From: Brachionus manjavacas
Lineage: Eukaryota > Rotifera > Eurotatoria > Ploima > Brachionidae
Length of the DNA stretch: 64,000 nt
NCBI GenBank assembly: GCA_019054805.1
Contig: JAHQIY010000002.1
Span: 6,386,001 to 6,450,000 of the forward strand
Direction: 5' to 3'
A model generated the notes under the pieces. The model was not told the DNA's origin. It did not search any database and worked only from the letters and a program-made list of their open reading frames with translations. The position numbers and the translations under genes are program-made. Shown in pieces: positions 1 through 64,000 of the stretch. Within the stretch, counting starts at the first letter, position 1, and the number at the start of each line of letters is the position of its first letter.

Positions 1-312
1 TAAAGTGTTTAGCAAAATCTAAAATAACAAATTTTTAACTAAAATCAAAAAAAATGGTCGAAAAAAAAAGAATTAGCTAAACGTTCCAACAAAGCAACAA
101 CATCAAATTTCTAAAAAAAGAATTTTAAAAAATTTTACAAAAAACAATCTTTTTTTAAATTAAATTATAGCGATGGAAAACATGGTACTTAATTTATCTT
201 ATATATTGATCGTAGAGTGTAGTGTGATAGTTTGTTTTTTTTTTGCTTTTTTTTTTTGAAAATAATAAATAAAATAAAAGATAGAAAGAATTTTTATTCT
301 AATTGATCCAGT

Positions 313-1948
313 CTATGTTTGAGCTTGGACCAATTGGTGCATTTGCTGTTGTTGTTGCTGCAACATTTGATGCTGCTGTTGCTGTTGTTGCTGTTGGTTC
401 TCTTGGCTATACTCTCTATTGTCGATGGCTTTTAAATCGGCCGCGTTAAAACTTCCCTCGGTCTGGTACTCAGCGACATACAAGTGGGGGTCAATGACCT
501 TTGGTATTGGTTTAATTTCGGTTCCCAATTCTTGTTCGATTTTGTGCAAGGCAAATCTAAGACAAAAACTAAATCGAGGCGCTGAATTTTATTAGTGACA
601 AGTTACCTGTCATCATAGGTGATTAGATTGATGGCAATGCCCAAGTGTCCGAATCTACCTGATCGACCGATACGATGCAAGTAAGTCTCGGACATTTTTG
701 GAAAGTCGAAGTTAATGACCACGTTTACGGCTTGAATATCAATGCCTCTGGTGAACAAGTCAGAGCATACCAAGTTACGGCAAGCACCGTTTCGGAAATC
801 GTGGAAAATTCTGTTACGGTGATCTTGGCGCATTTTGGCATGGATGTAAAAGCAAGAGTAGCCAAGTTCAGTTATTTTTTTGGCTAAAAGCTCAACTCGT
901 TGAGTCGAATTGCAGAAAATTATTGACTGATTTATTTGTAATTTAGAAAACAAGGTGTTCAAGCAGTGCACTTTTTGTTTCTCTTGGACATAGGCGTAGT
1001 ATTGAGTAATGCCTTTAAGGGTCAATTCTTCCATAAGGTTTATTTCATACGGATTGTGCATATGTTTTTTCTTTAATGAAATATTTGTTTTTAAAAAATT
1101 GTTTAAAAATGTGCCTAAAGAAAAAAAGAATTACAATAAAAGCGTCCACAGTACACGGGAAGGTAGCCGAATAGAGCAAAATTTGTCTATCCGGTTGTAA
1201 ATAGCTGATCACTGAGTCTAGCATGTTTTTGAAGTCCTGGGACAACAATTTGTCCGCTTCGTCCATAACAAGCATGTTGCAATTGTCCATAACAGCAAGG
1301 CCTTTCTTCATCAAGTCCAAAATACGGCCTGGAGTGGCGATTACTACATGGACTGTCTGTTGCAGACGCATGATGTCTTCTTTCAAGTTGGTGCCACCAG
1401 TAGTGGCCATAACCTTGCATCCCATATGCTTGGATACTTCAATGCATATTTGACTTGTTTGCAAAGCTAATTCACGAGTTGGCACGATGATCAGTGCTTG
1501 AATTTTGTCCTTAGTGGTGTCAATGCGCTCAAGAATTGGAATCAAATAGGCACCAGTTTTTCCAGTGCCGTTTTTGGCTCTGGCCAAAATGTCGCGACCA
1601 GTCAAAGCGATCGGAATGCTTGCCTCTTGAATTGGTGATGGATTTTCCCAACCTTTCTCGAAAATGCCCATCAATAGCTCTCTCTTGAGACAATAGTCCT
1701 CGAACTCGTGTCCCTTGGTCGCCGTAACATCCTAAAAACATACTCCTAAGTAACCGGCAGTGAAAAAATATTTTTAAAAAACATACAGTAGTTTTGACCC
1801 GTCGGTCTTTTGCAGGCAAGCTAAGTTTGGTCTTCCAGCCAGTTTCGTTTTCTCTTAAGAAAAAAAGAATAGAAATTTTTGTGAAACTTGGACACAAATG
1901 GGTGACATACTTGATCTCATTAGCTACGTTTTGTGTATCCATGGTCAT
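313..1948 (-). CDS. DDX6: DDX6/Me31B/Dhh1-type DEAD-box RNA helicase
   Basis: ATP-dependent RNA helicase of the cytoplasmic mRNP/P-body family that promotes decapping and translational repression. Five exons on the minus strand: 1948-1911, 1853-1787, 1731-1135, 1070-607 and 556-313, totalling 470 codons (469 aa; vertebrate DDX6 is about 480). Introns are 50-64 bp with GT-AG ends. Visible motifs are AKNGTGKTG (Walker A), [25 protein letters not shown], and in RecA domain 2 IIFCNST, ARGxD-type FTRGIDIQ and [10 protein letters not shown]. The family hallmark [13 protein letters not shown] follows the third intron. The C-terminus after VAEYQTEG is unlike vertebrates: it carries two glutamine runs and ends [10 protein letters not shown] second in-frame ATG lies two codons downstream (1942), so either Met could start. 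The assignment is firm; the exact start is slightly uncertain. Confidence 0.96.
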
Positions 1949-2680
1949 AATATTCTAAAACAGTCTTTTTCAAAATGTTTTTTTATCTAAACTCATTTGA
2001 AAAGTGTTAGAAGAAAAGCTTAATAAAATAAAATTAAAGCCAAAGAGAATTTTAAAATTTAATTTTAAGCTGAAGTTAGAACAGCCAGTTGGTTTTTAAT
2101 GAAACAATTTTTTGGCTTGGCTTTCTTTGCTTTAAAATCATCTTCTATTTTAAACCATTGTTGTTTGATTTTAATTGCACAATCAGTTTGGTTTGATTGA
2201 CTTGAGAGAGCGTGTGAGATTAAGCTAAATCGACAAAGAGATGTTCAGCTGAACCACTTGGCCAAAAGTGAATGCAAGTAGTTTTTGAAATAAAGAACGC
2301 TTTGAAAGCCAAAATCAATTTGAATCAAAGCGTGTAAAATCTCTCTGACGACTACTTACATTTTATGAAAATAAAATTTTTTTTTATTTTTTCAACTCGA
2401 TTTCAAAATTACTTCGTATTTGTTCTTCCATTTCTGTTTTATTCTAATGCAAGTAAATGTAAAAAATTAGCAAATTCGTGCAAATGCAACTTTATTTGTT
2501 TGTTGATAGTTGATTCATATGAATTGCAAATGTCGCTTTATAAATTACTATATCCCTGAATTATTATCGATAGGTTAAGGCACCCTCTATTAAAATTCAT
2601 AATTTTAATCATTATGATCAACAAAAAAGTTGTTAAGGTTTAAATTTTTATTTTGAAAATGAAATTTGATTTAAAATTAT
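1949..2680. other. Gene-free stretch upstream of the helicase
   Basis: AT-rich spacer between the DDX6 start and the 3' end of the small GFGRG-repeat gene. It should contain the DDX6 promoter and 5' UTR. I see only short AT-biased ORFs with no recognisable protein and no clear motif. Confidence 0.5.
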
Positions 2681-2926
2681 TTATCCTCGCCAAAATCCAA
2701 GACCAGGTCCCCATCTTCCGAAGCCTCCTCGGCCAAAACCTCTTCCAAATCCAAATCGGCCAAAGCCTCTTCCGAATCCAAAACCTCTTCCAAATCCTCT
2801 TCGGCCAAAACCTCTTCCAAATCCTCCTCTGAAGCCCAATCTTCCTCTTCCAATTCTTCCTTCCACCATTGAACTACCTATTAAGGCAATTATCATAAAT
2901 AGTGCAAAAAAATGTTTGAAGTTCAT
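2681..2926 (-). CDS. Short secreted Gly/Phe/Arg-repeat peptide
   Basis: Single-exon gene of 81 codons. The first ~23 residues (MNFKHFFALFMIIALIGSSM...) are a clear signal peptide: charged start, hydrophobic core, small residues at the cleavage zone. The mature part is almost entirely repeats of GFGRG/GRGFGR, with Arg at regular spacing and aromatic Phe between Gly pairs, ending GPGLGFWRG. It has no Cys. The composition resembles cationic Gly-rich secreted peptides (antimicrobial-like or structural cuticle/shell-type), but none can be named from sequence alone. The coding DNA is far richer in G+C than its surroundings because of the Gly/Arg codons, which supports selection on the protein. It lies between the helicase and the acyl-CoA dehydrogenase and is expressed independently on the minus strand. 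Confidence 0.75.
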   Translation of the reverse strand: MNFKHFFALFMIIALIGSSMVEGRIGRGRLGFRGGFGRGFGRRGFGRGFGFGRGFGRFGFGRGFGRGGFGRWGPGLGFWRG

Positions 2927-3494
2927 CTCGTTTTTTGTTCCGCTTTAATGATTATTATTTGACAAAAATAGTTTTATTTATATATTTTAAAAGGCTAAAT
3001 TTGTAACTTTAAATTAATTCCATTCCATTTAAAATATTTATTAAAATTAGGCCGCTTTAAAAATTAAATTTGTTTCAGTTTTTTTTTTAAATCTCATATT
3101 TTTAGAATAAAAAATATTTTTTTTTAATAAAACAAAAATTTTATGCTATTTTAAAAATGATCAGATAAAATGCAATTATTAATTTTAAATCAAAAAAACC
3201 TTTTATACGTTTGGCGCCAGAAAAAATGAGTGAGTCATTTTTAAATAAATAATTAGAAAACAGATAGATTTTTTTTTAGAATTAATTAGGTTATTGATAT
3301 TCGAAATTTAAATAAAAAACTTTCAAAAACTGAAAAAATATATATTGGACTTTAATCTCAAAACACAACCTATAAATTTTTAAATAATTAAGTTCAAGGC
3401 GTTCAAAAATAAATTATAATATTTTTGTATAATTAATAGACTTTGCTTTTGGAAAAATTAAATAAATTAAAAAAATTCAATAAAATATCTAAAT
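2927..3494. other. Divergent intergenic spacer
   Basis: AT-rich spacer between the starts of the minus-strand secreted peptide and the plus-strand acyl-CoA dehydrogenase. It is a likely shared upstream region for the two divergent genes. No individual site is recognised. Confidence 0.4.
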
Positions 3495-4851
3495 ATGCTT
3501 AGAGCCATTCAAAAGAGCCATCTTTTGGCACCGCTTGTTACCGGAAATAGCATCTGTCGTCCTATATCTCAGATGCAATCAATAAACTTCAGTGATACCC
3601 ATCAAATGTTAAAAAACACTTGCAAAGAGTTTGTAGACAAAGAACTGCTGCCTTTGGCTGCCAAAATTGACAAAACTAGCGAGTATCCTGTTGAAATTGT
3701 GAGAAAAATGGGAGAATTAGGTCTGATGGCCGTAGATATACCCGAAAAGTATGACGGTGCTGGTTTGGATTATCTTTCATATGCGATCGCAATGGAAGAA
3801 ATTAGTCGAGGATGTGCTAGTACCGGCGTTATAATGTCAGCTCATAATTCACTCTATTTGGGACCTATTTTTAAATTTGGAAATGAAAAACAATTAGAAA
3901 AACATCTAAGGCCTTTTACTAAAGGAGATAAAATTGGTTGTTTTGCACTATCCGAGCCTGGCAATGGCTCTGACGCCGGCGCCGCATCGACAACAGCAGT
4001 GGATAAAGGAGATCATTGGCTCCTAAATGGAACAAAATCTTGGATCACCAATGGATACGAGTCAGAAGCAACAGTTGTTTTTGCCACGACTAATAAGGCT
4101 CTCAAACACAAAGGAATAAGCGCCTTTATTGTTCCGAAACCTCATGAGGGTCTTAGTTTGGGAAAAAAAGAAGACAAACTTGGAATTAGGGCCTCATCGA
4201 CGTGTAATCTCATTTTTGATGAGTGTAAAATACCAAAGGAAAATTTGCTCGGAAAACCTGGTGAAGGCTTTAAAATTGCTATGACAACTTTGGATGCAGG
4301 TCGAATTGGCATAGCCTCTCAAGCATTGGGTATCGGCCAGGCTGCATTGGACTGTGCAGTCGATTATGCCAAAAAGAGAGTAGCTTTTGGAAAAACAATC
4401 GCTAACTTGCAAGCCATTCAAGTATTAAATAATTTTTTTATATTTAATTTTTTTATTTTTTATAATTTATTTTAAAGTTTAAAATTTTTTAAAATTAAGA
4501 TGAAAATAGCCGATATGGAGACAAGATTGGAATCTGCTAGGTTGCTGACATTTAAAGCTGCAGTTCTTAAAGACAACAAAATGCCTTTTACAAAAGTAGT
4601 TATTTTTTATATATAAATATTTAAGTTTTATTTTATTTTTAAAGGAAGCGGCAATGGCCAAATTGGCAGCATCCGAAGCAGCTACTTACATAGCTCATCA
4701 AGCGATTCAAATACTTGGCGGCATGGGCTTTGTGTCCGATATGCCGGCTGAAAGACATTACCGAGATGCTAGAATCACTGAAATATATGAAGGAACTTCC
4801 GAAATACAGCGAATTGTGATTGCTGTAAATGTTTTAAAAGAATATAATTAA
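3495..4851 (+). CDS. ACADS: Short-chain specific acyl-CoA dehydrogenase, mitochondrial
   Basis: FAD flavoprotein catalysing the first step of beta-oxidation of butyryl-type CoA esters in the mitochondrial matrix. Three exons, 3495-4421, 4500-4595 and 4645-4851, all joined in phase 0, give 410 codons (409 aa; family about 412). The first ~25 residues ([14 protein letters not shown]...) look like a mitochondrial presequence. Family signatures are [22 protein letters not shown], the helix [18 protein letters not shown] at the start of exon 2, and [19 protein letters not shown], where the Glu of [10 protein letters not shown] is the catalytic base in short- and medium-chain enzymes. The introns are 78 and 49 bp. 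The open frame running past 4421 is read-through into intron 1. Divergent from the upstream secreted peptide gene. Confidence 0.96.
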
Positions 4852-7526
4852 AAATCGAATTTTTATCCATTTTGTAAATTAAGAGCAAAATAACTATTTA
4901 ATTAAAAAACTTTAAATAAAATGCTTTTTGTAATATTTCAAAAAATAATTTTAGGTTATTTGAAATTTGCTAATGGTTTAAAAATTTAACTGGAATATTT
5001 GATTTTTGAGTAAGTTCACGAAAATTCTGTTTAGGATAAAGATTTTAATTTTAGCAACACCAATTAGTAATATTTGATTGCTTTGATTAGCAGCTTTTTG
5101 CTTGAATAATTTTTATTCAGCAAGATTGGCACCTTATTTTATAAAACAGGAATAAGACTAGAATTAAATAAATTGATTACGAAAAAAATAAAAAATGTAC
5201 ATGTTAACTATAATAAAATTTTATTACTCAAAATTAAAAACATAAAAATTACGCTTTTTAAAAAATTAAGGATGGTCTTAATTAATAGTTAAACAGTTTA
5301 TTAATTGATTTTTAACGCTTGAAGCTCGACTCTTTTGCCTTTCAGTTAAAAAATATTTTATCAAATGCATAGAAGATTTCAGGCTCAAAATAATTAAAAT
5401 AAATATGTGGATTAGTATTATCAGTTCAAACTTTTAATAATTTAAATTTATGCTAAAAATTATTAAATCAAGTCTTTCTATTTTTCAATTTGGTATCGTT
5501 TGAGAAAATTTTTTTTTCTAAAATCCTTCTAAAATTTTCAAGAGCTTTTAGATATTATTGTACTTGAATGTTGTCTCTGTTCTCACTTTTGTCTTTTTTG
5601 AACACTAAAAAGTCGATATATTATAGATTATCATTCTATAAGTATAGTATACTTATAGAATGATAATATAAGTCACTCATCGATTGACATTAAAATTTTA
5701 CTATTTACCCACTCATCAGAAGCTTTTGATACTTGATTTTAAGCTCGTCAAAATGAAAGGTTAAAGCATTAAATTAAATGAATTTAATGAAACCATCGAT
5801 ATTTTGAACAAAAAACTAAATATCGAATTCAATACTTTTGATACTTTTAGATACTTAACTTTTGATATTAAACATTATTTGATCTTTTAGCTAAATATTA
5901 AGTTTTTAATCAAATTTAGAAAGAGTATCAAGCTATCTATTTTGATATCTGAAATTAACTATTATTGGTATTTTTCAAACGATACCTCCGATATATTGTA
6001 TCGGTATCGAGATAAGATTAATTAAAAAGTAATTAAGAATCAGAAATTTAGTTTCTCTCTTTTTTTTTTTCAGTTTGATTTATTTTTAAATCCAACAATA
6101 AGCATATTATCAATTAGATAAAAAAATTTAGAAAAATTTACTTTAAAAACGTGTCAATCAAGTGTCTAAAAAAATCATTGAATATCTAAGACTACTTGAG
6201 CTTAAAGCAATGTAGTAGCTAGATGATTTTTTAAAACTGTTTTTTTTTTCAACGTTTTTAGCTTTTAGCCTTATCTTTTACTGTTTTAAAAATATTTTCA
6301 AAATTATAAACAAATTTTGTGCATAAAATAATTAATTGAGAATAAATAATAGAAAAACACTGCTTTAAAAAAATAATCAAGAACAAAGAGACAATTTTAC
6401 TACAAATGCAAATAACACAAATGAAGATTCAAAGAGAAGATATCTGAAGTTCATGTATGGAATCTTGAATGGAGAAAAGATTTATTGCTTATTTGATTCA
6501 CTAATTCTAAAGCTAATTGATGTATTTAATGTTGTTGAGAATAGTAAGTAAAAATGATACAAATTCATAAATAAGATAGTACATAGGATAAATATTAATG
6601 TTAGATGCTTCAGTACTTAAGATATGGTAATTGAGTATAACTAGATAAAAATGGATCCAAAGAAGAGAAAGGGTGAAACAGTGATTGCAGCACCAGTTAA
6701 TCTTTACCATTTAATAAAAATGGCACTAGGATTAAATAAAGCAACAGTCCAAAGAAAAAAAAATTACTCAATTACATTTTAAAATTTAAATAGGAAAGTA
6801 TTTAACTACCCGTAGAACGAAAAACACCATCAAAATTCAAAAATTTTCAAGATATTATAAAAAATTTGACTAAAGAAATTTTAATTAAGCCTTTTTTATA
6901 TAAATTTTCGTTTTCCAGACAAATAAAAATATTAAAATCTAATTTAAAAAAAATCTTTTAAAATGTAATAAAGCTTTTCTTTGAAAATCTTAAAGTAATT
7001 GTTACTAAAAAACAAAAATTAATTAAATAAAAAAGAACACGCGTTTTTCAAGCGTTTTAACGAGTGACTATTCGTAAGATCATTTTTGGTATGTCAATCG
7101 CAGCATTAAAATTAAACCATAACACAAATTCATCGAAGAATAAATAACACAAATTATTACAGGAAAATTAAAAAATCAATTAATTTTGCAATAGATTGTT
7201 TGATACCAATTCAAAATTTTACATGTATGAGTCTAACAACTCATTTCTCAATCCAAACTTTTTGATTTTTTCTGTCAAATAACTTGGAAAACTGTATGTG
7301 AGGAGAATTAGACATTATGCAGCATTAATACATCATTTTTGGTATGGAAAAGCTTAACTATAACTCAGAGCGATGAAAATATGAAAATAAAAATTTTAAT
7401 TCAAAAATTTTTTTTAAAGAGCTTTTAAATCATTTTTTTTCAAAATTAGTGAAATTTTTTGTTAGATTTGTGCGCAAATATAATTTTTATTTAATAAAAA
7501 AATACTAAATTAATCACTCTGGGGTT
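4852..7526. other. Long gene-free AT-rich spacer
   Basis: 2.7 kb between the convergent ends of ACADS and MCCC2. It holds a near-perfect hairpin at 5627-5667 and, at 5700-6010, several loosely repeated TTTGATAC/GATAC words. Otherwise I see only AT-rich DNA with short ORFs of biased composition. No gene is supported. Confidence 0.5.
5627..5667. repeat. 20-bp perfect inverted repeat with 1-bp loop
   Basis: Arms 5627-5646 and 5648-5667 are exact reverse complements (ATTATCATTCTATAAGTATA and its complement) around a single G at 5647. It could be a cruciform, the tip of a degraded MITE, or a palindromic binding site. Confidence 0.85.
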
Positions 7527-9537
7527 TTACATTCTGAAAACACCAAAATTGGTATCTTTGATTGGAGCATTTAAAGCTGCGCTTAAACTCAACCCTAAAA
7601 CATTTCTTGTTTGAGCCGGATCAATTATTCCATCATCCCAGAGACGTGCCGTCGAATAATACGGACTCCCTTCTTTTTCAAATTTTTCAATAATTGGTCT
7701 CTTAATTTTATGCTCTTCCTCTTGAGTAAACTAAAATATTAAAAATTGAAGTTTTTCAAGATTAATTCTTTTGACAATTACATTTTTTCCTTCTCGTTCT
7801 CTTTGTTCTTTGGCTACTGTTGCCAGGACCGAAGCGGCTTGTTCACCACCCATCACCGATATCCTTGAATTCGGCCACATGTACATAAATCGCGGACTAT
7901 AAGCTCTTCCGCACATGCCATAATTGCCGGCACCATAGCTGCCGCCAATGACCACGGTGAATTTGGGCACTTGGGCCGAAGCAACTGCAGTGACCATCTT
8001 GGCACCGTGTTTAGCTATTCCACCTGCTTCAACATCGCGACCAACCATAAAACCAGTAATATTCTGCAAGAAAACCAAAGGAATATTTCGCTTTGCACAG
8101 AGTTCAATGAAATGAGCAGCTTTTAAAGCAGCTTCGGCAAAAAGCACGCCATTATTTGCCAAAATTCCGATCGGATAGCCAAACAGCCTGGCATAGCCCG
8201 TCACAATCGTCTCGCCGTAATTGGCTTTGAACTCGTCAAATCGGCTACCATCAACAATTCGAGCTATTACTTCTCTAACATCGAATGTTTTCATTAAATT
8301 TTCACTCACAATTCCGTATAATTCTTCGGCAGGATAAATGGGTTCTTCACTTTGAACTCTTTTAATTTGTGGATTTTTTACCAAATTGAGATTGCTGACT
8401 ATTCGTCTTAGAATATCCAAAGCATGCTCATCGTCCAAAGCATAATGATCTGTAACACCAGATATTTTGCAGTGTAGATCTGCGCCACCCAAATCTTCAG
8501 CTGATACGGTCTCACCAGTTGCTGCCTTGACCAGTGGAGGTCCGCCTAAAAATATTGTTCCTTGGCGTCTAACAATTACATTTTCATCGGACATGGCTGG
8601 CACGTAAGCTCCACCGGCTGTACAACTGCCCATTACTGCAGATATCTTAAAAAAACATTATTTTAATAGAAAAATGTCTTTTTTTGAAGAAAAAAAACTT
8701 GTGGAATTCCTAGAGCTGACATGTTTGCTTGGTTGAAAAAAATTCTCCCAAAATGATCTTTGTCTGGAAACACTTCAGCTTGATTTGGCAAATTAGCACC
8801 ACCACTGTCGACTTTTTACAATAAAGTTAAATTACAGTGAAGATGATTCTATTTACCTAAATAAATGCACGGCAGTTTATTTTCCATGGCGATTTCTTGA
8901 GCCCTTAAGTGCTTTTTGACTGTCATTGGGTAATAAGTACCACCTTTGATTGTGGCATCATTGGCAACTATCATACATTCTTGACTTTTTTTTAGTTTAG
9001 AAAATATCATGTAATTTTTTTGATTCTACCCTTGTATTGTGCCAATTCCAGTAATGATACCAGCTGAGCAAATTTCATCATGACCGTACATGTTCATAGC
9101 AGCTAGCTGCGATAATTCAAGAAATGGGGAACTTATTTTATTTTTTTTAACAATTTAGTTTATTCAAAAAATTGATAATATTTATTTTACTTTGAATCAA
9201 GTAAATATTTAATTCTGTCTCTGGCAAGAAGCTTTCCTTTGCTAAGATGTCTTTGACGCGCTTTTTCACTGCTTTTTCCCCCTGAAATAACATAGCTAGT
9301 AGTGGCATTCAATTGATCAACAAGTCTTTTCATTTGACCATAGTTTTCCTAAAATTTTAGTTAATAATTAAGAAAATTAATTAAAATTTTATTTTTAAAG
9401 ACTTTGAATGATTGAGATTCGGGATCGCAAAGGGTTTTGAGATGTGGACCAACAAAAGAACTATTGCATCGCCAAGAACTTGTCCATGATTTCAAGAATA
9501 ATCGTGGAAAAGCATTCGGTTTGGTTAAAATTTTCAT
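7527..9537 (-). CDS. MCCC2: Methylcrotonoyl-CoA carboxylase beta chain, mitochondrial
   Basis: Carboxyltransferase subunit that moves CO2 from carboxybiotin to 3-methylcrotonyl-CoA in leucine catabolism, in the mitochondrial matrix. Seven exons on the minus strand: 9537-9403, 9348-9191, 9131-9030, 8984-8857, 8811-8699, 8645-7782 and 7730-7527, totalling 568 codons (567 aa; human about 563). All six introns are 45-59 bp. The N-terminus is basic and Ser-rich, as expected for import. Diagnostic stretches are [91 protein letters not shown] and [11 protein letters not shown]. One intron has a weak donor (GTTTTTTT). The biotin-bearing alpha subunit is not in this window. Confidence 0.96.
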
Positions 9538-9911
9538 TATTCTTTATTCTGAAAAATTAAAAAATATAATTTACCAAATCCAAACTATATCAAGGTACTG
9601 TTGATTTTAGAAAAAAAAAGAGCAAAACTAATGAAAATTCATGGTAGATTTTATGGGTGTGTAACATCAATTTTAGTAAGCATTGAATCCAGTTTTGATT
9701 ATTTTAATAATTAACAAGAAAATAATTAGTTTGTTTGAATATTTAATATTTATTTGAATTGATCAAATTTAAATTGGCTGATTTGATGTAGCTTTGATTT
9801 AGTTTTTAGAATATTTTTTTTCAAAGAAAATTTTTATTTTTTTTTAAATAAAATAAAATAAAATTTACAAATTTAAATACAATATATATTAGAAAAAATT
9901 ATTATTAATTT
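9538..9911. other. Short intergenic spacer
   Basis: AT-rich spacer between the MCCC2 start and the FUT8 stop, both on the minus strand. It should hold the MCCC2 promoter and the FUT8 3' UTR. I see nothing distinctive. Confidence 0.4.
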
Positions 9912-11888
9912 TCAAAATGAATCTATGCTATTTTTTACTTTGTACGAAGGAAAAAGTCCCTCTTCATGAGTTCTCAAATTTTTTCCTTTAGAATAACCAT
10001 CCCAGTGGTTACCGGCAATGCCAATTAGATCACCTATTTTTAATTCTATTTCTCCAAGATCGGGCTTTGGTTTATGTTCCTGAACTGCAATTACATTGTG
10101 TCTCAATTGACCACCAAAATAATAAACATCGTCTAACGATTTGAAACGCCACGATCCATCTGGGTAGCGAGTCTGTTGAATTTCGTAAGCCATGCGACAA
10201 ACTTGAGATGAAAGAGTGCATACCAAAAAATCACACTGCGACAAAAAATATATATCGAGAATCACGCCTTGCGCGGATTCTGGGGAATATCTTTTATTTA
10301 ATGATGCAGTTTCTGCATTTATTTCATCACCAATAAAACTATAATCAAGATAACTAAAGCAAATTTAATTTAGATAATAAATTTCAAATAAAATTAAATA
10401 AAAAATTACCTTTCTCTTGCTTCTTTCAAAACAGATAAATCATCGGTAGCCAAGTAGACTGTTCTTATATTTTTAGTTGACGTTTTTAAGTCATGAAGAT
10501 CAAAAAATTCTTTAACATGGTTCATGTATTCGCTAAGTGCATGATACGAAGCTTCAGTGCCGACTTTGTCAGTTCTTCTCACGTGGACTCTGCAAAAAAA
10601 ATTAGGTTGGCAAAAAATTTCCACATTATTGTCATGCATACCCAACACAAGGTGTCCGGAATCCAGAAGTTTTTCTTTTTTCTTCAACGGTCTTGGAAAA
10701 TTTATGATTGAACCGCATCAGAAAGGCTAAAATTTGGCCTGCCCACCACACAAACGGGTCACCATGAAAGCGACTTAAAGAGTTCAAATATTTTTTTGGA
10801 ACAGTTAATGGAAAAAATTCGGGTTTTGCTGTTATCTCATCTATAATTGGCAAATGTATTACATCAGCTGTTTCAAATCTATTGCCTTGATAATAAAATT
10901 ATTTTATTTGTTTTAGAAAATTATTAATAATTTAAAAAGAAAATTTAATCTTTTACCATCCCATCCAACACCATAATCGCTTATTTTGGTACATTTTTCG
11001 CTCAATGGTTTAAAATATGCTTCATAACCATTAGGGTTGTAGCGCCATCCACTTGAGTCCAGTAAAAGGGTACGATTCAAGAAGTAGGATGTAATAAAAC
11101 AGTACATCACATGATGCATTTGACATCCGAAACCACATGACTTATTTAAATCACAAACAAGTTTTTTTTGCTTTCCACAATCAGGAGGATTCTGCAGTTC
11201 GTGAAATTCTCTCTGAATTTTAAGCGCTAAGGAATCGGCTTCCAGTTTTCGCCAATCTCCTAAGCTATCACTAGTTGATAAATTGTACATTTCTACAAGT
11301 AAAAGACTACAAATAGATAAATAAAAAAAAATTAAATAGAATGTGTTTATTTACTTTATTCTTTCATTGAAATTATTTTCGATAAAAGAAATTTTTGGCT
11401 CTAATGAAGAATCTCTTTTTAATTTGAGGAGTTGATTATTGACAAAGTAAGATAGGTCCTTGATGTCATCGTAGACTTTGCGTCTTAAATTTTCGAAATT
11501 TTCGCTGGGATCTTAAATTTTAATTTAAATTGAAGATTTTCTAAAATTCTGAAATCTTAATTACTTTGGTTGTAACTGATAAGATTTTCAGTATTGCTTG
11601 CATGATTTCTTAACAATTTTTTTTTTTTTAAATTGAAAAATAAACAAATTTTAATTTTTACTTAAAACTTTTAATGATGACTTGATTTTCTAAATTTTTG
11701 ATTTCTAGATTAGACAGCTGTTTTTCAGCTTCCTTAATTCTTTGCTGTAAAATTTGAACTTCATTTTGGACATGATGTAGTGTTTCTTTTTTCGGCTGAA
11801 TAAAATTTTTATTCGATAAAATAAACCATAGGCCAAAGAACCAAATGAAAACAAAAAAAATCGAAAATTTGATAAGAATCTGCTTCAT
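9912..11888 (-). CDS. FUT8: Alpha-1,6-fucosyltransferase (core fucosylation of N-glycans)
   Basis: Golgi type II membrane enzyme transferring fucose from GDP-fucose to the innermost GlcNAc of N-glycans. Seven exons: 11888-11662, 11608-11565, 11511-11355, 11306-10957, 10885-10642, 10589-10410 and 10353-9912, giving 548 codons (547 aa; human 575). The order is a short cytosolic MKQ, a transmembrane anchor (ILIKFSIFFVFIWFFGLWFI), a coiled-coil stem rich in Glu/Lys/Gln, the GT23 domain and a C-terminal SH3 domain. Catalytic motifs are HVRRTDKVGTEA, ATDD and SSQVCRMAYE. Paired Cys match the family (NPPDCGKQKKLVCDLNKSCG, CGFGCQMHHVMYC). SH3 signatures include GDLIGIAGNHWDGYSKG. Introns are 48-71 bp. 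Confidence 0.96.
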
Positions 11889-13740
11889 TTAACCATAAAT
11901 ATCAATTGAATATAATATTTCTATTCAGCTATTAAATCTAGATTAAATAATATTAGATTAAAATAAAAGTTCATTAAATTTTAAGTCTAAACGCTTGGTG
12001 AAAAAATTATCTCAAAAAAAATAAAAATCCAAGATAACACATTCACTTGATTTAAATCTAACAGTTAATTAAAATTCAATTTGCCTCTAATGTTTGAATT
12101 TCAATAGCAATTCACAGAAATTAATCACTGCTATTTTTTAAAATAAGAAAAATTAGAATATTTGTTTAAAACATTTATATCAAATTAAAGTAAAAGATTT
12201 TTGAAAACCAAAGGATTATTTAACTCCTTTTACTAAGTTTAAAATTTGGCATTTTTAAGTAAATTTAATCTAAAATAAATTATAATAAAACTACTCATTT
12301 ATTACATTCGAAAACTTACTTTTAAGCTTAAGATAAAAATATTCAAAAAAGTCTTATTTTCATAATTTTTGTTAAATCTAATAAGGAATAGAATTTTACT
12401 TTGAATTTTTAAATTTTGATCTTCTAAATTAAGTCATAACCCTTCATTTTTTTAGCCTAAATAATATAAATTCCCAAAAAGTTGACATGAGAACAACCAT
12501 TCAAAAAGTTATTTAATTAAATAAAGATATGCAAATATTTATTTTTTACTAATAAACAAGGTCATAAGGTTAATTTATGATTTTGCTAAATAAAACTTTG
12601 ACTTAAGTTTAATTTTTTTGTTTTTATATCAAATGATCAAATATTGACCATTTTGGGCATGAAATTATTTTTTAACAAATGAGTCGTAATAATGGAGATT
12701 TTATAAATGCTATTTTGACAAAGGTCATTGCTTAGGTTAATTAATATTTCGTCTTTTATTGACACAAAGTTAAAAAATTAAAAAATGTAATTTAGATTAG
12801 AGGTTAGGCAGAGTTCCGGACAAAACTGGTTTAATTAAGGAATAGAGAGGAATTTTTGGAAAAACCAATTAATGTGACAGCAATTTTTTTTCTAAAAAAT
12901 GCACAAACTTTTGAAAATTGAAAATGTGAAAATATTAAATTTGTCTTTCCGTAAATTCTATCCTTTGAATTATCTAATTATGGATTTAAAATTTAATTTT
13001 TTAAAATTTAACATTTTAAGAGTATTAGTAAATTTAATTTCAATCACCATTTCTTTAATTCACCATCAATAAAATTTGGTTTATTGAGTACGAAATAAAA
13101 AATGTTAATTTTGGAACAAAATATTAAAAAAAATTAAGATTTATTATACAAAATATATCAGCTTACATTTTTGTATCAAATCAATTTTTAATGATTTTTC
13201 TTAAACATTAAGTTCTTTTAAGACTTGCAGAGTTTTTGCAGAAGGTTAAGTAAGGTGATGCAGATTTTGTATTGAGAAGAAAAAACCAAAAAAAGTAAAC
13301 ATAAACAGATTTGACAAATAATATTTAGTTATAAAAAAATTCCTTTTAAAAAATGATAAAAATGAGAAATAAACTAAACTCAGCAGCACATAATTTTTTT
13401 AAAATATCTAAATTTGTAAATGTGATGTAATTTAGTCCATCACATAAATAAATTAATTTTTTTTTTCGGTAATTGACATTTTCTATTAAAAACAAAATTA
13501 GACCAAAAAATTAATCAAATTAATTTTTTAGAATAAATAGAAAAATAAAAGAAAATAGCTATTTAATTTGGACAATTTATTTTGAAAAATTGTTAGAAAT
13601 ATTAGATATGTAATTTTATTCAAATAAAATTAAAAAAAAAAATTTAAAAACTTTATAAAAACTTTAGCGTATTTTTCAATTCGGTATTTAAGACCAAATG
13701 CTTTTTGTTTTTTAGGTTAAATTTACAAAACCGATTGCAA
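11889..13740. other. Gene-free AT-rich spacer
   Basis: About 1.85 kb of AT-rich DNA upstream of FUT8 with no ORF or family match that I can recognise. The FUT8 promoter should lie at its left edge. Nothing else is supported. Confidence 0.45.
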
Positions 13741-14226
13741 TCAAGTGAACATTGTCGTGAGAGGCACTAGAGAGACTAGATGACTACCAGTAGATGGTAG
13801 GACTCGTTGAAAAGAAAACTGCAAAGCCGGATCGAATAAGTCAAATTTATTGTTCACATTCACAATGGGAACATTTAAATTTTCTGAGCTTAGCGACAAT
13901 TCTCTTATTTTCGATTGAAAATCCATTTTTTGAACCGCAAATAACGAATCTGATTCATTTAACTGTCTCTTAATCATATCATTCTTGAATATGAGAAATT
14001 TTTGTTTGACTTTATTTAAATTATTGTATAAAATATCATCCGGACTAACGGGTGTCATCAGGTGATTTAGACGCTCAGTTGCAAGCTCATTTTTGTATAA
14101 GGAGTATACCTCTGCGTCTTTAATTATGGCACAAAAACTTACTGGAACTGTTTGACTTGTTTCGAACCTAGATTGTTTGGTAAAACACCTAAGAACTTCT
14201 TGTTCATATAAGATTATCAGTTTGTC
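13741..14226 (-). CDS. Unidentified 161-aa coding exon (last exon or gene fragment)
   Basis: Open in one frame for 486 nt from a good 3' splice site (TTTTAG before GACAAA at 14226) to a stop at 13741. The protein has ordinary amino-acid balance with few low-complexity runs, beginning DKLIILYEQEVLRC, with a helical middle (LYNNLNKVKQKFLIFKNDM) and a hydrophobic end SHLVSLVPLTTMFT. The composition is clearly more protein-like than neighbouring random ORFs. I do not recognise the family. No upstream partner exon is visible between 14230 and 15200, so it may be the end of a gene with a distant first exon, or a pseudogene remnant. The internal ATG at 14058 could also be a start, giving a 105-aa protein. 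Confidence 0.45.
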   Translation of the reverse strand, partial: DKLIILYEQEVLRCFTKQSRFETSQTVPVSFCAIIKDAEVYSLYKNELATERLNHLMTPVSPDDILYNNLNKVKQKFLIFKNDMIKRQLNESDSLFAVQKMDFQSKIRELSLSSENLNVPIVNVNNKFDLFDPALQFSFQRVLPSTGSHLVSLVPLTTMFT

Positions 14227-14697
14227 CTAAAATAATTAAATTTAAAAAAAAAGTTTATAATATAAAAATTAATTTTTGACCGAGTTTCAATGGGTCTTAG
14301 TTTAAAAAATAAATTTTGATTTTTAGTTAATTAAAAAAATAGATGTGGGTCTAAGCTTATTAAAAAAACCTGAATATTATTTTCTTAAATTAAATTCTGT
14401 GACAATCACAGAAATTTTGCACTTATAAAATAATCCAACAATAATAACATAGTAGAATGAAATGAAAATTTAATTCATAAAAAAAATTGAATTTTGCTCA
14501 ATTGATATTTTTCGAAAGATAACTTAATTTTTTTGGGTTTAGAATATCTAAAGCATTTAAATATAAATGACTCATGATTCAACACATTTACTACTTGTTT
14601 AACACAAAATCTCAATACTGATTTTTTACTTTTTTGAATTTTTTTTTCTTATAAAAAGGGTTTTTGTTTTAATTTTAATTAGTTTTTAAATCACCTA

Positions 14698-14827
14698 TTA
14701 CAGTGCCGGTAATCACCTGTTACAGTGTCACATCATATCAAATGTATCATTTGATATTGGATGATATGATCTGATATCAAATGATAATAGATGAAATGAT
14801 GTGACAAGTTAATTTCCGGCATTGTAA
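14698..14827. mobile_element. ~130-bp palindromic MITE-like element
   Basis: Ends are imperfect inverted repeats: TTACAGTGCCGG at 14698-14709 and CCGGCATTGTAA at 14816-14827. Nested inside, TCACATCAT (14728-14736) pairs with ATGATGTGA (14796-14804), and the core is made of ATGATAT/ATATCAAATGAT words. A 16-bp unit ATCACCTRTTACAGTG is directly repeated at 14690-14705 and 14712-14727, so the left end is doubled. It has no coding capacity. Confidence 0.65.
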
Positions 14828-15600
14828 GCAGTTAGAGCTGATTTAGAAGCAATATTTCAATCGTAAATTTTATTAAAAGTTGACTTACTCAAATGAAAAA
14901 ATCAAATTGTGCTTCTTGTAGTATGTGGCAATTTTTTTATTATTGGAACACTTTATACTTTTTCGATTATTGTTATTTAATTAATTAAAATTAATTATCA
15001 AATTTTAAGTAAATTTGGAGATTTTTCAGTAAATTTTTTCTAAAGCACTTAAGATAATTTAAAAAAATACAATATTCAACATAATAAAAATAATTAAAAC
15101 CAAATTTAGACTTATCAAAAAATTAAAAATAAAAAATTGTCTTGTTTGCTTGCGAAAAAAATTTCAAATTGATACAAAAGTTTATATTTGTTTTAATCAG
15201 TTCAAGAAAAAAAGGCAAGGAAAAAAAGCCTTAAAGCCTAATGTGTCAGTCATGCAAGCAGAGAATCGAGGTTTCAAAACTCTTTGAGGGTGGAAGAGAC
15301 CTTCAAAATATCTCTGCAGAACGGGGCAAATGTTCAAACTCCTATAATTAGAAAAGGAGTGTAGATAATCAACTCGATGCAGTGATCTCTGTGTCAGAAC
15401 AGGGCCTTTGCTCAAAAAGGTTATAAAGCATAAAGCGCAAAGACCGAATAACTTTCACTCGAAGAAAAGAGATTTCACTGCTTAGTGTTGTAATAGGGCA
15501 ACTTTTTCAAGATTATCAATGAAATAAAATAATCTAACAAGTTAAAAATTTAGTTAACTTTTTAAAAGCAATCAACCACGCTCAAAGAAATTATTTGATA
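14828..15600. other. Spacer with a possible older repeat remnant
   Basis: 14.83-15.18 kb is plain AT-rich DNA. From about 15190 to 15480 the base composition is clearly less AT-rich and both strands show short ORFs (minus 15415-15197, 72 codons) without a recognisable product. It directly precedes the RTE-like LINE remnant and may be part of the same decayed insertion. Confidence 0.35.
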
Positions 15601-15619
15601 AGAACTAACTACCTTTAGA

Positions 15620-15860
15620 TTGAGTCATGAGCGTATTGGGGATCTAAAAGCTTTATTACCGAGCCGATCAGCACAATTCGCCTAGGACGAATTAAGTGAC
15701 TTGGGCATGTATTCAAAATGCCGACATGTTTTCAAATGAATCGCATTATTTTGGACACCACAAGGAAAAATAAGTACAAGAAGACCAAAAATGACTTGGA
15801 AAAGAACAGTTGAAAGATATGAAGCTCACATGGAGGCAAGTAGAAATATTTTAACACGTT
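15620..15860 (+). mobile_element. Decayed 3' end of an RTE-like LINE reverse transcriptase
   Basis: Translating across one or two frameshifts on the plus strand gives LGHVFKMP, then NRIILDT, then STRRPKMTWKRTVE. This is the well-known C-terminal signature of RTE/BovB-like LINE ORF2 (WLGHVxRM ... GxRRRGRPKxTWRRTVE). It is inactive: an in-frame stop sits just before LGHVF, and the DTPQGK stretch is out of frame with RIILD. Only the last ~75 codons are recognisable. Confidence 0.6.
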
Positions 15861-16176
15861 TATTAGCGCTCCAGAGTTGGAACCCGAAATTTTCCGAATT
15901 TTGAGTTTGAGATCGGTACACCCACCTGATCCTACCCGGCTATCCAGTTTTTTTAAAAGGTTTTAACTACTTTTCAGACATTAAAATAATAAAATAAATA
16001 TTTGGATACTGTAAATAAAAATATGTTAACAAAAAATTTAGCGTGTTTTTTTTCTTATGCGCATTTGTTAAAAATTTGACTTGAATAAAATTTGTTTTTT
16101 GTAAAAACTATTTCTGTCTATCAAGGGTTTAAAATTTATAAAAATTTATTACTGAAAATTCTATTTTTCTCTTCTA

Positions 16177-16328
16177 TTTCAAATCCATTGCCAAAAATTA
16201 AGGAAAATGGATATGATTACCAGATGGGTAACCTTAAGAAATATGTTTCTGATTCCAAGCCAGGTGGGTTTATCCATGCCAAACCAGTAGAAAGAAGAAT
16301 TCCAATGTCTGGTTTAAAGTACTCTTAA
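16177..16328 (+). CDS. Possible 3' exon of an unidentified small protein
   Basis: The plus-strand frame running to the stop at 16326-16328 contains a protein-like segment: NPLPKIKENGYDYQMGN, then LKKYVSDSKPGGFIHAKP and VERRIPMSGLKYS. The part upstream of ~16177 is AT-driven and intron-like, with a T-rich tract resembling a 3' splice region before SNPLPK. The short, Gly/Pro/Tyr-punctuated, basic sequence resembles small ciliary microtubule-associated peptides in style only. No family is recognised, and no upstream exon is identified. Confidence 0.35.
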
Positions 16329-16627
16329 TTCTATTTCATACAATTAAATATTGTTAAATATTAAATATTTTTCATTTCAGAAGACTCTATGAGCTTTTTA
16401 AATAAGCAAAGTCTGGAGGAGTGAACTTAAGAGCAAGAGAACTGAATAAAAATTTTAAGAATTGTATTAAAATCCTGAAGGTGGCTTAGATTGATTCAAA
16501 CCTTTGAAAAAATTCTGTAGAATTTGCTTCACATAAAACATTTTCAAATAAAAAAAAAAACGCAATTGATTATACCTTGATTTTTACAGAGGCTAAATTT
16601 AAATTTAAAACTTAAAAAAAAAAACAA

Positions 16628-18002
16628 TCATTCTGCAAATTTCTCCTGATTGATTTCATTCAGCTTTTACTCTTTCCCCATCAAATTGGTGATCAAATGA
16701 GCAATCTTGTTATCAGTGGTATAAATTAATAATTACTTGTTCAATTCGATGCCTTAGGCGCAGCTTATGGCGCTCGCTTTCTTGCTTCACAAACAATTGT
16801 TTTAGCTCTTCGGACATTTCCTTTGGCGGATTTAACTAGGAATAAAAAACGACTAAAAATAAAACTAAATTAAATCTTTTATTTACCAATGTTATAGACT
16901 GCTTTGCGTCACAATTGTGCCGGATTAGATAATTTTTTTTTAAAATCAAAAATTCGCTTATATTCTTGGGCAGTTGAAGGTGGGCACTTGATTTCATCTG
17001 GGCTTCTTTTCGCCTAGTGACCACACTTCTTATTTCGTAGAATTTTTTCATACAATTGGCTGTTGAATTTCCCATTATATGCTCATGCACTTGACCACCA
17101 GCTTGAACTGTGACCGTGGCATCACCATCGCCTTGGCTGTCCACAGCCAAAATTTTGGCCTCGGCCCTCGCATCCTCCTCGGTATCGTCCACAGGAGAAG
17201 AGGAAGTTGACTTTTGAAGGGTGCCATCTCCGTTCTGCAACTGCTTGGTGTGTGATCTGAGTTTGCGTCTTATCAAGCTGTCAGCACTTGCAGAGCACAG
17301 GGTGGACGAATCGCTGGACGGACTTGAGGATCGGAGTTTGACCGATGGAGATGAGCGGCCGACGGCATTGCGTCGGCCAGCAGTGGTCTTTGTGTTCAGA
17401 ACTGGACTAGCAGTGCGGTTTGTTTTGAGGACGCTTTTTGAGCGCGTGTTAACATGGTTTGGCTCGCTCTTGGCCTCTTGGCACTTGATGTAGGGCAGGC
17501 CTCCGTTCGGATTAGTGCAGATTATTTTCAATGGGGGCACTTTCAGTTTATCGGCATTTTTTTGACCTTTGTGATCTTCGTCCAATTTCTGGCTAGAGGC
17601 CGAAAGCGGCAGCGAAGTGGACGAAATGGCCGACAGTTCGGTTTTGACCGACGAGGCCGAAAATGCGCTTTTGGCAGATGACGCAGACGAATAGTCAGCG
17701 TCATGTTCCAGATTTTTAGCCTCGTGGGCCTGTTCTTCGCCCTCGTCGATCTTGAGCCGCTTGTTGCTAATACCGAACTCGTCGTCGTCCTCTTCATAGC
17801 TATCGTGGTGGGGCTCTTGGCGCGAATTGTCTGCTTTTCGACCATCTTTGCTCTTGTCCTCTTCCTCGTCGGAATAGTGCTCGTACTCGTCTTCCTCGTC
17901 ATCTATTTCGCCTTCTTCGCGCTCCGGCTTTTTAGGCTTCTTTTTTGCCTCGGTTTCATTTGGTTTGTCAACACTCTGAGACGGATTTTCGCTATTGCTC
18001 AT
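16628..18002 (-). CDS. ANKRD11/ANKRD12-like C-terminal-domain nuclear protein
   Basis: Predicted exons 18002-16887, 16835-16737 and 16645-16628, 411 codons in all. The N-terminal 110 residues are highly acidic with basic patches (EREEGEIDDEEDEYEHY, KKKPKKPE), followed by a Ser-rich disordered region. The end is conserved: FYEIRSVVTRRKE, LPKNISEFLILKKNYLIR, and across the 51-bp intron PKEMSEELKQLFVKQESER then HKLRLRHRIEQ. That matches the C-terminal domain of chromatin regulators ANKRD11/ANKRD12 (a ...LRxLFVxQExxRxKLRLRHxIERE... pattern). Ankyrin repeats are absent, and vertebrate proteins continue ~150 residues further; here the frame stops after EKFAE. The last intron (16646-16736, 91 bp) is uncertain. 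If it is unused, the protein ends at a TGA at 16713-16715. The gene is much less AT-rich than its neighbours. Confidence 0.6.
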
Positions 18003-19289
18003 TTTTCAAATGTTCGTGTCTCATTAACAAGCTTTCATTTTACAAACATCCAAAAGCATCTTACGTGAGCTACTTTACCTTAAATTTTTTTTTCTTTATT
18101 TTTCTTTTTTGTTTAGCTAAAAAATATATAATATATATTTATTAAAAATAAATGCTAATTTAGTTCGCTTTGAGAAAGGTTTTATACACTCAAATTAAAT
18201 GAATTTTTGTTTGGGATATAATGTTAAATTAGTTTTAAACTGAATTTTTCTAATTTTGTTTAAATAAGAAAAAAATCAAAATAGTTTGCGAGTAAGATCG
18301 ATATTTTTGATATTAGGATATCGAAAAATTTTACTCTTACCTTTGACCTGGCATAATTAATTTTTTTTATATTTTCTACTGCAAATCTAAAATGTTTTAG
18401 TTAAATTTTGCTTTAAAAAAAAACGAAAAATTATTGCATTAATTTTCAACTAAAATCTAAAAAATTTTATTTAAATTTTGTTTTAAAAAAATACGAAAAA
18501 TTATTGCAGTAATTAGTGAATCCCACTCTTAAATCTCACCTAAAATACTTTTTATTTAAATTTTGAATTTTTTATTTTTATTAAACAAAAAAGATTTTTA
18601 ATTTTGTCTAAAATTTTTATTAATTTTACTTGACATGATTAATTACAAAATATTAAGTATTGATTTTTAAATGGAACTGTATCCATCTAGTTTGGTATTT
18701 TGGGGAAACTCTTTAGACGCTCACCTCAAAAACCTTTACTAATTTTTCATTTTTTCAAATATTACTTGGATTCGTTCACCGTCCATTTGAATCTCACAAA
18801 CCAATTTTATTGAAATCAATAATTTTTATCAGTTAATTTTTTTTGAAGCTGATAATTAACTGCTAAAAATTCCTATAATTAAAAAAAAAAATGAAAGTAT
18901 TCGGGTCTTACATTTATGCTCTTGCATTTTGAAAATTTGATAATTTCTATTTTTATTCTAAATTATCATATGTAAACTTTTGCAAAAAAAAATAACAAAT
19001 AATAATTGTCGCAATCAAAGAATCTAACTCTTGCTATTAATGGGCCAACTTTTTATAAATTTGAAAGTTTTTTTTTCTAATTTGGGCTTGGAAAAAATTT
19101 AAATTTTATCAACAATCAAAGAATCTAAGAGATTTAATTTTTATATTTTTTGATGATTGGTGTTAATGAATTGAAACTAAGATAAAATTAGTATCTAAGA
19201 CATTTTTTGGTATTACTAAAAATTAAAAAAATCTATATTTAAAAAAATTAAAAGGCCTTTTTTTATTTTTAATAATAAAAATTGAGATA
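18003..19289. other. AT-rich spacer containing a dynein light chain pseudogene
   Basis: Spacer upstream of both the ANKRD11/12-like gene (minus) and the dynein light chain gene (plus). Apart from the decayed light-chain copy at 18640-18830 I see only AT-rich DNA and a short repeat of the motif AAATTTTG(C/T)TTTAAAAAAA(A/T)ACGAAAAATTATTGCA around 18402-18446 and 18474-18508. Confidence 0.45.
18640..18830 (+). pseudogene. Decayed copy of the adjacent Tctex-type dynein light chain
   Basis: The DNA matches the 3' half of the intact plus-strand gene at 19290-19789. For example, ATCTAGTTTGGTATTTTGGG here corresponds to the stretch encoding SSSVFWDN there, and 18770-18810 resembles the last exon (TTGGATTCGTTCACC versus TTAGATTCGTGCACA). 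The intron position is still visible between the two matches. The frame is broken and the splice donor is lost. Confidence 0.65.
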
Positions 19290-19789
19290 ATGGCATCAAC
19301 TTCGCAAATCAAAGGAGTACTAAATTTTTAAAATTTGAATATTTTATTTCTAAAATTGTCATTTAAATTAGGTTAAGTGTGACGCAGAAAGCGTGTCTAA
19401 AATTTTGGAAAACGTAACAAACTATTTTGTTTTCAATTGTTTTTTTTAAAATTATGTTAAGGCTATAGAACAAACTATAGGTAGGCAACCATTCGATTAC
19501 CAGGCTGTAAACGGATGGATTGAAAGTATTGTAGAAAAATGCCTCAATGAGCTGAAGGAAATTTATCCGGGATTCAAGCATATTGTTACTTGTGTAATTA
19601 TGGGCAAGAATGGATCTGGATTACATTCATCCAGTTCGGTATTTTGGGACAACTCTTCAGATGGTATCCACCATAGTCTTTATAATTTTTTATTTTTCTA
19701 AATTTTTTAATTGCTTAGATTCGTGCACAACTCGGTGGGAAAGCAAAACAATGAATGTTATCGTAACCAATTACGCTTTATCTGTTTAA
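19290..19789 (+). CDS. Tctex-type dynein light chain, divergent paralogue
   Basis: Four exons, 19290-19316, 19372-19413, 19462-19663 and 19719-19789, give 114 codons (113 aa, the exact length of DYNLT1). Introns are 48-55 bp. The protein starts MASTSQIKGVKCDAESVSK and continues AIEQTIGRQPFDYQAVNGWI, SIVEKCLNELKEI, FKHIVTCVIMGKNGSGLHS, SSSVFWDNSSDDSCTTRW, ending VIVTNYALSV. These align throughout with the Tctex1 fold, a homodimeric cargo-adaptor light chain of cytoplasmic and axonemal dynein. It is clearly more diverged than the neighbouring minus-strand copy, with which it is convergent 397 bp apart. Intron positions 2 and 3 correspond between the two genes. The tiny first coding exons are the least certain part. 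Confidence 0.85.
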
Positions 19790-20186
19790 ATAAATAATCA
19801 ATTTATTTTTAATAAAAGTTAGCATTAAGTACTTTTTTGTTTTTTATAGAATAAAACAAAATTTAAAGATATAAGTAAATTTTATTTGTGAAGATTAAAG
19901 AAGCATAAAGCCAAAAAATTTGCCGATTCCGATTTCACGATCACCCATGAAGCTAGAAATATCCAGGACCCGACTTAGGAATTACAAGCATTTTAATTAA
20001 TTTTGAAACAAAAATGGCTCCAGATTTAAACAAACAAGATGGAAAAAAATTAGAAAAAAAATTAAATAATTATAGCTTTAAGATAATTTTATATATTTAT
20101 ATAAATCTAATTTAATTAAATGGTATTAGTGGGCTATTTCGTAAAGATAAAAAATCATTTTCGTTTTCCAAGTTTTGTAATTTTTT

Positions 20187-20683
20187 TTAAATAGATAAAC
20201 CAAACACACTAACAATGCAATACATAGTTTTATTTTCCCATCTCACTGTACAGCTGCCTAAAATTCAAAATGGTTAGTTTTTTTTTGGACAAAATTTAGA
20301 CACTGACCATCAGTGGTGTTATCCCAGAAACAAGAACTGGCAGTGTGAAGACCAGCGCCGTTCTTTTGCATTATAACACAGGTTACTAAAAAAAAATTAC
20401 TCAATTTAATGAAAGATTATTAAAGTTGATAAAATTGTACCGATGTATTTGAAAGGTTTGCCGAGTTTGGTCAACTGGTTTAGACATGTTTCGACCACAC
20501 TTGATGTCCATGAGTTTACTTTGTTTTGCTGATAGGCGTTGCCTCCAATAGAGCCTTCGATTGCATCCTTGATAATGGTGCTCACTTCGTCAACCACGAA
20601 TGTGGTCTACAATAGAAAAAATTAAATCTTTAAATTTTTCGTCCAATTTTATCGGACTTTACATCTTCAGCGTTGTCTTCCAT
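20187..20683 (-). CDS. DYNLT1: Tctex-type dynein light chain DYNLT1
   Basis: Four exons on the minus strand: 20683-20663, 20606-20441, 20385-20308 and 20257-20187, 112 codons (111 aa). The product starts [16 protein letters not shown], followed by [55 protein letters not shown] and [20 protein letters not shown]. It is near-identical to animal DYNLT1 across its length. It is a light chain that bridges dynein intermediate chain and cargo. Introns are 50-56 bp, and one donor is the less usual GTCAGT. It is the conserved member of a tail-to-tail paralogue pair. Confidence 0.95.
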
Positions 20684-22373
20684 TTTATTCAGAAACTATT
20701 TAATCTAAATTAATAAATGAAAAAATTTATTTTATTGCAAATTTGTTCTGTCAGGTTACTATTAAATTTTTATGTTTATTCTAAACTTTTTAGTTGTTGC
20801 TGGTTTCAACACAAAATATGAAAATTAAAATCGTTTTTTTTAATTTCTATTTCGAATACATACATATCGCTTTGAATTTTAATTTGAAATATAAAAAAAA
20901 TATGAACAAAAAATATACAGATTTTTCTATACACTTAGGGGTTTTGTTCGTTTCTAAATTTTAATAACATAAACATAATAAATATATATATGATGATGAT
21001 GGTAGCGGCGAAGAGATTCGTGTTTAGCAAATAACACATTCCTAGTTTGTGTGTGTGGACTGGTTTCCTCGGCAACAGGTTAGCTCATTAACAAAGATGG
21101 AAAAATACACTTCGACTATCAAGGACATTATGTTGATTGCTTCAAGACGCATTTTAAATGTGTTATGCAATGCAGGTTAATAGGAAAAGAAATTTTATTT
21201 TAAAAAAATTCTTTTTTATTTAGCCTCAATTGGAATTGGAAAATTTAATTAATTTCTAACAATTATTATGAAATAGAAATCAAAAAATCGATTTAGTTTC
21301 TTGAGCTAAAAGCAATTATGTTAATCTGGCACAAAAATTTAAAATAGTCCTAAATTATTTATTTATCTATTAAGGAGTACTCGTACATCAATTTTTACCA
21401 TTTGTTTACCAATCAGTTGCCATAGATGTATCAACCATTTTATTTTTAAATATATTTATCTACTATTTAGCTCAGCTCAAATTGTTCTCTAGAAAACAAT
21501 TTATTTTTAAATGGAAAATAATTAAATATCCTTGATGAAATAAATTTTAAATGTTAGACTCAAGTTACGCAATGTTTATACTGAAAAAAGAAAATTAAAG
21601 CCAATCTATAAGCAAAATAAATGATAATTCTGTCTACTTAATGGCTATCTTAGTGGTAAACAAAATACTTTGTTTGTAAACAATCTTTGAGTATTCTCAT
21701 CGGGCTATCTTCAATATTCTCCTCTTGATCACGATCTATTCTAAAATTTGAAAATTATTTTTTAGAACTAGTTTTGAGCTCTTCAATTTTACTCAGAGTA
21801 AAGTGCATGAATATTTTTTTTTCTTTTTTAAATTATTATTTAAAAAGTAACCCAATTTAAAAAAAATGAAACTAATTAAAATTTTGCTTAATTAACTTTT
21901 TGGCTTATCAAAAATTAAATTGAAACTAATAATGGTTTGCTGCAGTTCGGTTTTGCATGATTTTAATTTACTTTCTCGCACCTGAAGTTAAATGATTCGG
22001 ATTGAACTAAATTAATTACTGTTCGTAGACAATCTACCTTTGCACCTAGTTAAAAAAATAAAATATCGAGATTTTATTTTCTAGATTTTGGTTCTATTTA
22101 GGATATTGTTTGATATTTGAATTAGAATTAAAATAGTTACGACCTGATTTTTAGATTTGGCTAATTATCCAACAGGTCAATGGTTTATTAAAATCAAATG
22201 AATTTTGAAGAGAAATTTTTGAAAATTAAACTCAACTGCATAATAAAAAAAATCATAATTTTTAACTTTATTTTTCCAATTATTTTAGGCGCCTTGAAAA
22301 ACTGAAAAAAATATAAAAAACATTACCTTAAGCAATCTTGAATTTGAAAAACATTGTTCAAAGCTTTTCTATC
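20684..22373. other. Gene-poor spacer with one candidate exon
   Basis: AT-rich spacer. A less AT-rich island at about 20990-21180 contains a 26-codon open frame with a splice-donor-like end (listed separately). Otherwise nothing is supported. Confidence 0.4.
21097..21175 (+). CDS. Candidate first coding exon, unidentified
   Basis: ATG at 21097 opens a frame reading MEKYTSTIKDIMLIASRRIL then NVLCNA, ending in a plausible donor (GCAG/GTTAAT at 21176). It lies in a locally GC-richer island, including GGTAGCGGCGAAGAG and a GT-rich tract just upstream, unlike the surrounding DNA. No downstream partner exon or family is recognised. Confidence 0.2.
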
Positions 22374-22617
22374 ATGAAAATAATACTTTCTGGAATATTA
22401 TGTCTTTTTCAATTAACAACCAACCCACTCGTTTCTTTTTACGATTCAACTTTTATATAAAATAATAATTTTATTGACTTAGCACCTAAAAAATATCAAA
22501 TCAAGAAAGCTAAATTTAAAATTATGTAATTCGGCGAAAATACATTTTTGCCAAAAAGACTTGAGTACAAAGGACCCCCTCCTTTCAAAGATTATTTGCC
22601 TCAGGATTCATCTTTAA
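22374..22617 (+). CDS. Candidate small secreted cysteine-containing peptide
   Basis: Two exons, 22374-22430 and 22483-22617, joined in phase 0 across a 52-bp GT-AG intron, would encode 63 aa. The first exon is a textbook signal peptide (MKIILSGILCLFQLTTNPL). The second is basic with Cys in LCNSAKIHFC and SKIICLRIHL. The intron size equals the local norm. A competing frame over the same second exon reads PKRLEYKGPPPFKDYLPQ and also looks protein-like, but it is preceded by a stop. Treat as a prediction. Confidence 0.4.
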
Positions 22618-24789
22618 CAGAATAATTGCGTTTGTGTTTCACAAATTTTTTTGGATAAAGATGCCTTTTTAAAATCGGCTTAACCAAATTACAAGTTATA
22701 TTTGAAATTAAAAGAAATTTAATTTTATTTGCCTTTATTAAAAAAATTAATTAGTTTAAATAAAAAAGGAAAATCATAAACTAAAATTTACTCTTTTTTA
22801 ATCCTAAATACAATATTTGACCATCTATTGCCTTTTAAAATGTCTGGCACAAAAAAATCTTTTTTTGCTCATTGAAAATTTCATATTTTATTTTTACCAA
22901 TAGAGAATAAAAATTGGATTCACTCTGTATTCTTTTATTTTTTTAATGGTTTGCTGCAGTATAAAATTTATACTTTAACATTTAATTTTTTTTAAGCTAG
23001 ATTGATAAAGGAAAATGTGTCGAAGAAATTCATTTCTTAAGTCGAAAAATAATCATATTTTTAAACTAGTGATATCAGAAATTTTGAAATGAAATAAACA
23101 AAATCAACAAATAATTTAGCAAAATACATTTAATTGTTTTTAATTATTTGACCATTATTATTGCATAATAATATCAAAGATCCAAGAAAATAATTATCTA
23201 TATTGTCTTTCAAATTGTCAATCAAACAATTTGAACATCTCCCTGGAAAAGATTTAGAAAATTTCTAAAAAATTTAACTCTAATCATTTAAATATTTATA
23301 GTAAATGAATTCCATTAAAATTTATTTTTTAGTGAAATTTTTACATAACTTTAGCAGCTTGATTAACAGCAACAAATTAATCGACTTTTTAGACCCTGTG
23401 GTTCTTTTTTTCAGGCTATATTACATCAATTTTTTATCAAAAATTGTTAATAATCTTACTTTTGCTATTTTACTGCAAGATATTTTTTATTATTCCCATT
23501 GTATTTTGGTTTTTAAAAATATTATAGAATGTTTAAATTAAAAAATAAACGAATCGAACCAAAAGTGTTCTTAAACTAAAAAGCCATTTTGTAGACTAGA
23601 ACGAAAAAAAAATTTTTGATCAAAAAAGAGTTTTTTAACATTTTGTATCTAAAATTTTAAAATTATCCACCATGTAAAAAAGTTGATTGTGAGAAATAAA
23701 ACAAAAAATCATAAAGTAATCTAATTTTCCTGTAGTTCTAGAAATTTTTTTATCAAATAATTTTTTAATTAATTATCTAAATATCAATATTTGGTTATCT
23801 ATAAAAATTTGAAATATTTTTTTTGTTAGTTTTTCTAAAATAAAAGAAATTACAATTATTTTGATTTTTAACTTTCTACTAAATATGTTCCATATGCTTA
23901 GTTTATATTTTTTAAGTCACATTGTCTTGTTTGAAAAAATTCAAAAATTTTTAATTAAATATTTTAGAGGAAATTTTCACTCAAACTATCATATTTTATT
24001 AGTGCCTTTGAAGATGACAAAAATAATTTTTAATTTCATGATAATGGTTTAAGATTCACATTTTTAGAGTGGATAAGATGATTTTTTAAGCTATAATCTA
24101 TGCATAAAAACTATTTATTAGTCTTGATTTTTTTACAGTTTTTTTTGATCAAAAACCTAGTTTTCCTAGTTTTTGGAATATGCTGGTCATGGCATCTAAT
24201 GAATAAAACTCAAACAATGGTAATGTTTGGTAGAGAAAAGTTCTTTGATATAGCTAGAGTTCAAGGTTACGAGAATAATGAGTCAATACACCAAATGAAG
24301 AGAGAAAATGAAGAAAAAATTTTAAAGAAAAAAAGAACCTTAACGGCACAGATCAGGATCGACTCAAAGTTTTAATGAAGCAATGACGATGTGGAATCCA
24401 ATTCCACTCATTGTAAAATACGTGGCGACAAAGCAACTAAAACTCTGTATTTTACATCTTTTGTAAGTGTGTTTGACAAGGAAGACTGGTTTAAAAGCGT
24501 AGGTAGTCCAAGGAAAAGGCGAAGAAAGAAAAAAGTCACAAAAAGTCAAGAGAGAACGAAGGTTGTTGACCAAATGCATCATCATCCAAATGTTTTACTA
24601 AAACAAATAAACAAAAAAGACATGTCCAAAAAATAAACTACCGCGAAGACAAATAATAAATAATTGATCGATCATCAAGGGACAGAAGCTTATAGAGTGG
24701 CCATAAACCAAGAAGGAATAAACAAAATTTGAGTCCATCTTTAAGCTGAATGAGATCAGAAAGAAACAAAAGTTGTTTAAAAAAGGAGA
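22618..24789. other. AT-rich spacer with decayed coding-like islands
   Basis: From 24180 to 24640 the plus strand shows two coding-like frames of high Lys/Arg/Glu content: one with FGREKFFDIARVQGYENNES to 24375, then VSVFDKEDWFKSVGSPRKRR in 24391-24636. A frame change separates them. They could be parts of one decayed ORF, perhaps of the LINE whose 3' end follows at 24.8 kb, but no family is recognised. The remainder is AT-rich with no gene. Confidence 0.3.
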
Positions 24790-24814
24790 AAGACGTCAAT
24801 TCACAATAATTTTA

Positions 24815-25115
24815 AACCAGACTTGGTCTAAGCGGGCTTCGAATCATGATATATCGAATACCCTACTCCATTGTTTAACTGCTACCTTTTTATTTCTTCT
24901 TTCTTTCCTGATCATAGCAAAACTTGAACATTTTGTACCTGTCATTAATTTCTCATGCTATTTTAATTTTCTTTTATTTCGTATTTTAATTTATTTCACT
25001 TTTATATTTTCTCGATTTTTATTTTTATTTTTTTTTAATATTTACTTATTTATTTAAAAATAAAATGTGACCTATGGTCTGCTGCTTTTAGAAAGAGCGC
25101 TCTCCTTTCAGCATA
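24815..25115 (+). mobile_element. 3' end of LINE family C (plus strand)
   Basis: The block GCTTCGAATCATGATATATC followed by CGAATACCCTACTCCATTGT is repeated, with scattered changes, at about 56132-56195 behind a recognisable reverse transcriptase, identifying it as that LINE's 3' region. It ends in an A-rich tail with ATGTGACCTATGGTCTGCTG ... CTCTCCTTTCAGCAT (about 25065-25114). The same terminal words occur at about 35790-35840. Confidence 0.55.
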
Positions 25116-25209
25116 AAAAATAATTCACAAAATTTCAAATACGAAAATTAATTAGATTAAGTAAAAATTTTCAAAATAAAAAGGAATAAAAAATTAAATT
25201 TAAAGCAAA

Positions 25210-25754
25210 AAAGTAGTAAATATTTTATAAGTAGTTTTTTAAGATGGATTTCTTATCACTTCTACTCCAATCACAACTGCTTATTAAACTCTTGATTCCT
25301 TTGCTAACGGCGCTAGAGTTTTTAATGAAGTTTTTTACAGGTTTTTGACTCGTGCTTCTAAAGGTTTTAGGTTTGAGATAGTGTTTAGTAGATTTTGTGG
25401 TGTTGATCGGTCAAGTTTAAATATTGTTCTAATTGCTCGGTTTTGCACGATTTGTAGTTCATTTTTGCTCTTTTTAGAGGCTATTATAAATAACATGCTA
25501 TATTGTATTTGTGGTAAGACCGTGGCTCTATAGATAGTCATTAGATATTTTGAGTTGATTGCGTAGCATTTTGAACTGAGTATTCTTAAAAGATTTAATT
25601 TTGTTTCACATTTTGCTCTTAACTCTTTAAAGTGTTCTCTAAATGTCAAACCTGTGTCAAATTTAATCCTAGTGTTTTTGGACTCAGTTTTTCTTAATTT
25701 GCATGTTGTTGATTTTAATTGATAGGTTTGAGCTGAAATAGTATGATGGGCGGT
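25210..25754 (-). mobile_element. LINE family A, 5'-truncated copy 1
   Basis: 545 bp almost identical to 29651-30195; I count only a few mismatches. The minus strand encodes the end of a jockey/CR1-type ORF2: TFREHFKELRAKCETKLNLL, YRATVLPQIQYSML, KKSKNELQIVQNRAIRTIFK and NTISNLKPLEARVKNL. The copy stops abruptly at 25754, next to the 3' side of LINE B. Confidence 0.85.
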
Positions 25755-25969
25755 TATATATAAAAAAAAATTAAAAAAATATAATTTGGGTGGATACTCT
25801 GGCTAGTTCCGAAAGACGATAGCCTTCTTTTCAGCCCCATGTTAGGAAAGTGTTCACGAAATTTTTATATATTGAAAAGTTGGAAAAAAATAAAAATTGA
25901 GTTTCTACTTTAAATTATAAACTGAAATTGTCAATTAATCAGAAGAGAAAAAAAAAAAAAAAGATTGAG

Positions 25970-26353
25970 TTAGTCGATTTTATCAAAAATAGTAAGAAAG
26001 CGGTTAGTTGTTGCTCTTCTTGCACTTTTCAGATATTCGCCTATCTCTTGCGCTATAATGTCTTGCTTTTTTTTCGCGTGGATAAATCTGAGGAACAGCT
26101 CGTTGGTTCTTTTTTCTACCATGTCTAACTTTAGAACTTTGTGGATCGTCGCGATGCTCGTCTTAAACGGGAATTTTTTTATTATTTTAAGGATTTTATT
26201 TTGTATTTTCTGTAGTTTGGTCAAGATTTTTTGGGTGCCTGACTGGAGAATGATAAAACAATAGTCAAATAGCGATCGGATTAGAGATTTGTAAATAGTT
26301 TTGTTGATTTTGATCGATGTGCCCCATTTGAATTTTCTTATTCGTTTGATCAA
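25970..26353 (-). pseudogene. LINE B ORF2 C-terminal segment
   Basis: Continues ORF2 after a further frame break. RKFKWGTSIKINKTIYKSLI, SLFDYCFIILQSGTQKILTK and LQKIQNKILKIIKKFPFKTS are typical of the post-RT region of jockey/CR1 elements (x-L-Q-x-x-Q-N-x-x-L-R motif). It ends at a normal stop, so it was the original C-terminus. Confidence 0.7.
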
Positions 26354-26468
26354 ATTGACCGCTGAAGTCTGTTTTGATTTTACTATCTCTAAGTGTTGGT
26401 TATACGACAGTTTCGGGTCCAGTTAAACTCCTAAAAACGTTGGGTATGGTTCTAGCGGAATCTCTTCT

Positions 26469-28687
26469 TCATTTATTTTTATTTTTAGGCCGTATTTTTT
26501 TTTGATAGTTTTTTCTAACTCCTGCGGTGGTAAAAGTTGTGTGGCAAGTCTTAGACGTATCGATTTTGAAACCCCATATTTTACAATATTCGTTTATTTT
26601 ATTCATAGCCGCTTGAAAGGATTTTTCAATATACGATTTTGATTTATGTGTAACCCAGATGCATAAGTCATCTGCAAAAAGTGCGATCTTAATCCCTTTT
26701 GGAAGACATTCGGCTACATCGCTGAAAAAGAGTAGGAATAGAGTCGGCGAGAGGCAGCTACTTTGTGGCACGCCACTCTGCACAACTTTTTCCTTGAAAG
26801 GCTGCTTTTATAATAAACTTGAAATGTTCTTTCGGCCAGGAAGCTTTTTATCCAGTTGAATAAATATTTGTTTAATTTTAGATTATAAAGTTTGTACAAA
26901 ATACCATTATGTAGCGCTTTGTCGAACGCTTTTTCAAGGTCAACAAAAACTGCTCCTGTTATCTCTTTTTTATTGAAGCCGTTGACAATGTCCTGGTTTA
27001 TTCGTAGAATCTGGTCTTGGGTGCTCCTTTTTTTTCTGAAGCCCGATTGACAACTTGGTAATTTACCGTTTATTTCGGCCCAATTTTGAACTTTTTGATT
27101 AACTAGTTTTTCGAGTAATTTACCTAAACAATTCAATATAGAAATTGGCCTGTACGAGTTCAGGTCGTCTGGTTGTTTGTCTTTTTTTGGTAACATAATA
27201 ATCTTAGCCTTTTTCCAATCTATCGGAACATAACCTAATTTAATTGTAGCGTTGAAGATTTTGTAAAGTGATATAATAACACAAAAAGGTAAATTTTTAA
27301 TGCATTTATTTGATATTTTGTCAAAGCCTGTGGAGTCTTTAGAGTTTAGTGTTTTTATGGCTTTCTGCATATCGTCGATTGTAAACTCTAGTAACTCGCT
27401 GTTCGTGTTAGTGTCTGTTGCAAAATAGCCTTCTTCAAATGATTTGGGTGCGTCTAGATCTGGGGTAAAAATTTTGGCTAAATTATCGGCAAATAAATTT
27501 GAAATTTCTTTCTGATTTGAAATTAATTTTCCTTGGAATAAGAGAGTTACTTCTTTTGGTATGCTAGTTTTTAAAGTCATTTCCTATTTTTTTTAAAAGA
27601 TCCCAATGTTTTGAACTGGTTTGGTTAAAATTTTGTAGCTCTTGAAACTCTTTTTCTAGTTTTTCTGCTTTAACTTTTTTTGTTTTCTTTTTTAGATTCC
27701 TCTCGAACCAATTAAATAATTTGTTCACCTCTACTTCTCTTGTTTGATGGCATAATCGCCTGAGCCATCGCTTGGTTTTTATCAGTTGTAGAATTTCTTT
27801 ACTTACAGTTGTGAGTTATTGTAATTTCGGGCTGGTAGTAAATTTTATAGTTGCCATTTTTAGTGCGTTTGTTATGTCGTCTTTAATTCGCGCAATTTCT
27901 GACTCTAGATCATGTGTCGATTTTATTTTGTTTGAAAAATCGTGTTCAGCGCGCAGCACTTGTCTAAAAGATTCCCAGTTGATTTTTCTATGTTCTCGTT
28001 TTGCTGTAATACAAGTTAGATCGAATGACGTAAGTGTTGGAAAATGGTCACTTATGTCGGCATTAAGCACTTCAAACTTCTTGCACGAGTTAAACAAATT
28101 TGCTGAACATATTGAAAGATCTAATACATTACTACTTCTAGTTAAAGTAGGATTTTTGTCATTCAAAATTTGTAGATTAATCTTTTCTATAATCCCAACT
28201 AGATCGTCTCCTTTTTTGTTGCTTTTTGGACAATGCCACTGTGGACTTTTTGCGTTTAAAACGCCTATTATTACATAAAAGTCAAATTTGCTATTTATTT
28301 CGTCAAAAATTTTTTTATTAATTCTGAGTCTGGACTCGAATATATGCTAAAAATCGCTAGATTACTTATTTCATTAGAATCGACCCTAACACCTACAACC
28401 TCTTTGCAATTTTCAAGATAGATCTGTTCTACTCTAATGTCATCTCTTACACAGAGCGCATCTCCTCCTCCTCTTTTGTTTGTTCTCCTATCTGATCTTA
28501 AAATTTGGAAATTTGTGATTTTGATCGATTTATTCGCTTTTAAAAACGTTTCGTTTAGACCGATGAAGTTGGCGTTTATTTTTTGGGCTAAGTATTCTAG
28601 TTGAGTAATTTTCGTAACGTTTATTATTGAGTGACAATTCAGTTGTAGAATGTTTAATTTATTAAAACTGTTCATCTTCATTGTCAA
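26469..28687 (-). pseudogene. LINE B ORF2: endonuclease and reverse transcriptase, frameshifted
   Basis: Starts MTMKMNSFNKLNILQLNCHS. APE-type endonuclease motifs are LQLNCHS, GLNETFL and LRSDRR..RGGG. Reverse transcriptase motifs are WKKAKIIMLPKKDK, SYRPISILNCLGKLLEKLV, CQSGFRKKRSTQDQI, VFVDLEKAFD, GVPQSSCLSPTLFLLFFSD and ALFADD (the catalytic F-A-D-D box). The reading frame is interrupted between 28295 and 28166, near 27800, and near 26780 and 26480, so it is a decayed copy. Confidence 0.8.
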
Positions 28688-29615
28688 TGAATCTGTTTAT
28701 CATGTTTATGTCTTGTGGTTGGTTTAAATTTTGATTGTTAAATAAAAGTTCATGGATTTTATCTGCGTATAAGTTTCCAAAATTCTCGTTTATTATCGCT
28801 ATAAGCGGGTTGGGGTTATCGTGTACGGCTGTACGAATTTCATTTAGATTTCTGATAATATAGATGATGAATTTTAGGATATTGAATGTAATGTTTGGTG
28901 CCTGTGTCTCTTTTTGATACGCTGATTCTACTCTGGCCGAGTTTTTCGCTTTTCTTTGCGTTCTTTCTTCTATTTTGTTCGTCTTGTTTTCAACGGCTTC
29001 TTTAAGGACGGGGCAGATCTTCGCGAAGGTCACATGATTACATTTGCAATTGCTACAAAAATATTCTTTTGGGTCCTTTACCTTACATTTATCGTGTCTA
29101 TGTTTTTTTCCGCATCTTAGACATGTTGGTTCTTTATTTGGACAGACTTTTTGTGAATGTCCAAATTTCTGACAATTGAAGCATTGGTCAGGCGTCACTC
29201 CAAATCGACATGGCGTGATTTTGACTCTGGTGTAACCTATATAGATGTGACCCTCTTTGCATAGCTTATTGAATGATTTTTCACAAGATGTCACTGCCTT
29301 GACTAAAGTAAGTTTTTGGTTGGTTGCTTTTTTGAACATCCTAAACGTATCTTCTATGTTATATTTTTCCTTGAGGTATTTTTTGGCTTTTTCTGAACTA
29401 ACTTCAAAGTTTATATCAACATTTTGTATTGCTAGATAAAATCTTTTTTGGCTGATTATTTCGCTAATTCCATATTGGAGAGCATCTTTCGGCCATGATT
29501 GCAAATATTCGATTTGACTTTCTTCAGTGAATTTTATGATTAGTTCGTCTGTGTTGTTGATGAATGCATTTAATTTGTTCAGGGTTGCTGTGGATGCTTG
29601 TGATTTGAGATTCAA
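28662..29615 (-). CDS. LINE B ORF1, gag-like protein with three CCHC knuckles
   Basis: Intact 317-aa ORF. Three zinc knuckle-like units are visible at about residues 144-206: CFNCQKFGHSQKVC, CLRCGKKHRHDKC and CSNCKCNHVTFAKIC. This arrangement is typical of jockey-clade ORF1, an RNA-binding nucleic acid chaperone. The stop overlaps the ORF2 start by 26 nt (ORF2 ATG at 28687), an arrangement used by such elements for coupled translation. Confidence 0.85.
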   Translation of the reverse strand: MNLKSQASTATLNKLNAFINNTDELIIKFTEESQIEYLQSWPKDALQYGISEIISQKRFYLAIQNVDINFEVSSEKAKKYLKEKYNIEDTFRMFKKATNQKLTLVKAVTSCEKSFNKLCKEGHIYIGYTRVKITPCRFGVTPDQCFNCQKFGHSQKVCPNKEPTCLRCGKKHRHDKCKVKDPKEYFCSNCKCNHVTFAKICPVLKEAVENKTNKIEERTQRKAKNSARVESAYQKETQAPNITFNILKFIIYIIRNLNEIRTAVHDNPNPLIAIINENFGNLYADKIHELLFNNQNLNQPQDINMINRFIDNEDEQF

Positions 29616-29628
29616 ATTTTATTTTATT

Positions 29629-31905
29629 TTTTTTTTTTTTTTTTTTTTTTAAAGTAGTAAATATTTTATAAGTAGTTTTTTAAGATGGATTTCTTATCAC
29701 TTTTACTCCAATCACAACTGCTTATTAAACTCTTGATTCCTTTGCTAACGGCGCTAGAGTTTTTAATGAAGTTTTTTACAGGTTTTTGACTCGTGCTTCT
29801 AAAGGTTTTAGGTTTGAGATAGTGTTTAGTAGATTTTGTGGTGTTGATCGGTCAAGTTTAAATATTGTTCTAATTGCTCGGTTTTGCACGATTTGTAGTT
29901 CATTTTTGCTCTTTTTAGAGGCTATTATAAATAACATGCTATATTGTATTTGTGGTAAGACCGTGGCTCTATAGATAGTCATTAGATATTTTGAGTTGAT
30001 TGCGTAGCATTTTGAACTGAGTATTCTTAAAAGATTTAATTTTGTTTCACATTTTGCTCTTAACTCTTTAAAGTGTTCTCTAAATGTCAAACCTGTGTCA
30101 AATTTAATCCTAGTGTTTTTGGACTCAGTTTTTCTTAATTTGCATGTTGTTGATTTTAATTGATAGGTTTGAGCTGAATTAGTATGATGGGTGGTAATAA
30201 ATTCCGGAAAACACTGAATAGATACATTTTCCAACTTTTAATTTGAGACCACGACTGTGTGAAAATTTATGAATAATTGTAGTTGCTTTTTGCAAAGTTT
30301 TATTTATGTTTTTTAGTCTGGGGTTAGCTGTCCAAATATCATCAGCAAAGAGAGCGTAATTTAGGGCTGGGCCAAATTTTCTTAATTTTTCGCCTAAATC
30401 GTTGATGAAGAATGCAAATAAAAGCGCACTTAGACACCCGCCTTGCGGTATTCCGGCGTCAATACGTCTTTCATTTGACGAAAGCTGATTGTGTTCTATT
30501 TAGTGTTGGGCGGCGGCCAACTTTGGCCGGCCGGACTTTAAAGGACAGGTGGCCGGCCAGTATAAACGGCCTATTTTGGCCTTGAATTTAACGGTCGCAT
30601 TTTTGACCGTCCGTGAATTGGCCGACCGCCTGTGGACCGTTTTTAAAAAAACCGACCTTTCCAGGACCGGCCAACTGACAGACCGACCGTGAAATTGCCG
30701 GCCAAATTATAGAAGACCGTGTGGTAGCCGGCCAGATTTTTAAAGACCGTGAGGTGGCCGTTCGACTATCGGCCTAAATAAAAACCAACCGTAAAGTGGC
30801 CGGCCAGCTGACGGACCGACCGTGTGCAGACCGGCCGGCCACAAAACGGTCCGAAAAAAAAATTTTACGTAGATGATTAAAAAAATTTAAAGATATTAAA
30901 ATTAGCATTTATTATTTTTGGATAAGGAAATTTTTAAATTATTACTTCAAATTTTTCCGATATTTTTCAGAAATACTTAAATTTTATATATTAATTTTGA
31001 ATTCGGAATTTTAGTTTTTTTTTTTAAAAAACGTTTTAATAAAAAAAAAATTAAAATAAAAATTTTCAAATAAAAATAATAAAAATTTGATCCATGCATC
31101 TGATGATCAATAATGAATAATTGTACTAGGCAACTGTGCTTTAAGGATTTTAAAGAAAAATAGATTTTATTCTTATTTATATTTTTGAAATTTTTAAATT
31201 AAAAAAAACATTAAATTTGATTTTATTTTGAGAATTTTATTTCAAATAATTTGCTTGATTTAATTTTTTATTTTATTAAAACGTTTTAAATAAAAAAAAA
31301 TAAAATTCCGAATTCAAAATTAATAAATAAAATTTAAGTATTTCTGAAAAAAATCGGAAAAATTTGAAGTAATAATTAAAAATTTCGAATCACGGTCTTT
31401 AAAAATTTGGCTGGCCACTTTACGGTTGGTTTTTATTTAGGCCGATAGTCGAACGGCCACATCACGGTCTTCTAAAATTTGGCCGGCAATTTCACGGTCG
31501 GTCTGTTAGTTGAACGCGGCTTGGCCGGCCATTCACGGTCATTGGCCGTTTAATCGACCGACCCTTTTTTGGCCGCCTGCACCGCCAGCCACGGTCTCGT
31601 TCATTTTTTTTTCTGTCCGGCCACGTGGCCTCTCGACCGGCCCTCAACACTAGTTCTATTTTGAATTGTCGATTTTCGAGATAGGACTTTATCCATAATC
31701 CTAATCGGAAGGGGCATTTAAGATAGCTGTGTGAGGTATAGTGTCAAAAGCCTTGGCATAGTCAAAGAGAACTAGGCCTGTTTTCCGTTTGTTCTTTAGA
31801 TTTTTTACATTGCTTTCTATTAGTTTAAATAATATTTCTTGAGTCAATCTGCCTCTTCTAAATCTAGATTGCTCGTCTATTATAAATATGAATGAGCTTT
31901 AGTCT
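29629..31905 (-). mobile_element. LINE family A, copy 2, interrupted by a hAT-like insertion
   Basis: Minus-strand LINE with a 22-base poly(A) tail (T run 29629-29650) at its 3' end. The 3' 545 bp duplicates copy 1. Further 5' it encodes GIPQGGCLSALLFAFFINDL and ALFADD of the reverse transcriptase (30195-30495). After the insertion at 30501-31652 it resumes with LLDEQSRFRRGRLTQEILFK and LVLFDYAKAFDTI up to about 31870. The 5' part is missing. Removing the insertion and one target copy restores collinearity of the coding region. Confidence 0.85.
30501..31652. mobile_element. 1152-bp non-autonomous hAT-like fold-back element
   Basis: Flanked by a perfect 8-bp target duplication GTTCTATT (30493-30500 and 31653-31660). 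Termini are TAGTGTTGGG and CCCTCAACACTA, hAT-style ends (T/CAGTGTTG) with hAT-length target duplication. The first ~500 bp and last ~370 bp are imperfect inverted repeats made of GGCCGGCC, ACCGTGA and GACCGACCG units. The longest visible pair is AAACCAACCGTAAAGTGGCC near 30780 and its complement near 31410. The inner arms (TACTTCAAATTTTTCCGATA and partner) are AT-rich. No transposase is encoded. Confidence 0.85.
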
Positions 31906-34484
31906 GGCAAGATAAACATATAAATAAATAAATATTAAATAAGTCATAATTTGATTTTGAAAAAAATATTTAAAATAGTGTTTGTCCAAAAGTTATTTAT
32001 CCATAAGTCATTGAAGTATGTTATTGAGGTTAATTAGATGAAACCGGAGTCGCTTTAAATTTTTAAAAATAAATAATAATCATAAATAAAATTTGATTAG
32101 TTTTTAATAAAAAGATATCTTTAGAAAATTTAATCAAAATTATTTTAAAGAAATCAATTTTAAGCACATATTTGGGTTTATTAATCTTTGCTCAAATAAC
32201 TAGTTTTAAATGATTTCAGAATTGATTACTTTCTGGGAATAATAAACACAGCCTTATTTCTATACTATAATTTTTATTTCATAATACAAAAACTCTCGTC
32301 CGAAAACAATTCACATAATAAAAAAAAAATTTTACGATAAATATTCTCAAACAAAATATCTTCATCAAGAATTAATCTATGAATTTCTTGATGTGTTGAT
32401 ACTCATCGTAGTTTTTACCCTTTTCTTTTTAAGGTCTTAAATCCATTTTGAGGTTCACTTTTCAACCATTGTTCAAAATTTTCTGATTTTCTGTGGTATT
32501 ATATTGATTTTATATAAACCCTATCACATATATTATTATATATTAAAAAATAATTTGAATCCAGAATTATTTGAAAAAATTTATCAACAAGATATTCAAG
32601 TAAATAAATTAATTTTAAAAGGCTCTATTTGGTAAAGTTGATCCTTGGCATTGTGAATTTTCATTCAAAAGTTCCATAACAAAATTTAAATTCTTAAAAA
32701 AAATGAATTTTGAACTACAGATTTTTCTGTAATTTTTAAAAGGTGAAACAAATATTGCTTCATTTAACAGTCCAATTTAAGAAAAAAATTAAATAAATAT
32801 TTCCCAATAAATTGATTGTTTTTAATCAAATTGTATGTTAACTTAGAAATGAAAAATATTTTTTTTTCAATTGTAACGATGACAGAATTTTAACATTTAA
32901 ATAAAATAAATTTACAAAATGCGCAAAAAGATTTGAACAGATCATCGAGACAAGAAATAAATAAATTTCAAAATATTGATATTTTGTTTTATTATTGATA
33001 TATTATTGATCATTATCATTTTTCTGTTAAAAAAAATTAATCTTTTTTTGTTGAATATAGTGAAACATATTTTGTTTTATGCTGTTTCATCATCAAATTT
33101 TAAAAATCTCAATTTTGTCAATTTAAATTAATGAAAAATAATTTTATTTTTGTAATTTTGGGAAGGTGTGTATGAAATTTCACAATGCCGTGTTCATTTC
33201 ATTCTAAGTACATGTCCAAGCTTAATCTTTAAACCTATTAACTTTTAACTTGCTTATTTCATTGTTCCTTTTCTTGACTCAAAATAATTTAGAGTAAGCT
33301 CGAATGATTAATAGAGTGATAAAATAACTGCTGAGGTTCGATTATGAATTAAATTATATTAGAAAATAGTTATTTATGTGTTCCTAATAGAAATTAAAAT
33401 AGCTTGAAAGATTGCTTTGTAAATGAAAAGTGTACATTTAAGCCAAAATATCATGATATATGACATTTTCTAACAACAAAAAAAAGAAAAATCTAATTTA
33501 ACCTAAACTAAGTTTTATAGAATCAATCTAAGATGTCAGGCTAAAGTTAAGTTCCCTGGCAATATTTTTACTCAAAACTTATGTTTACTTTTATAACAAA
33601 TAAAATAAAAGAATGATGAAGCTCTTTACTCAACTTAATAAAATATTTTTCAATAAAAAATAGGGTCTTAATGCGAAAAAATTGGAAAACTTCTTTAAGT
33701 ACTTAAAATTAATCTTAGAATTAATCTTTTCCCCATTTAAATTTTTTTTCAAAAAATATTAAATTTAGAATAATTAAAAATCATAAATTTCTAACTGACG
33801 TGCATGTCAAGCTGAAACATAATATTGAAATATCAATTAACCGATTCTGATCTGTATGTATTTTTTTTCTATGAATTTTTTATATATTCTGTCAAAATTT
33901 TATCTTTATTTTTAAAGAATTTTGATGGATAAAAAAAAATATATTTTATTCATAAATTTAAACGTTATTCACAAAAATATTTGTAAATAATTAAAAAAAT
34001 CTTTTGCTCTTTTACAAATTTTCAAATGAATATTTTTAATGAATAAAAAAATTCAGAAATTAAATTCAGGCAATTTTCCAAAATTAAAAAAAATTAATTT
34101 AAATAACTTTAATAATTAACTTTAGACTGAAAAAAAATCGGTGTTTCATAGTCGGATTTCAGTTTGATACAGAAATCAGCTCCAAACTGAAAACCATTTT
34201 TTGATTTCAAATGAGTGATTACAATTCTTAATTTATTTTTAATAATTTTATTAAATAAAAATTTTTTAAATTAATTTTTTTTTTTCATTTTAGAATCTTG
34301 TGAAATCAAATATGTGCGATTGGTAGGTTTTTGTGGAAAATGTGACCTGACATTTTTTATGATCAATAATATCATAATAAAGGAAAATATTAGATGTCAT
34401 TTATTTTGGAATCATAAGTAAATCCCCAAAAATTTTTTAAATATTTTATTTAATTAAAAAATTAATTGGCAAAAAAAGATTTTT
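31906..34484. other. Gene-free AT-rich spacer
   Basis: About 2.6 kb of AT-rich DNA. A short tail-like motif with ATAAATAAATAAATATT at about 31920-31935 could be the 3' end of another LINE insertion. No coding region, RNA gene or further repeat is recognised. Confidence 0.4.
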
Positions 34485-35110
34485 TGATTTGGTATCCGGG
34501 GATGCATTTCTTACAAAGGCACTGGTAAATGCAACATTTATACAGGACGAATTAATCAGTTTGCCGACATCAATACCTTGGAAAACAATATTTTACCATC
34601 TGTTGAACTCCTATTTGAACCAGACGATCCTTGGATTTTTCAGCAAGATGGTGATTCGGCACATACTGCTCACAAAGTAAGCGACTGGTTCAAAGAACAG
34701 AACATTGAGATTTTGCCATGGTTTACCCGTTCACCAGATCCCAACCCAATCGAAAACTTATGGAAATACATGGCTGCAAAATTGGTAGACACTAAAGTAA
34801 CCTTTATTGAGCATTTAAAAGAGGTTTTACACAAAGAGTGGTATATTTCGACTGAGTACGTACAAAAATTGGTCGAATCAATGCCAAAAAGAGTTTTGGC
34901 TTGTTACAACGCCAAAGGCGGTCATTTAAAATTTTTAATTTTAAAGTATTTATCCATTTTTTCTTTTTGTATTTTTTTTAATGATTTTTTTTTGCATTAT
35001 TTTTGTGGTTTTATGTTTTTGGATTGATGACAAAAACGCCTATTATATGCGTAAAAACAATTATTTTGTTAACTAAAAAAAAATTTTTTTAAATTTTGTA
35101 ATACACTGTA
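34485..35110 (+). mobile_element. Tc1-like DNA transposon, 5'-truncated
   Basis: The right half of a Tc1 transposase followed by a candidate terminal repeat ending ACACTGTA at about 35101-35108. The left end and the first part of the transposase are missing, so it is not autonomous. Confidence 0.75.
34495..35027 (+). pseudogene. Tc1 transposase C-terminal half (DD34E)
   Basis: The plus frame reads GCISYKGTGKCNIYTGRINQ, DINTLENNILPSVELLF, DDPWIFQQDGDSAHTAHKVS and FTRSPDPNPIENLWKYMAAK. The second catalytic Asp (QQD) and the Glu (IENLW) are separated by 34 residues, the Tc1 spacing. The first catalytic Asp region is absent upstream. The final ~30 codons after GGHLKF are AT-driven read-through. 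Confidence 0.8.
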
Positions 35111-35766
35111 TAAATAATTTATTTTTGCAACATGACACCCCTTGTTCTTATTTATGAATTTATCACATATACGACAAGCTTTTCAATCCGGATGTAAAAT
35201 TAACAGCCTTTTTTAACATCGACCACAGTCTCTTGTGATATTTCTGGGAAAGTTTTTTTGCTTGTTCTTAATATTTAAAAGCTAATTGCCAAACAGATGA
35301 TATTTTAATATTATTTAATTTTAAAATATTAGACTCAACATTATTGGAATTAGTCTCAGAGGCCTGATCTGAAACTGATTCATTTTCATCTGTTTTTAAC
35401 TCAGAATTATCTGATGCTTTGGTTTTTCTTGTACTGAGCCAAAAATCAAAAAGTTAAATTTATAATTTTTTTGGCATGAAACTTAGAGTGATGTTCCGCT
35501 TTTAATTTTAAAAAAAATTTACGCTAAATAAAGTTAAAAACACAAATTCTATCAAAACTTTAAAAAACAAAGCTTTACCAGATTTACGTAAAATTAAGCA
35601 AATTTTTAGTATTTTACGTAAATTACTGTAAAAATAAAAATGCCCAAAAAATTTAGGAATCTTGGCGTTTTTTTTTGTTTTTTAATGGTTTCGAAACTTG
35701 ATGTTTTTTTAATTGATTTTTTTATATCGCATTCTCTGGTTCTACTTTGCTGCATCACATGCTAAA

Positions 35767-35841
35767 ATTTATTTATTTATTTAAATTAAAATGTCATCTA
35801 TGGTCTGCTGCTAGAAGAAAGATCACTCTCCTTTCAGCATG
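35767..35841 (+). repeat. LINE C-type 3' terminal sequence, isolated copy
   Basis: Contains CTATGGTCTGCTGC and CACTCTCCTTTCAGCATG, matching the words that end the LINE fragment at 25065-25114. It is preceded by a TTTATTTATTTAAAT tract. Probably the remnant of a very short 5'-truncated insertion. Confidence 0.5.
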
Positions 35842-37139
35842 CTAAAATATGGACCATGTACCAAAGTGAATCTCGCCCATGCTAAAACTTTTTTAATTAA
35901 GAAAGTATAGTCTAAAAGCGTAATCACGGGTTTAGGACGACATCAAACTCTGAAATTCTTGATTTAATGAGACTTGATTTTAAGACAAAAATTAGAAAGA
36001 AGTTTTTTTAATAATGCATTTGGTGTTGGTCTTTGGTAAGTTCTGGTGCGGCATTAATGTTGTAAAATTTAAATACAAAAGAATTTTAATTTAAAAAAAA
36101 AACAATTTTATCGAGATTTTTAAAGTTGATAAAATCAATAATTAAAATCACAGTTTTTATGGTTGTGATTTGAAAAAATCTAAATTATGAATTTACGATA
36201 TTAAACAATTAATTTAAGTACTGGAACATTTTATTTTTTTTGCTGTTTTACTTTTTAAGCATAATCTGAAGGAGGTCAGGCTTGATAAAGTTAACAAATG
36301 AATAAATATAAATATTAAGATTGCTTTTTTTTCAATATTTTTTTACTCGATTTTTTTAATAATACTCAATTTAGTATTATCTGCTATCTCATAGTTAATT
36401 GTCAAAAAATTGCATTATTATTTTATTTATTTTCAAATGAACTAAAAAAATTTTCTATTTACTCCCAGTGGATCAAATAGCATCCACACGTCTACCCAAA
36501 AATAATTTATCATTGCCCTTTAAAAATTAATTTATTTAGTTATCATTTAAAAAAAAGTTTTAATGTTTAAATTCAAAATTTTGTTTACTTTTTAGACAAA
36601 AAAAATTTCACTTGCCTTAAAAAAAATTAAACTTGATTTTATAAAAAATAAATTGATGATAATTTTTCTTATTTCATTTAAATTTAAAAATTCATATAAA
36701 TATTATGTAATTGAAATCTAACGATTTATCTAAAATTGATAAAATAGTCAACGCCTTAAAACGTAATCTTGTGATTTGTTTTCATTTTAATAAAAATAGA
36801 ATGATTTTACGAAAAATGTAAAAAAACTTGAGTAAATTTTATTTATCTAGCCGTACATAAATACTGAAATATTAAAATATTCACCAAATCACGAGATCTA
36901 AATACTTTAATAGACTTCATATGATTTCAAATTTTATGATTTTTTGTTATTTCAAACCATTGATAATTCTCGACTTTTGAAGCTAGCATTGGAAACAAAA
37001 ATTATCTATCACATGTATATCTCACTTTAAATCCCGTCTTTCTGCCATCTCATCCTTCAGTTGGCTATTTATATTAGTACATATTTTAATAGATTTTTAA
37101 AATGTTATTATTATATATTTAAAAAAAAATTAATATACA
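35842..37139. other. Gene-free AT-rich spacer
   Basis: Upstream region of the MFSD12-like gene. It holds AT-rich DNA with no recognisable coding or structural feature. Confidence 0.4.
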
Positions 37140-39048
37140 ATGGATCAATTAAGTTTAGTCAAAAAATTCAGCTATGGCGTTGGACACGTTTTAAACGATC
37201 TGACCGCGTCTATGTGGTTCAGCTATTTGCTTATATATTTACACAGAGTAGTCAATTTTAGCAATTCTTTGTCAGGCTATGTAATGCTTCTTGGTAATTA
37301 GGAAAACTATAAAAATTTTATTCAAAATCTAATCATGTTTAAGGCCAAGTGGCTGATGCAGTATCGACTGTGTTTGTCGGCTTTGAATCCGATCGAACCA
37401 AATCAGGCCTTTGGTAAAGTCGTTGGACAACAAAAAAATTATCTCATTCTTTTTCTTTAAAGTAACTATGGTACAAGAAAATCATGGCATTTATTTGGTA
37501 AATATCAAAAATAAAAAGAGGCTTGAAAAATTTCAACTAATTTTTTGTCATCAAGGGGTAGTTTGTGTGCTAATAAGCTTTCCTTTTATGTTCAACTTGT
37601 GCATTGGCTGTGAGAATAGTGTCGAATGGGCTAGATTTGTCTACTACGCTCCATTCGTCTTTATATTCCAGTTCGGATGGGCAGCTACGCAAATTTCCCA
37701 TTTGGCTCTTATCCCGCAGCTTTCTCACTGCGAGAACGAAAGAGTGTCTTTGAACGCAATAAGGTCATTATCTAAAAACAAATAAAATTTTTTAAAAATG
37801 ATAATTTTAAAAATAGATATGCTTTTACTGTCATTTCGAACTTGTTCACTTATGGTGTAACCTATTTATTTTTTAAACTAAATGACTCATCTGATGATAC
37901 CGAGTTGAACCGAAAGGATGCGCCCAAATTCATGTACATGAGCATTATTGTTTGCACGGTGGGCTTAATTTTTCAAATTATTTTTCATGTTGGCACCGAT
38001 GAACAAAGTAGTTTGACTGAGGAGGAAATTCGCGAAAAAAGCAGTCTATTTTCCAACAGAGCTAAGCTAAATTGGTCCGGATATTTAAAGAGCTACAGAT
38101 TCTATCTGGTAATTGGATTCAGATTAATTTTTTAAATTTTAGTTCAATTTAATCTTGAAAAAGGTGGCTTTGCTTTACATGTCCACAAGGCTGATAGTGA
38201 ACATGACCCAAGTTTACTTTCCGATGTATTTAACCGACTCCCTTGAACTAGACAAAGTGAATTTTAGATTTGAATTTTTTTCTCTATTCATAATTACTTT
38301 TTTAGTCGTCAATCGCCCTAATTCCATTCATAAGCTTTCTAAGTGGGTTTATAGCCACATTTCCTCTAAGAAGATTTAAACAAAATTTTGGAGATTATGT
38401 AATTTTTTTAATAATTTTAATCAAACACTAAAATTAAAATAAAATTAATTAGATATCATATTTAATCGGATCAGTTATAATTTTGATAACATGTATTTTG
38501 TTTTGGAAAAATAGCCTTATTGCTGACCGTAAAACAACGTCAATATTGGCATCAATATTCCTTGGTTTCGGAAACACAATAATACTGTGCACATCTCTGA
38601 CTTTGACTACAGACTTGATCGGGTCTAATACAGGAAGTGGTGCTTTTGTATTTGGAGCCATGTCATTCACAGACAAGCTGTCGAATGGTTTAGCAGTGGC
38701 TATACTCCAACAATTAAGTCCTTGTGAACAGTAATTTTGAAAATATGAATCTTTTTTTTGCATTGATTCAAAAATTCAACTTCTAGTCCGAGTTCAACTT
38801 GTGACTGCGGTAATTACTACCATTTGATAATGAGTGCTCTACCAGCCATATGTACATTGCTTTCACTTCTATCTTTGTCCCTCTTGTACCTAAATCGGCA
38901 GAATCACAATGAAGGTTTTTTATTTAAAAAAATTATTAGTCAAAATATTTTCAAAATGTTTTATTTAGCTAATGCATTGCTAGTAAATGAAGATGATGAA
39001 AATTTAATTACAGACCAAACAAATTACGGCTCTATAACCAATGCATAA
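37140..39048 (+). CDS. MFSD12: MFSD12-like lysosomal/melanosomal major facilitator transporter
   Basis: Twelve-helix MFS protein; MFSD12 is required for cystine/cysteine import into lysosome-related organelles. Ten exons: 37140-37293, 37344-37413, 37463-37497, 37556-37763, 37817-38108, 38164-38256, 38306-38398, 38453-38730, 38787-38914 and 38969-39048, giving 477 codons (476 aa; human about 480). Introns are 49-58 bp. Family landmarks are [109 protein letters not shown] and [18 protein letters not shown]. The last intron (38915-38968) is 54 nt and stop-free, so it could be retained in frame. Confidence 0.92.
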
Positions 39049-42000
39049 GGTTTTATTACATGAAACAATTTAGCATTTTAAATTTTATTTAATCTCATTT
39101 TTACAATAAATTTGTTTTAATATCCATTATCAGTTTAGTTATTAATGATTTTTGTTTGTATTCTTATTTTCGAAGCGATCAGGAAAGTAATTCAAAAAGT
39201 TAATAATTGCTAAAATATGCTCAAATGCAAATTTTTGCCAGATTTATCCATGAATTTTTTGGTATTTGAATCCAAAAATATGAATAGAATAGATCTCAAT
39301 CGATATAAATAATTGATCAAACTTTCGAATCATTAGCATTAGTTCAAGCTTTTACATCACTGAATAAATGCTTCATTTGGGTTAAAAAGAAGATTAATTC
39401 ATCAATAATAAAAAAAATTTTTAAAGAATCTCATACGTAAATAGCTCTATATATGTTTATTTTTCTAAGATTTATTTCTCGTTATATGTATATTGTATTT
39501 AGTAATAAATAATAAATTGTCTATTACTCAAAAGCGGACCAAGAGTAAATTCGCAATTTTGAAAATTGATTCCAAACGCTTAGCAAATATCTTTAGGAAA
39601 AAATTCCCTAATCAAATTCCATTGAAATTTTTCTATCTAATTGGCATTCATACTTTATTAAATGTTATTTATATGTTCAAACTCTCGAAGGCTTGATAAA
39701 GTTTTTATTAGCAATTGAAAAGTACGTGTCAGAAATTATTTATCTAGTTATTCTGATAGCTGACAAAATTTCCAAAAAATACTAGAAAATTCATTGATGC
39801 ATTTTCCACACAGAAAGACACCTCAGAATGATTGACAACCATAAATAATTGTCTTTATTTACTCATCGCATCCATCTAAAGAGCGTGGCTGAATGAGATA
39901 TTAAGTAATTTGATAAAGTTTAAATTAAATTTAATTATGTAATAGAATCTTATGAATAAATTTAAATCGATTAAACTATACTCAAAAATAAAGGGCATAA
40001 TAAAGTATTTTAATTGATGAATAAGTTAAAAAATTGACTATACTATCAATTTAAATAATGAGTTTCTATTTTAGTATAAATCAAATTATTGATGGAAAAA
40101 CTAATTCTCTCAAAGTTATTTAGGATACTTAATTAAAATGTAAATAAAATGTCGATCTATGAGGAAAAACTGTTTATATATTTTGATTTATAATTTTTTT
40201 ATTTTGTTTATTTACAAGTCAAAGATACTTTAGTTTGCCAATTATTTTTGGATAGATTACTTTAAATTTTCAGATAGCGTGAGCATTTTCATAAAGATAA
40301 ATCAAAATACAATGCCAGGCTTTTTTAAAGGAAAAAATTAAATTTTCAAAAGAGATCTTTTAATTGAAAGTGATTATCCGGCAAAATGAAATATGCCGAT
40401 TTAATTAGCAATAGTTTTTTTAATTTACATTAATCGATTAAAACTAGTTTCATGACTAAAATATGATGAATGATGTTACAAGGAATTGAAATAATATTTT
40501 TAAAACAAAAATAAAACATAAATATTTGAGCTATAATTTTTTATTTAAAATTAAAATTTGAATAAAATTAAAAAACAAATAAAGGAAAAATCATGGAAAT
40601 GTATTCCATATTTTATTTTTTAATTAATTTTATTCTGATTAGACCAGTTGGTATTAGTCGTTTTTTTCATATTAAGAATCATTCATGTGACTAACAACCG
40701 AGGGGGTTGTTGATTTTTGTTTGTTTCTTTTTTAAAATATTGATTTGTAATTAAAATTTTTAATTTAATTGAAATTATGAATTTTTTTTGGTTATTGAAG
40801 TCTTAGTTAATTCAACAAGCTAATTTTGTTCAACGTTTTTTTGCCTTATTATCCAAAGTTATTTTCAAGTCCATTTTGAAAACAATCAGATTTTTTTTTA
40901 AATTAAGATTTTACGTGACATTTACTTAAACAAATCTCATTTAAAACTTGTCACTTTCAAGGTATATTTATAGAAAAAAATTTACATTAAAAATGTAAAT
41001 GTTTCATTTCACATAAGTCTCATATTCATCGAGCTTTTTGTTAATTAAGTTGATTAACTTTAGCTAAAAGTAGAATTTTTGCTCATTTCAATGCCTGTTA
41101 TTTAATAGTGTTGTTTTTTTTTTTAATTTTTGTTCAAATTTTATAAATCACATAAAAATCATAAAATTTCTATTAAGTTATAAAGCCTGACCTAAAATAC
41201 TTTATTGCCAAATAACTAATTTAGATTATGAACCAAAATTTCCTCACCTAGAGATTTATTTAAATGCATTTTTTCACTTAATAGGGCTTTTATAAATATT
41301 AAAAGTAGCTTTGAATTAATTCCTTTTCTTACCGAAATAATCGATAAGTTTGTGCGCAATGAGGCTTATTTTTATTTTCAAAAAAAATACTAAAAATTTA
41401 AAATTTAATTTAGTGTAAATAAAGTTAATTTGAAAAATAAGAAAATTGTTTAATCATTTTTAAATGCTCATTAAAACCCTTCAATTCGATAAAGTGGAAT
41501 TTTATCTTGTTACCATTTGAAATTTAAAGATAATTTACGGAAACGATATAGTAATAATAATCTCTTGACTTGTCTCGCAAAAATATACAAGCAAATTTTA
41601 TTTAATATTTATGTTTAATTTTATGTTTTTATGCTAGAAAAGCGGCCAAATTAAAATTTAATTTCTAAGAATTCATTTTTGAAGCTTTCAGGTTTTTTTG
41701 GCATCGAAAAATTTATCTGATCCGATTTCCGAATTATTCCAATTGCAGGTAGCAATGCCGAAGCAGATAAGCTCTGAATTAAGCGCTGATAGCTGAATTA
41801 AAAAACTTTTTATATTTTATTTTTGTTTAAAGAGGCTGCTTTATGCTTTTTAGTCTATGATTGTGCTAAGTATCTTTTTGTATTGAAAGCATATTTTTCT
41901 AGTTTAATAAAGTGGTTCACTATTTAAGAATAAATTTGGAGTTTAAAATTAATCATAAGAAAAATAATTTTTTTCATTATAATTTTTAAATTTTGGCTCG

Positions 42001-42607
42001 TTTGTTTTGATCCTTACTGCTTTCTTCAGCAACTAGGATATTGTGTAATCGGAAGTTTTGCAAGTAAAATTTATCCCATTAGGAGTCATAGCTTTGTGTT
42101 GTGTGGAACAAATCGACAAATTAAGTGACAAAGTATTGAAAAGATCAAACAAGTAATTTGAGAACCTGGAACTAGCAGGAAAGAAATTTTTTCTAGTCAA
42201 TGAATAAGTTCTTAATAAACTGTTTCCTTAGTTGATGAAATTAAATAGAAATTTACAGTAAAAGTTGGAAAAAAAATTTTTTCTTTTTTAAATGCTAGAT
42301 AAAAGCCTAATTTTTTATTGATTTTCTTTCAAGTTCTTTTTATACAGATCAAATTTAATTTCCAAGACAAAAATACTCTATTCTAAAAAAATAGAATGTT
42401 TATCCAACAATCTATTTGTTCTTAATTGGATATTCAATACAATTTATTATTTATTAATGAAAAATAGAAATTGCTTTTTAAATTGCCAAGTTTGATATAC
42501 CCGGGAGTAAAGCTAGTTTAAAATGAAATACCTGTTGAAAAGAAGCTCAATTTTTCCTCAAGCTATTAAATTTTTATTTATTAGTTTTAGAGTTTTGATC
42601 AGTCTAA
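39049..42607. other. Long gene-free AT-rich spacer
   Basis: 3.5 kb with no supported gene. A 67-codon plus-strand ORF at 39493-39696 is Lys/Ile/Phe-rich and not convincing. The right edge should include regulatory DNA of the neuronal calcium sensor gene, but no site stands out. Confidence 0.4.
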
Positions 42608-43294
42608 ATGGGAAACAATAAGACCCGACTTCGTCCGGAGACGCTTACAGAGTTGACTAAGCAAACTGACTTTTCCGAGCAGGAAATTCAAGAGTGGTAC
42701 AAAGGTTTCTTGAAAGATTGTCCGAGCGGATTTTTATCCGTGGAGGAATTCAAAAAAATCTACAATAATTTTTTTCCATATGGAGATGCGTCCAAGTTTG
42801 CCGAGCATGTTTTCAGAACTTTTGATGCAAACCATGACGGAAACATAGACTTTAGAGAATTTTTGTGCGCCTTGAGCATCACGAGCCGTGGCAAACTGGA
42901 AGACAAGCTCAGATGGGCGTTTAATATGTATGATGTAGATGGCAATGGGTTCATTTCCCGAGCAGAAATGCTTGAGATTGTTTCAGTAAATTAAAATGAA
43001 AAATTTTTTTTTATTTTATTTAGGTTGATATTTTCATTTAATAGGCAATTTATAAAATGGTGGGTAGTGTGATGCGCATGGCCGATGATGAGGCTACACC
43101 TGAGAAGAGGACCGATAAAATTTTTCGCAACATGGATAAAAACAATGATGATAATATTTCACTAGAAGGTATTCGGAAAATAGTGTTTTTTTCAACTAAT
43201 TTATTAAAATTAAATTTAAGAATTTATTGAGGGTGCCAAAGGAGACCCTTCTATTGTTCGCCTCTTGCAGTTCGATCCCAGTTCAAATAATTGA
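42608..43294 (+). CDS. Neuronal calcium sensor of the hippocalcin/neurocalcin type
   Basis: Three exons, 42608-42985, 43045-43168 and 43221-43294, give 192 codons (191 aa; hippocalcin 193). MGNNKT fits N-myristoylation at Gly2, the basis of the calcium-myristoyl switch. EF1 is degenerate, with the NCS-family Cys-Pro ([14 protein letters not shown]) that blocks calcium. EF2 ([12 protein letters not shown]) and EF3 ([12 protein letters not shown]) are canonical. EF4 ([12 protein letters not shown]) has Asp in place of the usual loop Gly at position 6, which may weaken binding. The strongest match is [19 protein letters not shown]. The C-terminus [15 protein letters not shown] matches neurocalcin/hippocalcin rather than frequenin or recoverin. 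Confidence 0.94.
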
Positions 43295-44422
43295 TCATTT
43301 TATTTTAATAAATTTATATATCAAAACTTTTGTGTCAGGTTTTTAATTGAATAAGAATTACGCTTCCGTTAGTCAATGCGTTAACTTGCACTTAATTCCT
43401 GGTCACCCAGTAATCAAAATGGTAGATTTTTTTTAAATATTGACTGATATAATTATCATTTTTTTTTATTATTTTTATCTTCTCAATTCACGTATCAAAG
43501 CCTAAAATGCAACTTTTGTAATTTAATTTCAATTAAAAGATTAGTTTTTTTTGTAAATAAAATTTTTCAAACAATTTTTTAATTTTAACTCATTTGAAAA
43601 CAATTTTATTCAATTTGCTTGATCTTTAAATAGAGTTACTATTTAGACATGATATTTGCTCTAAATATTTGATCTCAGTACATAATTACATACAAATGCT
43701 GATTTTTAAAAAAAAAAATTTACGATTTTTTATGAAATTTTATTGCCCAAAGTAGTTTTAAAAAATATATTTTATTGTTTTATGAATTCTCTTATAAAAA
43801 AATGTCTTTCAAAAATAAAAGCTTAATTTATTTTGAATTTTACTTTTTTTAAGTTAACGAAACCAAATATTCAAAAGGTGAATCTGTTTTTTATTTTTTT
43901 GTATATTTATTAACTTGAATGAAATAAAAAGGTAAAATCAACCATTCATAGGAACAAATGATAGTCAAATAATATCGAAATAATGGTTTATGGATACTCT
44001 TTGAGTCAAATGAAGACGATTTATCAATTTTCTAATTTGTGAGTAAATTATTATGAAAAAAAATTTAGAAATTATAACCCAAATACTGAATTTAATATGG
44101 TAAAATTGTTATTTAAATTTTATCCTCAATTTAGATATTATGCTCATTGACATAACAAAATGAAGACTGATTAGAATTTTATAAAATGCATGTTCGCTTA
44201 GAGAACATTTTCAATCAATAATTGCGCAAAATAAAAAAACACTTTTAAAAATATACTCAGAAAATTCATCCTACACAATTGATATCAACTTTTTGAGTAT
44301 CTTTTAATTAAGATGTAAGCTAGATTTAAAGTTGAAAATCTATGAATTTATTGTTTTAAGTTACTTTGAATAATATTGACATCAATTGAGGCTGAAAAAT
44401 GAACCATGGTAAACTGTAACCA
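43295..44422. other. Gene-free AT-rich spacer
   Basis: Spacer downstream of the calcium sensor. No gene, repeat or structural motif is recognised before the inverted-repeat element at 44.4 kb. Confidence 0.4.
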
Positions 44423-45120
44423 CAAAAATAGTAAATTATACCACTAATTTAATAAAACAACCACAGGTTAAATTTTTGAATCATTGATTTAGTCTTTTTC
44501 TACAAATCTAGTTATTTTACCAGTAATTTTCGAATCTTATATCATTATAATTAATTACAGCTGAACTGGTAGTTAGAATATCTATATTCCATTAACTTTT
44601 TTTAATTCTTCTTTCCTTGATTTCTCTGACCATTTCATTTAAGTCTTCAAATAACTCGTGTAGATCGTAAGTGATCGCTTTTCCTCGCATTAAAATTTTA
44701 TACAGAGATTTGAGTTCATCGGACAAAGCTTGATCAACATTGTCTAAGGTTTGATCAATTGGATCCTCTAAAATGTCTTTTGATAAGGTTTGATTCATTT
44801 TTGAAAGATAATATAAATAATTTATTATCTAAGAGCATTATAAATTAATTATAATGATATAAGATTCGAAAATATCAAGAAATGTGAAATTTTTGACACT
44901 CAGTTGAATAAATATAGAAAATGTTTTTTTTTTATTTTGCTTTTTTTTATACTTCTTTTGATACTTTTTTTATTAAATTTATGATTACTGTAATCAAAAT
45001 ATGGTTTAAAATGAAATTTTTTGGTAAAATAACTAGATTAGTGGAAAAAGCCTAAATCAGTGATTGAAAAATTTAATTTGTGGTTGTTTTATTAACTTAG
45101 TTGTATAATTTACTATTTTT
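44423..45120. mobile_element. Long inverted-repeat element enclosing a 68-aa ORF
   Basis: Left arm 44423-44557 pairs with two right-hand blocks. 44525-44557 (TTTTCGAATCTTATATCATT...) pairs with 44843-44873, and 44423-44521 (AAATAGTAAATTATACCACT..., CTAGTTATTTTACC) pairs with 45023-45120. Identity is roughly 85-90% by eye. About 145 bp of unpaired AT-rich DNA at 44875-45022 interrupts the right arm, as if inserted later or deleted from the left. The single ORF lies in the ~285-bp loop. No transposase domain or clear target duplication is visible. Confidence 0.7.
44592..44798 (-). CDS. 68-aa hypothetical protein inside the inverted repeat
   Basis: ATG at 44798, stop at 44592, no intron. The sequence is acidic at first then basic: MNQTLSKDILEDPIDQTLDN, VDQALSDELKSLYKILMRGK, AITYDLHELFEDLNEMVREI, KERRIKKS. 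It has balanced composition, clear amphipathic-helix spacing and no signal peptide or Cys. It fills the loop of the surrounding inverted repeat almost exactly. No family is recognised. The codon choice and protein-like composition argue against a chance ORF in this AT-rich DNA. Confidence 0.5.
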   Translation of the reverse strand: MNQTLSKDILEDPIDQTLDNVDQALSDELKSLYKILMRGKAITYDLHELFEDLNEMVREIKERRIKKS

Positions 45121-45660
45121 ATGGTTTGGTAATATTACCGCCCCTAAAAAAATGCATCGTATTGTTTGTAGCATGATTGACTGGTCTGCAAAAAACAACT
45201 TTATTTTATTATAAAAAATTAATTGATGATGGTTAAATTATTTGTTTTTTGATAGAATAAATTTTTGAAATATAAATAGCCTGATTGTGAAATTTTTCAT
45301 AAAGAAAATGGTCTGATAGTCGAATTTAGATTAAAATAGTCCTTTAAAATTGAATTTTATCAGGTTTTATAATCTTTTGCTCCTTTTTAATTGATTTTTT
45401 AATTCCTAATTCCATAGTTGATTTTTTCTATTATGCTGCACCAAAGAAATTAATGAAAATCAATCATTTCTTAACTGAATTGCGCTTTTAAAAGTAAACT
45501 GATCGTTTATATAAAGAATTTAACTTACCCTTATAGGGTATATGCATTCAAAATATTATGTTTCCAAGGCGATAGCTTTTAAATTAGCTCTTTTGAATTA
45601 ATTACCTGCTAATAAAAAAATAAAGTAATTTGATGATTTTTTGAACCAATTTGAGAAGAA
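45121..45660. other. Spacer upstream of CCDC87
   Basis: AT-rich. It should contain the CCDC87 promoter and its first coding exon with the start codon, which I could not identify with confidence. Confidence 0.4.
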
Positions 45661-48600
45661 TTTACCAGAAGCTATCTGGAAGGAAGAAATATGTATTTTT
45701 CTCCGGACAACACTGTTTCCAATAGCCTGAATAGATTTGGCTTGTATGAATTACAGGATTTTTCAAAATATGAAGTATTTTAAAAAATAAAATTTGTTTA
45801 ATTAAATAAAAATTTTACCAAAGCAAGACTTAAAAAATAATTACAGCCGAGTCATTAAACCCATGCTCACAAATGCTCAACAGTCAAATGAAGAAGGTTT
45901 TTTTTTTAAACATGATTAAAATTAATCCTTTAAGTTGGGTTTATACTTAAAAAAATTTAATCTCCACTTTTTAGAACAACCGGTTTATGTTCTTAATGAA
46001 CCGAATAATCCAAGAGATGTTCCCATACATGTAAATTTTGGAAACATCATTTTTTTGACAAATTAATTAAAAAATTTAGCAATTAATCAAAAAAGAGCCG
46101 AGTACAATCGATGAATTTATGGAAATAATGAGCTCAAGGTTAACAACTGAACCTAATACTTGTCTCGAAGAATCTGACCAAAAAGAACTTGTATTTCATT
46201 CTCAATTATTTTATTTTTGAATTATTTTAGTTTTTTTTATTTAAAAAAAGATTAAGATTTGTATGCAGGAAGCTAAATTTAAATGGAAGGAAATGAAAAG
46301 AGTCATCGAAGATCCGTATCTTGTACATATGTTTTTAAAAATGAATGATTTTTTTGCAAAGCTTTTTTTTCCTAGAACCATCAAGAAAATGCTGAATTGC
46401 GTCGGAGATTATTTATTAATGTAATTAGTATATGTGAAAAATTGTTCAAGCACTATTGTGACAAAGCCGAGAGTATTATTTAAAATTTTTATATTAACCA
46501 CAGTGCATATTTTACATTTAATCAGTCCTAAAAAGCCGTCAAGTATTTAGTTATTCAGCGAATTTTTCAAGGCTAAAAACCCTAATGGCTTGTGATCTAA
46601 GCAAATTGTAAAATTATTTTTTAAAATAAAAAAATTATTTTAAACTATTTTAATAGTTTAAACATTCATTTGTTGAAGCATCATTTGGCACATTTTTTAA
46701 AGACAAACCAGCGGGCTTCTTCGGGAGCAACTCAGCATTCAAAGTCGTTTACCCAACTTAATCTTAAGCGGATCACAACTAAAGATTTGGTAAGTTTTTT
46801 AGCTAAAACAACCCGAATAGCTAAATGAAAAGATAAAAATTTAGATTGATTTTTCATATGTAGACTTTAAAAATCCGAGAGTAAAAATTTTAATTATTTA
46901 AACTCACAGTAAAAAAAATTCACCGCTGTAGCTTTGTTGCTTGTCTAAATTTTAATTAAGCTTAATTCGAAATTTATTTTAGATAGAGGATTTTGGCTCA
47001 CAACATGGAAAATCAAAGCGATTTAAAACCACCAGAGAACACATTAGAGAAGTATGAAGAAGATTTTTAAGACCATTGATCCATTAATTTATTTCAAATA
47101 CAGCTCCAAGAAAATATGCCTGTTTTAGAGACAAAACAAATAGTGAGATTGCTGAAGTCGTTGCCACAAAGGAAAGAAGTTGATCAGACTGAAACTAAAA
47201 ATCAATCTAATGAAGTAATCGGCGAAGAAAGTACTAGTAGTAATGATAATTTTGAAGACTTAGCTGGTGATGAGTAAAATATTTAAATTTTCTCTTTTAC
47301 TAAATTTTGAAAATTTTAAATTTTAGCGTTCTTTTGGAAAAGCTAAAAGATAACAAATCAAAATTTATAAATAAAAAAAAAGTAATACCATTTATTTAAG
47401 AAATTTTCTTATTAAATTCTGCTTTCTTTAGAGAAGCAAGTCAATTTCATATTTCCATGAAACGAGTCTACTCGAGGAGTTAAACATTAATCTGCCTGCT
47501 ATTATAAATGAAAAGTATAAAACCACCGATTCGCTCAAGCTTTTCGAACAAAATAATGTAAATTTTCGAAAAAAAAAAATGAAAAAAAAATATTTTTTTT
47601 TTCTAAAGAAAAATAAACATCATGATTGTGCTAAACGAAAATTGATTTTTTCTGATTTTGTTAAGTATTCTGATAAAAAATTAGCGAATAAATTAAAACA
47701 AGATTTGGAAAACTTGACAGTTGAAATGAGACGTAAAGAAAGTGTCAAAGAACACGAAGATGATTATCTTTTAATGGTATATTTTCTAATATTTTTTTAC
47801 ATCTTTTTATATTTTTTTATTAATTTTAAGACTTTAATGAGCAAGCCGAACTTGAAAGAACGAATGAAAGAAATAAAAGCTAAAATAAATGCGATTGATA
47901 ATCGATATAAAAATTTTTTGGAAGAAACAAAATTACCAATTAATGAAGAAAAAGAGAGTATTGTTCAACCAGCGACTGTGCAAACAAACATTTTTAACAA
48001 TGTATCAAAACTAAGATTTATTAAAAATTTGACAAAAAATAAAATAAATTTTTTAGTTTCCGATCAAACTTTCGGATATCAGAGTATCAAATCGAGTATT
48101 AAGATACAACATTACAATAAAGCCATTCGGTCCTTTGTACAACGACATCAGTGGAGAAGTAAAGATCAAATTAGTAAAATTTGTAAAAATTTATTTTATT
48201 TTTAATTTTCAAACAGATTGATTCCATGATGGTGCAGCATCTGGACCGCAATTTGTATATTGGAGGTGAAGTTAAAGAAGTTTATGATGAGTTGATAAGA
48301 ACAATAAGCGAAGATCACCTTAGATTTGATTTAGTACTGAAAAAAAAATTTAAATAAAATTTTTAACTATCCGTTTAAGGATGATTATGTGCAAAAAGCT
48401 CCAAGCACGCTACGCTACGAGTCAAGTTACACTTCATCTCTACTTGTTAAGTTTGGTAAAACAAAATCAATTAATAATAGCTTAGTAAAAAATGAGAATC
48501 CACCATGGGGCAAACGTAACTTCCGAGAATGGAACAAAACGTAATTTTTTATTAAATTAACTTTTTAGACTTTTTGTTTAATTAAAACTGTGTAATTATT

Positions 48601-50783
48601 ATTTAAAGGTTAATGAATAGCTATTTTTATATTGATGATAAATTAAAAAGGTGTTTTATTCGATTTTAAATCTATCCGTACCAAATTTTATACTTCTTGT
48701 GTATCAATCTTCATAATTGTTCTATCAGATTAAATGTCTTTTTTAGGCATTTTGAAGTTTATGATCAATTTTTGAAGCTCAAAATGATCATTCTGAGTTT
48801 TAATAATGAAATGAATTGTTATTTCTAAATATAATTAATAAAGAGGTTCATTTTTGGATGTAACATTTTTGTTAAATCTAAAGGTAACTTCTGCAATAAC
48901 AAAACGCACATTGCAGAGTGCACACCATTTAAAAGATGCTATTTTAAATTGAATAATTTTTTGCAGAATTTTGCAGAATTATGCAGAATTTAGCTTTAAA
49001 TTTAACAAAGTATGTTAAATCCAAAAATGTACTTCTGCATTAATTCTATTAAGAAATAACTATTTATTTTATAATTAAAACTAAGTATGATCATTTTGAG
49101 CATCAAAATTTGATCATAAACTTCAAAGTGCCTTTTTTTATTACCTTATTGAAGCCTTTACACTTTTAAATAGATTTCATTTTTTATTTTTTTCTAACTG
49201 TTTATATTTAGCCCGCTGATTGATCCGGATATTGATTTGGAAAACGATGGCTTGATCGCGACCAAGTCCAACGCCAAAAAAATGCCATCTGATCTCAAAC
49301 CATTGGACATAAAACCTGAAAAAATTGAACTCTACAAACATTGTGATCCAACTGAGTTTAAAAACAAAGAGTTTAATGTTTGGCTAAGGTGGTGGAAGAC
49401 TTATTTAAGTTCCGAGGACTATATTAAATATTTGACGACTCAGGTAATTTATAATAAAAAAATTAATTTAATTTAAAAAAAATTAAAAGACGTCTGATTA
49501 CTTGGGCCTGATTTTTCATTTGTATGATCAGGACGAAAATCCTATTCTTTCTCAAACCGATGAGGAAATCAAGCTTATAAATGAAAAAGAAAAAGCTGAA
49601 AAGTAAACGGAAATAACTAATATTTGATTTAATTGTTAAAATTTTTTAGGGAGCGGCTTGAAATCATAGACAATCTTAGACATAAAAAATATAACTATGA
49701 GGCTGGTTTGTGGAATCCGGACTCAATATTTTTAGGAGGCCTGGGTATTTTGATTAAAATTATTAATCATAAAAAAGAATTAATTTCTTGTTATAAAATT
49801 TAAGGAAAAGATCCTCTACCTGATAAAAAAGAAGATCCCGTATTCAAATTTAAACAAAGCTTGGAAAACTCCCGTCCTAAAAGTTACAAAATTCAATTTT
49901 TCAAAGGAGACAGAGAAGAAAAAAATGACGAGTTGGAAATTTTAATAGATATTTTTTTCGATAAAATTAATTGATTTTTTTAGAGAAGAGGCTAGGAATA
50001 AAATGCTTGAAATGCTCAAAGAAGTACATAAAATTTAAAAAAAATTCTATCATATTTAAAAATTGATTTCCTTTTTTTAAAGAAAAAAACAGAGTCACCT
50101 CAACAACGATTAGAAAGAGTATGGACACTTTTGAGAATGTCGGACAATGCTAAATTAGACATGGCTATTAAATATTGTACAAGTGCATATGCGGACAAAT
50201 TAATGGAAGTAATTATTTTTTTAATTAAAAAAAAATATCAAGACTAAAAAGTTTATTTTTTAAGGCAATTGAAGACTGGGAGACAGCCACTAATTTGATA
50301 GTTCAGCGTGAAAAACACATTTATGAATTGGAATCATTTGAAAGATTTGCTTCTGATCCAAATAGGTTTTTTATGAAAGGTTTGAATGTTTTTATTAAAT
50401 AAATAAAAATTTTATTTAATAAAAATTTTAAATACTAATTTATGTCGTTTAGGACACCGTGGGAGCTCAGCAGCCCGCTTAGAAGAAGCCCTAAAGAGAG
50501 AAAACCTGTACAAAGTAATTCAATCAAGCTTTTACTTTGATTAATTTTTTAATTTTAATTTTAAAAGCAAATCGAGACTTTACAAACAAAAATAGAAGCC
50601 ATATTGAAAATAATTGATAAAAAATACCGGGATGTGATTACTTACAATGAGAGGCCTTATTTGGAAAAAATGAAATGGGACCGTATTGAAATGCTTCATT
50701 GGTTGACTGAAGAACGGCGCAAAAAATATTTTAAAAACGAAATACGCACTAGACAACTTAAAACAAGTTTAATAGAGATTTAA
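45661..50783 (+). CDS. CCDC87: CCDC87-like coiled-coil protein (sperm/cilium associated)
   Basis: About 19 exons, most joined in frame: an N-terminal exon to 45774, 45824-45896, 45975-46030, 46080-46190, 46269-46322, 46376-46472, 46526-46607, 46657-46789, 46983-47051, 47104-47273, 47327-47381, 47432-47557, 47609-47776, 47831-~48185, ~48218-48540 (with a short intron), 49212-49443, 49490-49602, 49650-49744, 49804-49931, 49984-50023, 50083-50208, 50265-50379, 50453-50514 and 50568-50783. Family matches run end to end: RSYLEGRNMYFSP, ELRRRLFINVISICEKLF, YIGGEVKEVYDELIRTISED, SNAKKMPSDL, WWKTYLSSEDYIKYLTTQ, LERVWTLLRMSDNAKLDMAI, SDPNRFF and YLEKMKWDRIEMLHWLTEER. Vertebrate CCDC87 is testis-biased and linked to sperm function; the molecular role is unclear. 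The start exon and the joins near 48.2 kb are unresolved. Confidence 0.82.
48746..49132. mobile_element. MITE with ~150-bp terminal inverted repeats in a CCDC87 intron
   Basis: Left end AGGCATTTTGAAGTTTATGA at 48746 pairs with the complement of its right end at about 49113-49132. The arms continue inward through TCAAAATGATCAT and CATTTTTGGAT for ~150 bp each with modest divergence. The centre carries three tandem GCAGAATT units (about 48962-48990). It has no coding capacity. It accounts for the 671-bp length of intron 48541-49211 in a gene whose other introns are mostly about 50 bp. Confidence 0.8.
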
Positions 50784-50795
50784 TTTCTTAATAAA

Positions 50796-53700
50796 ATGTT
50801 TTTTAAATTCTTGATTCTCTGGTTTACTTTGTTTCATTGTATATTATGCTTTAATGTCAAAAAATTTTTTTTGGGTAAGAAGATTTTAAAATTTAATTTT
50901 AAAATTGGATTTAAAAAATTTCAAGGAGTCTTGGTTAAAAATGAGATTACTTTTGATGAATCCAAAGAAAAAGCATCAATTGAATTCGCCTTGGAAAAAG
51001 TCAATAAAATAGCTAGATTGAAAGACAATTTTGAACTTGCCCAAATAACTTTTACAGTCGATTTAGAAAATTTATTAAAAATTGAAAATAAAAGTATTCA
51101 GAAAATTTTCGAGTAAATTTTATTTTAAATTTCAATTTTAAGCTTGTAAAAAAGTTCGCTCATCCAACTTTTTGGCACTGTTGAGTGTAGATTTCACCAG
51201 TGATTCGCATATAATTTATTTGCGTAATTTATGCCGATTAGACCATATTCCTTTAATAATGTTCGATTCAGAACAAATTGCTGATGAATTTTTGATAACA
51301 ATGCTTCCTGGTCATGCATCTAGAACAAAAGCTCTTTCAGATTTAATTTTATACTTAAAATGGCCACAATTTGTAATCATTTATCAAGACTCATCAAGTA
51401 TCATTTTATTTAAATAAAAAAAAAAAATAAATAAAAATATTTACTTTAGTGTTCGATAATTTAGGTCTGTTATTTCAAAATTTTATGCATAAAAATATAA
51501 TTTCAATAAAATTGCCCAATTCCGTCGATTTATGGAAGCCTTTTTTGAAGAAACTTAATTATGAAAATTTCGAAAAAATAATTTTAGATATCAAAATAGA
51601 CCATTTGGAACCTTTTTTGAACAAAGTATGTTTATTGTCAAAAAATTTGTATAGCTAAAAAATATTGTATTTAGGCTCTTGAAGTGGGTTTTTTGAACAC
51701 AAATAAAGAGTTTGTTTTCACTACTTTGGTAACTGCAAAGCTTTGATTTTTCAGGACTTTTTCTAATTTTTATGTTTAGGATTTATCGATGATTAATATG
51801 GAGAGATATGTCTGGCTCGATGTAAACTTTACTTCATTTGAAATAATAGATAGCAAAAGTGAATTGTTGAGATCAATGGTCAAAGAATGGATGCTAAACG
51901 AATTTAAAGGAAAATCTAGTCCGCTTGCTAATGAAAAAACATTTAGTGTAATTTTTCACATTTCAAATAAAAATAAATAAAAATTTAGAAATGTAGGCTA
52001 AAAATGGTCTAATATTTGATTCGATTTTAATTGTAGCTGAAGCATTGTCAAACATTCTTAATTTTAAAAATGATATCGATCTTTTTTTTGAAGAATTAAA
52101 ATCAGTAATTTAGAAAAATTATTAAATTTTTTTTAAATATATTTTTATTTAGATAAGATTATATGGATCAACGGGATACATTGATTTTGACAAAAATGGT
52201 TTAAGGAAGCATTTCGAGGTGCATTTGATTTCATTGAACCGGAATGGTTTGGAAAAAGTGGGAGCATGGAGTCCAACAGTTGGCTTAAATGTCACCAATC
52301 GAATCGGATTCGAACCTTTGATTAAAAATGATGATTTCAATGAGCAGAAAAGACACCTTCGAATCGCAGTTGTAATTGTAAGGATTGATTTTTATTTTTA
52401 GACCTTTTTAAATCTTTATTAAAGGAAAAACCTTATGTTAGTTTTAAAAATAATTCAGATGGTTTACACGGAAATGATAGATTTGAGGGATTTTGCATAG
52501 ATTTACTAGATGCTTTGGCTGAATTATGCAATTTTAATTACACAATACATAAAGTGTTAGATAACAAATACGGAACGCAGAATAAAAACGGTGAATGGAA
52601 TGGACTGGTCAAAGAAATTTTAGACGATGTAATTTATTCTTTTTCTAATTCGAAAAAAAAAATTTTTTACTAATCAATTAAAAACAGAGGGCTGACATGG
52701 CATTGGCTTCATTGACCATCAATTTAGCGCGATCAAAAGCCATCTACATGACAAAACCATTTTTAAATTTAGGACTTAGCATTTTGTTTAAACAACCTGA
52801 ACCAAAACCTCCGAAAATTTTGTCTTTTCTGGCTCCTTTATCTTCAAAAATTTGGATATACATGTTTTTATCCTATTTGAGTAAAAAAAATATTTTTGTT
52901 AAATTTTGATTTCAAATTTTACAGTCACAAGTATGGCCATGTTTATAAATGCTCGCATCTCTCCCAGTGAATGGCTCAAGATTAAACGCTGCGGTTCTCG
53001 AAGTGATCTTAGAGAAAATCAATTTACATTAAAAAATTCATTTTGGTACACTATAACTTCTTTTTTGCACATGGGTGTGTTTTTTATGGCTCATTTACTT
53101 AGGCTTTTCTTTAATTTTAATCTCAAGGAATTGACATAAGTCCGCACGGAGTTTCAACCCGGCTGCTCAACTGCACTTGGTCCCTATTTACATTGATTCT
53201 TACCGCATCATACACTGCAAATTTAGCCGCTTTTCTCACTGTCAAAATAGTTGAAGTTCCCATCAAAAATGCTGAAGATCTAAGCCTGTAATTAAAAAAT
53301 ATCTAAAAATTAAAAAATTTAATTTTATTCACAAGGCAAAGTGAAATTAGCTATGGTTGTTTGTCAGGTGGATCGTCGGAAACTTTTTTTAAAGTAAGCT
53401 AAACTAGCTAAATCTTTTAGTTTTAATTTTCATTTAGGAATCAAAAATTTTGACTTATGAGCGCATGTGGAAATTTATGAGCGAAAAAAATACATTGGTG
53501 GCTTCTACTCAAATTGGCATCGAACAAGTCAAGAAGGGAAATTTCGCTTTTTTGCTAGAGTCCACTTCAAACGAGTATGCCAGAGAGAGAAATTGTGATT
53601 TGATTCAAGTTGGCGACTTGCTTGACACCAAGTCTTACGGACTAGGTCTTAGAAAGGACCTTGAATGGAATGAGGAGATTTCGAATGCAATTATAATGCT

Positions 53701-53968
53701 ACAAGAAAAAGGCGTCATTCAAAAAATTTATGAAAAATGGTGGAAGTTGATCGGCAGTCTAAACTGTCATCAGACAAAAAGTGAGTCGAATGCTAGCGCC
53801 ATGAAATTTCAGAATATACGAGGAATTTTTTTTGTGCTCGGAGTTGGTCTGGTCATTTCATGTGTGGTGTTTTTGAAGGAGAGAACTTGGAAACATTTTA
53901 AGACAATACCAAAGGCTAATTTAGACAAAATCGAGCTCTATCAAGAACCTCTAATTTCTCAAGTATAA
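50796..53968 (+). CDS. Ionotropic glutamate receptor, kainate/AMPA class
   Basis: Fourteen exons: 50796-50874, 50926-51093, 51143-51397, 51450-51625, 51675-51728, 51780-51947, 51997-52104, 52153-52377, 52425-52628, 52688-52880, 52925-53074, 53128-53287, 53336-53393 and 53438-53968, giving 843 codons (842 aa). Introns are 44-55 bp. Order: signal peptide ([19 protein letters not shown]), amino-terminal domain, ligand-binding S1 ([17 protein letters not shown]), M1, pore loop, M3 [13 protein letters not shown]2 ([20 protein letters not shown]), and M4 ([18 protein letters not shown]). Glutamate-binding Arg (TINLAR), Ser (GG-SS) and Glu (LLEST) are present. The usual Pro of the APLTI motif is Ser (ASLTI). 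The Q/R-site region reads FLHMG instead of FMQQG. Starts 12 bp after the CCDC87 stop. Confidence 0.93.
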
Positions 53969-54116
53969 GCAAAAAAAAAATAAAATTTTTGTAAAATAAA
54001 TTTTTATTATTGTTTTAAATTTTTTACATTTAAAGAAAAATTAGAGAAAAAAGAGAAATTTTTGGAATTTCCAGGGTGATCTTGTTTTGATCGTGAAATT
54101 AATGACTATAAGTTTG

Positions 54117-54395
54117 CTAGTGTCCTCCAACTTGCTCCTGATAAACTTCGATTACGTCTCCGTCCTCCATTTCAAGGGTTTTAGGTGTCTCATCGTCATT
54201 TATTCTTTTTCCATCAAATAAAAATCTCAATGAGCCGACAGGTACGCCTTGTCTGTCGCTGTAGGACTTTTTCAGTTTGCCCATGTTGGTCGAAAGCTTG
54301 ACTTTGAAATGGACTTCGCTATTGTCTTGGCCAACCACCTTTAGTTTAATGTATTCATCGCTTCCTTCAGCTTTTGGTTGATTAGTATCGGACAT
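54117..54395 (-). CDS. SUMO: SUMO (small ubiquitin-like modifier)
   Basis: Single-exon, 92-aa protein: a flexible N-terminus, then a beta-grasp fold with [55 protein letters not shown] and [17 protein letters not shown]. The conjugation di-Gly is residues 90-91, so SUMO proteases need remove only the terminal His. It modifies lysines of nuclear proteins through E1/E2 (Ubc9). Length and sequence place it in the canonical animal SUMO group; I do not assign a numbered paralogue. No intron is present, unlike nearly every other gene here. It lies convergent with the glutamate receptor, 148 bp apart. Confidence 0.95.
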
Positions 54396-55256
54396 TTTTG
54401 TTTTAATTTAAAATTATTTTAGCGAGTAGATTTCTATAATATACTATGAGAAGAAATAATTTCAGCTAAACAATCAGATAGAAATATAATGTACGAGCAA
54501 GCGAGCTCTTTTTTGAGCTAAGAAATGTGTGAATGTACGCGAATGCAGAGCTAATTATTTTTGAAATTTTTGCACGTATTTCTTGCAGGACTAGAATGCT
54601 ACCCATTCAGTCTGATTGGCAACTGTAAAGATTTATTTTTTCAATTGTACATAATCTCAGAGACTAAGCGGATAATTTTTTGGCTAGTTTTGATGTGGAA
54701 GGTTTTGTGTTACTGTGTGCAATTTCCTCCAATGTTAATATTGTTTTATGCTAATCAAATGTTGAAAGTTAGTTCAATTTGTTTCATTTTTGGATTTAAT
54801 TTCAAAAAATAAATTTATTAAAAATTTTATTTTCACATTGTGATAAAAATTAGTAATAAAGACAAAAAAATATCTAATTTAAATTTTTTTTTTAATTTTT
54901 TAAATACGCCCCCTTTCTTATTTCCTATTTAGGACGCAATATCTTTTTTAAGCTAAATCAGCTAATTTTTATGCAACATTTCTTTATGAAAATGTTGTTC
55001 ACAATACTCATGTGATGGAGGTAATTAATTCAAAAACGTGTGTTATTGAAAATAGAAAAAAAAGCAGACCACCAAAATGTAAAAATTAAGTGATTTACTT
55101 TTTTATTAAATTGACTAATTTTGATATTATTATTTAATAAAATTTCAATATCAATAAATTAATTCGAATATCAATTAATCAATTTCAATATCAAGTTTAA
55201 TATTGAAAATTCAATTTAAATGATATTGAGGTATAAGAGACCCTATTAAACTAACA
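54396..55256. other. Spacer upstream of SUMO
   Basis: Holds the SUMO promoter. A GC-richer patch at about 54480-54620 includes repeated GCGAGC/GCGAATG words. An 83-codon plus-strand ORF at 54561-54812 is hydrophobic, Phe-rich and unconvincing. No other feature is seen. Confidence 0.4.
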
Positions 55257-56420
55257 CCCGTATTTTGAAATTTCCAAAGCCTTTGACAGGGTTTGGCATG
55301 AAGGCTTACGTGATAAATGGATTAAAATGAATCCTCCTCACAACTTGACTAACTGGATTAGATCCTTTTTAGACTCTAGGACATTTAAGGTAAATGTGAA
55401 TGACCATTTGAGCGAAGAATACCAAATAACCGCAGGTGTTCTTCAAGGCTCAGTAATTATTCCTTTTTTATTTAGTAGATAAATTAATGACATCCCCAAA
55501 AGAAACAAAACAAATAATGAATACTCTCTGCTTTTCGCAGACAATCTAGTTACACTCTTCATTTACAAAACAATGGTTTTTAAGTGGAAAATGAAGATAT
55601 CAGTTGAAAAGTCGTGTATCCTTTTTAATTACAAGAAAAAGAGATTGATAATCTTAACTTAAAAATTTCTGGAAACAGAATAGTGAGCCAAAAAGAAATC
55701 AAGTTTCTTGGTATTAAATTTGATTCTAAGTTAAATTTTAATTAACTGGTAGACGAAATTAAAGAACGCTACAATAAAAGGCTAAATATTATCAAGATAT
55801 TGTCAAACAAAAATGGGGTCTAAACCAAAACACACTAGGAAATTTATTTAAATCTTTAGTCGGATCAACTTTAGACTTTTATTCTCCTTGCTTTAATTCA
55901 TTTTCAGAAAATAATATCCAAAAACTACAAGCAATTCAGAATACAGTAGTAAGATCTATCCTTAAGTTAAAATATGATAATCCTTCCAACATGGTGCATC
56001 ATGAGGCTCTTAATAAATTTAAATTACTAACATTCTCGAATCGGCTTTTTGAGTTGAGTTAGATATGTTGGGACAGAGCTGACTCATTCTATTCTAATGG
56101 TTGTCGGATTAGTGAAGGAATACAAAGAAAGCTTCGAATCAAGATATACTGGATACCCAACTCCATTGTGTAATTGCTACCTTACTATTTTCTCTTATTT
56201 TCCTGAAGTTTCATGTAAAAATGTGTCATATGTAGCAACCAATTTCAATATATGTTTTTTTAACTTTCTTAACATTTTTTTAGCTTATTTACCTAATTTT
56301 GATTTTTATTAGATCTTATTTTATTAACTTTATTTTTTTTTCTATAATTTATTCTGAAGGAACTCTAGCTCGGTACAGAAAACAAACAAATAATATCAAT
56401 AAATAAAAATAAAATAACAC
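55257..56420 (+). mobile_element. LINE family C, degenerate copy (plus strand)
   Basis: Translates with several stops and frameshifts as reverse transcriptase: FEISKAFDRVWHEGL, NLTNWIRSFLDSRTFKVNVN, ITAGVLQGSVI.PFLF, NDIPK, LLFADN and KEIKFLGIKFDSKLNFN, followed by a post-RT region with KLQAIQNTVVRSILKL. The 3' part at 56130-56200 matches 24815-24890. It ends in an AAATAAATAAAAATAAA-type tail near 56400. The 5' end is truncated; the copy is dead. Confidence 0.8.
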
Positions 56421-57509
56421 CTTAAATAAAAAAAAACTCAAAAAATAAACTATTACATATTCTTTATTTATCTGTGACAAGCCAGAACTCTTTCAGGTTA
56501 AAAAGAATAAAATATACAAAAAACTAAAACACTAATTTTCATAAGACTTAAAGACCTTTAAAAATTAAAAAATAAAATTTGGTTCAAAAGTTTAGAAATT
56601 CTGACGATTCAAAAGATTAAAAAATTGTAGCAATCTTTTTTCACACCCTTATGACCAATTCTTACATATCTTCTAATTTTGATAATTTGTGCTCCTATTT
56701 ACTTATATATTTCAAAAAACACCTTTTGGGTGATGAAGAAAAAAAGCAAATTAAAATAAAGCATAAAAGGACAGTTTATGTTTCCATAATAAATAAACTT
56801 GCTTTATGGTAACACAGCCTAAATGTATCTAATGTAAATTCGGTGACGTAATTTGAAAAACCGAAATATATCAGTCGTTTTATTTTTTTTTTTAACAACC
56901 CACATATTCTTGTAGATCTTGAAGAGAGAAATTCAAATATAAATATGAAATATTTTTGAAAAATTTTTAAACCTTTTTTTTTAATTCAAAGTTTTTTTTC
57001 GGCTAATTCGGTAGAATTTTTCAAATTAGTAATTATGTTTGACAATTTTTGATCCGATGACGGAACAAGTTTGAACTGAACCTTATTTGCTTATCGTTTT
57101 CAGTGGATCTTAATTAGTAGAAAATAATTTTACTAGAATTTAAGTTAGCCGATGGGCCCGTTGTCTAATGTTGTTATTTTTTATGGATTAAGAGGTTAAT
57201 GAGGTATCACCTCAATACCCAAAAATCCCACCCATTTTCCCCTAAAAATAAAATATTTGACATAATTAGACTGAAAGGACAAAAATGATCACAATGACGT
57301 CATTTTTTTTGAAAAATTTAAAATTTTGTTTCTTCTTTTTTTACAAAAATAATTTGATTTTATTTGATAAAAAATATTCATTCTGTATTATCAAAAATCG
57401 TCAATATATTATAAAAATGAATCAGAACAACAAAAAGAAGTTAAAAAAAAAAGTATTCGATGGAAGATCTTGATAACGCAAAAAAAGATGTTTTTGAAAA
57501 AAAATTGAA
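56421..57509. other. Gene-free AT-rich spacer
   Basis: No gene recognised. Two plus-strand ORFs (57285-57473, 57460-57669) are composition-driven or run into the GC-rich LINE in the wrong frame. Confidence 0.4.
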
Positions 57510-58320
57510 CACCACTCGGCGGCCAAAGCCAACTCCATTCTTGGACAACTCCGCCAGGCCTTCCATGCCTGGAATCCTCAATCCTTCAAGTCCCTGTACA
57601 CTGCTTTTGTCCGACCCCACCTCGAATATGCCACCTCAGTATGGAATCCCCATAGACGAGCAGATGTAAGGATCATCGAAAACATCCAAAGGAGAGCAAA
57701 CAAACTAGTAGGCCGCATCAGAGACCGTAGCTACCAAGACAGGCTCGCCATCCTGAACCTAACCACCCTCGAATCACGCAGATCAAGGGGTGATCTCATC
57801 TCCCACTACAAGATCGCAAATGGACTACTTGACGTCAAATGGCTAGCCTCAACCAATTTTATGTCGTCCATCGCCTGCCACGGTCCAGCCAACGCAATCA
57901 GGGGTCACAAAAAACGCCTTTTTGTCCAACTATCCAACTGCCCGGCGCGAACAAACTTCCTAAATAACAGAGTTGCATCTATTTGGAACAACCTTGCGTC
58001 CTCGACAGTCAACGCTCCAACCCTTAACAGCTTCAAGGCCCGCCTCGACATACATCTTGCCCGCACGAACACCACCACCACCTAAACCTCAACGACCAAC
58101 CATGGCCCAGTCAGTGAGACGGTGAGTCGAAGGCCTGGGCACTCCCCAGAAGCGTTTACGCTAGGACTGGAGTGGCCTTAGCTAGAAAACTCATCGTCCC
58201 ACATTCCTTCTTGCCAAACGCACAACCAGTCATCATAGCGATTCAAGTTGTTTTGGATTGCTTGCAGGGTGATTCCCTGCTATGACTCAATTTATTATTA
58301 TTATTACTCAAGCTTTAAAT
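57510..58320 (+). mobile_element. GC-rich 5'-truncated LINE (family D) with intact C-terminal frame
   Basis: An abrupt switch from AT-rich to markedly C/G-rich DNA at about 57510. One uninterrupted frame to the stop at 58083-58085 reads SAAKANSILGQLRQAF, SLYTAFVRPHLEYATSVWNP, IIENIQRRANKLVGRIRDRS, YQDRLAILNLTTLESRRSRG, DLISHYKIANGLLD and FLNNRVASIWNNLASS. This is the post-RT domain of CR1/L2-like LINEs (KAN.xLG, VRPxLEYA, RRATKL, RRxRGDLI). The 3' UTR to about 58310 ends in TTATTATTATTATTA, the short tandem tail typical of such elements. Codons mostly end in C, the opposite of host usage. Confidence 0.85.
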
Positions 58321-58941
58321 TTATACAACATTCCGAGACAGATCTTTTTAACTAATCTTTTTAACTAGAAAAAAATCAAACATAAAATTTGTTTTGAATT
58401 CGTTAATAATTCGTTTAAATTTTTTTCTAAATAGTTATGTTGTAGCGAATATTTAAAAGAATAATAATAAAGAATATTTTAAATATTTATATTTTTAAAA
58501 ATAACACTTAAAATCCTTTTTTTAATTATTATCGGGCTAATTGGGTGAATTCGGTGAATATCCTGAAAAAGAGGTCAGTTCTCGGGCTAAATATTTACAA
58601 AATCAGGGGTAACTGGGTTAACTAAATTCACCTAATAAGGCCTCATCCAATTGACCGCAGGAGGTAAAGGGGTGACTAGAAAAAATTGATCTATGGTTTA
58701 CTCTTAATTTTGTTATTGAAAATTAAATCTATAAATGATTTATCGTTTCTTTGTAATTTAATAAAGATTGTTGATTTTTTAATGTTGGTGAATTAAATAT
58801 AGCTGTATATCAACTCAAAGTGAAATTGATAATCTGAAATGAATAATGCTAGATATTTTTGGACGAAAATAAGGATTTATGATCTTCAAAATTAAGACCC
58901 CAAGAACAAATTAGACGGAAAACTGATAATATTTTATTATT
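58321..58941. other. AT-rich spacer
   Basis: Between the GC-rich LINE and the TARBP1 stop. It contains GGTGAATTCGGTGAATA and other loosely repeated GGGTGAATT/GGTTAACT words around 58550-58640. No gene is seen. Confidence 0.4.
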
Positions 58942-61900
58942 TTATTTCAAAGAATGTTGTTTAGTGTATTCCCATATTGCCAAGGCGGCTGATACATGCA
59001 CATTCAAAGACCGAATAATTCCCAACTGCGGTATTTCAACACAATAATCTAGCATTTGAATTAAATCGACTGGAATGCCTTCTTTTTCATTCCTATGGTT
59101 ATTTCAATATAAAATTTTTTGTTAAAATAAAAATTTTTATATTACCCCAAAATTAAAACTGTATTTGATGGAAAATTGAATTCATTCATTTGAACACTAT
59201 TTGCAGTTTGTTCTAAACCAATTAACACATGACCATTATACTTCATTTCAAGCAAATATGTTTTTAAATATTTGACTGGAACCTAAATTTTTTAAAATTG
59301 TATTCGAACAAAATTGAAAAATAACTGTAGCGATTGCTACATGGATTTAAAGAAAATTTATGAAAATATTCTAAATCTAGCTAGTTATTTAAAAAAACAA
59401 TATTTAGCCTTTCCAAAAATTTAATAAAAATTTTAAAAATAATTTTTATCTTTTAACACTTTGCCAAAATTTACATTAAATGAAATAGCTTTTATATATA
59501 AACCTACCTCTTTGATATTTAGCCACTTTTCTGACGTTACAGACAAATTTTGAAATAGTTTATCCTGCAGGTATCGAATGCTACCGACTACAAATTCTTT
59601 GACATTAAAAATTTCACAAGTTCTTGATATTCCACCCAAGTTGGTTCCTTTGTCAATTAAAGATGATACCAAAATTAAACCGTGCTTGGATAAATTTTTC
59701 TTTCGACTAATATTGTCCAAGTCATCTTCATTCGGCATCAGAACATGCCATGGTATTATCTTTTTTTGTAAGTCCTCGATGGATACATTTGGCTCATAAA
59801 GACTGTCGTCTTTCAAAGCTAAAATTCAATTTAAATTTAAGCCAGAACTCATGAGTAAAATTAAAATGAAAACCTGAAAATTTCCAAACACCAGGTGAGC
59901 AATTTTTCAGTGTGGACTCTGGACTTTTTAAACCTATTGGTAAATCTAAATTATTGTCATGCTCTGTTAAATCAAACACTGATTTGTCCAGCACAATTGA
60001 TAAAAAATTTTCTTTCTTTACCAATTCTTCTTCGATTAAACCACTTAGATACGGAAGCCAGTAAAAAATTGTCTAAAAAAATTAAATTAGATTTTGTATA
60101 GAATTTTTTTTTTAGTAAACCTCAATCGAATAGTCCTCAACAGGATTAAATTGAAAATAGAAATGATTGACTAAAATATTTGCGTGTCTACCTTTTCTTT
60201 TTAAAAAGTTTAAATAAAAAAAACATTTAAATTTAAAAAAAAAAAACTAACTCTGTTATATTTTCTGAAATAATCGAAAATATTTGTCGGCTCAAAATTT
60301 TAATGCTTTGGTTTTCAATAATTTCTGGCTGATTGAGTCCAGTTTTTATATCTGGGTACGGATCGTTCAAAAGCTTGCTTAATTTTAACAAAGAAGCTTC
60401 AACGTAAGTTCTAATGTGAAAATTGCTTGATAAAATTTGAGATAAAATGACCGCTAAGAGTCCATTCAAATAGACAATTTTTTCTGAATCATTATTTAAA
60501 AGAGGTGCTAAATTAGTGAGTATTGTTAGCCATGAGGATGTGTAGCCAACTTTTTTGCTAGAAAAATTTTTTAAACTATCAAATAAATCATCAAAATTTA
60601 GATTGTTATTTTTGGATTTAAAAAGCAAAATTCTTATGGTTAACCACTCTACCAGGATTCGGATAGATGGCTGAGTTTCATTTACCAAGCATTCTTGCGC
60701 ATAGTCGTACAGCATGTCATAGTTAGATGAATTTATTTTTTCCAACAAAGTCAACAGTGTTTGCCATATCCGGAATCTCTCCCGATGAACCAAAGAATTT
60801 ATATAAAGCTTTAGATTGCCGTCAAGAATAAGTTTATCTTTCTCGATTAGCTTATTTAAAAGTAAAGTATAGGAATTTTCTTCTAGATCTGACTTATTGT
60901 TCAAGTAGTAGTAAAGAGCCTTCATTCTAATTGCTGAATCATTCAAATAATCCCTAAAGAATAATTTAGACAATTTAAAAAATAAAATATAAAATATTTT
61001 TTCTTACGCTTTTAAAAGTTGATTAGTTCCGAAATTTTTCCCCAATGATTCAACAAACATTTCAATATCTCGAATATATCTTAATAAAATAATCAATAAA
61101 ATTAGAAATTTATTATTTTGATTACTTTTTTTCCTTTCGATAAACATCACCATAAATTAGAAAACTGACTGTTACATTTATAAAATATTCATTCGAATTA
61201 TCTTTTAATTTGGACAAAAATTGGAAAAAATATTTTGCTAAGAGTTTTCCGACTCCGGTTTTTTCATTTCCTCGGCTAATAATATCTTGACAAATCTAGT
61301 GTACTGGTTTAGGCCTTTTAAAAAATTATATAATTAAAATTAATACTTTGACAATTAATCCTTTAAAAAGATTATCCTCATCAAAATCCAACAGTTCTGG
61401 TGCAAGTAGAATATCTAAGAATTCGCTTAAAGAGTCATAAAAATTTTTAACATCTTCGGCTATTTCCCAAATTTGTGAGTAAAGAACTTTAAGCAAGTCC
61501 ACGAATTTTTCGCGATAACAACGAGTTTCCTTTAAATCTTTTTAATTTAAATTTAAAAAAAAAAGAAAATACTTGATTTGTATTGATTAGATATTTGAAA
61601 CCTTTAGCGCATCTGACAAGTGAAGTCAAAAATCCGGCTGGAGTAATATCGGCAAAATTTAAGAATTTATTCAGTAAAATCTCAATTGACAATACTTCAT
61701 TATCATTTACAATATTTAAAATTTTTTGTAAATCCACAAGAATAAAATCACACACTGTCCATATAAGTTGACAGCATTTTCCATTAAAAATTGAATAATT
61801 TTCTAAAATATTTTCCCTAACAACTTCCGGTAAATCTCTAATAAATATATCATTCAAATAGCCAGAATTCAATTTAATCTAATTTCTTACTTTCTTAAGG

Positions 61901-64000
61901 TTATAATGTCCGATTTAGAAAACGTTCTAAAATTTAGAAGAGCTATCAGAAAGTTTTTGTGATTAATGTTGGATATTTCTTCGCGAATTTTATTATAAAA
62001 GTCTGTTTTTATCAAAGCACTGAAAAATGACAGCATAATGATTTTTTTCCATTCATGACTCAAACTCTGTAAAATGATATAGAAAAACATTATAAAAATA
62101 AATAAGATATTTACATTCTGAAATGATGTATCAGTTAAAGCAAAAATTATATTCGGCAACATTGCACGAGATATTTTTGTCCATAATTTTGGCAAAACCG
62201 TTTTTTCAAATGAAATTGAATTATTTTTAAATGTGAGTAAATTTTGAATTAGATCACAAAAATCGAAAAGATTGTCAAATAAAAACGCCTTTCAAATATC
62301 AAAAATTTATGATAATATTTTTTTGAAATTTTATTTATTTACATGTTCACTATTGAAGTCCGATTTTCTCAATATATAGTCCAAAATATCTGCTATGACA
62401 TGATTGTAAAGGTGTTCAATCGCCAAATACGAAGAAGAGTCTCTGTTTGCAAAATTTGAACCTAAGTTATACAAATTAGACCCCAATTAAGATAAAAATT
62501 TAGTTTAAAAATTAAAAAATTAACTTCTTATAATATTGACCATGTAGTTAAATGTAAATATTGTTCTTTCAATTACACCAGAACTTCTATAGGCATACTT
62601 ATTACATGATGTTATTCGGTCAGACATTATATCCAAAATAGGATTATAGATAGCCTCGAATTTGCAATCCATTAGGATGAGCAAAATTTTAGCCAATTTA
62701 TTAGAAGTGAAAATAGTCGAGAACTGGTCTGAAGATTGATCATTAGTGAACACATTGAATTCATTAAGCAAAAAATTTTTGAATAATAAATTATTTTTTT
62801 CCAAAGCTAGGCAATTTTTGACCCAATCTACCAGCAAAAACCAAGTTGAATTTTGGTAAACCAAACATTCTTTGTTCGACAAAGAGTTGATTATGTCGAT
62901 AACATTTTTCAAGGTTTGCTCGTTTAAATCTTTTGCCTTATTAAAAAAATAAATAAAAAAATTTATTCAAAAAATTTATAATTCCTTTTTACTTGGACAT
63001 GCTTGATGACAAATTTTATTAAAAAATTTTGGGTTGAACTTCTTAATAGGATCTCTTGGGTTGTCAAAGCACAGGTAATTATTTTACTTAAAAAATTCCA
63101 AAATAAATGATATTAAAAAACTATTACAAATTACTAAATGCTTTTAAATATTTGATCATTTAAATTATTTGTAGACTCTATATCCAGTTCATACAAAGTC
63201 TTGCTAATAAACATCAAACAAGTAGCATTCCATGAATAGGTGTTGAGTGTTTTGCAAAAAGTTTCCAAAAAATCAGCTAGAAAAAACAATTAATAGAGAT
63301 TTTTGTCTTTGCCACTGATACTTTTGGTTAGTTGATTAGGTAAAATATTGAGGTAACTGCGCATGAAATTCGAAAAAGAAATGGCAACTTTCGGACAGCT
63401 GTCTACATAAGGTGAATCTTCGGATCTGCAATTAATTTGATAATTTATTTATAATTTTAATAAAAAATTATTTATTATAATTAATAAATAAAATCAATTA
63501 TAAAAAATTTAATAAAAATAAACTTTTAACCTTTTGAAAATATGGGATTTTGGTATTGTTATCAATAATTCATTGAGGATAAAATTATTTATCTGATTTA
63601 TAAATTTTGCCCGGTTTTCTTCCATATTTTTGGGAATTTTTTCGATGAGTAAATAAATTTTTGACTGTAAAAAACAATTGACAGCCCATCGTACAATAAA
63701 TTTGCTTTCATGTAAAAAAGCTCGTTTAAAAAGAACCAACAGCCAAGAGTAATGAAATTGATTTTTATTAATAGCTTCTAAGATGTTGACTACTTTGACC
63801 AAAGAGGGCTTAATAATATGAACCTTGAACAAAAAATAAAGGTATAAGAAAAATCATCTTTTTAGAAAACTATTTACAGAGGTCTCTTCAAGTAGCTCTA
63901 TGCACAAAAAGAAATCATTCCACATTTTTGAGTTTGATTGGTAAAGATGGACCTTTTCTGAGTCAAAAGTGTCGAAAAATTCCGACTTAATTTCCATTTT
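58942..64000 (-). CDS. TARBP1: TARBP1-like RNA ribose 2'-O-methyltransferase (5' end outside window)
   Basis: SAM-dependent SpoU/TrmH-type methyltransferase with a long helical-repeat N-terminal region; homologues methylate G18 of tRNA. Confident 3' exons: 61295-61126, 61079-61008, 60953-60252, 60196-60121, 60072-59874, 59818-59508, 59282-59146 and 59092-58942, all phase-consistent. Further 5' coding blocks lie near 61872-61530, 62195-61887, 62912-62520, 63832-63530 and 64000-63880. SpoU motif 1 is [20 protein letters not shown], motif 2 TVLILGNEKEGIP, and motif 3 [36 protein letters not shown] and [14 protein letters not shown] match the pre-catalytic region. Most introns are about 50 bp; one is 225 bp (59283-59507). 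An ATG at 63995-63997 exists, but family alignment suggests ~300 residues lie further upstream. Confidence 0.9.

Follow-up and report, generated by a model that had tools for sequence, protein, structure and literature searches.

The window, a 64,000-nucleotide stretch of the rotifer Brachionus manjavacas genome (contig C2, 6386001-6450000), carries a predicted kainate-type ionotropic glutamate receptor gene on its forward strand (50796-53968), a gene that is unusual within a known family. The assignment draws on the gene model, Pfam and the match to GluK2. The gene comprises 14 exons that encode 842 amino acids and ends with a TAA codon at 53966-53968. The model was built by codon and splice-site scoring with the start and stop set by hand, and the same 14 exons, spanning 50796-53965 before the stop codon and encoding 842 amino acids, were obtained under two of three intron penalties. 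Under the heaviest penalty, intron 1 is retained and exons 5 and 7 are skipped, giving 805 amino acids, while exons 9-14 are unchanged. All 13 introns are of the GT..AG type and 44-59 nt long.

The predicted protein has the domain order of ionotropic glutamate receptors, with Pfam matches above cut-off to ANF_receptor (PF01094, residues 42-366), Lig_chan-Glu_bd (PF10613, 404-517) and Lig_chan (PF00060, 532-804); an SBP_bac_3 match overlaps part of the ligand-binding region. By the gene model and Pfam, exons 1-8 (50796-52377) encode the start of the protein, the amino-terminal ANF_receptor domain and the lead-in to S1. Exons 9-10 (52425-52880) encode the S1 half of the ligand-binding domain, with the motif ASLTI and the conserved arginine as placed by alignment, and the start of M1. 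Exon 11 (52925-53074) holds the end of M1 and the first part of the pore loop, finishing with LHM and the first base of a glycine codon, and exon 12 (53128-53287) holds the remaining pore loop with an aspartic acid at +4, M3 and the start of S2. The rest of S2 is divided between exon 13 (53336-53393), with GGSSETFFK, and exon 14 (53438-53968), which contains LLEST with the conserved glutamate, M4, a short C-terminal tail and the stop codon.

Directly upstream lies a multi-exon gene on the forward strand (about 49200-50783), two scanned pieces of which gave no Pfam match. Directly downstream, on the reverse strand, is a SUMO-like gene (54117-54395) with Rad60-SLD and ubiquitin Pfam matches. Two open pieces further along the forward strand (55255-56062 and 57498-58085) resemble by eye the reverse transcriptase of non-LTR retrotransposons; the piece at 57498, scanned alone, had no Pfam match.

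Pore and ligand-site residues

Exons 11 and 12 join in phase 1 to encode a 25-residue stretch that phmmer aligns without a gap to 25 residues of the GluK2 pore. Because the pore loop itself (19 residues in each protein) also aligns gaplessly, the Q/R site is assigned to a histidine codon, CAC, at 53068-53070, and the +1 position to a methionine codon, ATG, at 53071-53073, where the other seven AMPA/kainate sequences compared have glutamine. The codons across the junction read TTG CAC ATG G|GT. The first-pass annotation had reported histidine at this site with methionine replacing the next glutamine, and the gapless alignment, which leaves the site where it was placed, together with these codons bears this out; at the level of genomic sequence, the histidine is confirmed as real. 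The acidic residue that the kainate class carries at +4 is present as aspartic acid (HMGID). Glutamine, or an edited arginine, at the Q/R site is typical of the class without defining it, and the gene has histidine instead.

The pore loop is interrupted by a 53-nt, phase-1 intron (53075-53127, GTGTGT..CAAG), whose retention introduces a stop codon. Its donor begins GTG, whereas the other 12 introns begin GTA. C5b, a paralogue described below, has an intron at the matching place and in the same phase, after MQQ and one base of a glycine codon; the earlier proposal that the pore is assembled across 53074/53128 in consistent phase agrees with this arrangement. When GT or GC donors from 52961 to 53120 were combined with AG acceptors up to 53200, 16 junctions, including that of the model, kept the frame open. 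None of the 16 restores the glutamine pair, and the pore loop is complete with 53074/53128 alone. Introns 10 to 13 (44, 53, 48 and 44 nt) are too short to hold another pore or M3 exon, which rules out alternative pore/M3 exons like those of C5b for this gene.

M3 carries the SYTANLAAF motif within a stretch of 12 residues. In the alignment, the arginine (LAR), serine and glutamate (LLEST) of the ligand site are kept, and these are presumably residues 485, 654 and 705 in GluA2 numbering. The earlier statement that the M3 motif and these three residues remain is therefore seen directly in the alignment, yet the neighbouring position, which we take to be Thr655 in the same numbering, is serine. 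The sequence GGSSETFF thus keeps Gly653 and has serine at 655. In the part of PMC6307864 drawn on here, Arg485 and the acidic residue 705 hold the amino-acid backbone, and Gly653 with Thr655 forms the rule for the glutamate-binding subset. The replacement of APLTI by ASLTI in S1, also noted at first pass, is real, and the paralogues vary here too (AGLTI, SAFTI and GGLTI).

Kainate affinity and rate of change

The receptor protein matched 392 distinct PDB sequences. Among the matches listed (the best 60 of 392), the top one is GluK2 (5kuf; 543.6 bits, residues 41-821); the best AMPA chain scores 424.5 bits, and a GluK5 chain, at 423 bits, does not surpass the AMPA chains. Over the ligand-binding and channel part, identity is 47.8% to GluK2 and 40.5% to GluA, so that by both bits and identity the gene is closer in sequence to GluK than to GluA. 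In small trees of nine and eight rows, it falls outside the supported AMPA clade and forms one clade with two other genes of this genome, C5a and C5b (support 95/99 when an NMDA row is included and 98/99 when it is left out). No supported fork in these small trees joins this clade to GluK2.

The rate of change was compared across eight AMPA/kainate sequences, namely six from this genome with GluK2 and GluA1. The window gene is the most changed of the eight, differing at 16 of the 113 columns in which the other seven agree; the corresponding counts are 4/101 for GluK2, 8/105 for GluA1, 2/99 for C5a, 0/97 for C5b, 10/107 for another gene on contig C2 (near 4,543,000) and 3/100 and 1/98 for two genes on contig C1. 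Two of its changed columns immediately precede SYTANLAAF, and another belongs to the ligand site. Relative-rate counts with GluK2 as outgroup are 79 v 30 relative to C5b and 71 v 34 relative to C5a; with the other C2 gene, 64 v 25 and 62 v 33, respectively; and with GluA1, 73 v 21 against C5b and 64 v 42 against the other C2 gene. The count for C5a against C5b is 33 v 22. The end branch of the window gene measures 1.34, versus 0.22 and 0.12. With GluK2 as outgroup, changes unique to the window gene or to C5b number 26 v 6 in M1-M3, 20 v 11 in S1, 28 v 10 in S2 and 5 v 3 in M4. Acceleration limited to the pore was considered and rejected, since the acceleration extends beyond M1-M3, where the ratio is highest. 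The substitution at the Q/R site is part of a broadly diverged, fast-changing gene.

Glutamate receptors elsewhere in the genome

The assembly (114 Mb, 61 contigs) contains 14 matches to PF00060, assigned to nine genes. One of the nine, a divergent receptor gene on contig C14 (L011, C14:856500-864500) that is NMDA-like in look, lies below the curated cut-off, and C40 has one more weak match, to PF10613. Pores were read in eight of the nine genes, with the C14 gene left out. Four of the eight have glutamine at the site: C5b, the C2 gene near 4,543,000 and the two C1 genes, which are AMPA-like. The kainate-type C5a has lysine (AAA) in the sequence MKQG (C5, L009 reverse complement, about 6377-6394), and a C15 gene, which we take by its motif to be GluN1-like, has asparagine. 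In the C6 gene, arginine (CGA) occupies the pore asparagine site in LLFRVA (L014, about 4825-4842); the best match of this C6 piece, in a search at a threshold of 1e-52, is GluN2A, to which it aligns gaplessly through the pore with arginine for GluN2A's asparagine, and the piece is without a match at 1e-60. The site residue is thus positively charged, or able to be so, in three of the eight genes (lysine in C5a, histidine in the window gene and arginine in the C6 gene).

Taken as a whole, the first-pass reading is right about which residues occupy the pore, where the exons join and how the receptor is built, on the strength of the gene model, Pfam and the GluK2 alignment. Comparison with other genes, which that reading did not have, shows that the histidine does not stand alone as a pore change: C5a has lysine, the GluN2A-like gene has arginine, and the window gene differs at 16 of the 113 columns where the other seven agree. 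With glutamine, lysine and histidine across the three kainate-type members of a single clade, and arginine in the GluN2A-like gene, the genome would offer a natural series of pore charges without RNA editing.

C5a and C5b lie about 10 kb apart, on a different contig from the window gene. C5b (C5, near 2,596,000) has two tandem 218-nt exons, at L010 reverse complement 5594-5811 (A) and 5900-6117 (B), which have equal phases, are identical at 40 of 73 amino acids and span the lower part of the pore, M3 and the beginning of S2. The frame stays open with either exon alone, and including both or neither leads to an early stop, so that by sequence they look like mutually exclusive exons. No such pore/M3 pair in ionotropic glutamate receptors was found among the titles listed for mutually exclusive exons of these receptors. 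In vertebrate AMPA receptors, by contrast, the flip/flop pair sits at the end of S2, as described in part of PMC8257547. Exons 12 and 13 of the window gene (53128-53393), which together also measure 218 nt (160 + 58), are nearest C5b exon A, with 45 of 73 residues identical against 38-40 to the other four sequences; tree support for this grouping is just 85/84, and exon A is equally near GluK2 (45), the other C2 gene (46) and the window gene. Exon B groups with C5a (95/92). The exon pair may predate the divergence of the window gene, C5a and C5b, and it is perhaps a more interesting lead than the histidine.

Predicted function and comparison with known receptors

The Q/R site is the classical calcium-permeability switch of AMPA and kainate receptors. 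The reading we favor, with a probability of roughly 0.68, is that the window gene encodes an intact kainate-type subunit, strongly diverged, which likely contributes to a glutamate-gated cation channel whose ionizable, genome-encoded histidine would lower calcium flux and polyamine block. The subunit would probably form this channel with paralogues such as C5a and C5b. A partly protonated histidine at the narrowest part of the filter would be expected to reduce both calcium permeability and polyamine block, with a smaller effect than that of a fixed arginine or lysine and a stronger one at acid pH. That the predicted channel works is likely because the 842-codon frame is intact. Altered permeation is plausible by analogy, since in both a placozoan receptor and human GluA2 substitution of the Q/R/N residue alters calcium permeation and polyamine block, according to the part of PMC12226733 drawn on here, which also describes the +4 acidic residue as required for polyamine block. 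With 16 changed columns, including those near SYTANLAAF and in the ligand site, the subunit may respond to glutamate differently or not at all. Expression, a response to glutamate, heteromer formation and the change in permeation are all matters that we infer from the predicted protein.

The same divergence would be expected if constraint had been relaxed, with the frame still open and channel function fading, or with the product acting as a non-conducting or dominant-negative subunit; histidine and methionine would then be two of many tolerated changes. The 16 of 113 altered columns (against 0-10 of 97-107 for the remaining seven sequences), the relative-rate counts against C5b and C5a with GluK2 as outgroup (79 v 30 and 71 v 34) and the end branch of 1.34 versus 0.22 and 0.12 all agree with such fading. 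The 842 codons without a stop, the 13 GT..AG introns, the 12-residue M3 stretch and most of the ligand contacts have nevertheless been kept, and we regard relaxed constraint as unlikely. A more elaborate role for the histidine is doubtful: in a homotetramer, four histidines with four methionines one step on would form a titratable, metal-binding ring in the filter. Such a channel would detect glutamate together with protons (or Zn2+ or Cu2+) and have a pH-tuned calcium flux, and with the lysine and arginine paralogues it would mean that a range of pore charges is hard-coded in separate genes, where vertebrates use RNA editing.

Editing might also act in this gene, as a single A-to-I change in CAC would recode histidine to arginine (CGC) and make the mature channel resemble an edited vertebrate receptor. 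The codon adjoins an intron, and the genome has seven matches to the adenosine-deaminase domain PF02137, of which two adjoining ones on C1 cover positions 1-200 and 196-329 of 329. This family also includes tRNA deaminases, so the matches do not prove an editing enzyme, and no excess RNA structure stability was found around the histidine codon (52990-53210; z -0.10), where 92 of 200 shuffles are at least as stable. Editing of this codon thus appears very improbable. An error in the assembly or a wrong junction in the model, hiding a true pore with the usual glutamine pair, is prompted by the GTG donor found at the pore intron only and by the use of a single assembly. The histidine and methionine codons nevertheless lie inside exon 11, upstream of that donor, no open junction of the 16 yields QQ, the intron position and phase are common to C5b, and the GluK2 alignment is gapless, which together make such an error the least probable of these explanations. 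The intact kainate-type subunit with an encoded histidine remains the preferred reading.

A basic residue at this site in the kainate group is unusual, yet within a known kind, because the site varies across animal ionotropic glutamate receptors (PMC6307864; PMC12226733), though glutamine is the usual residue there in AMPA, kainate and related receptors (PMC12226733). In the newly reported receptor groups covered by the relevant part of PMC6307864, glutamine is found at the site in only a third of receptors. A measured or otherwise reported histidine at the Q/R site, whether in ionotropic glutamate receptors generally or in rotifer or Brachionus receptors, did not appear among the listed titles and opening lines of abstracts from openly licensed papers, which is weak evidence of absence.

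The window gene shares with the kainate receptors GluK1-GluK3 (represented by GluK2, 5kuf) the domain order, the gapless pore, the 12-residue M3 stretch, the ligand-site arginine, serine and glutamate and the acidic +4 residue. GluK1-GluK3 have glutamine at both the Q/R and +1 positions, whereas the window gene has histidine and methionine; GluK2, 47.8% identical over the ligand-binding and channel part, also has Thr655 where the window gene has serine. The paralogues C5a (lysine) and C5b (glutamine) belong to the same clade, are 51.4% and 51.7% identical to the window gene, respectively, and are both less changed; C5b likewise has a phase-1 pore intron but differs in having two alternative pore/M3 exons, which the short introns of the window gene could not accommodate. 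The lysine of C5a gives, in genome-encoded form, a positive charge like that of edited vertebrate receptors. Placozoan GluE1 epsilon receptors have a similarly non-canonical Q/R/N site, with serine, leucine or alanine, and the one studied keeps the +4 aspartic acid, as described in part of PMC12226733. They belong to another subfamily, in which the effect of a neutral serine has been measured, whereas the effect of the protonatable histidine is predicted. AvGluR1 of the rotifer Adineta vaga is, like the window gene, an animal ionotropic glutamate receptor with an unusual filter; in the portion of PMC12332018 cited here, that filter is a potassium-channel signature, whereas the window gene has an ordinary glutamate-receptor loop carrying histidine.
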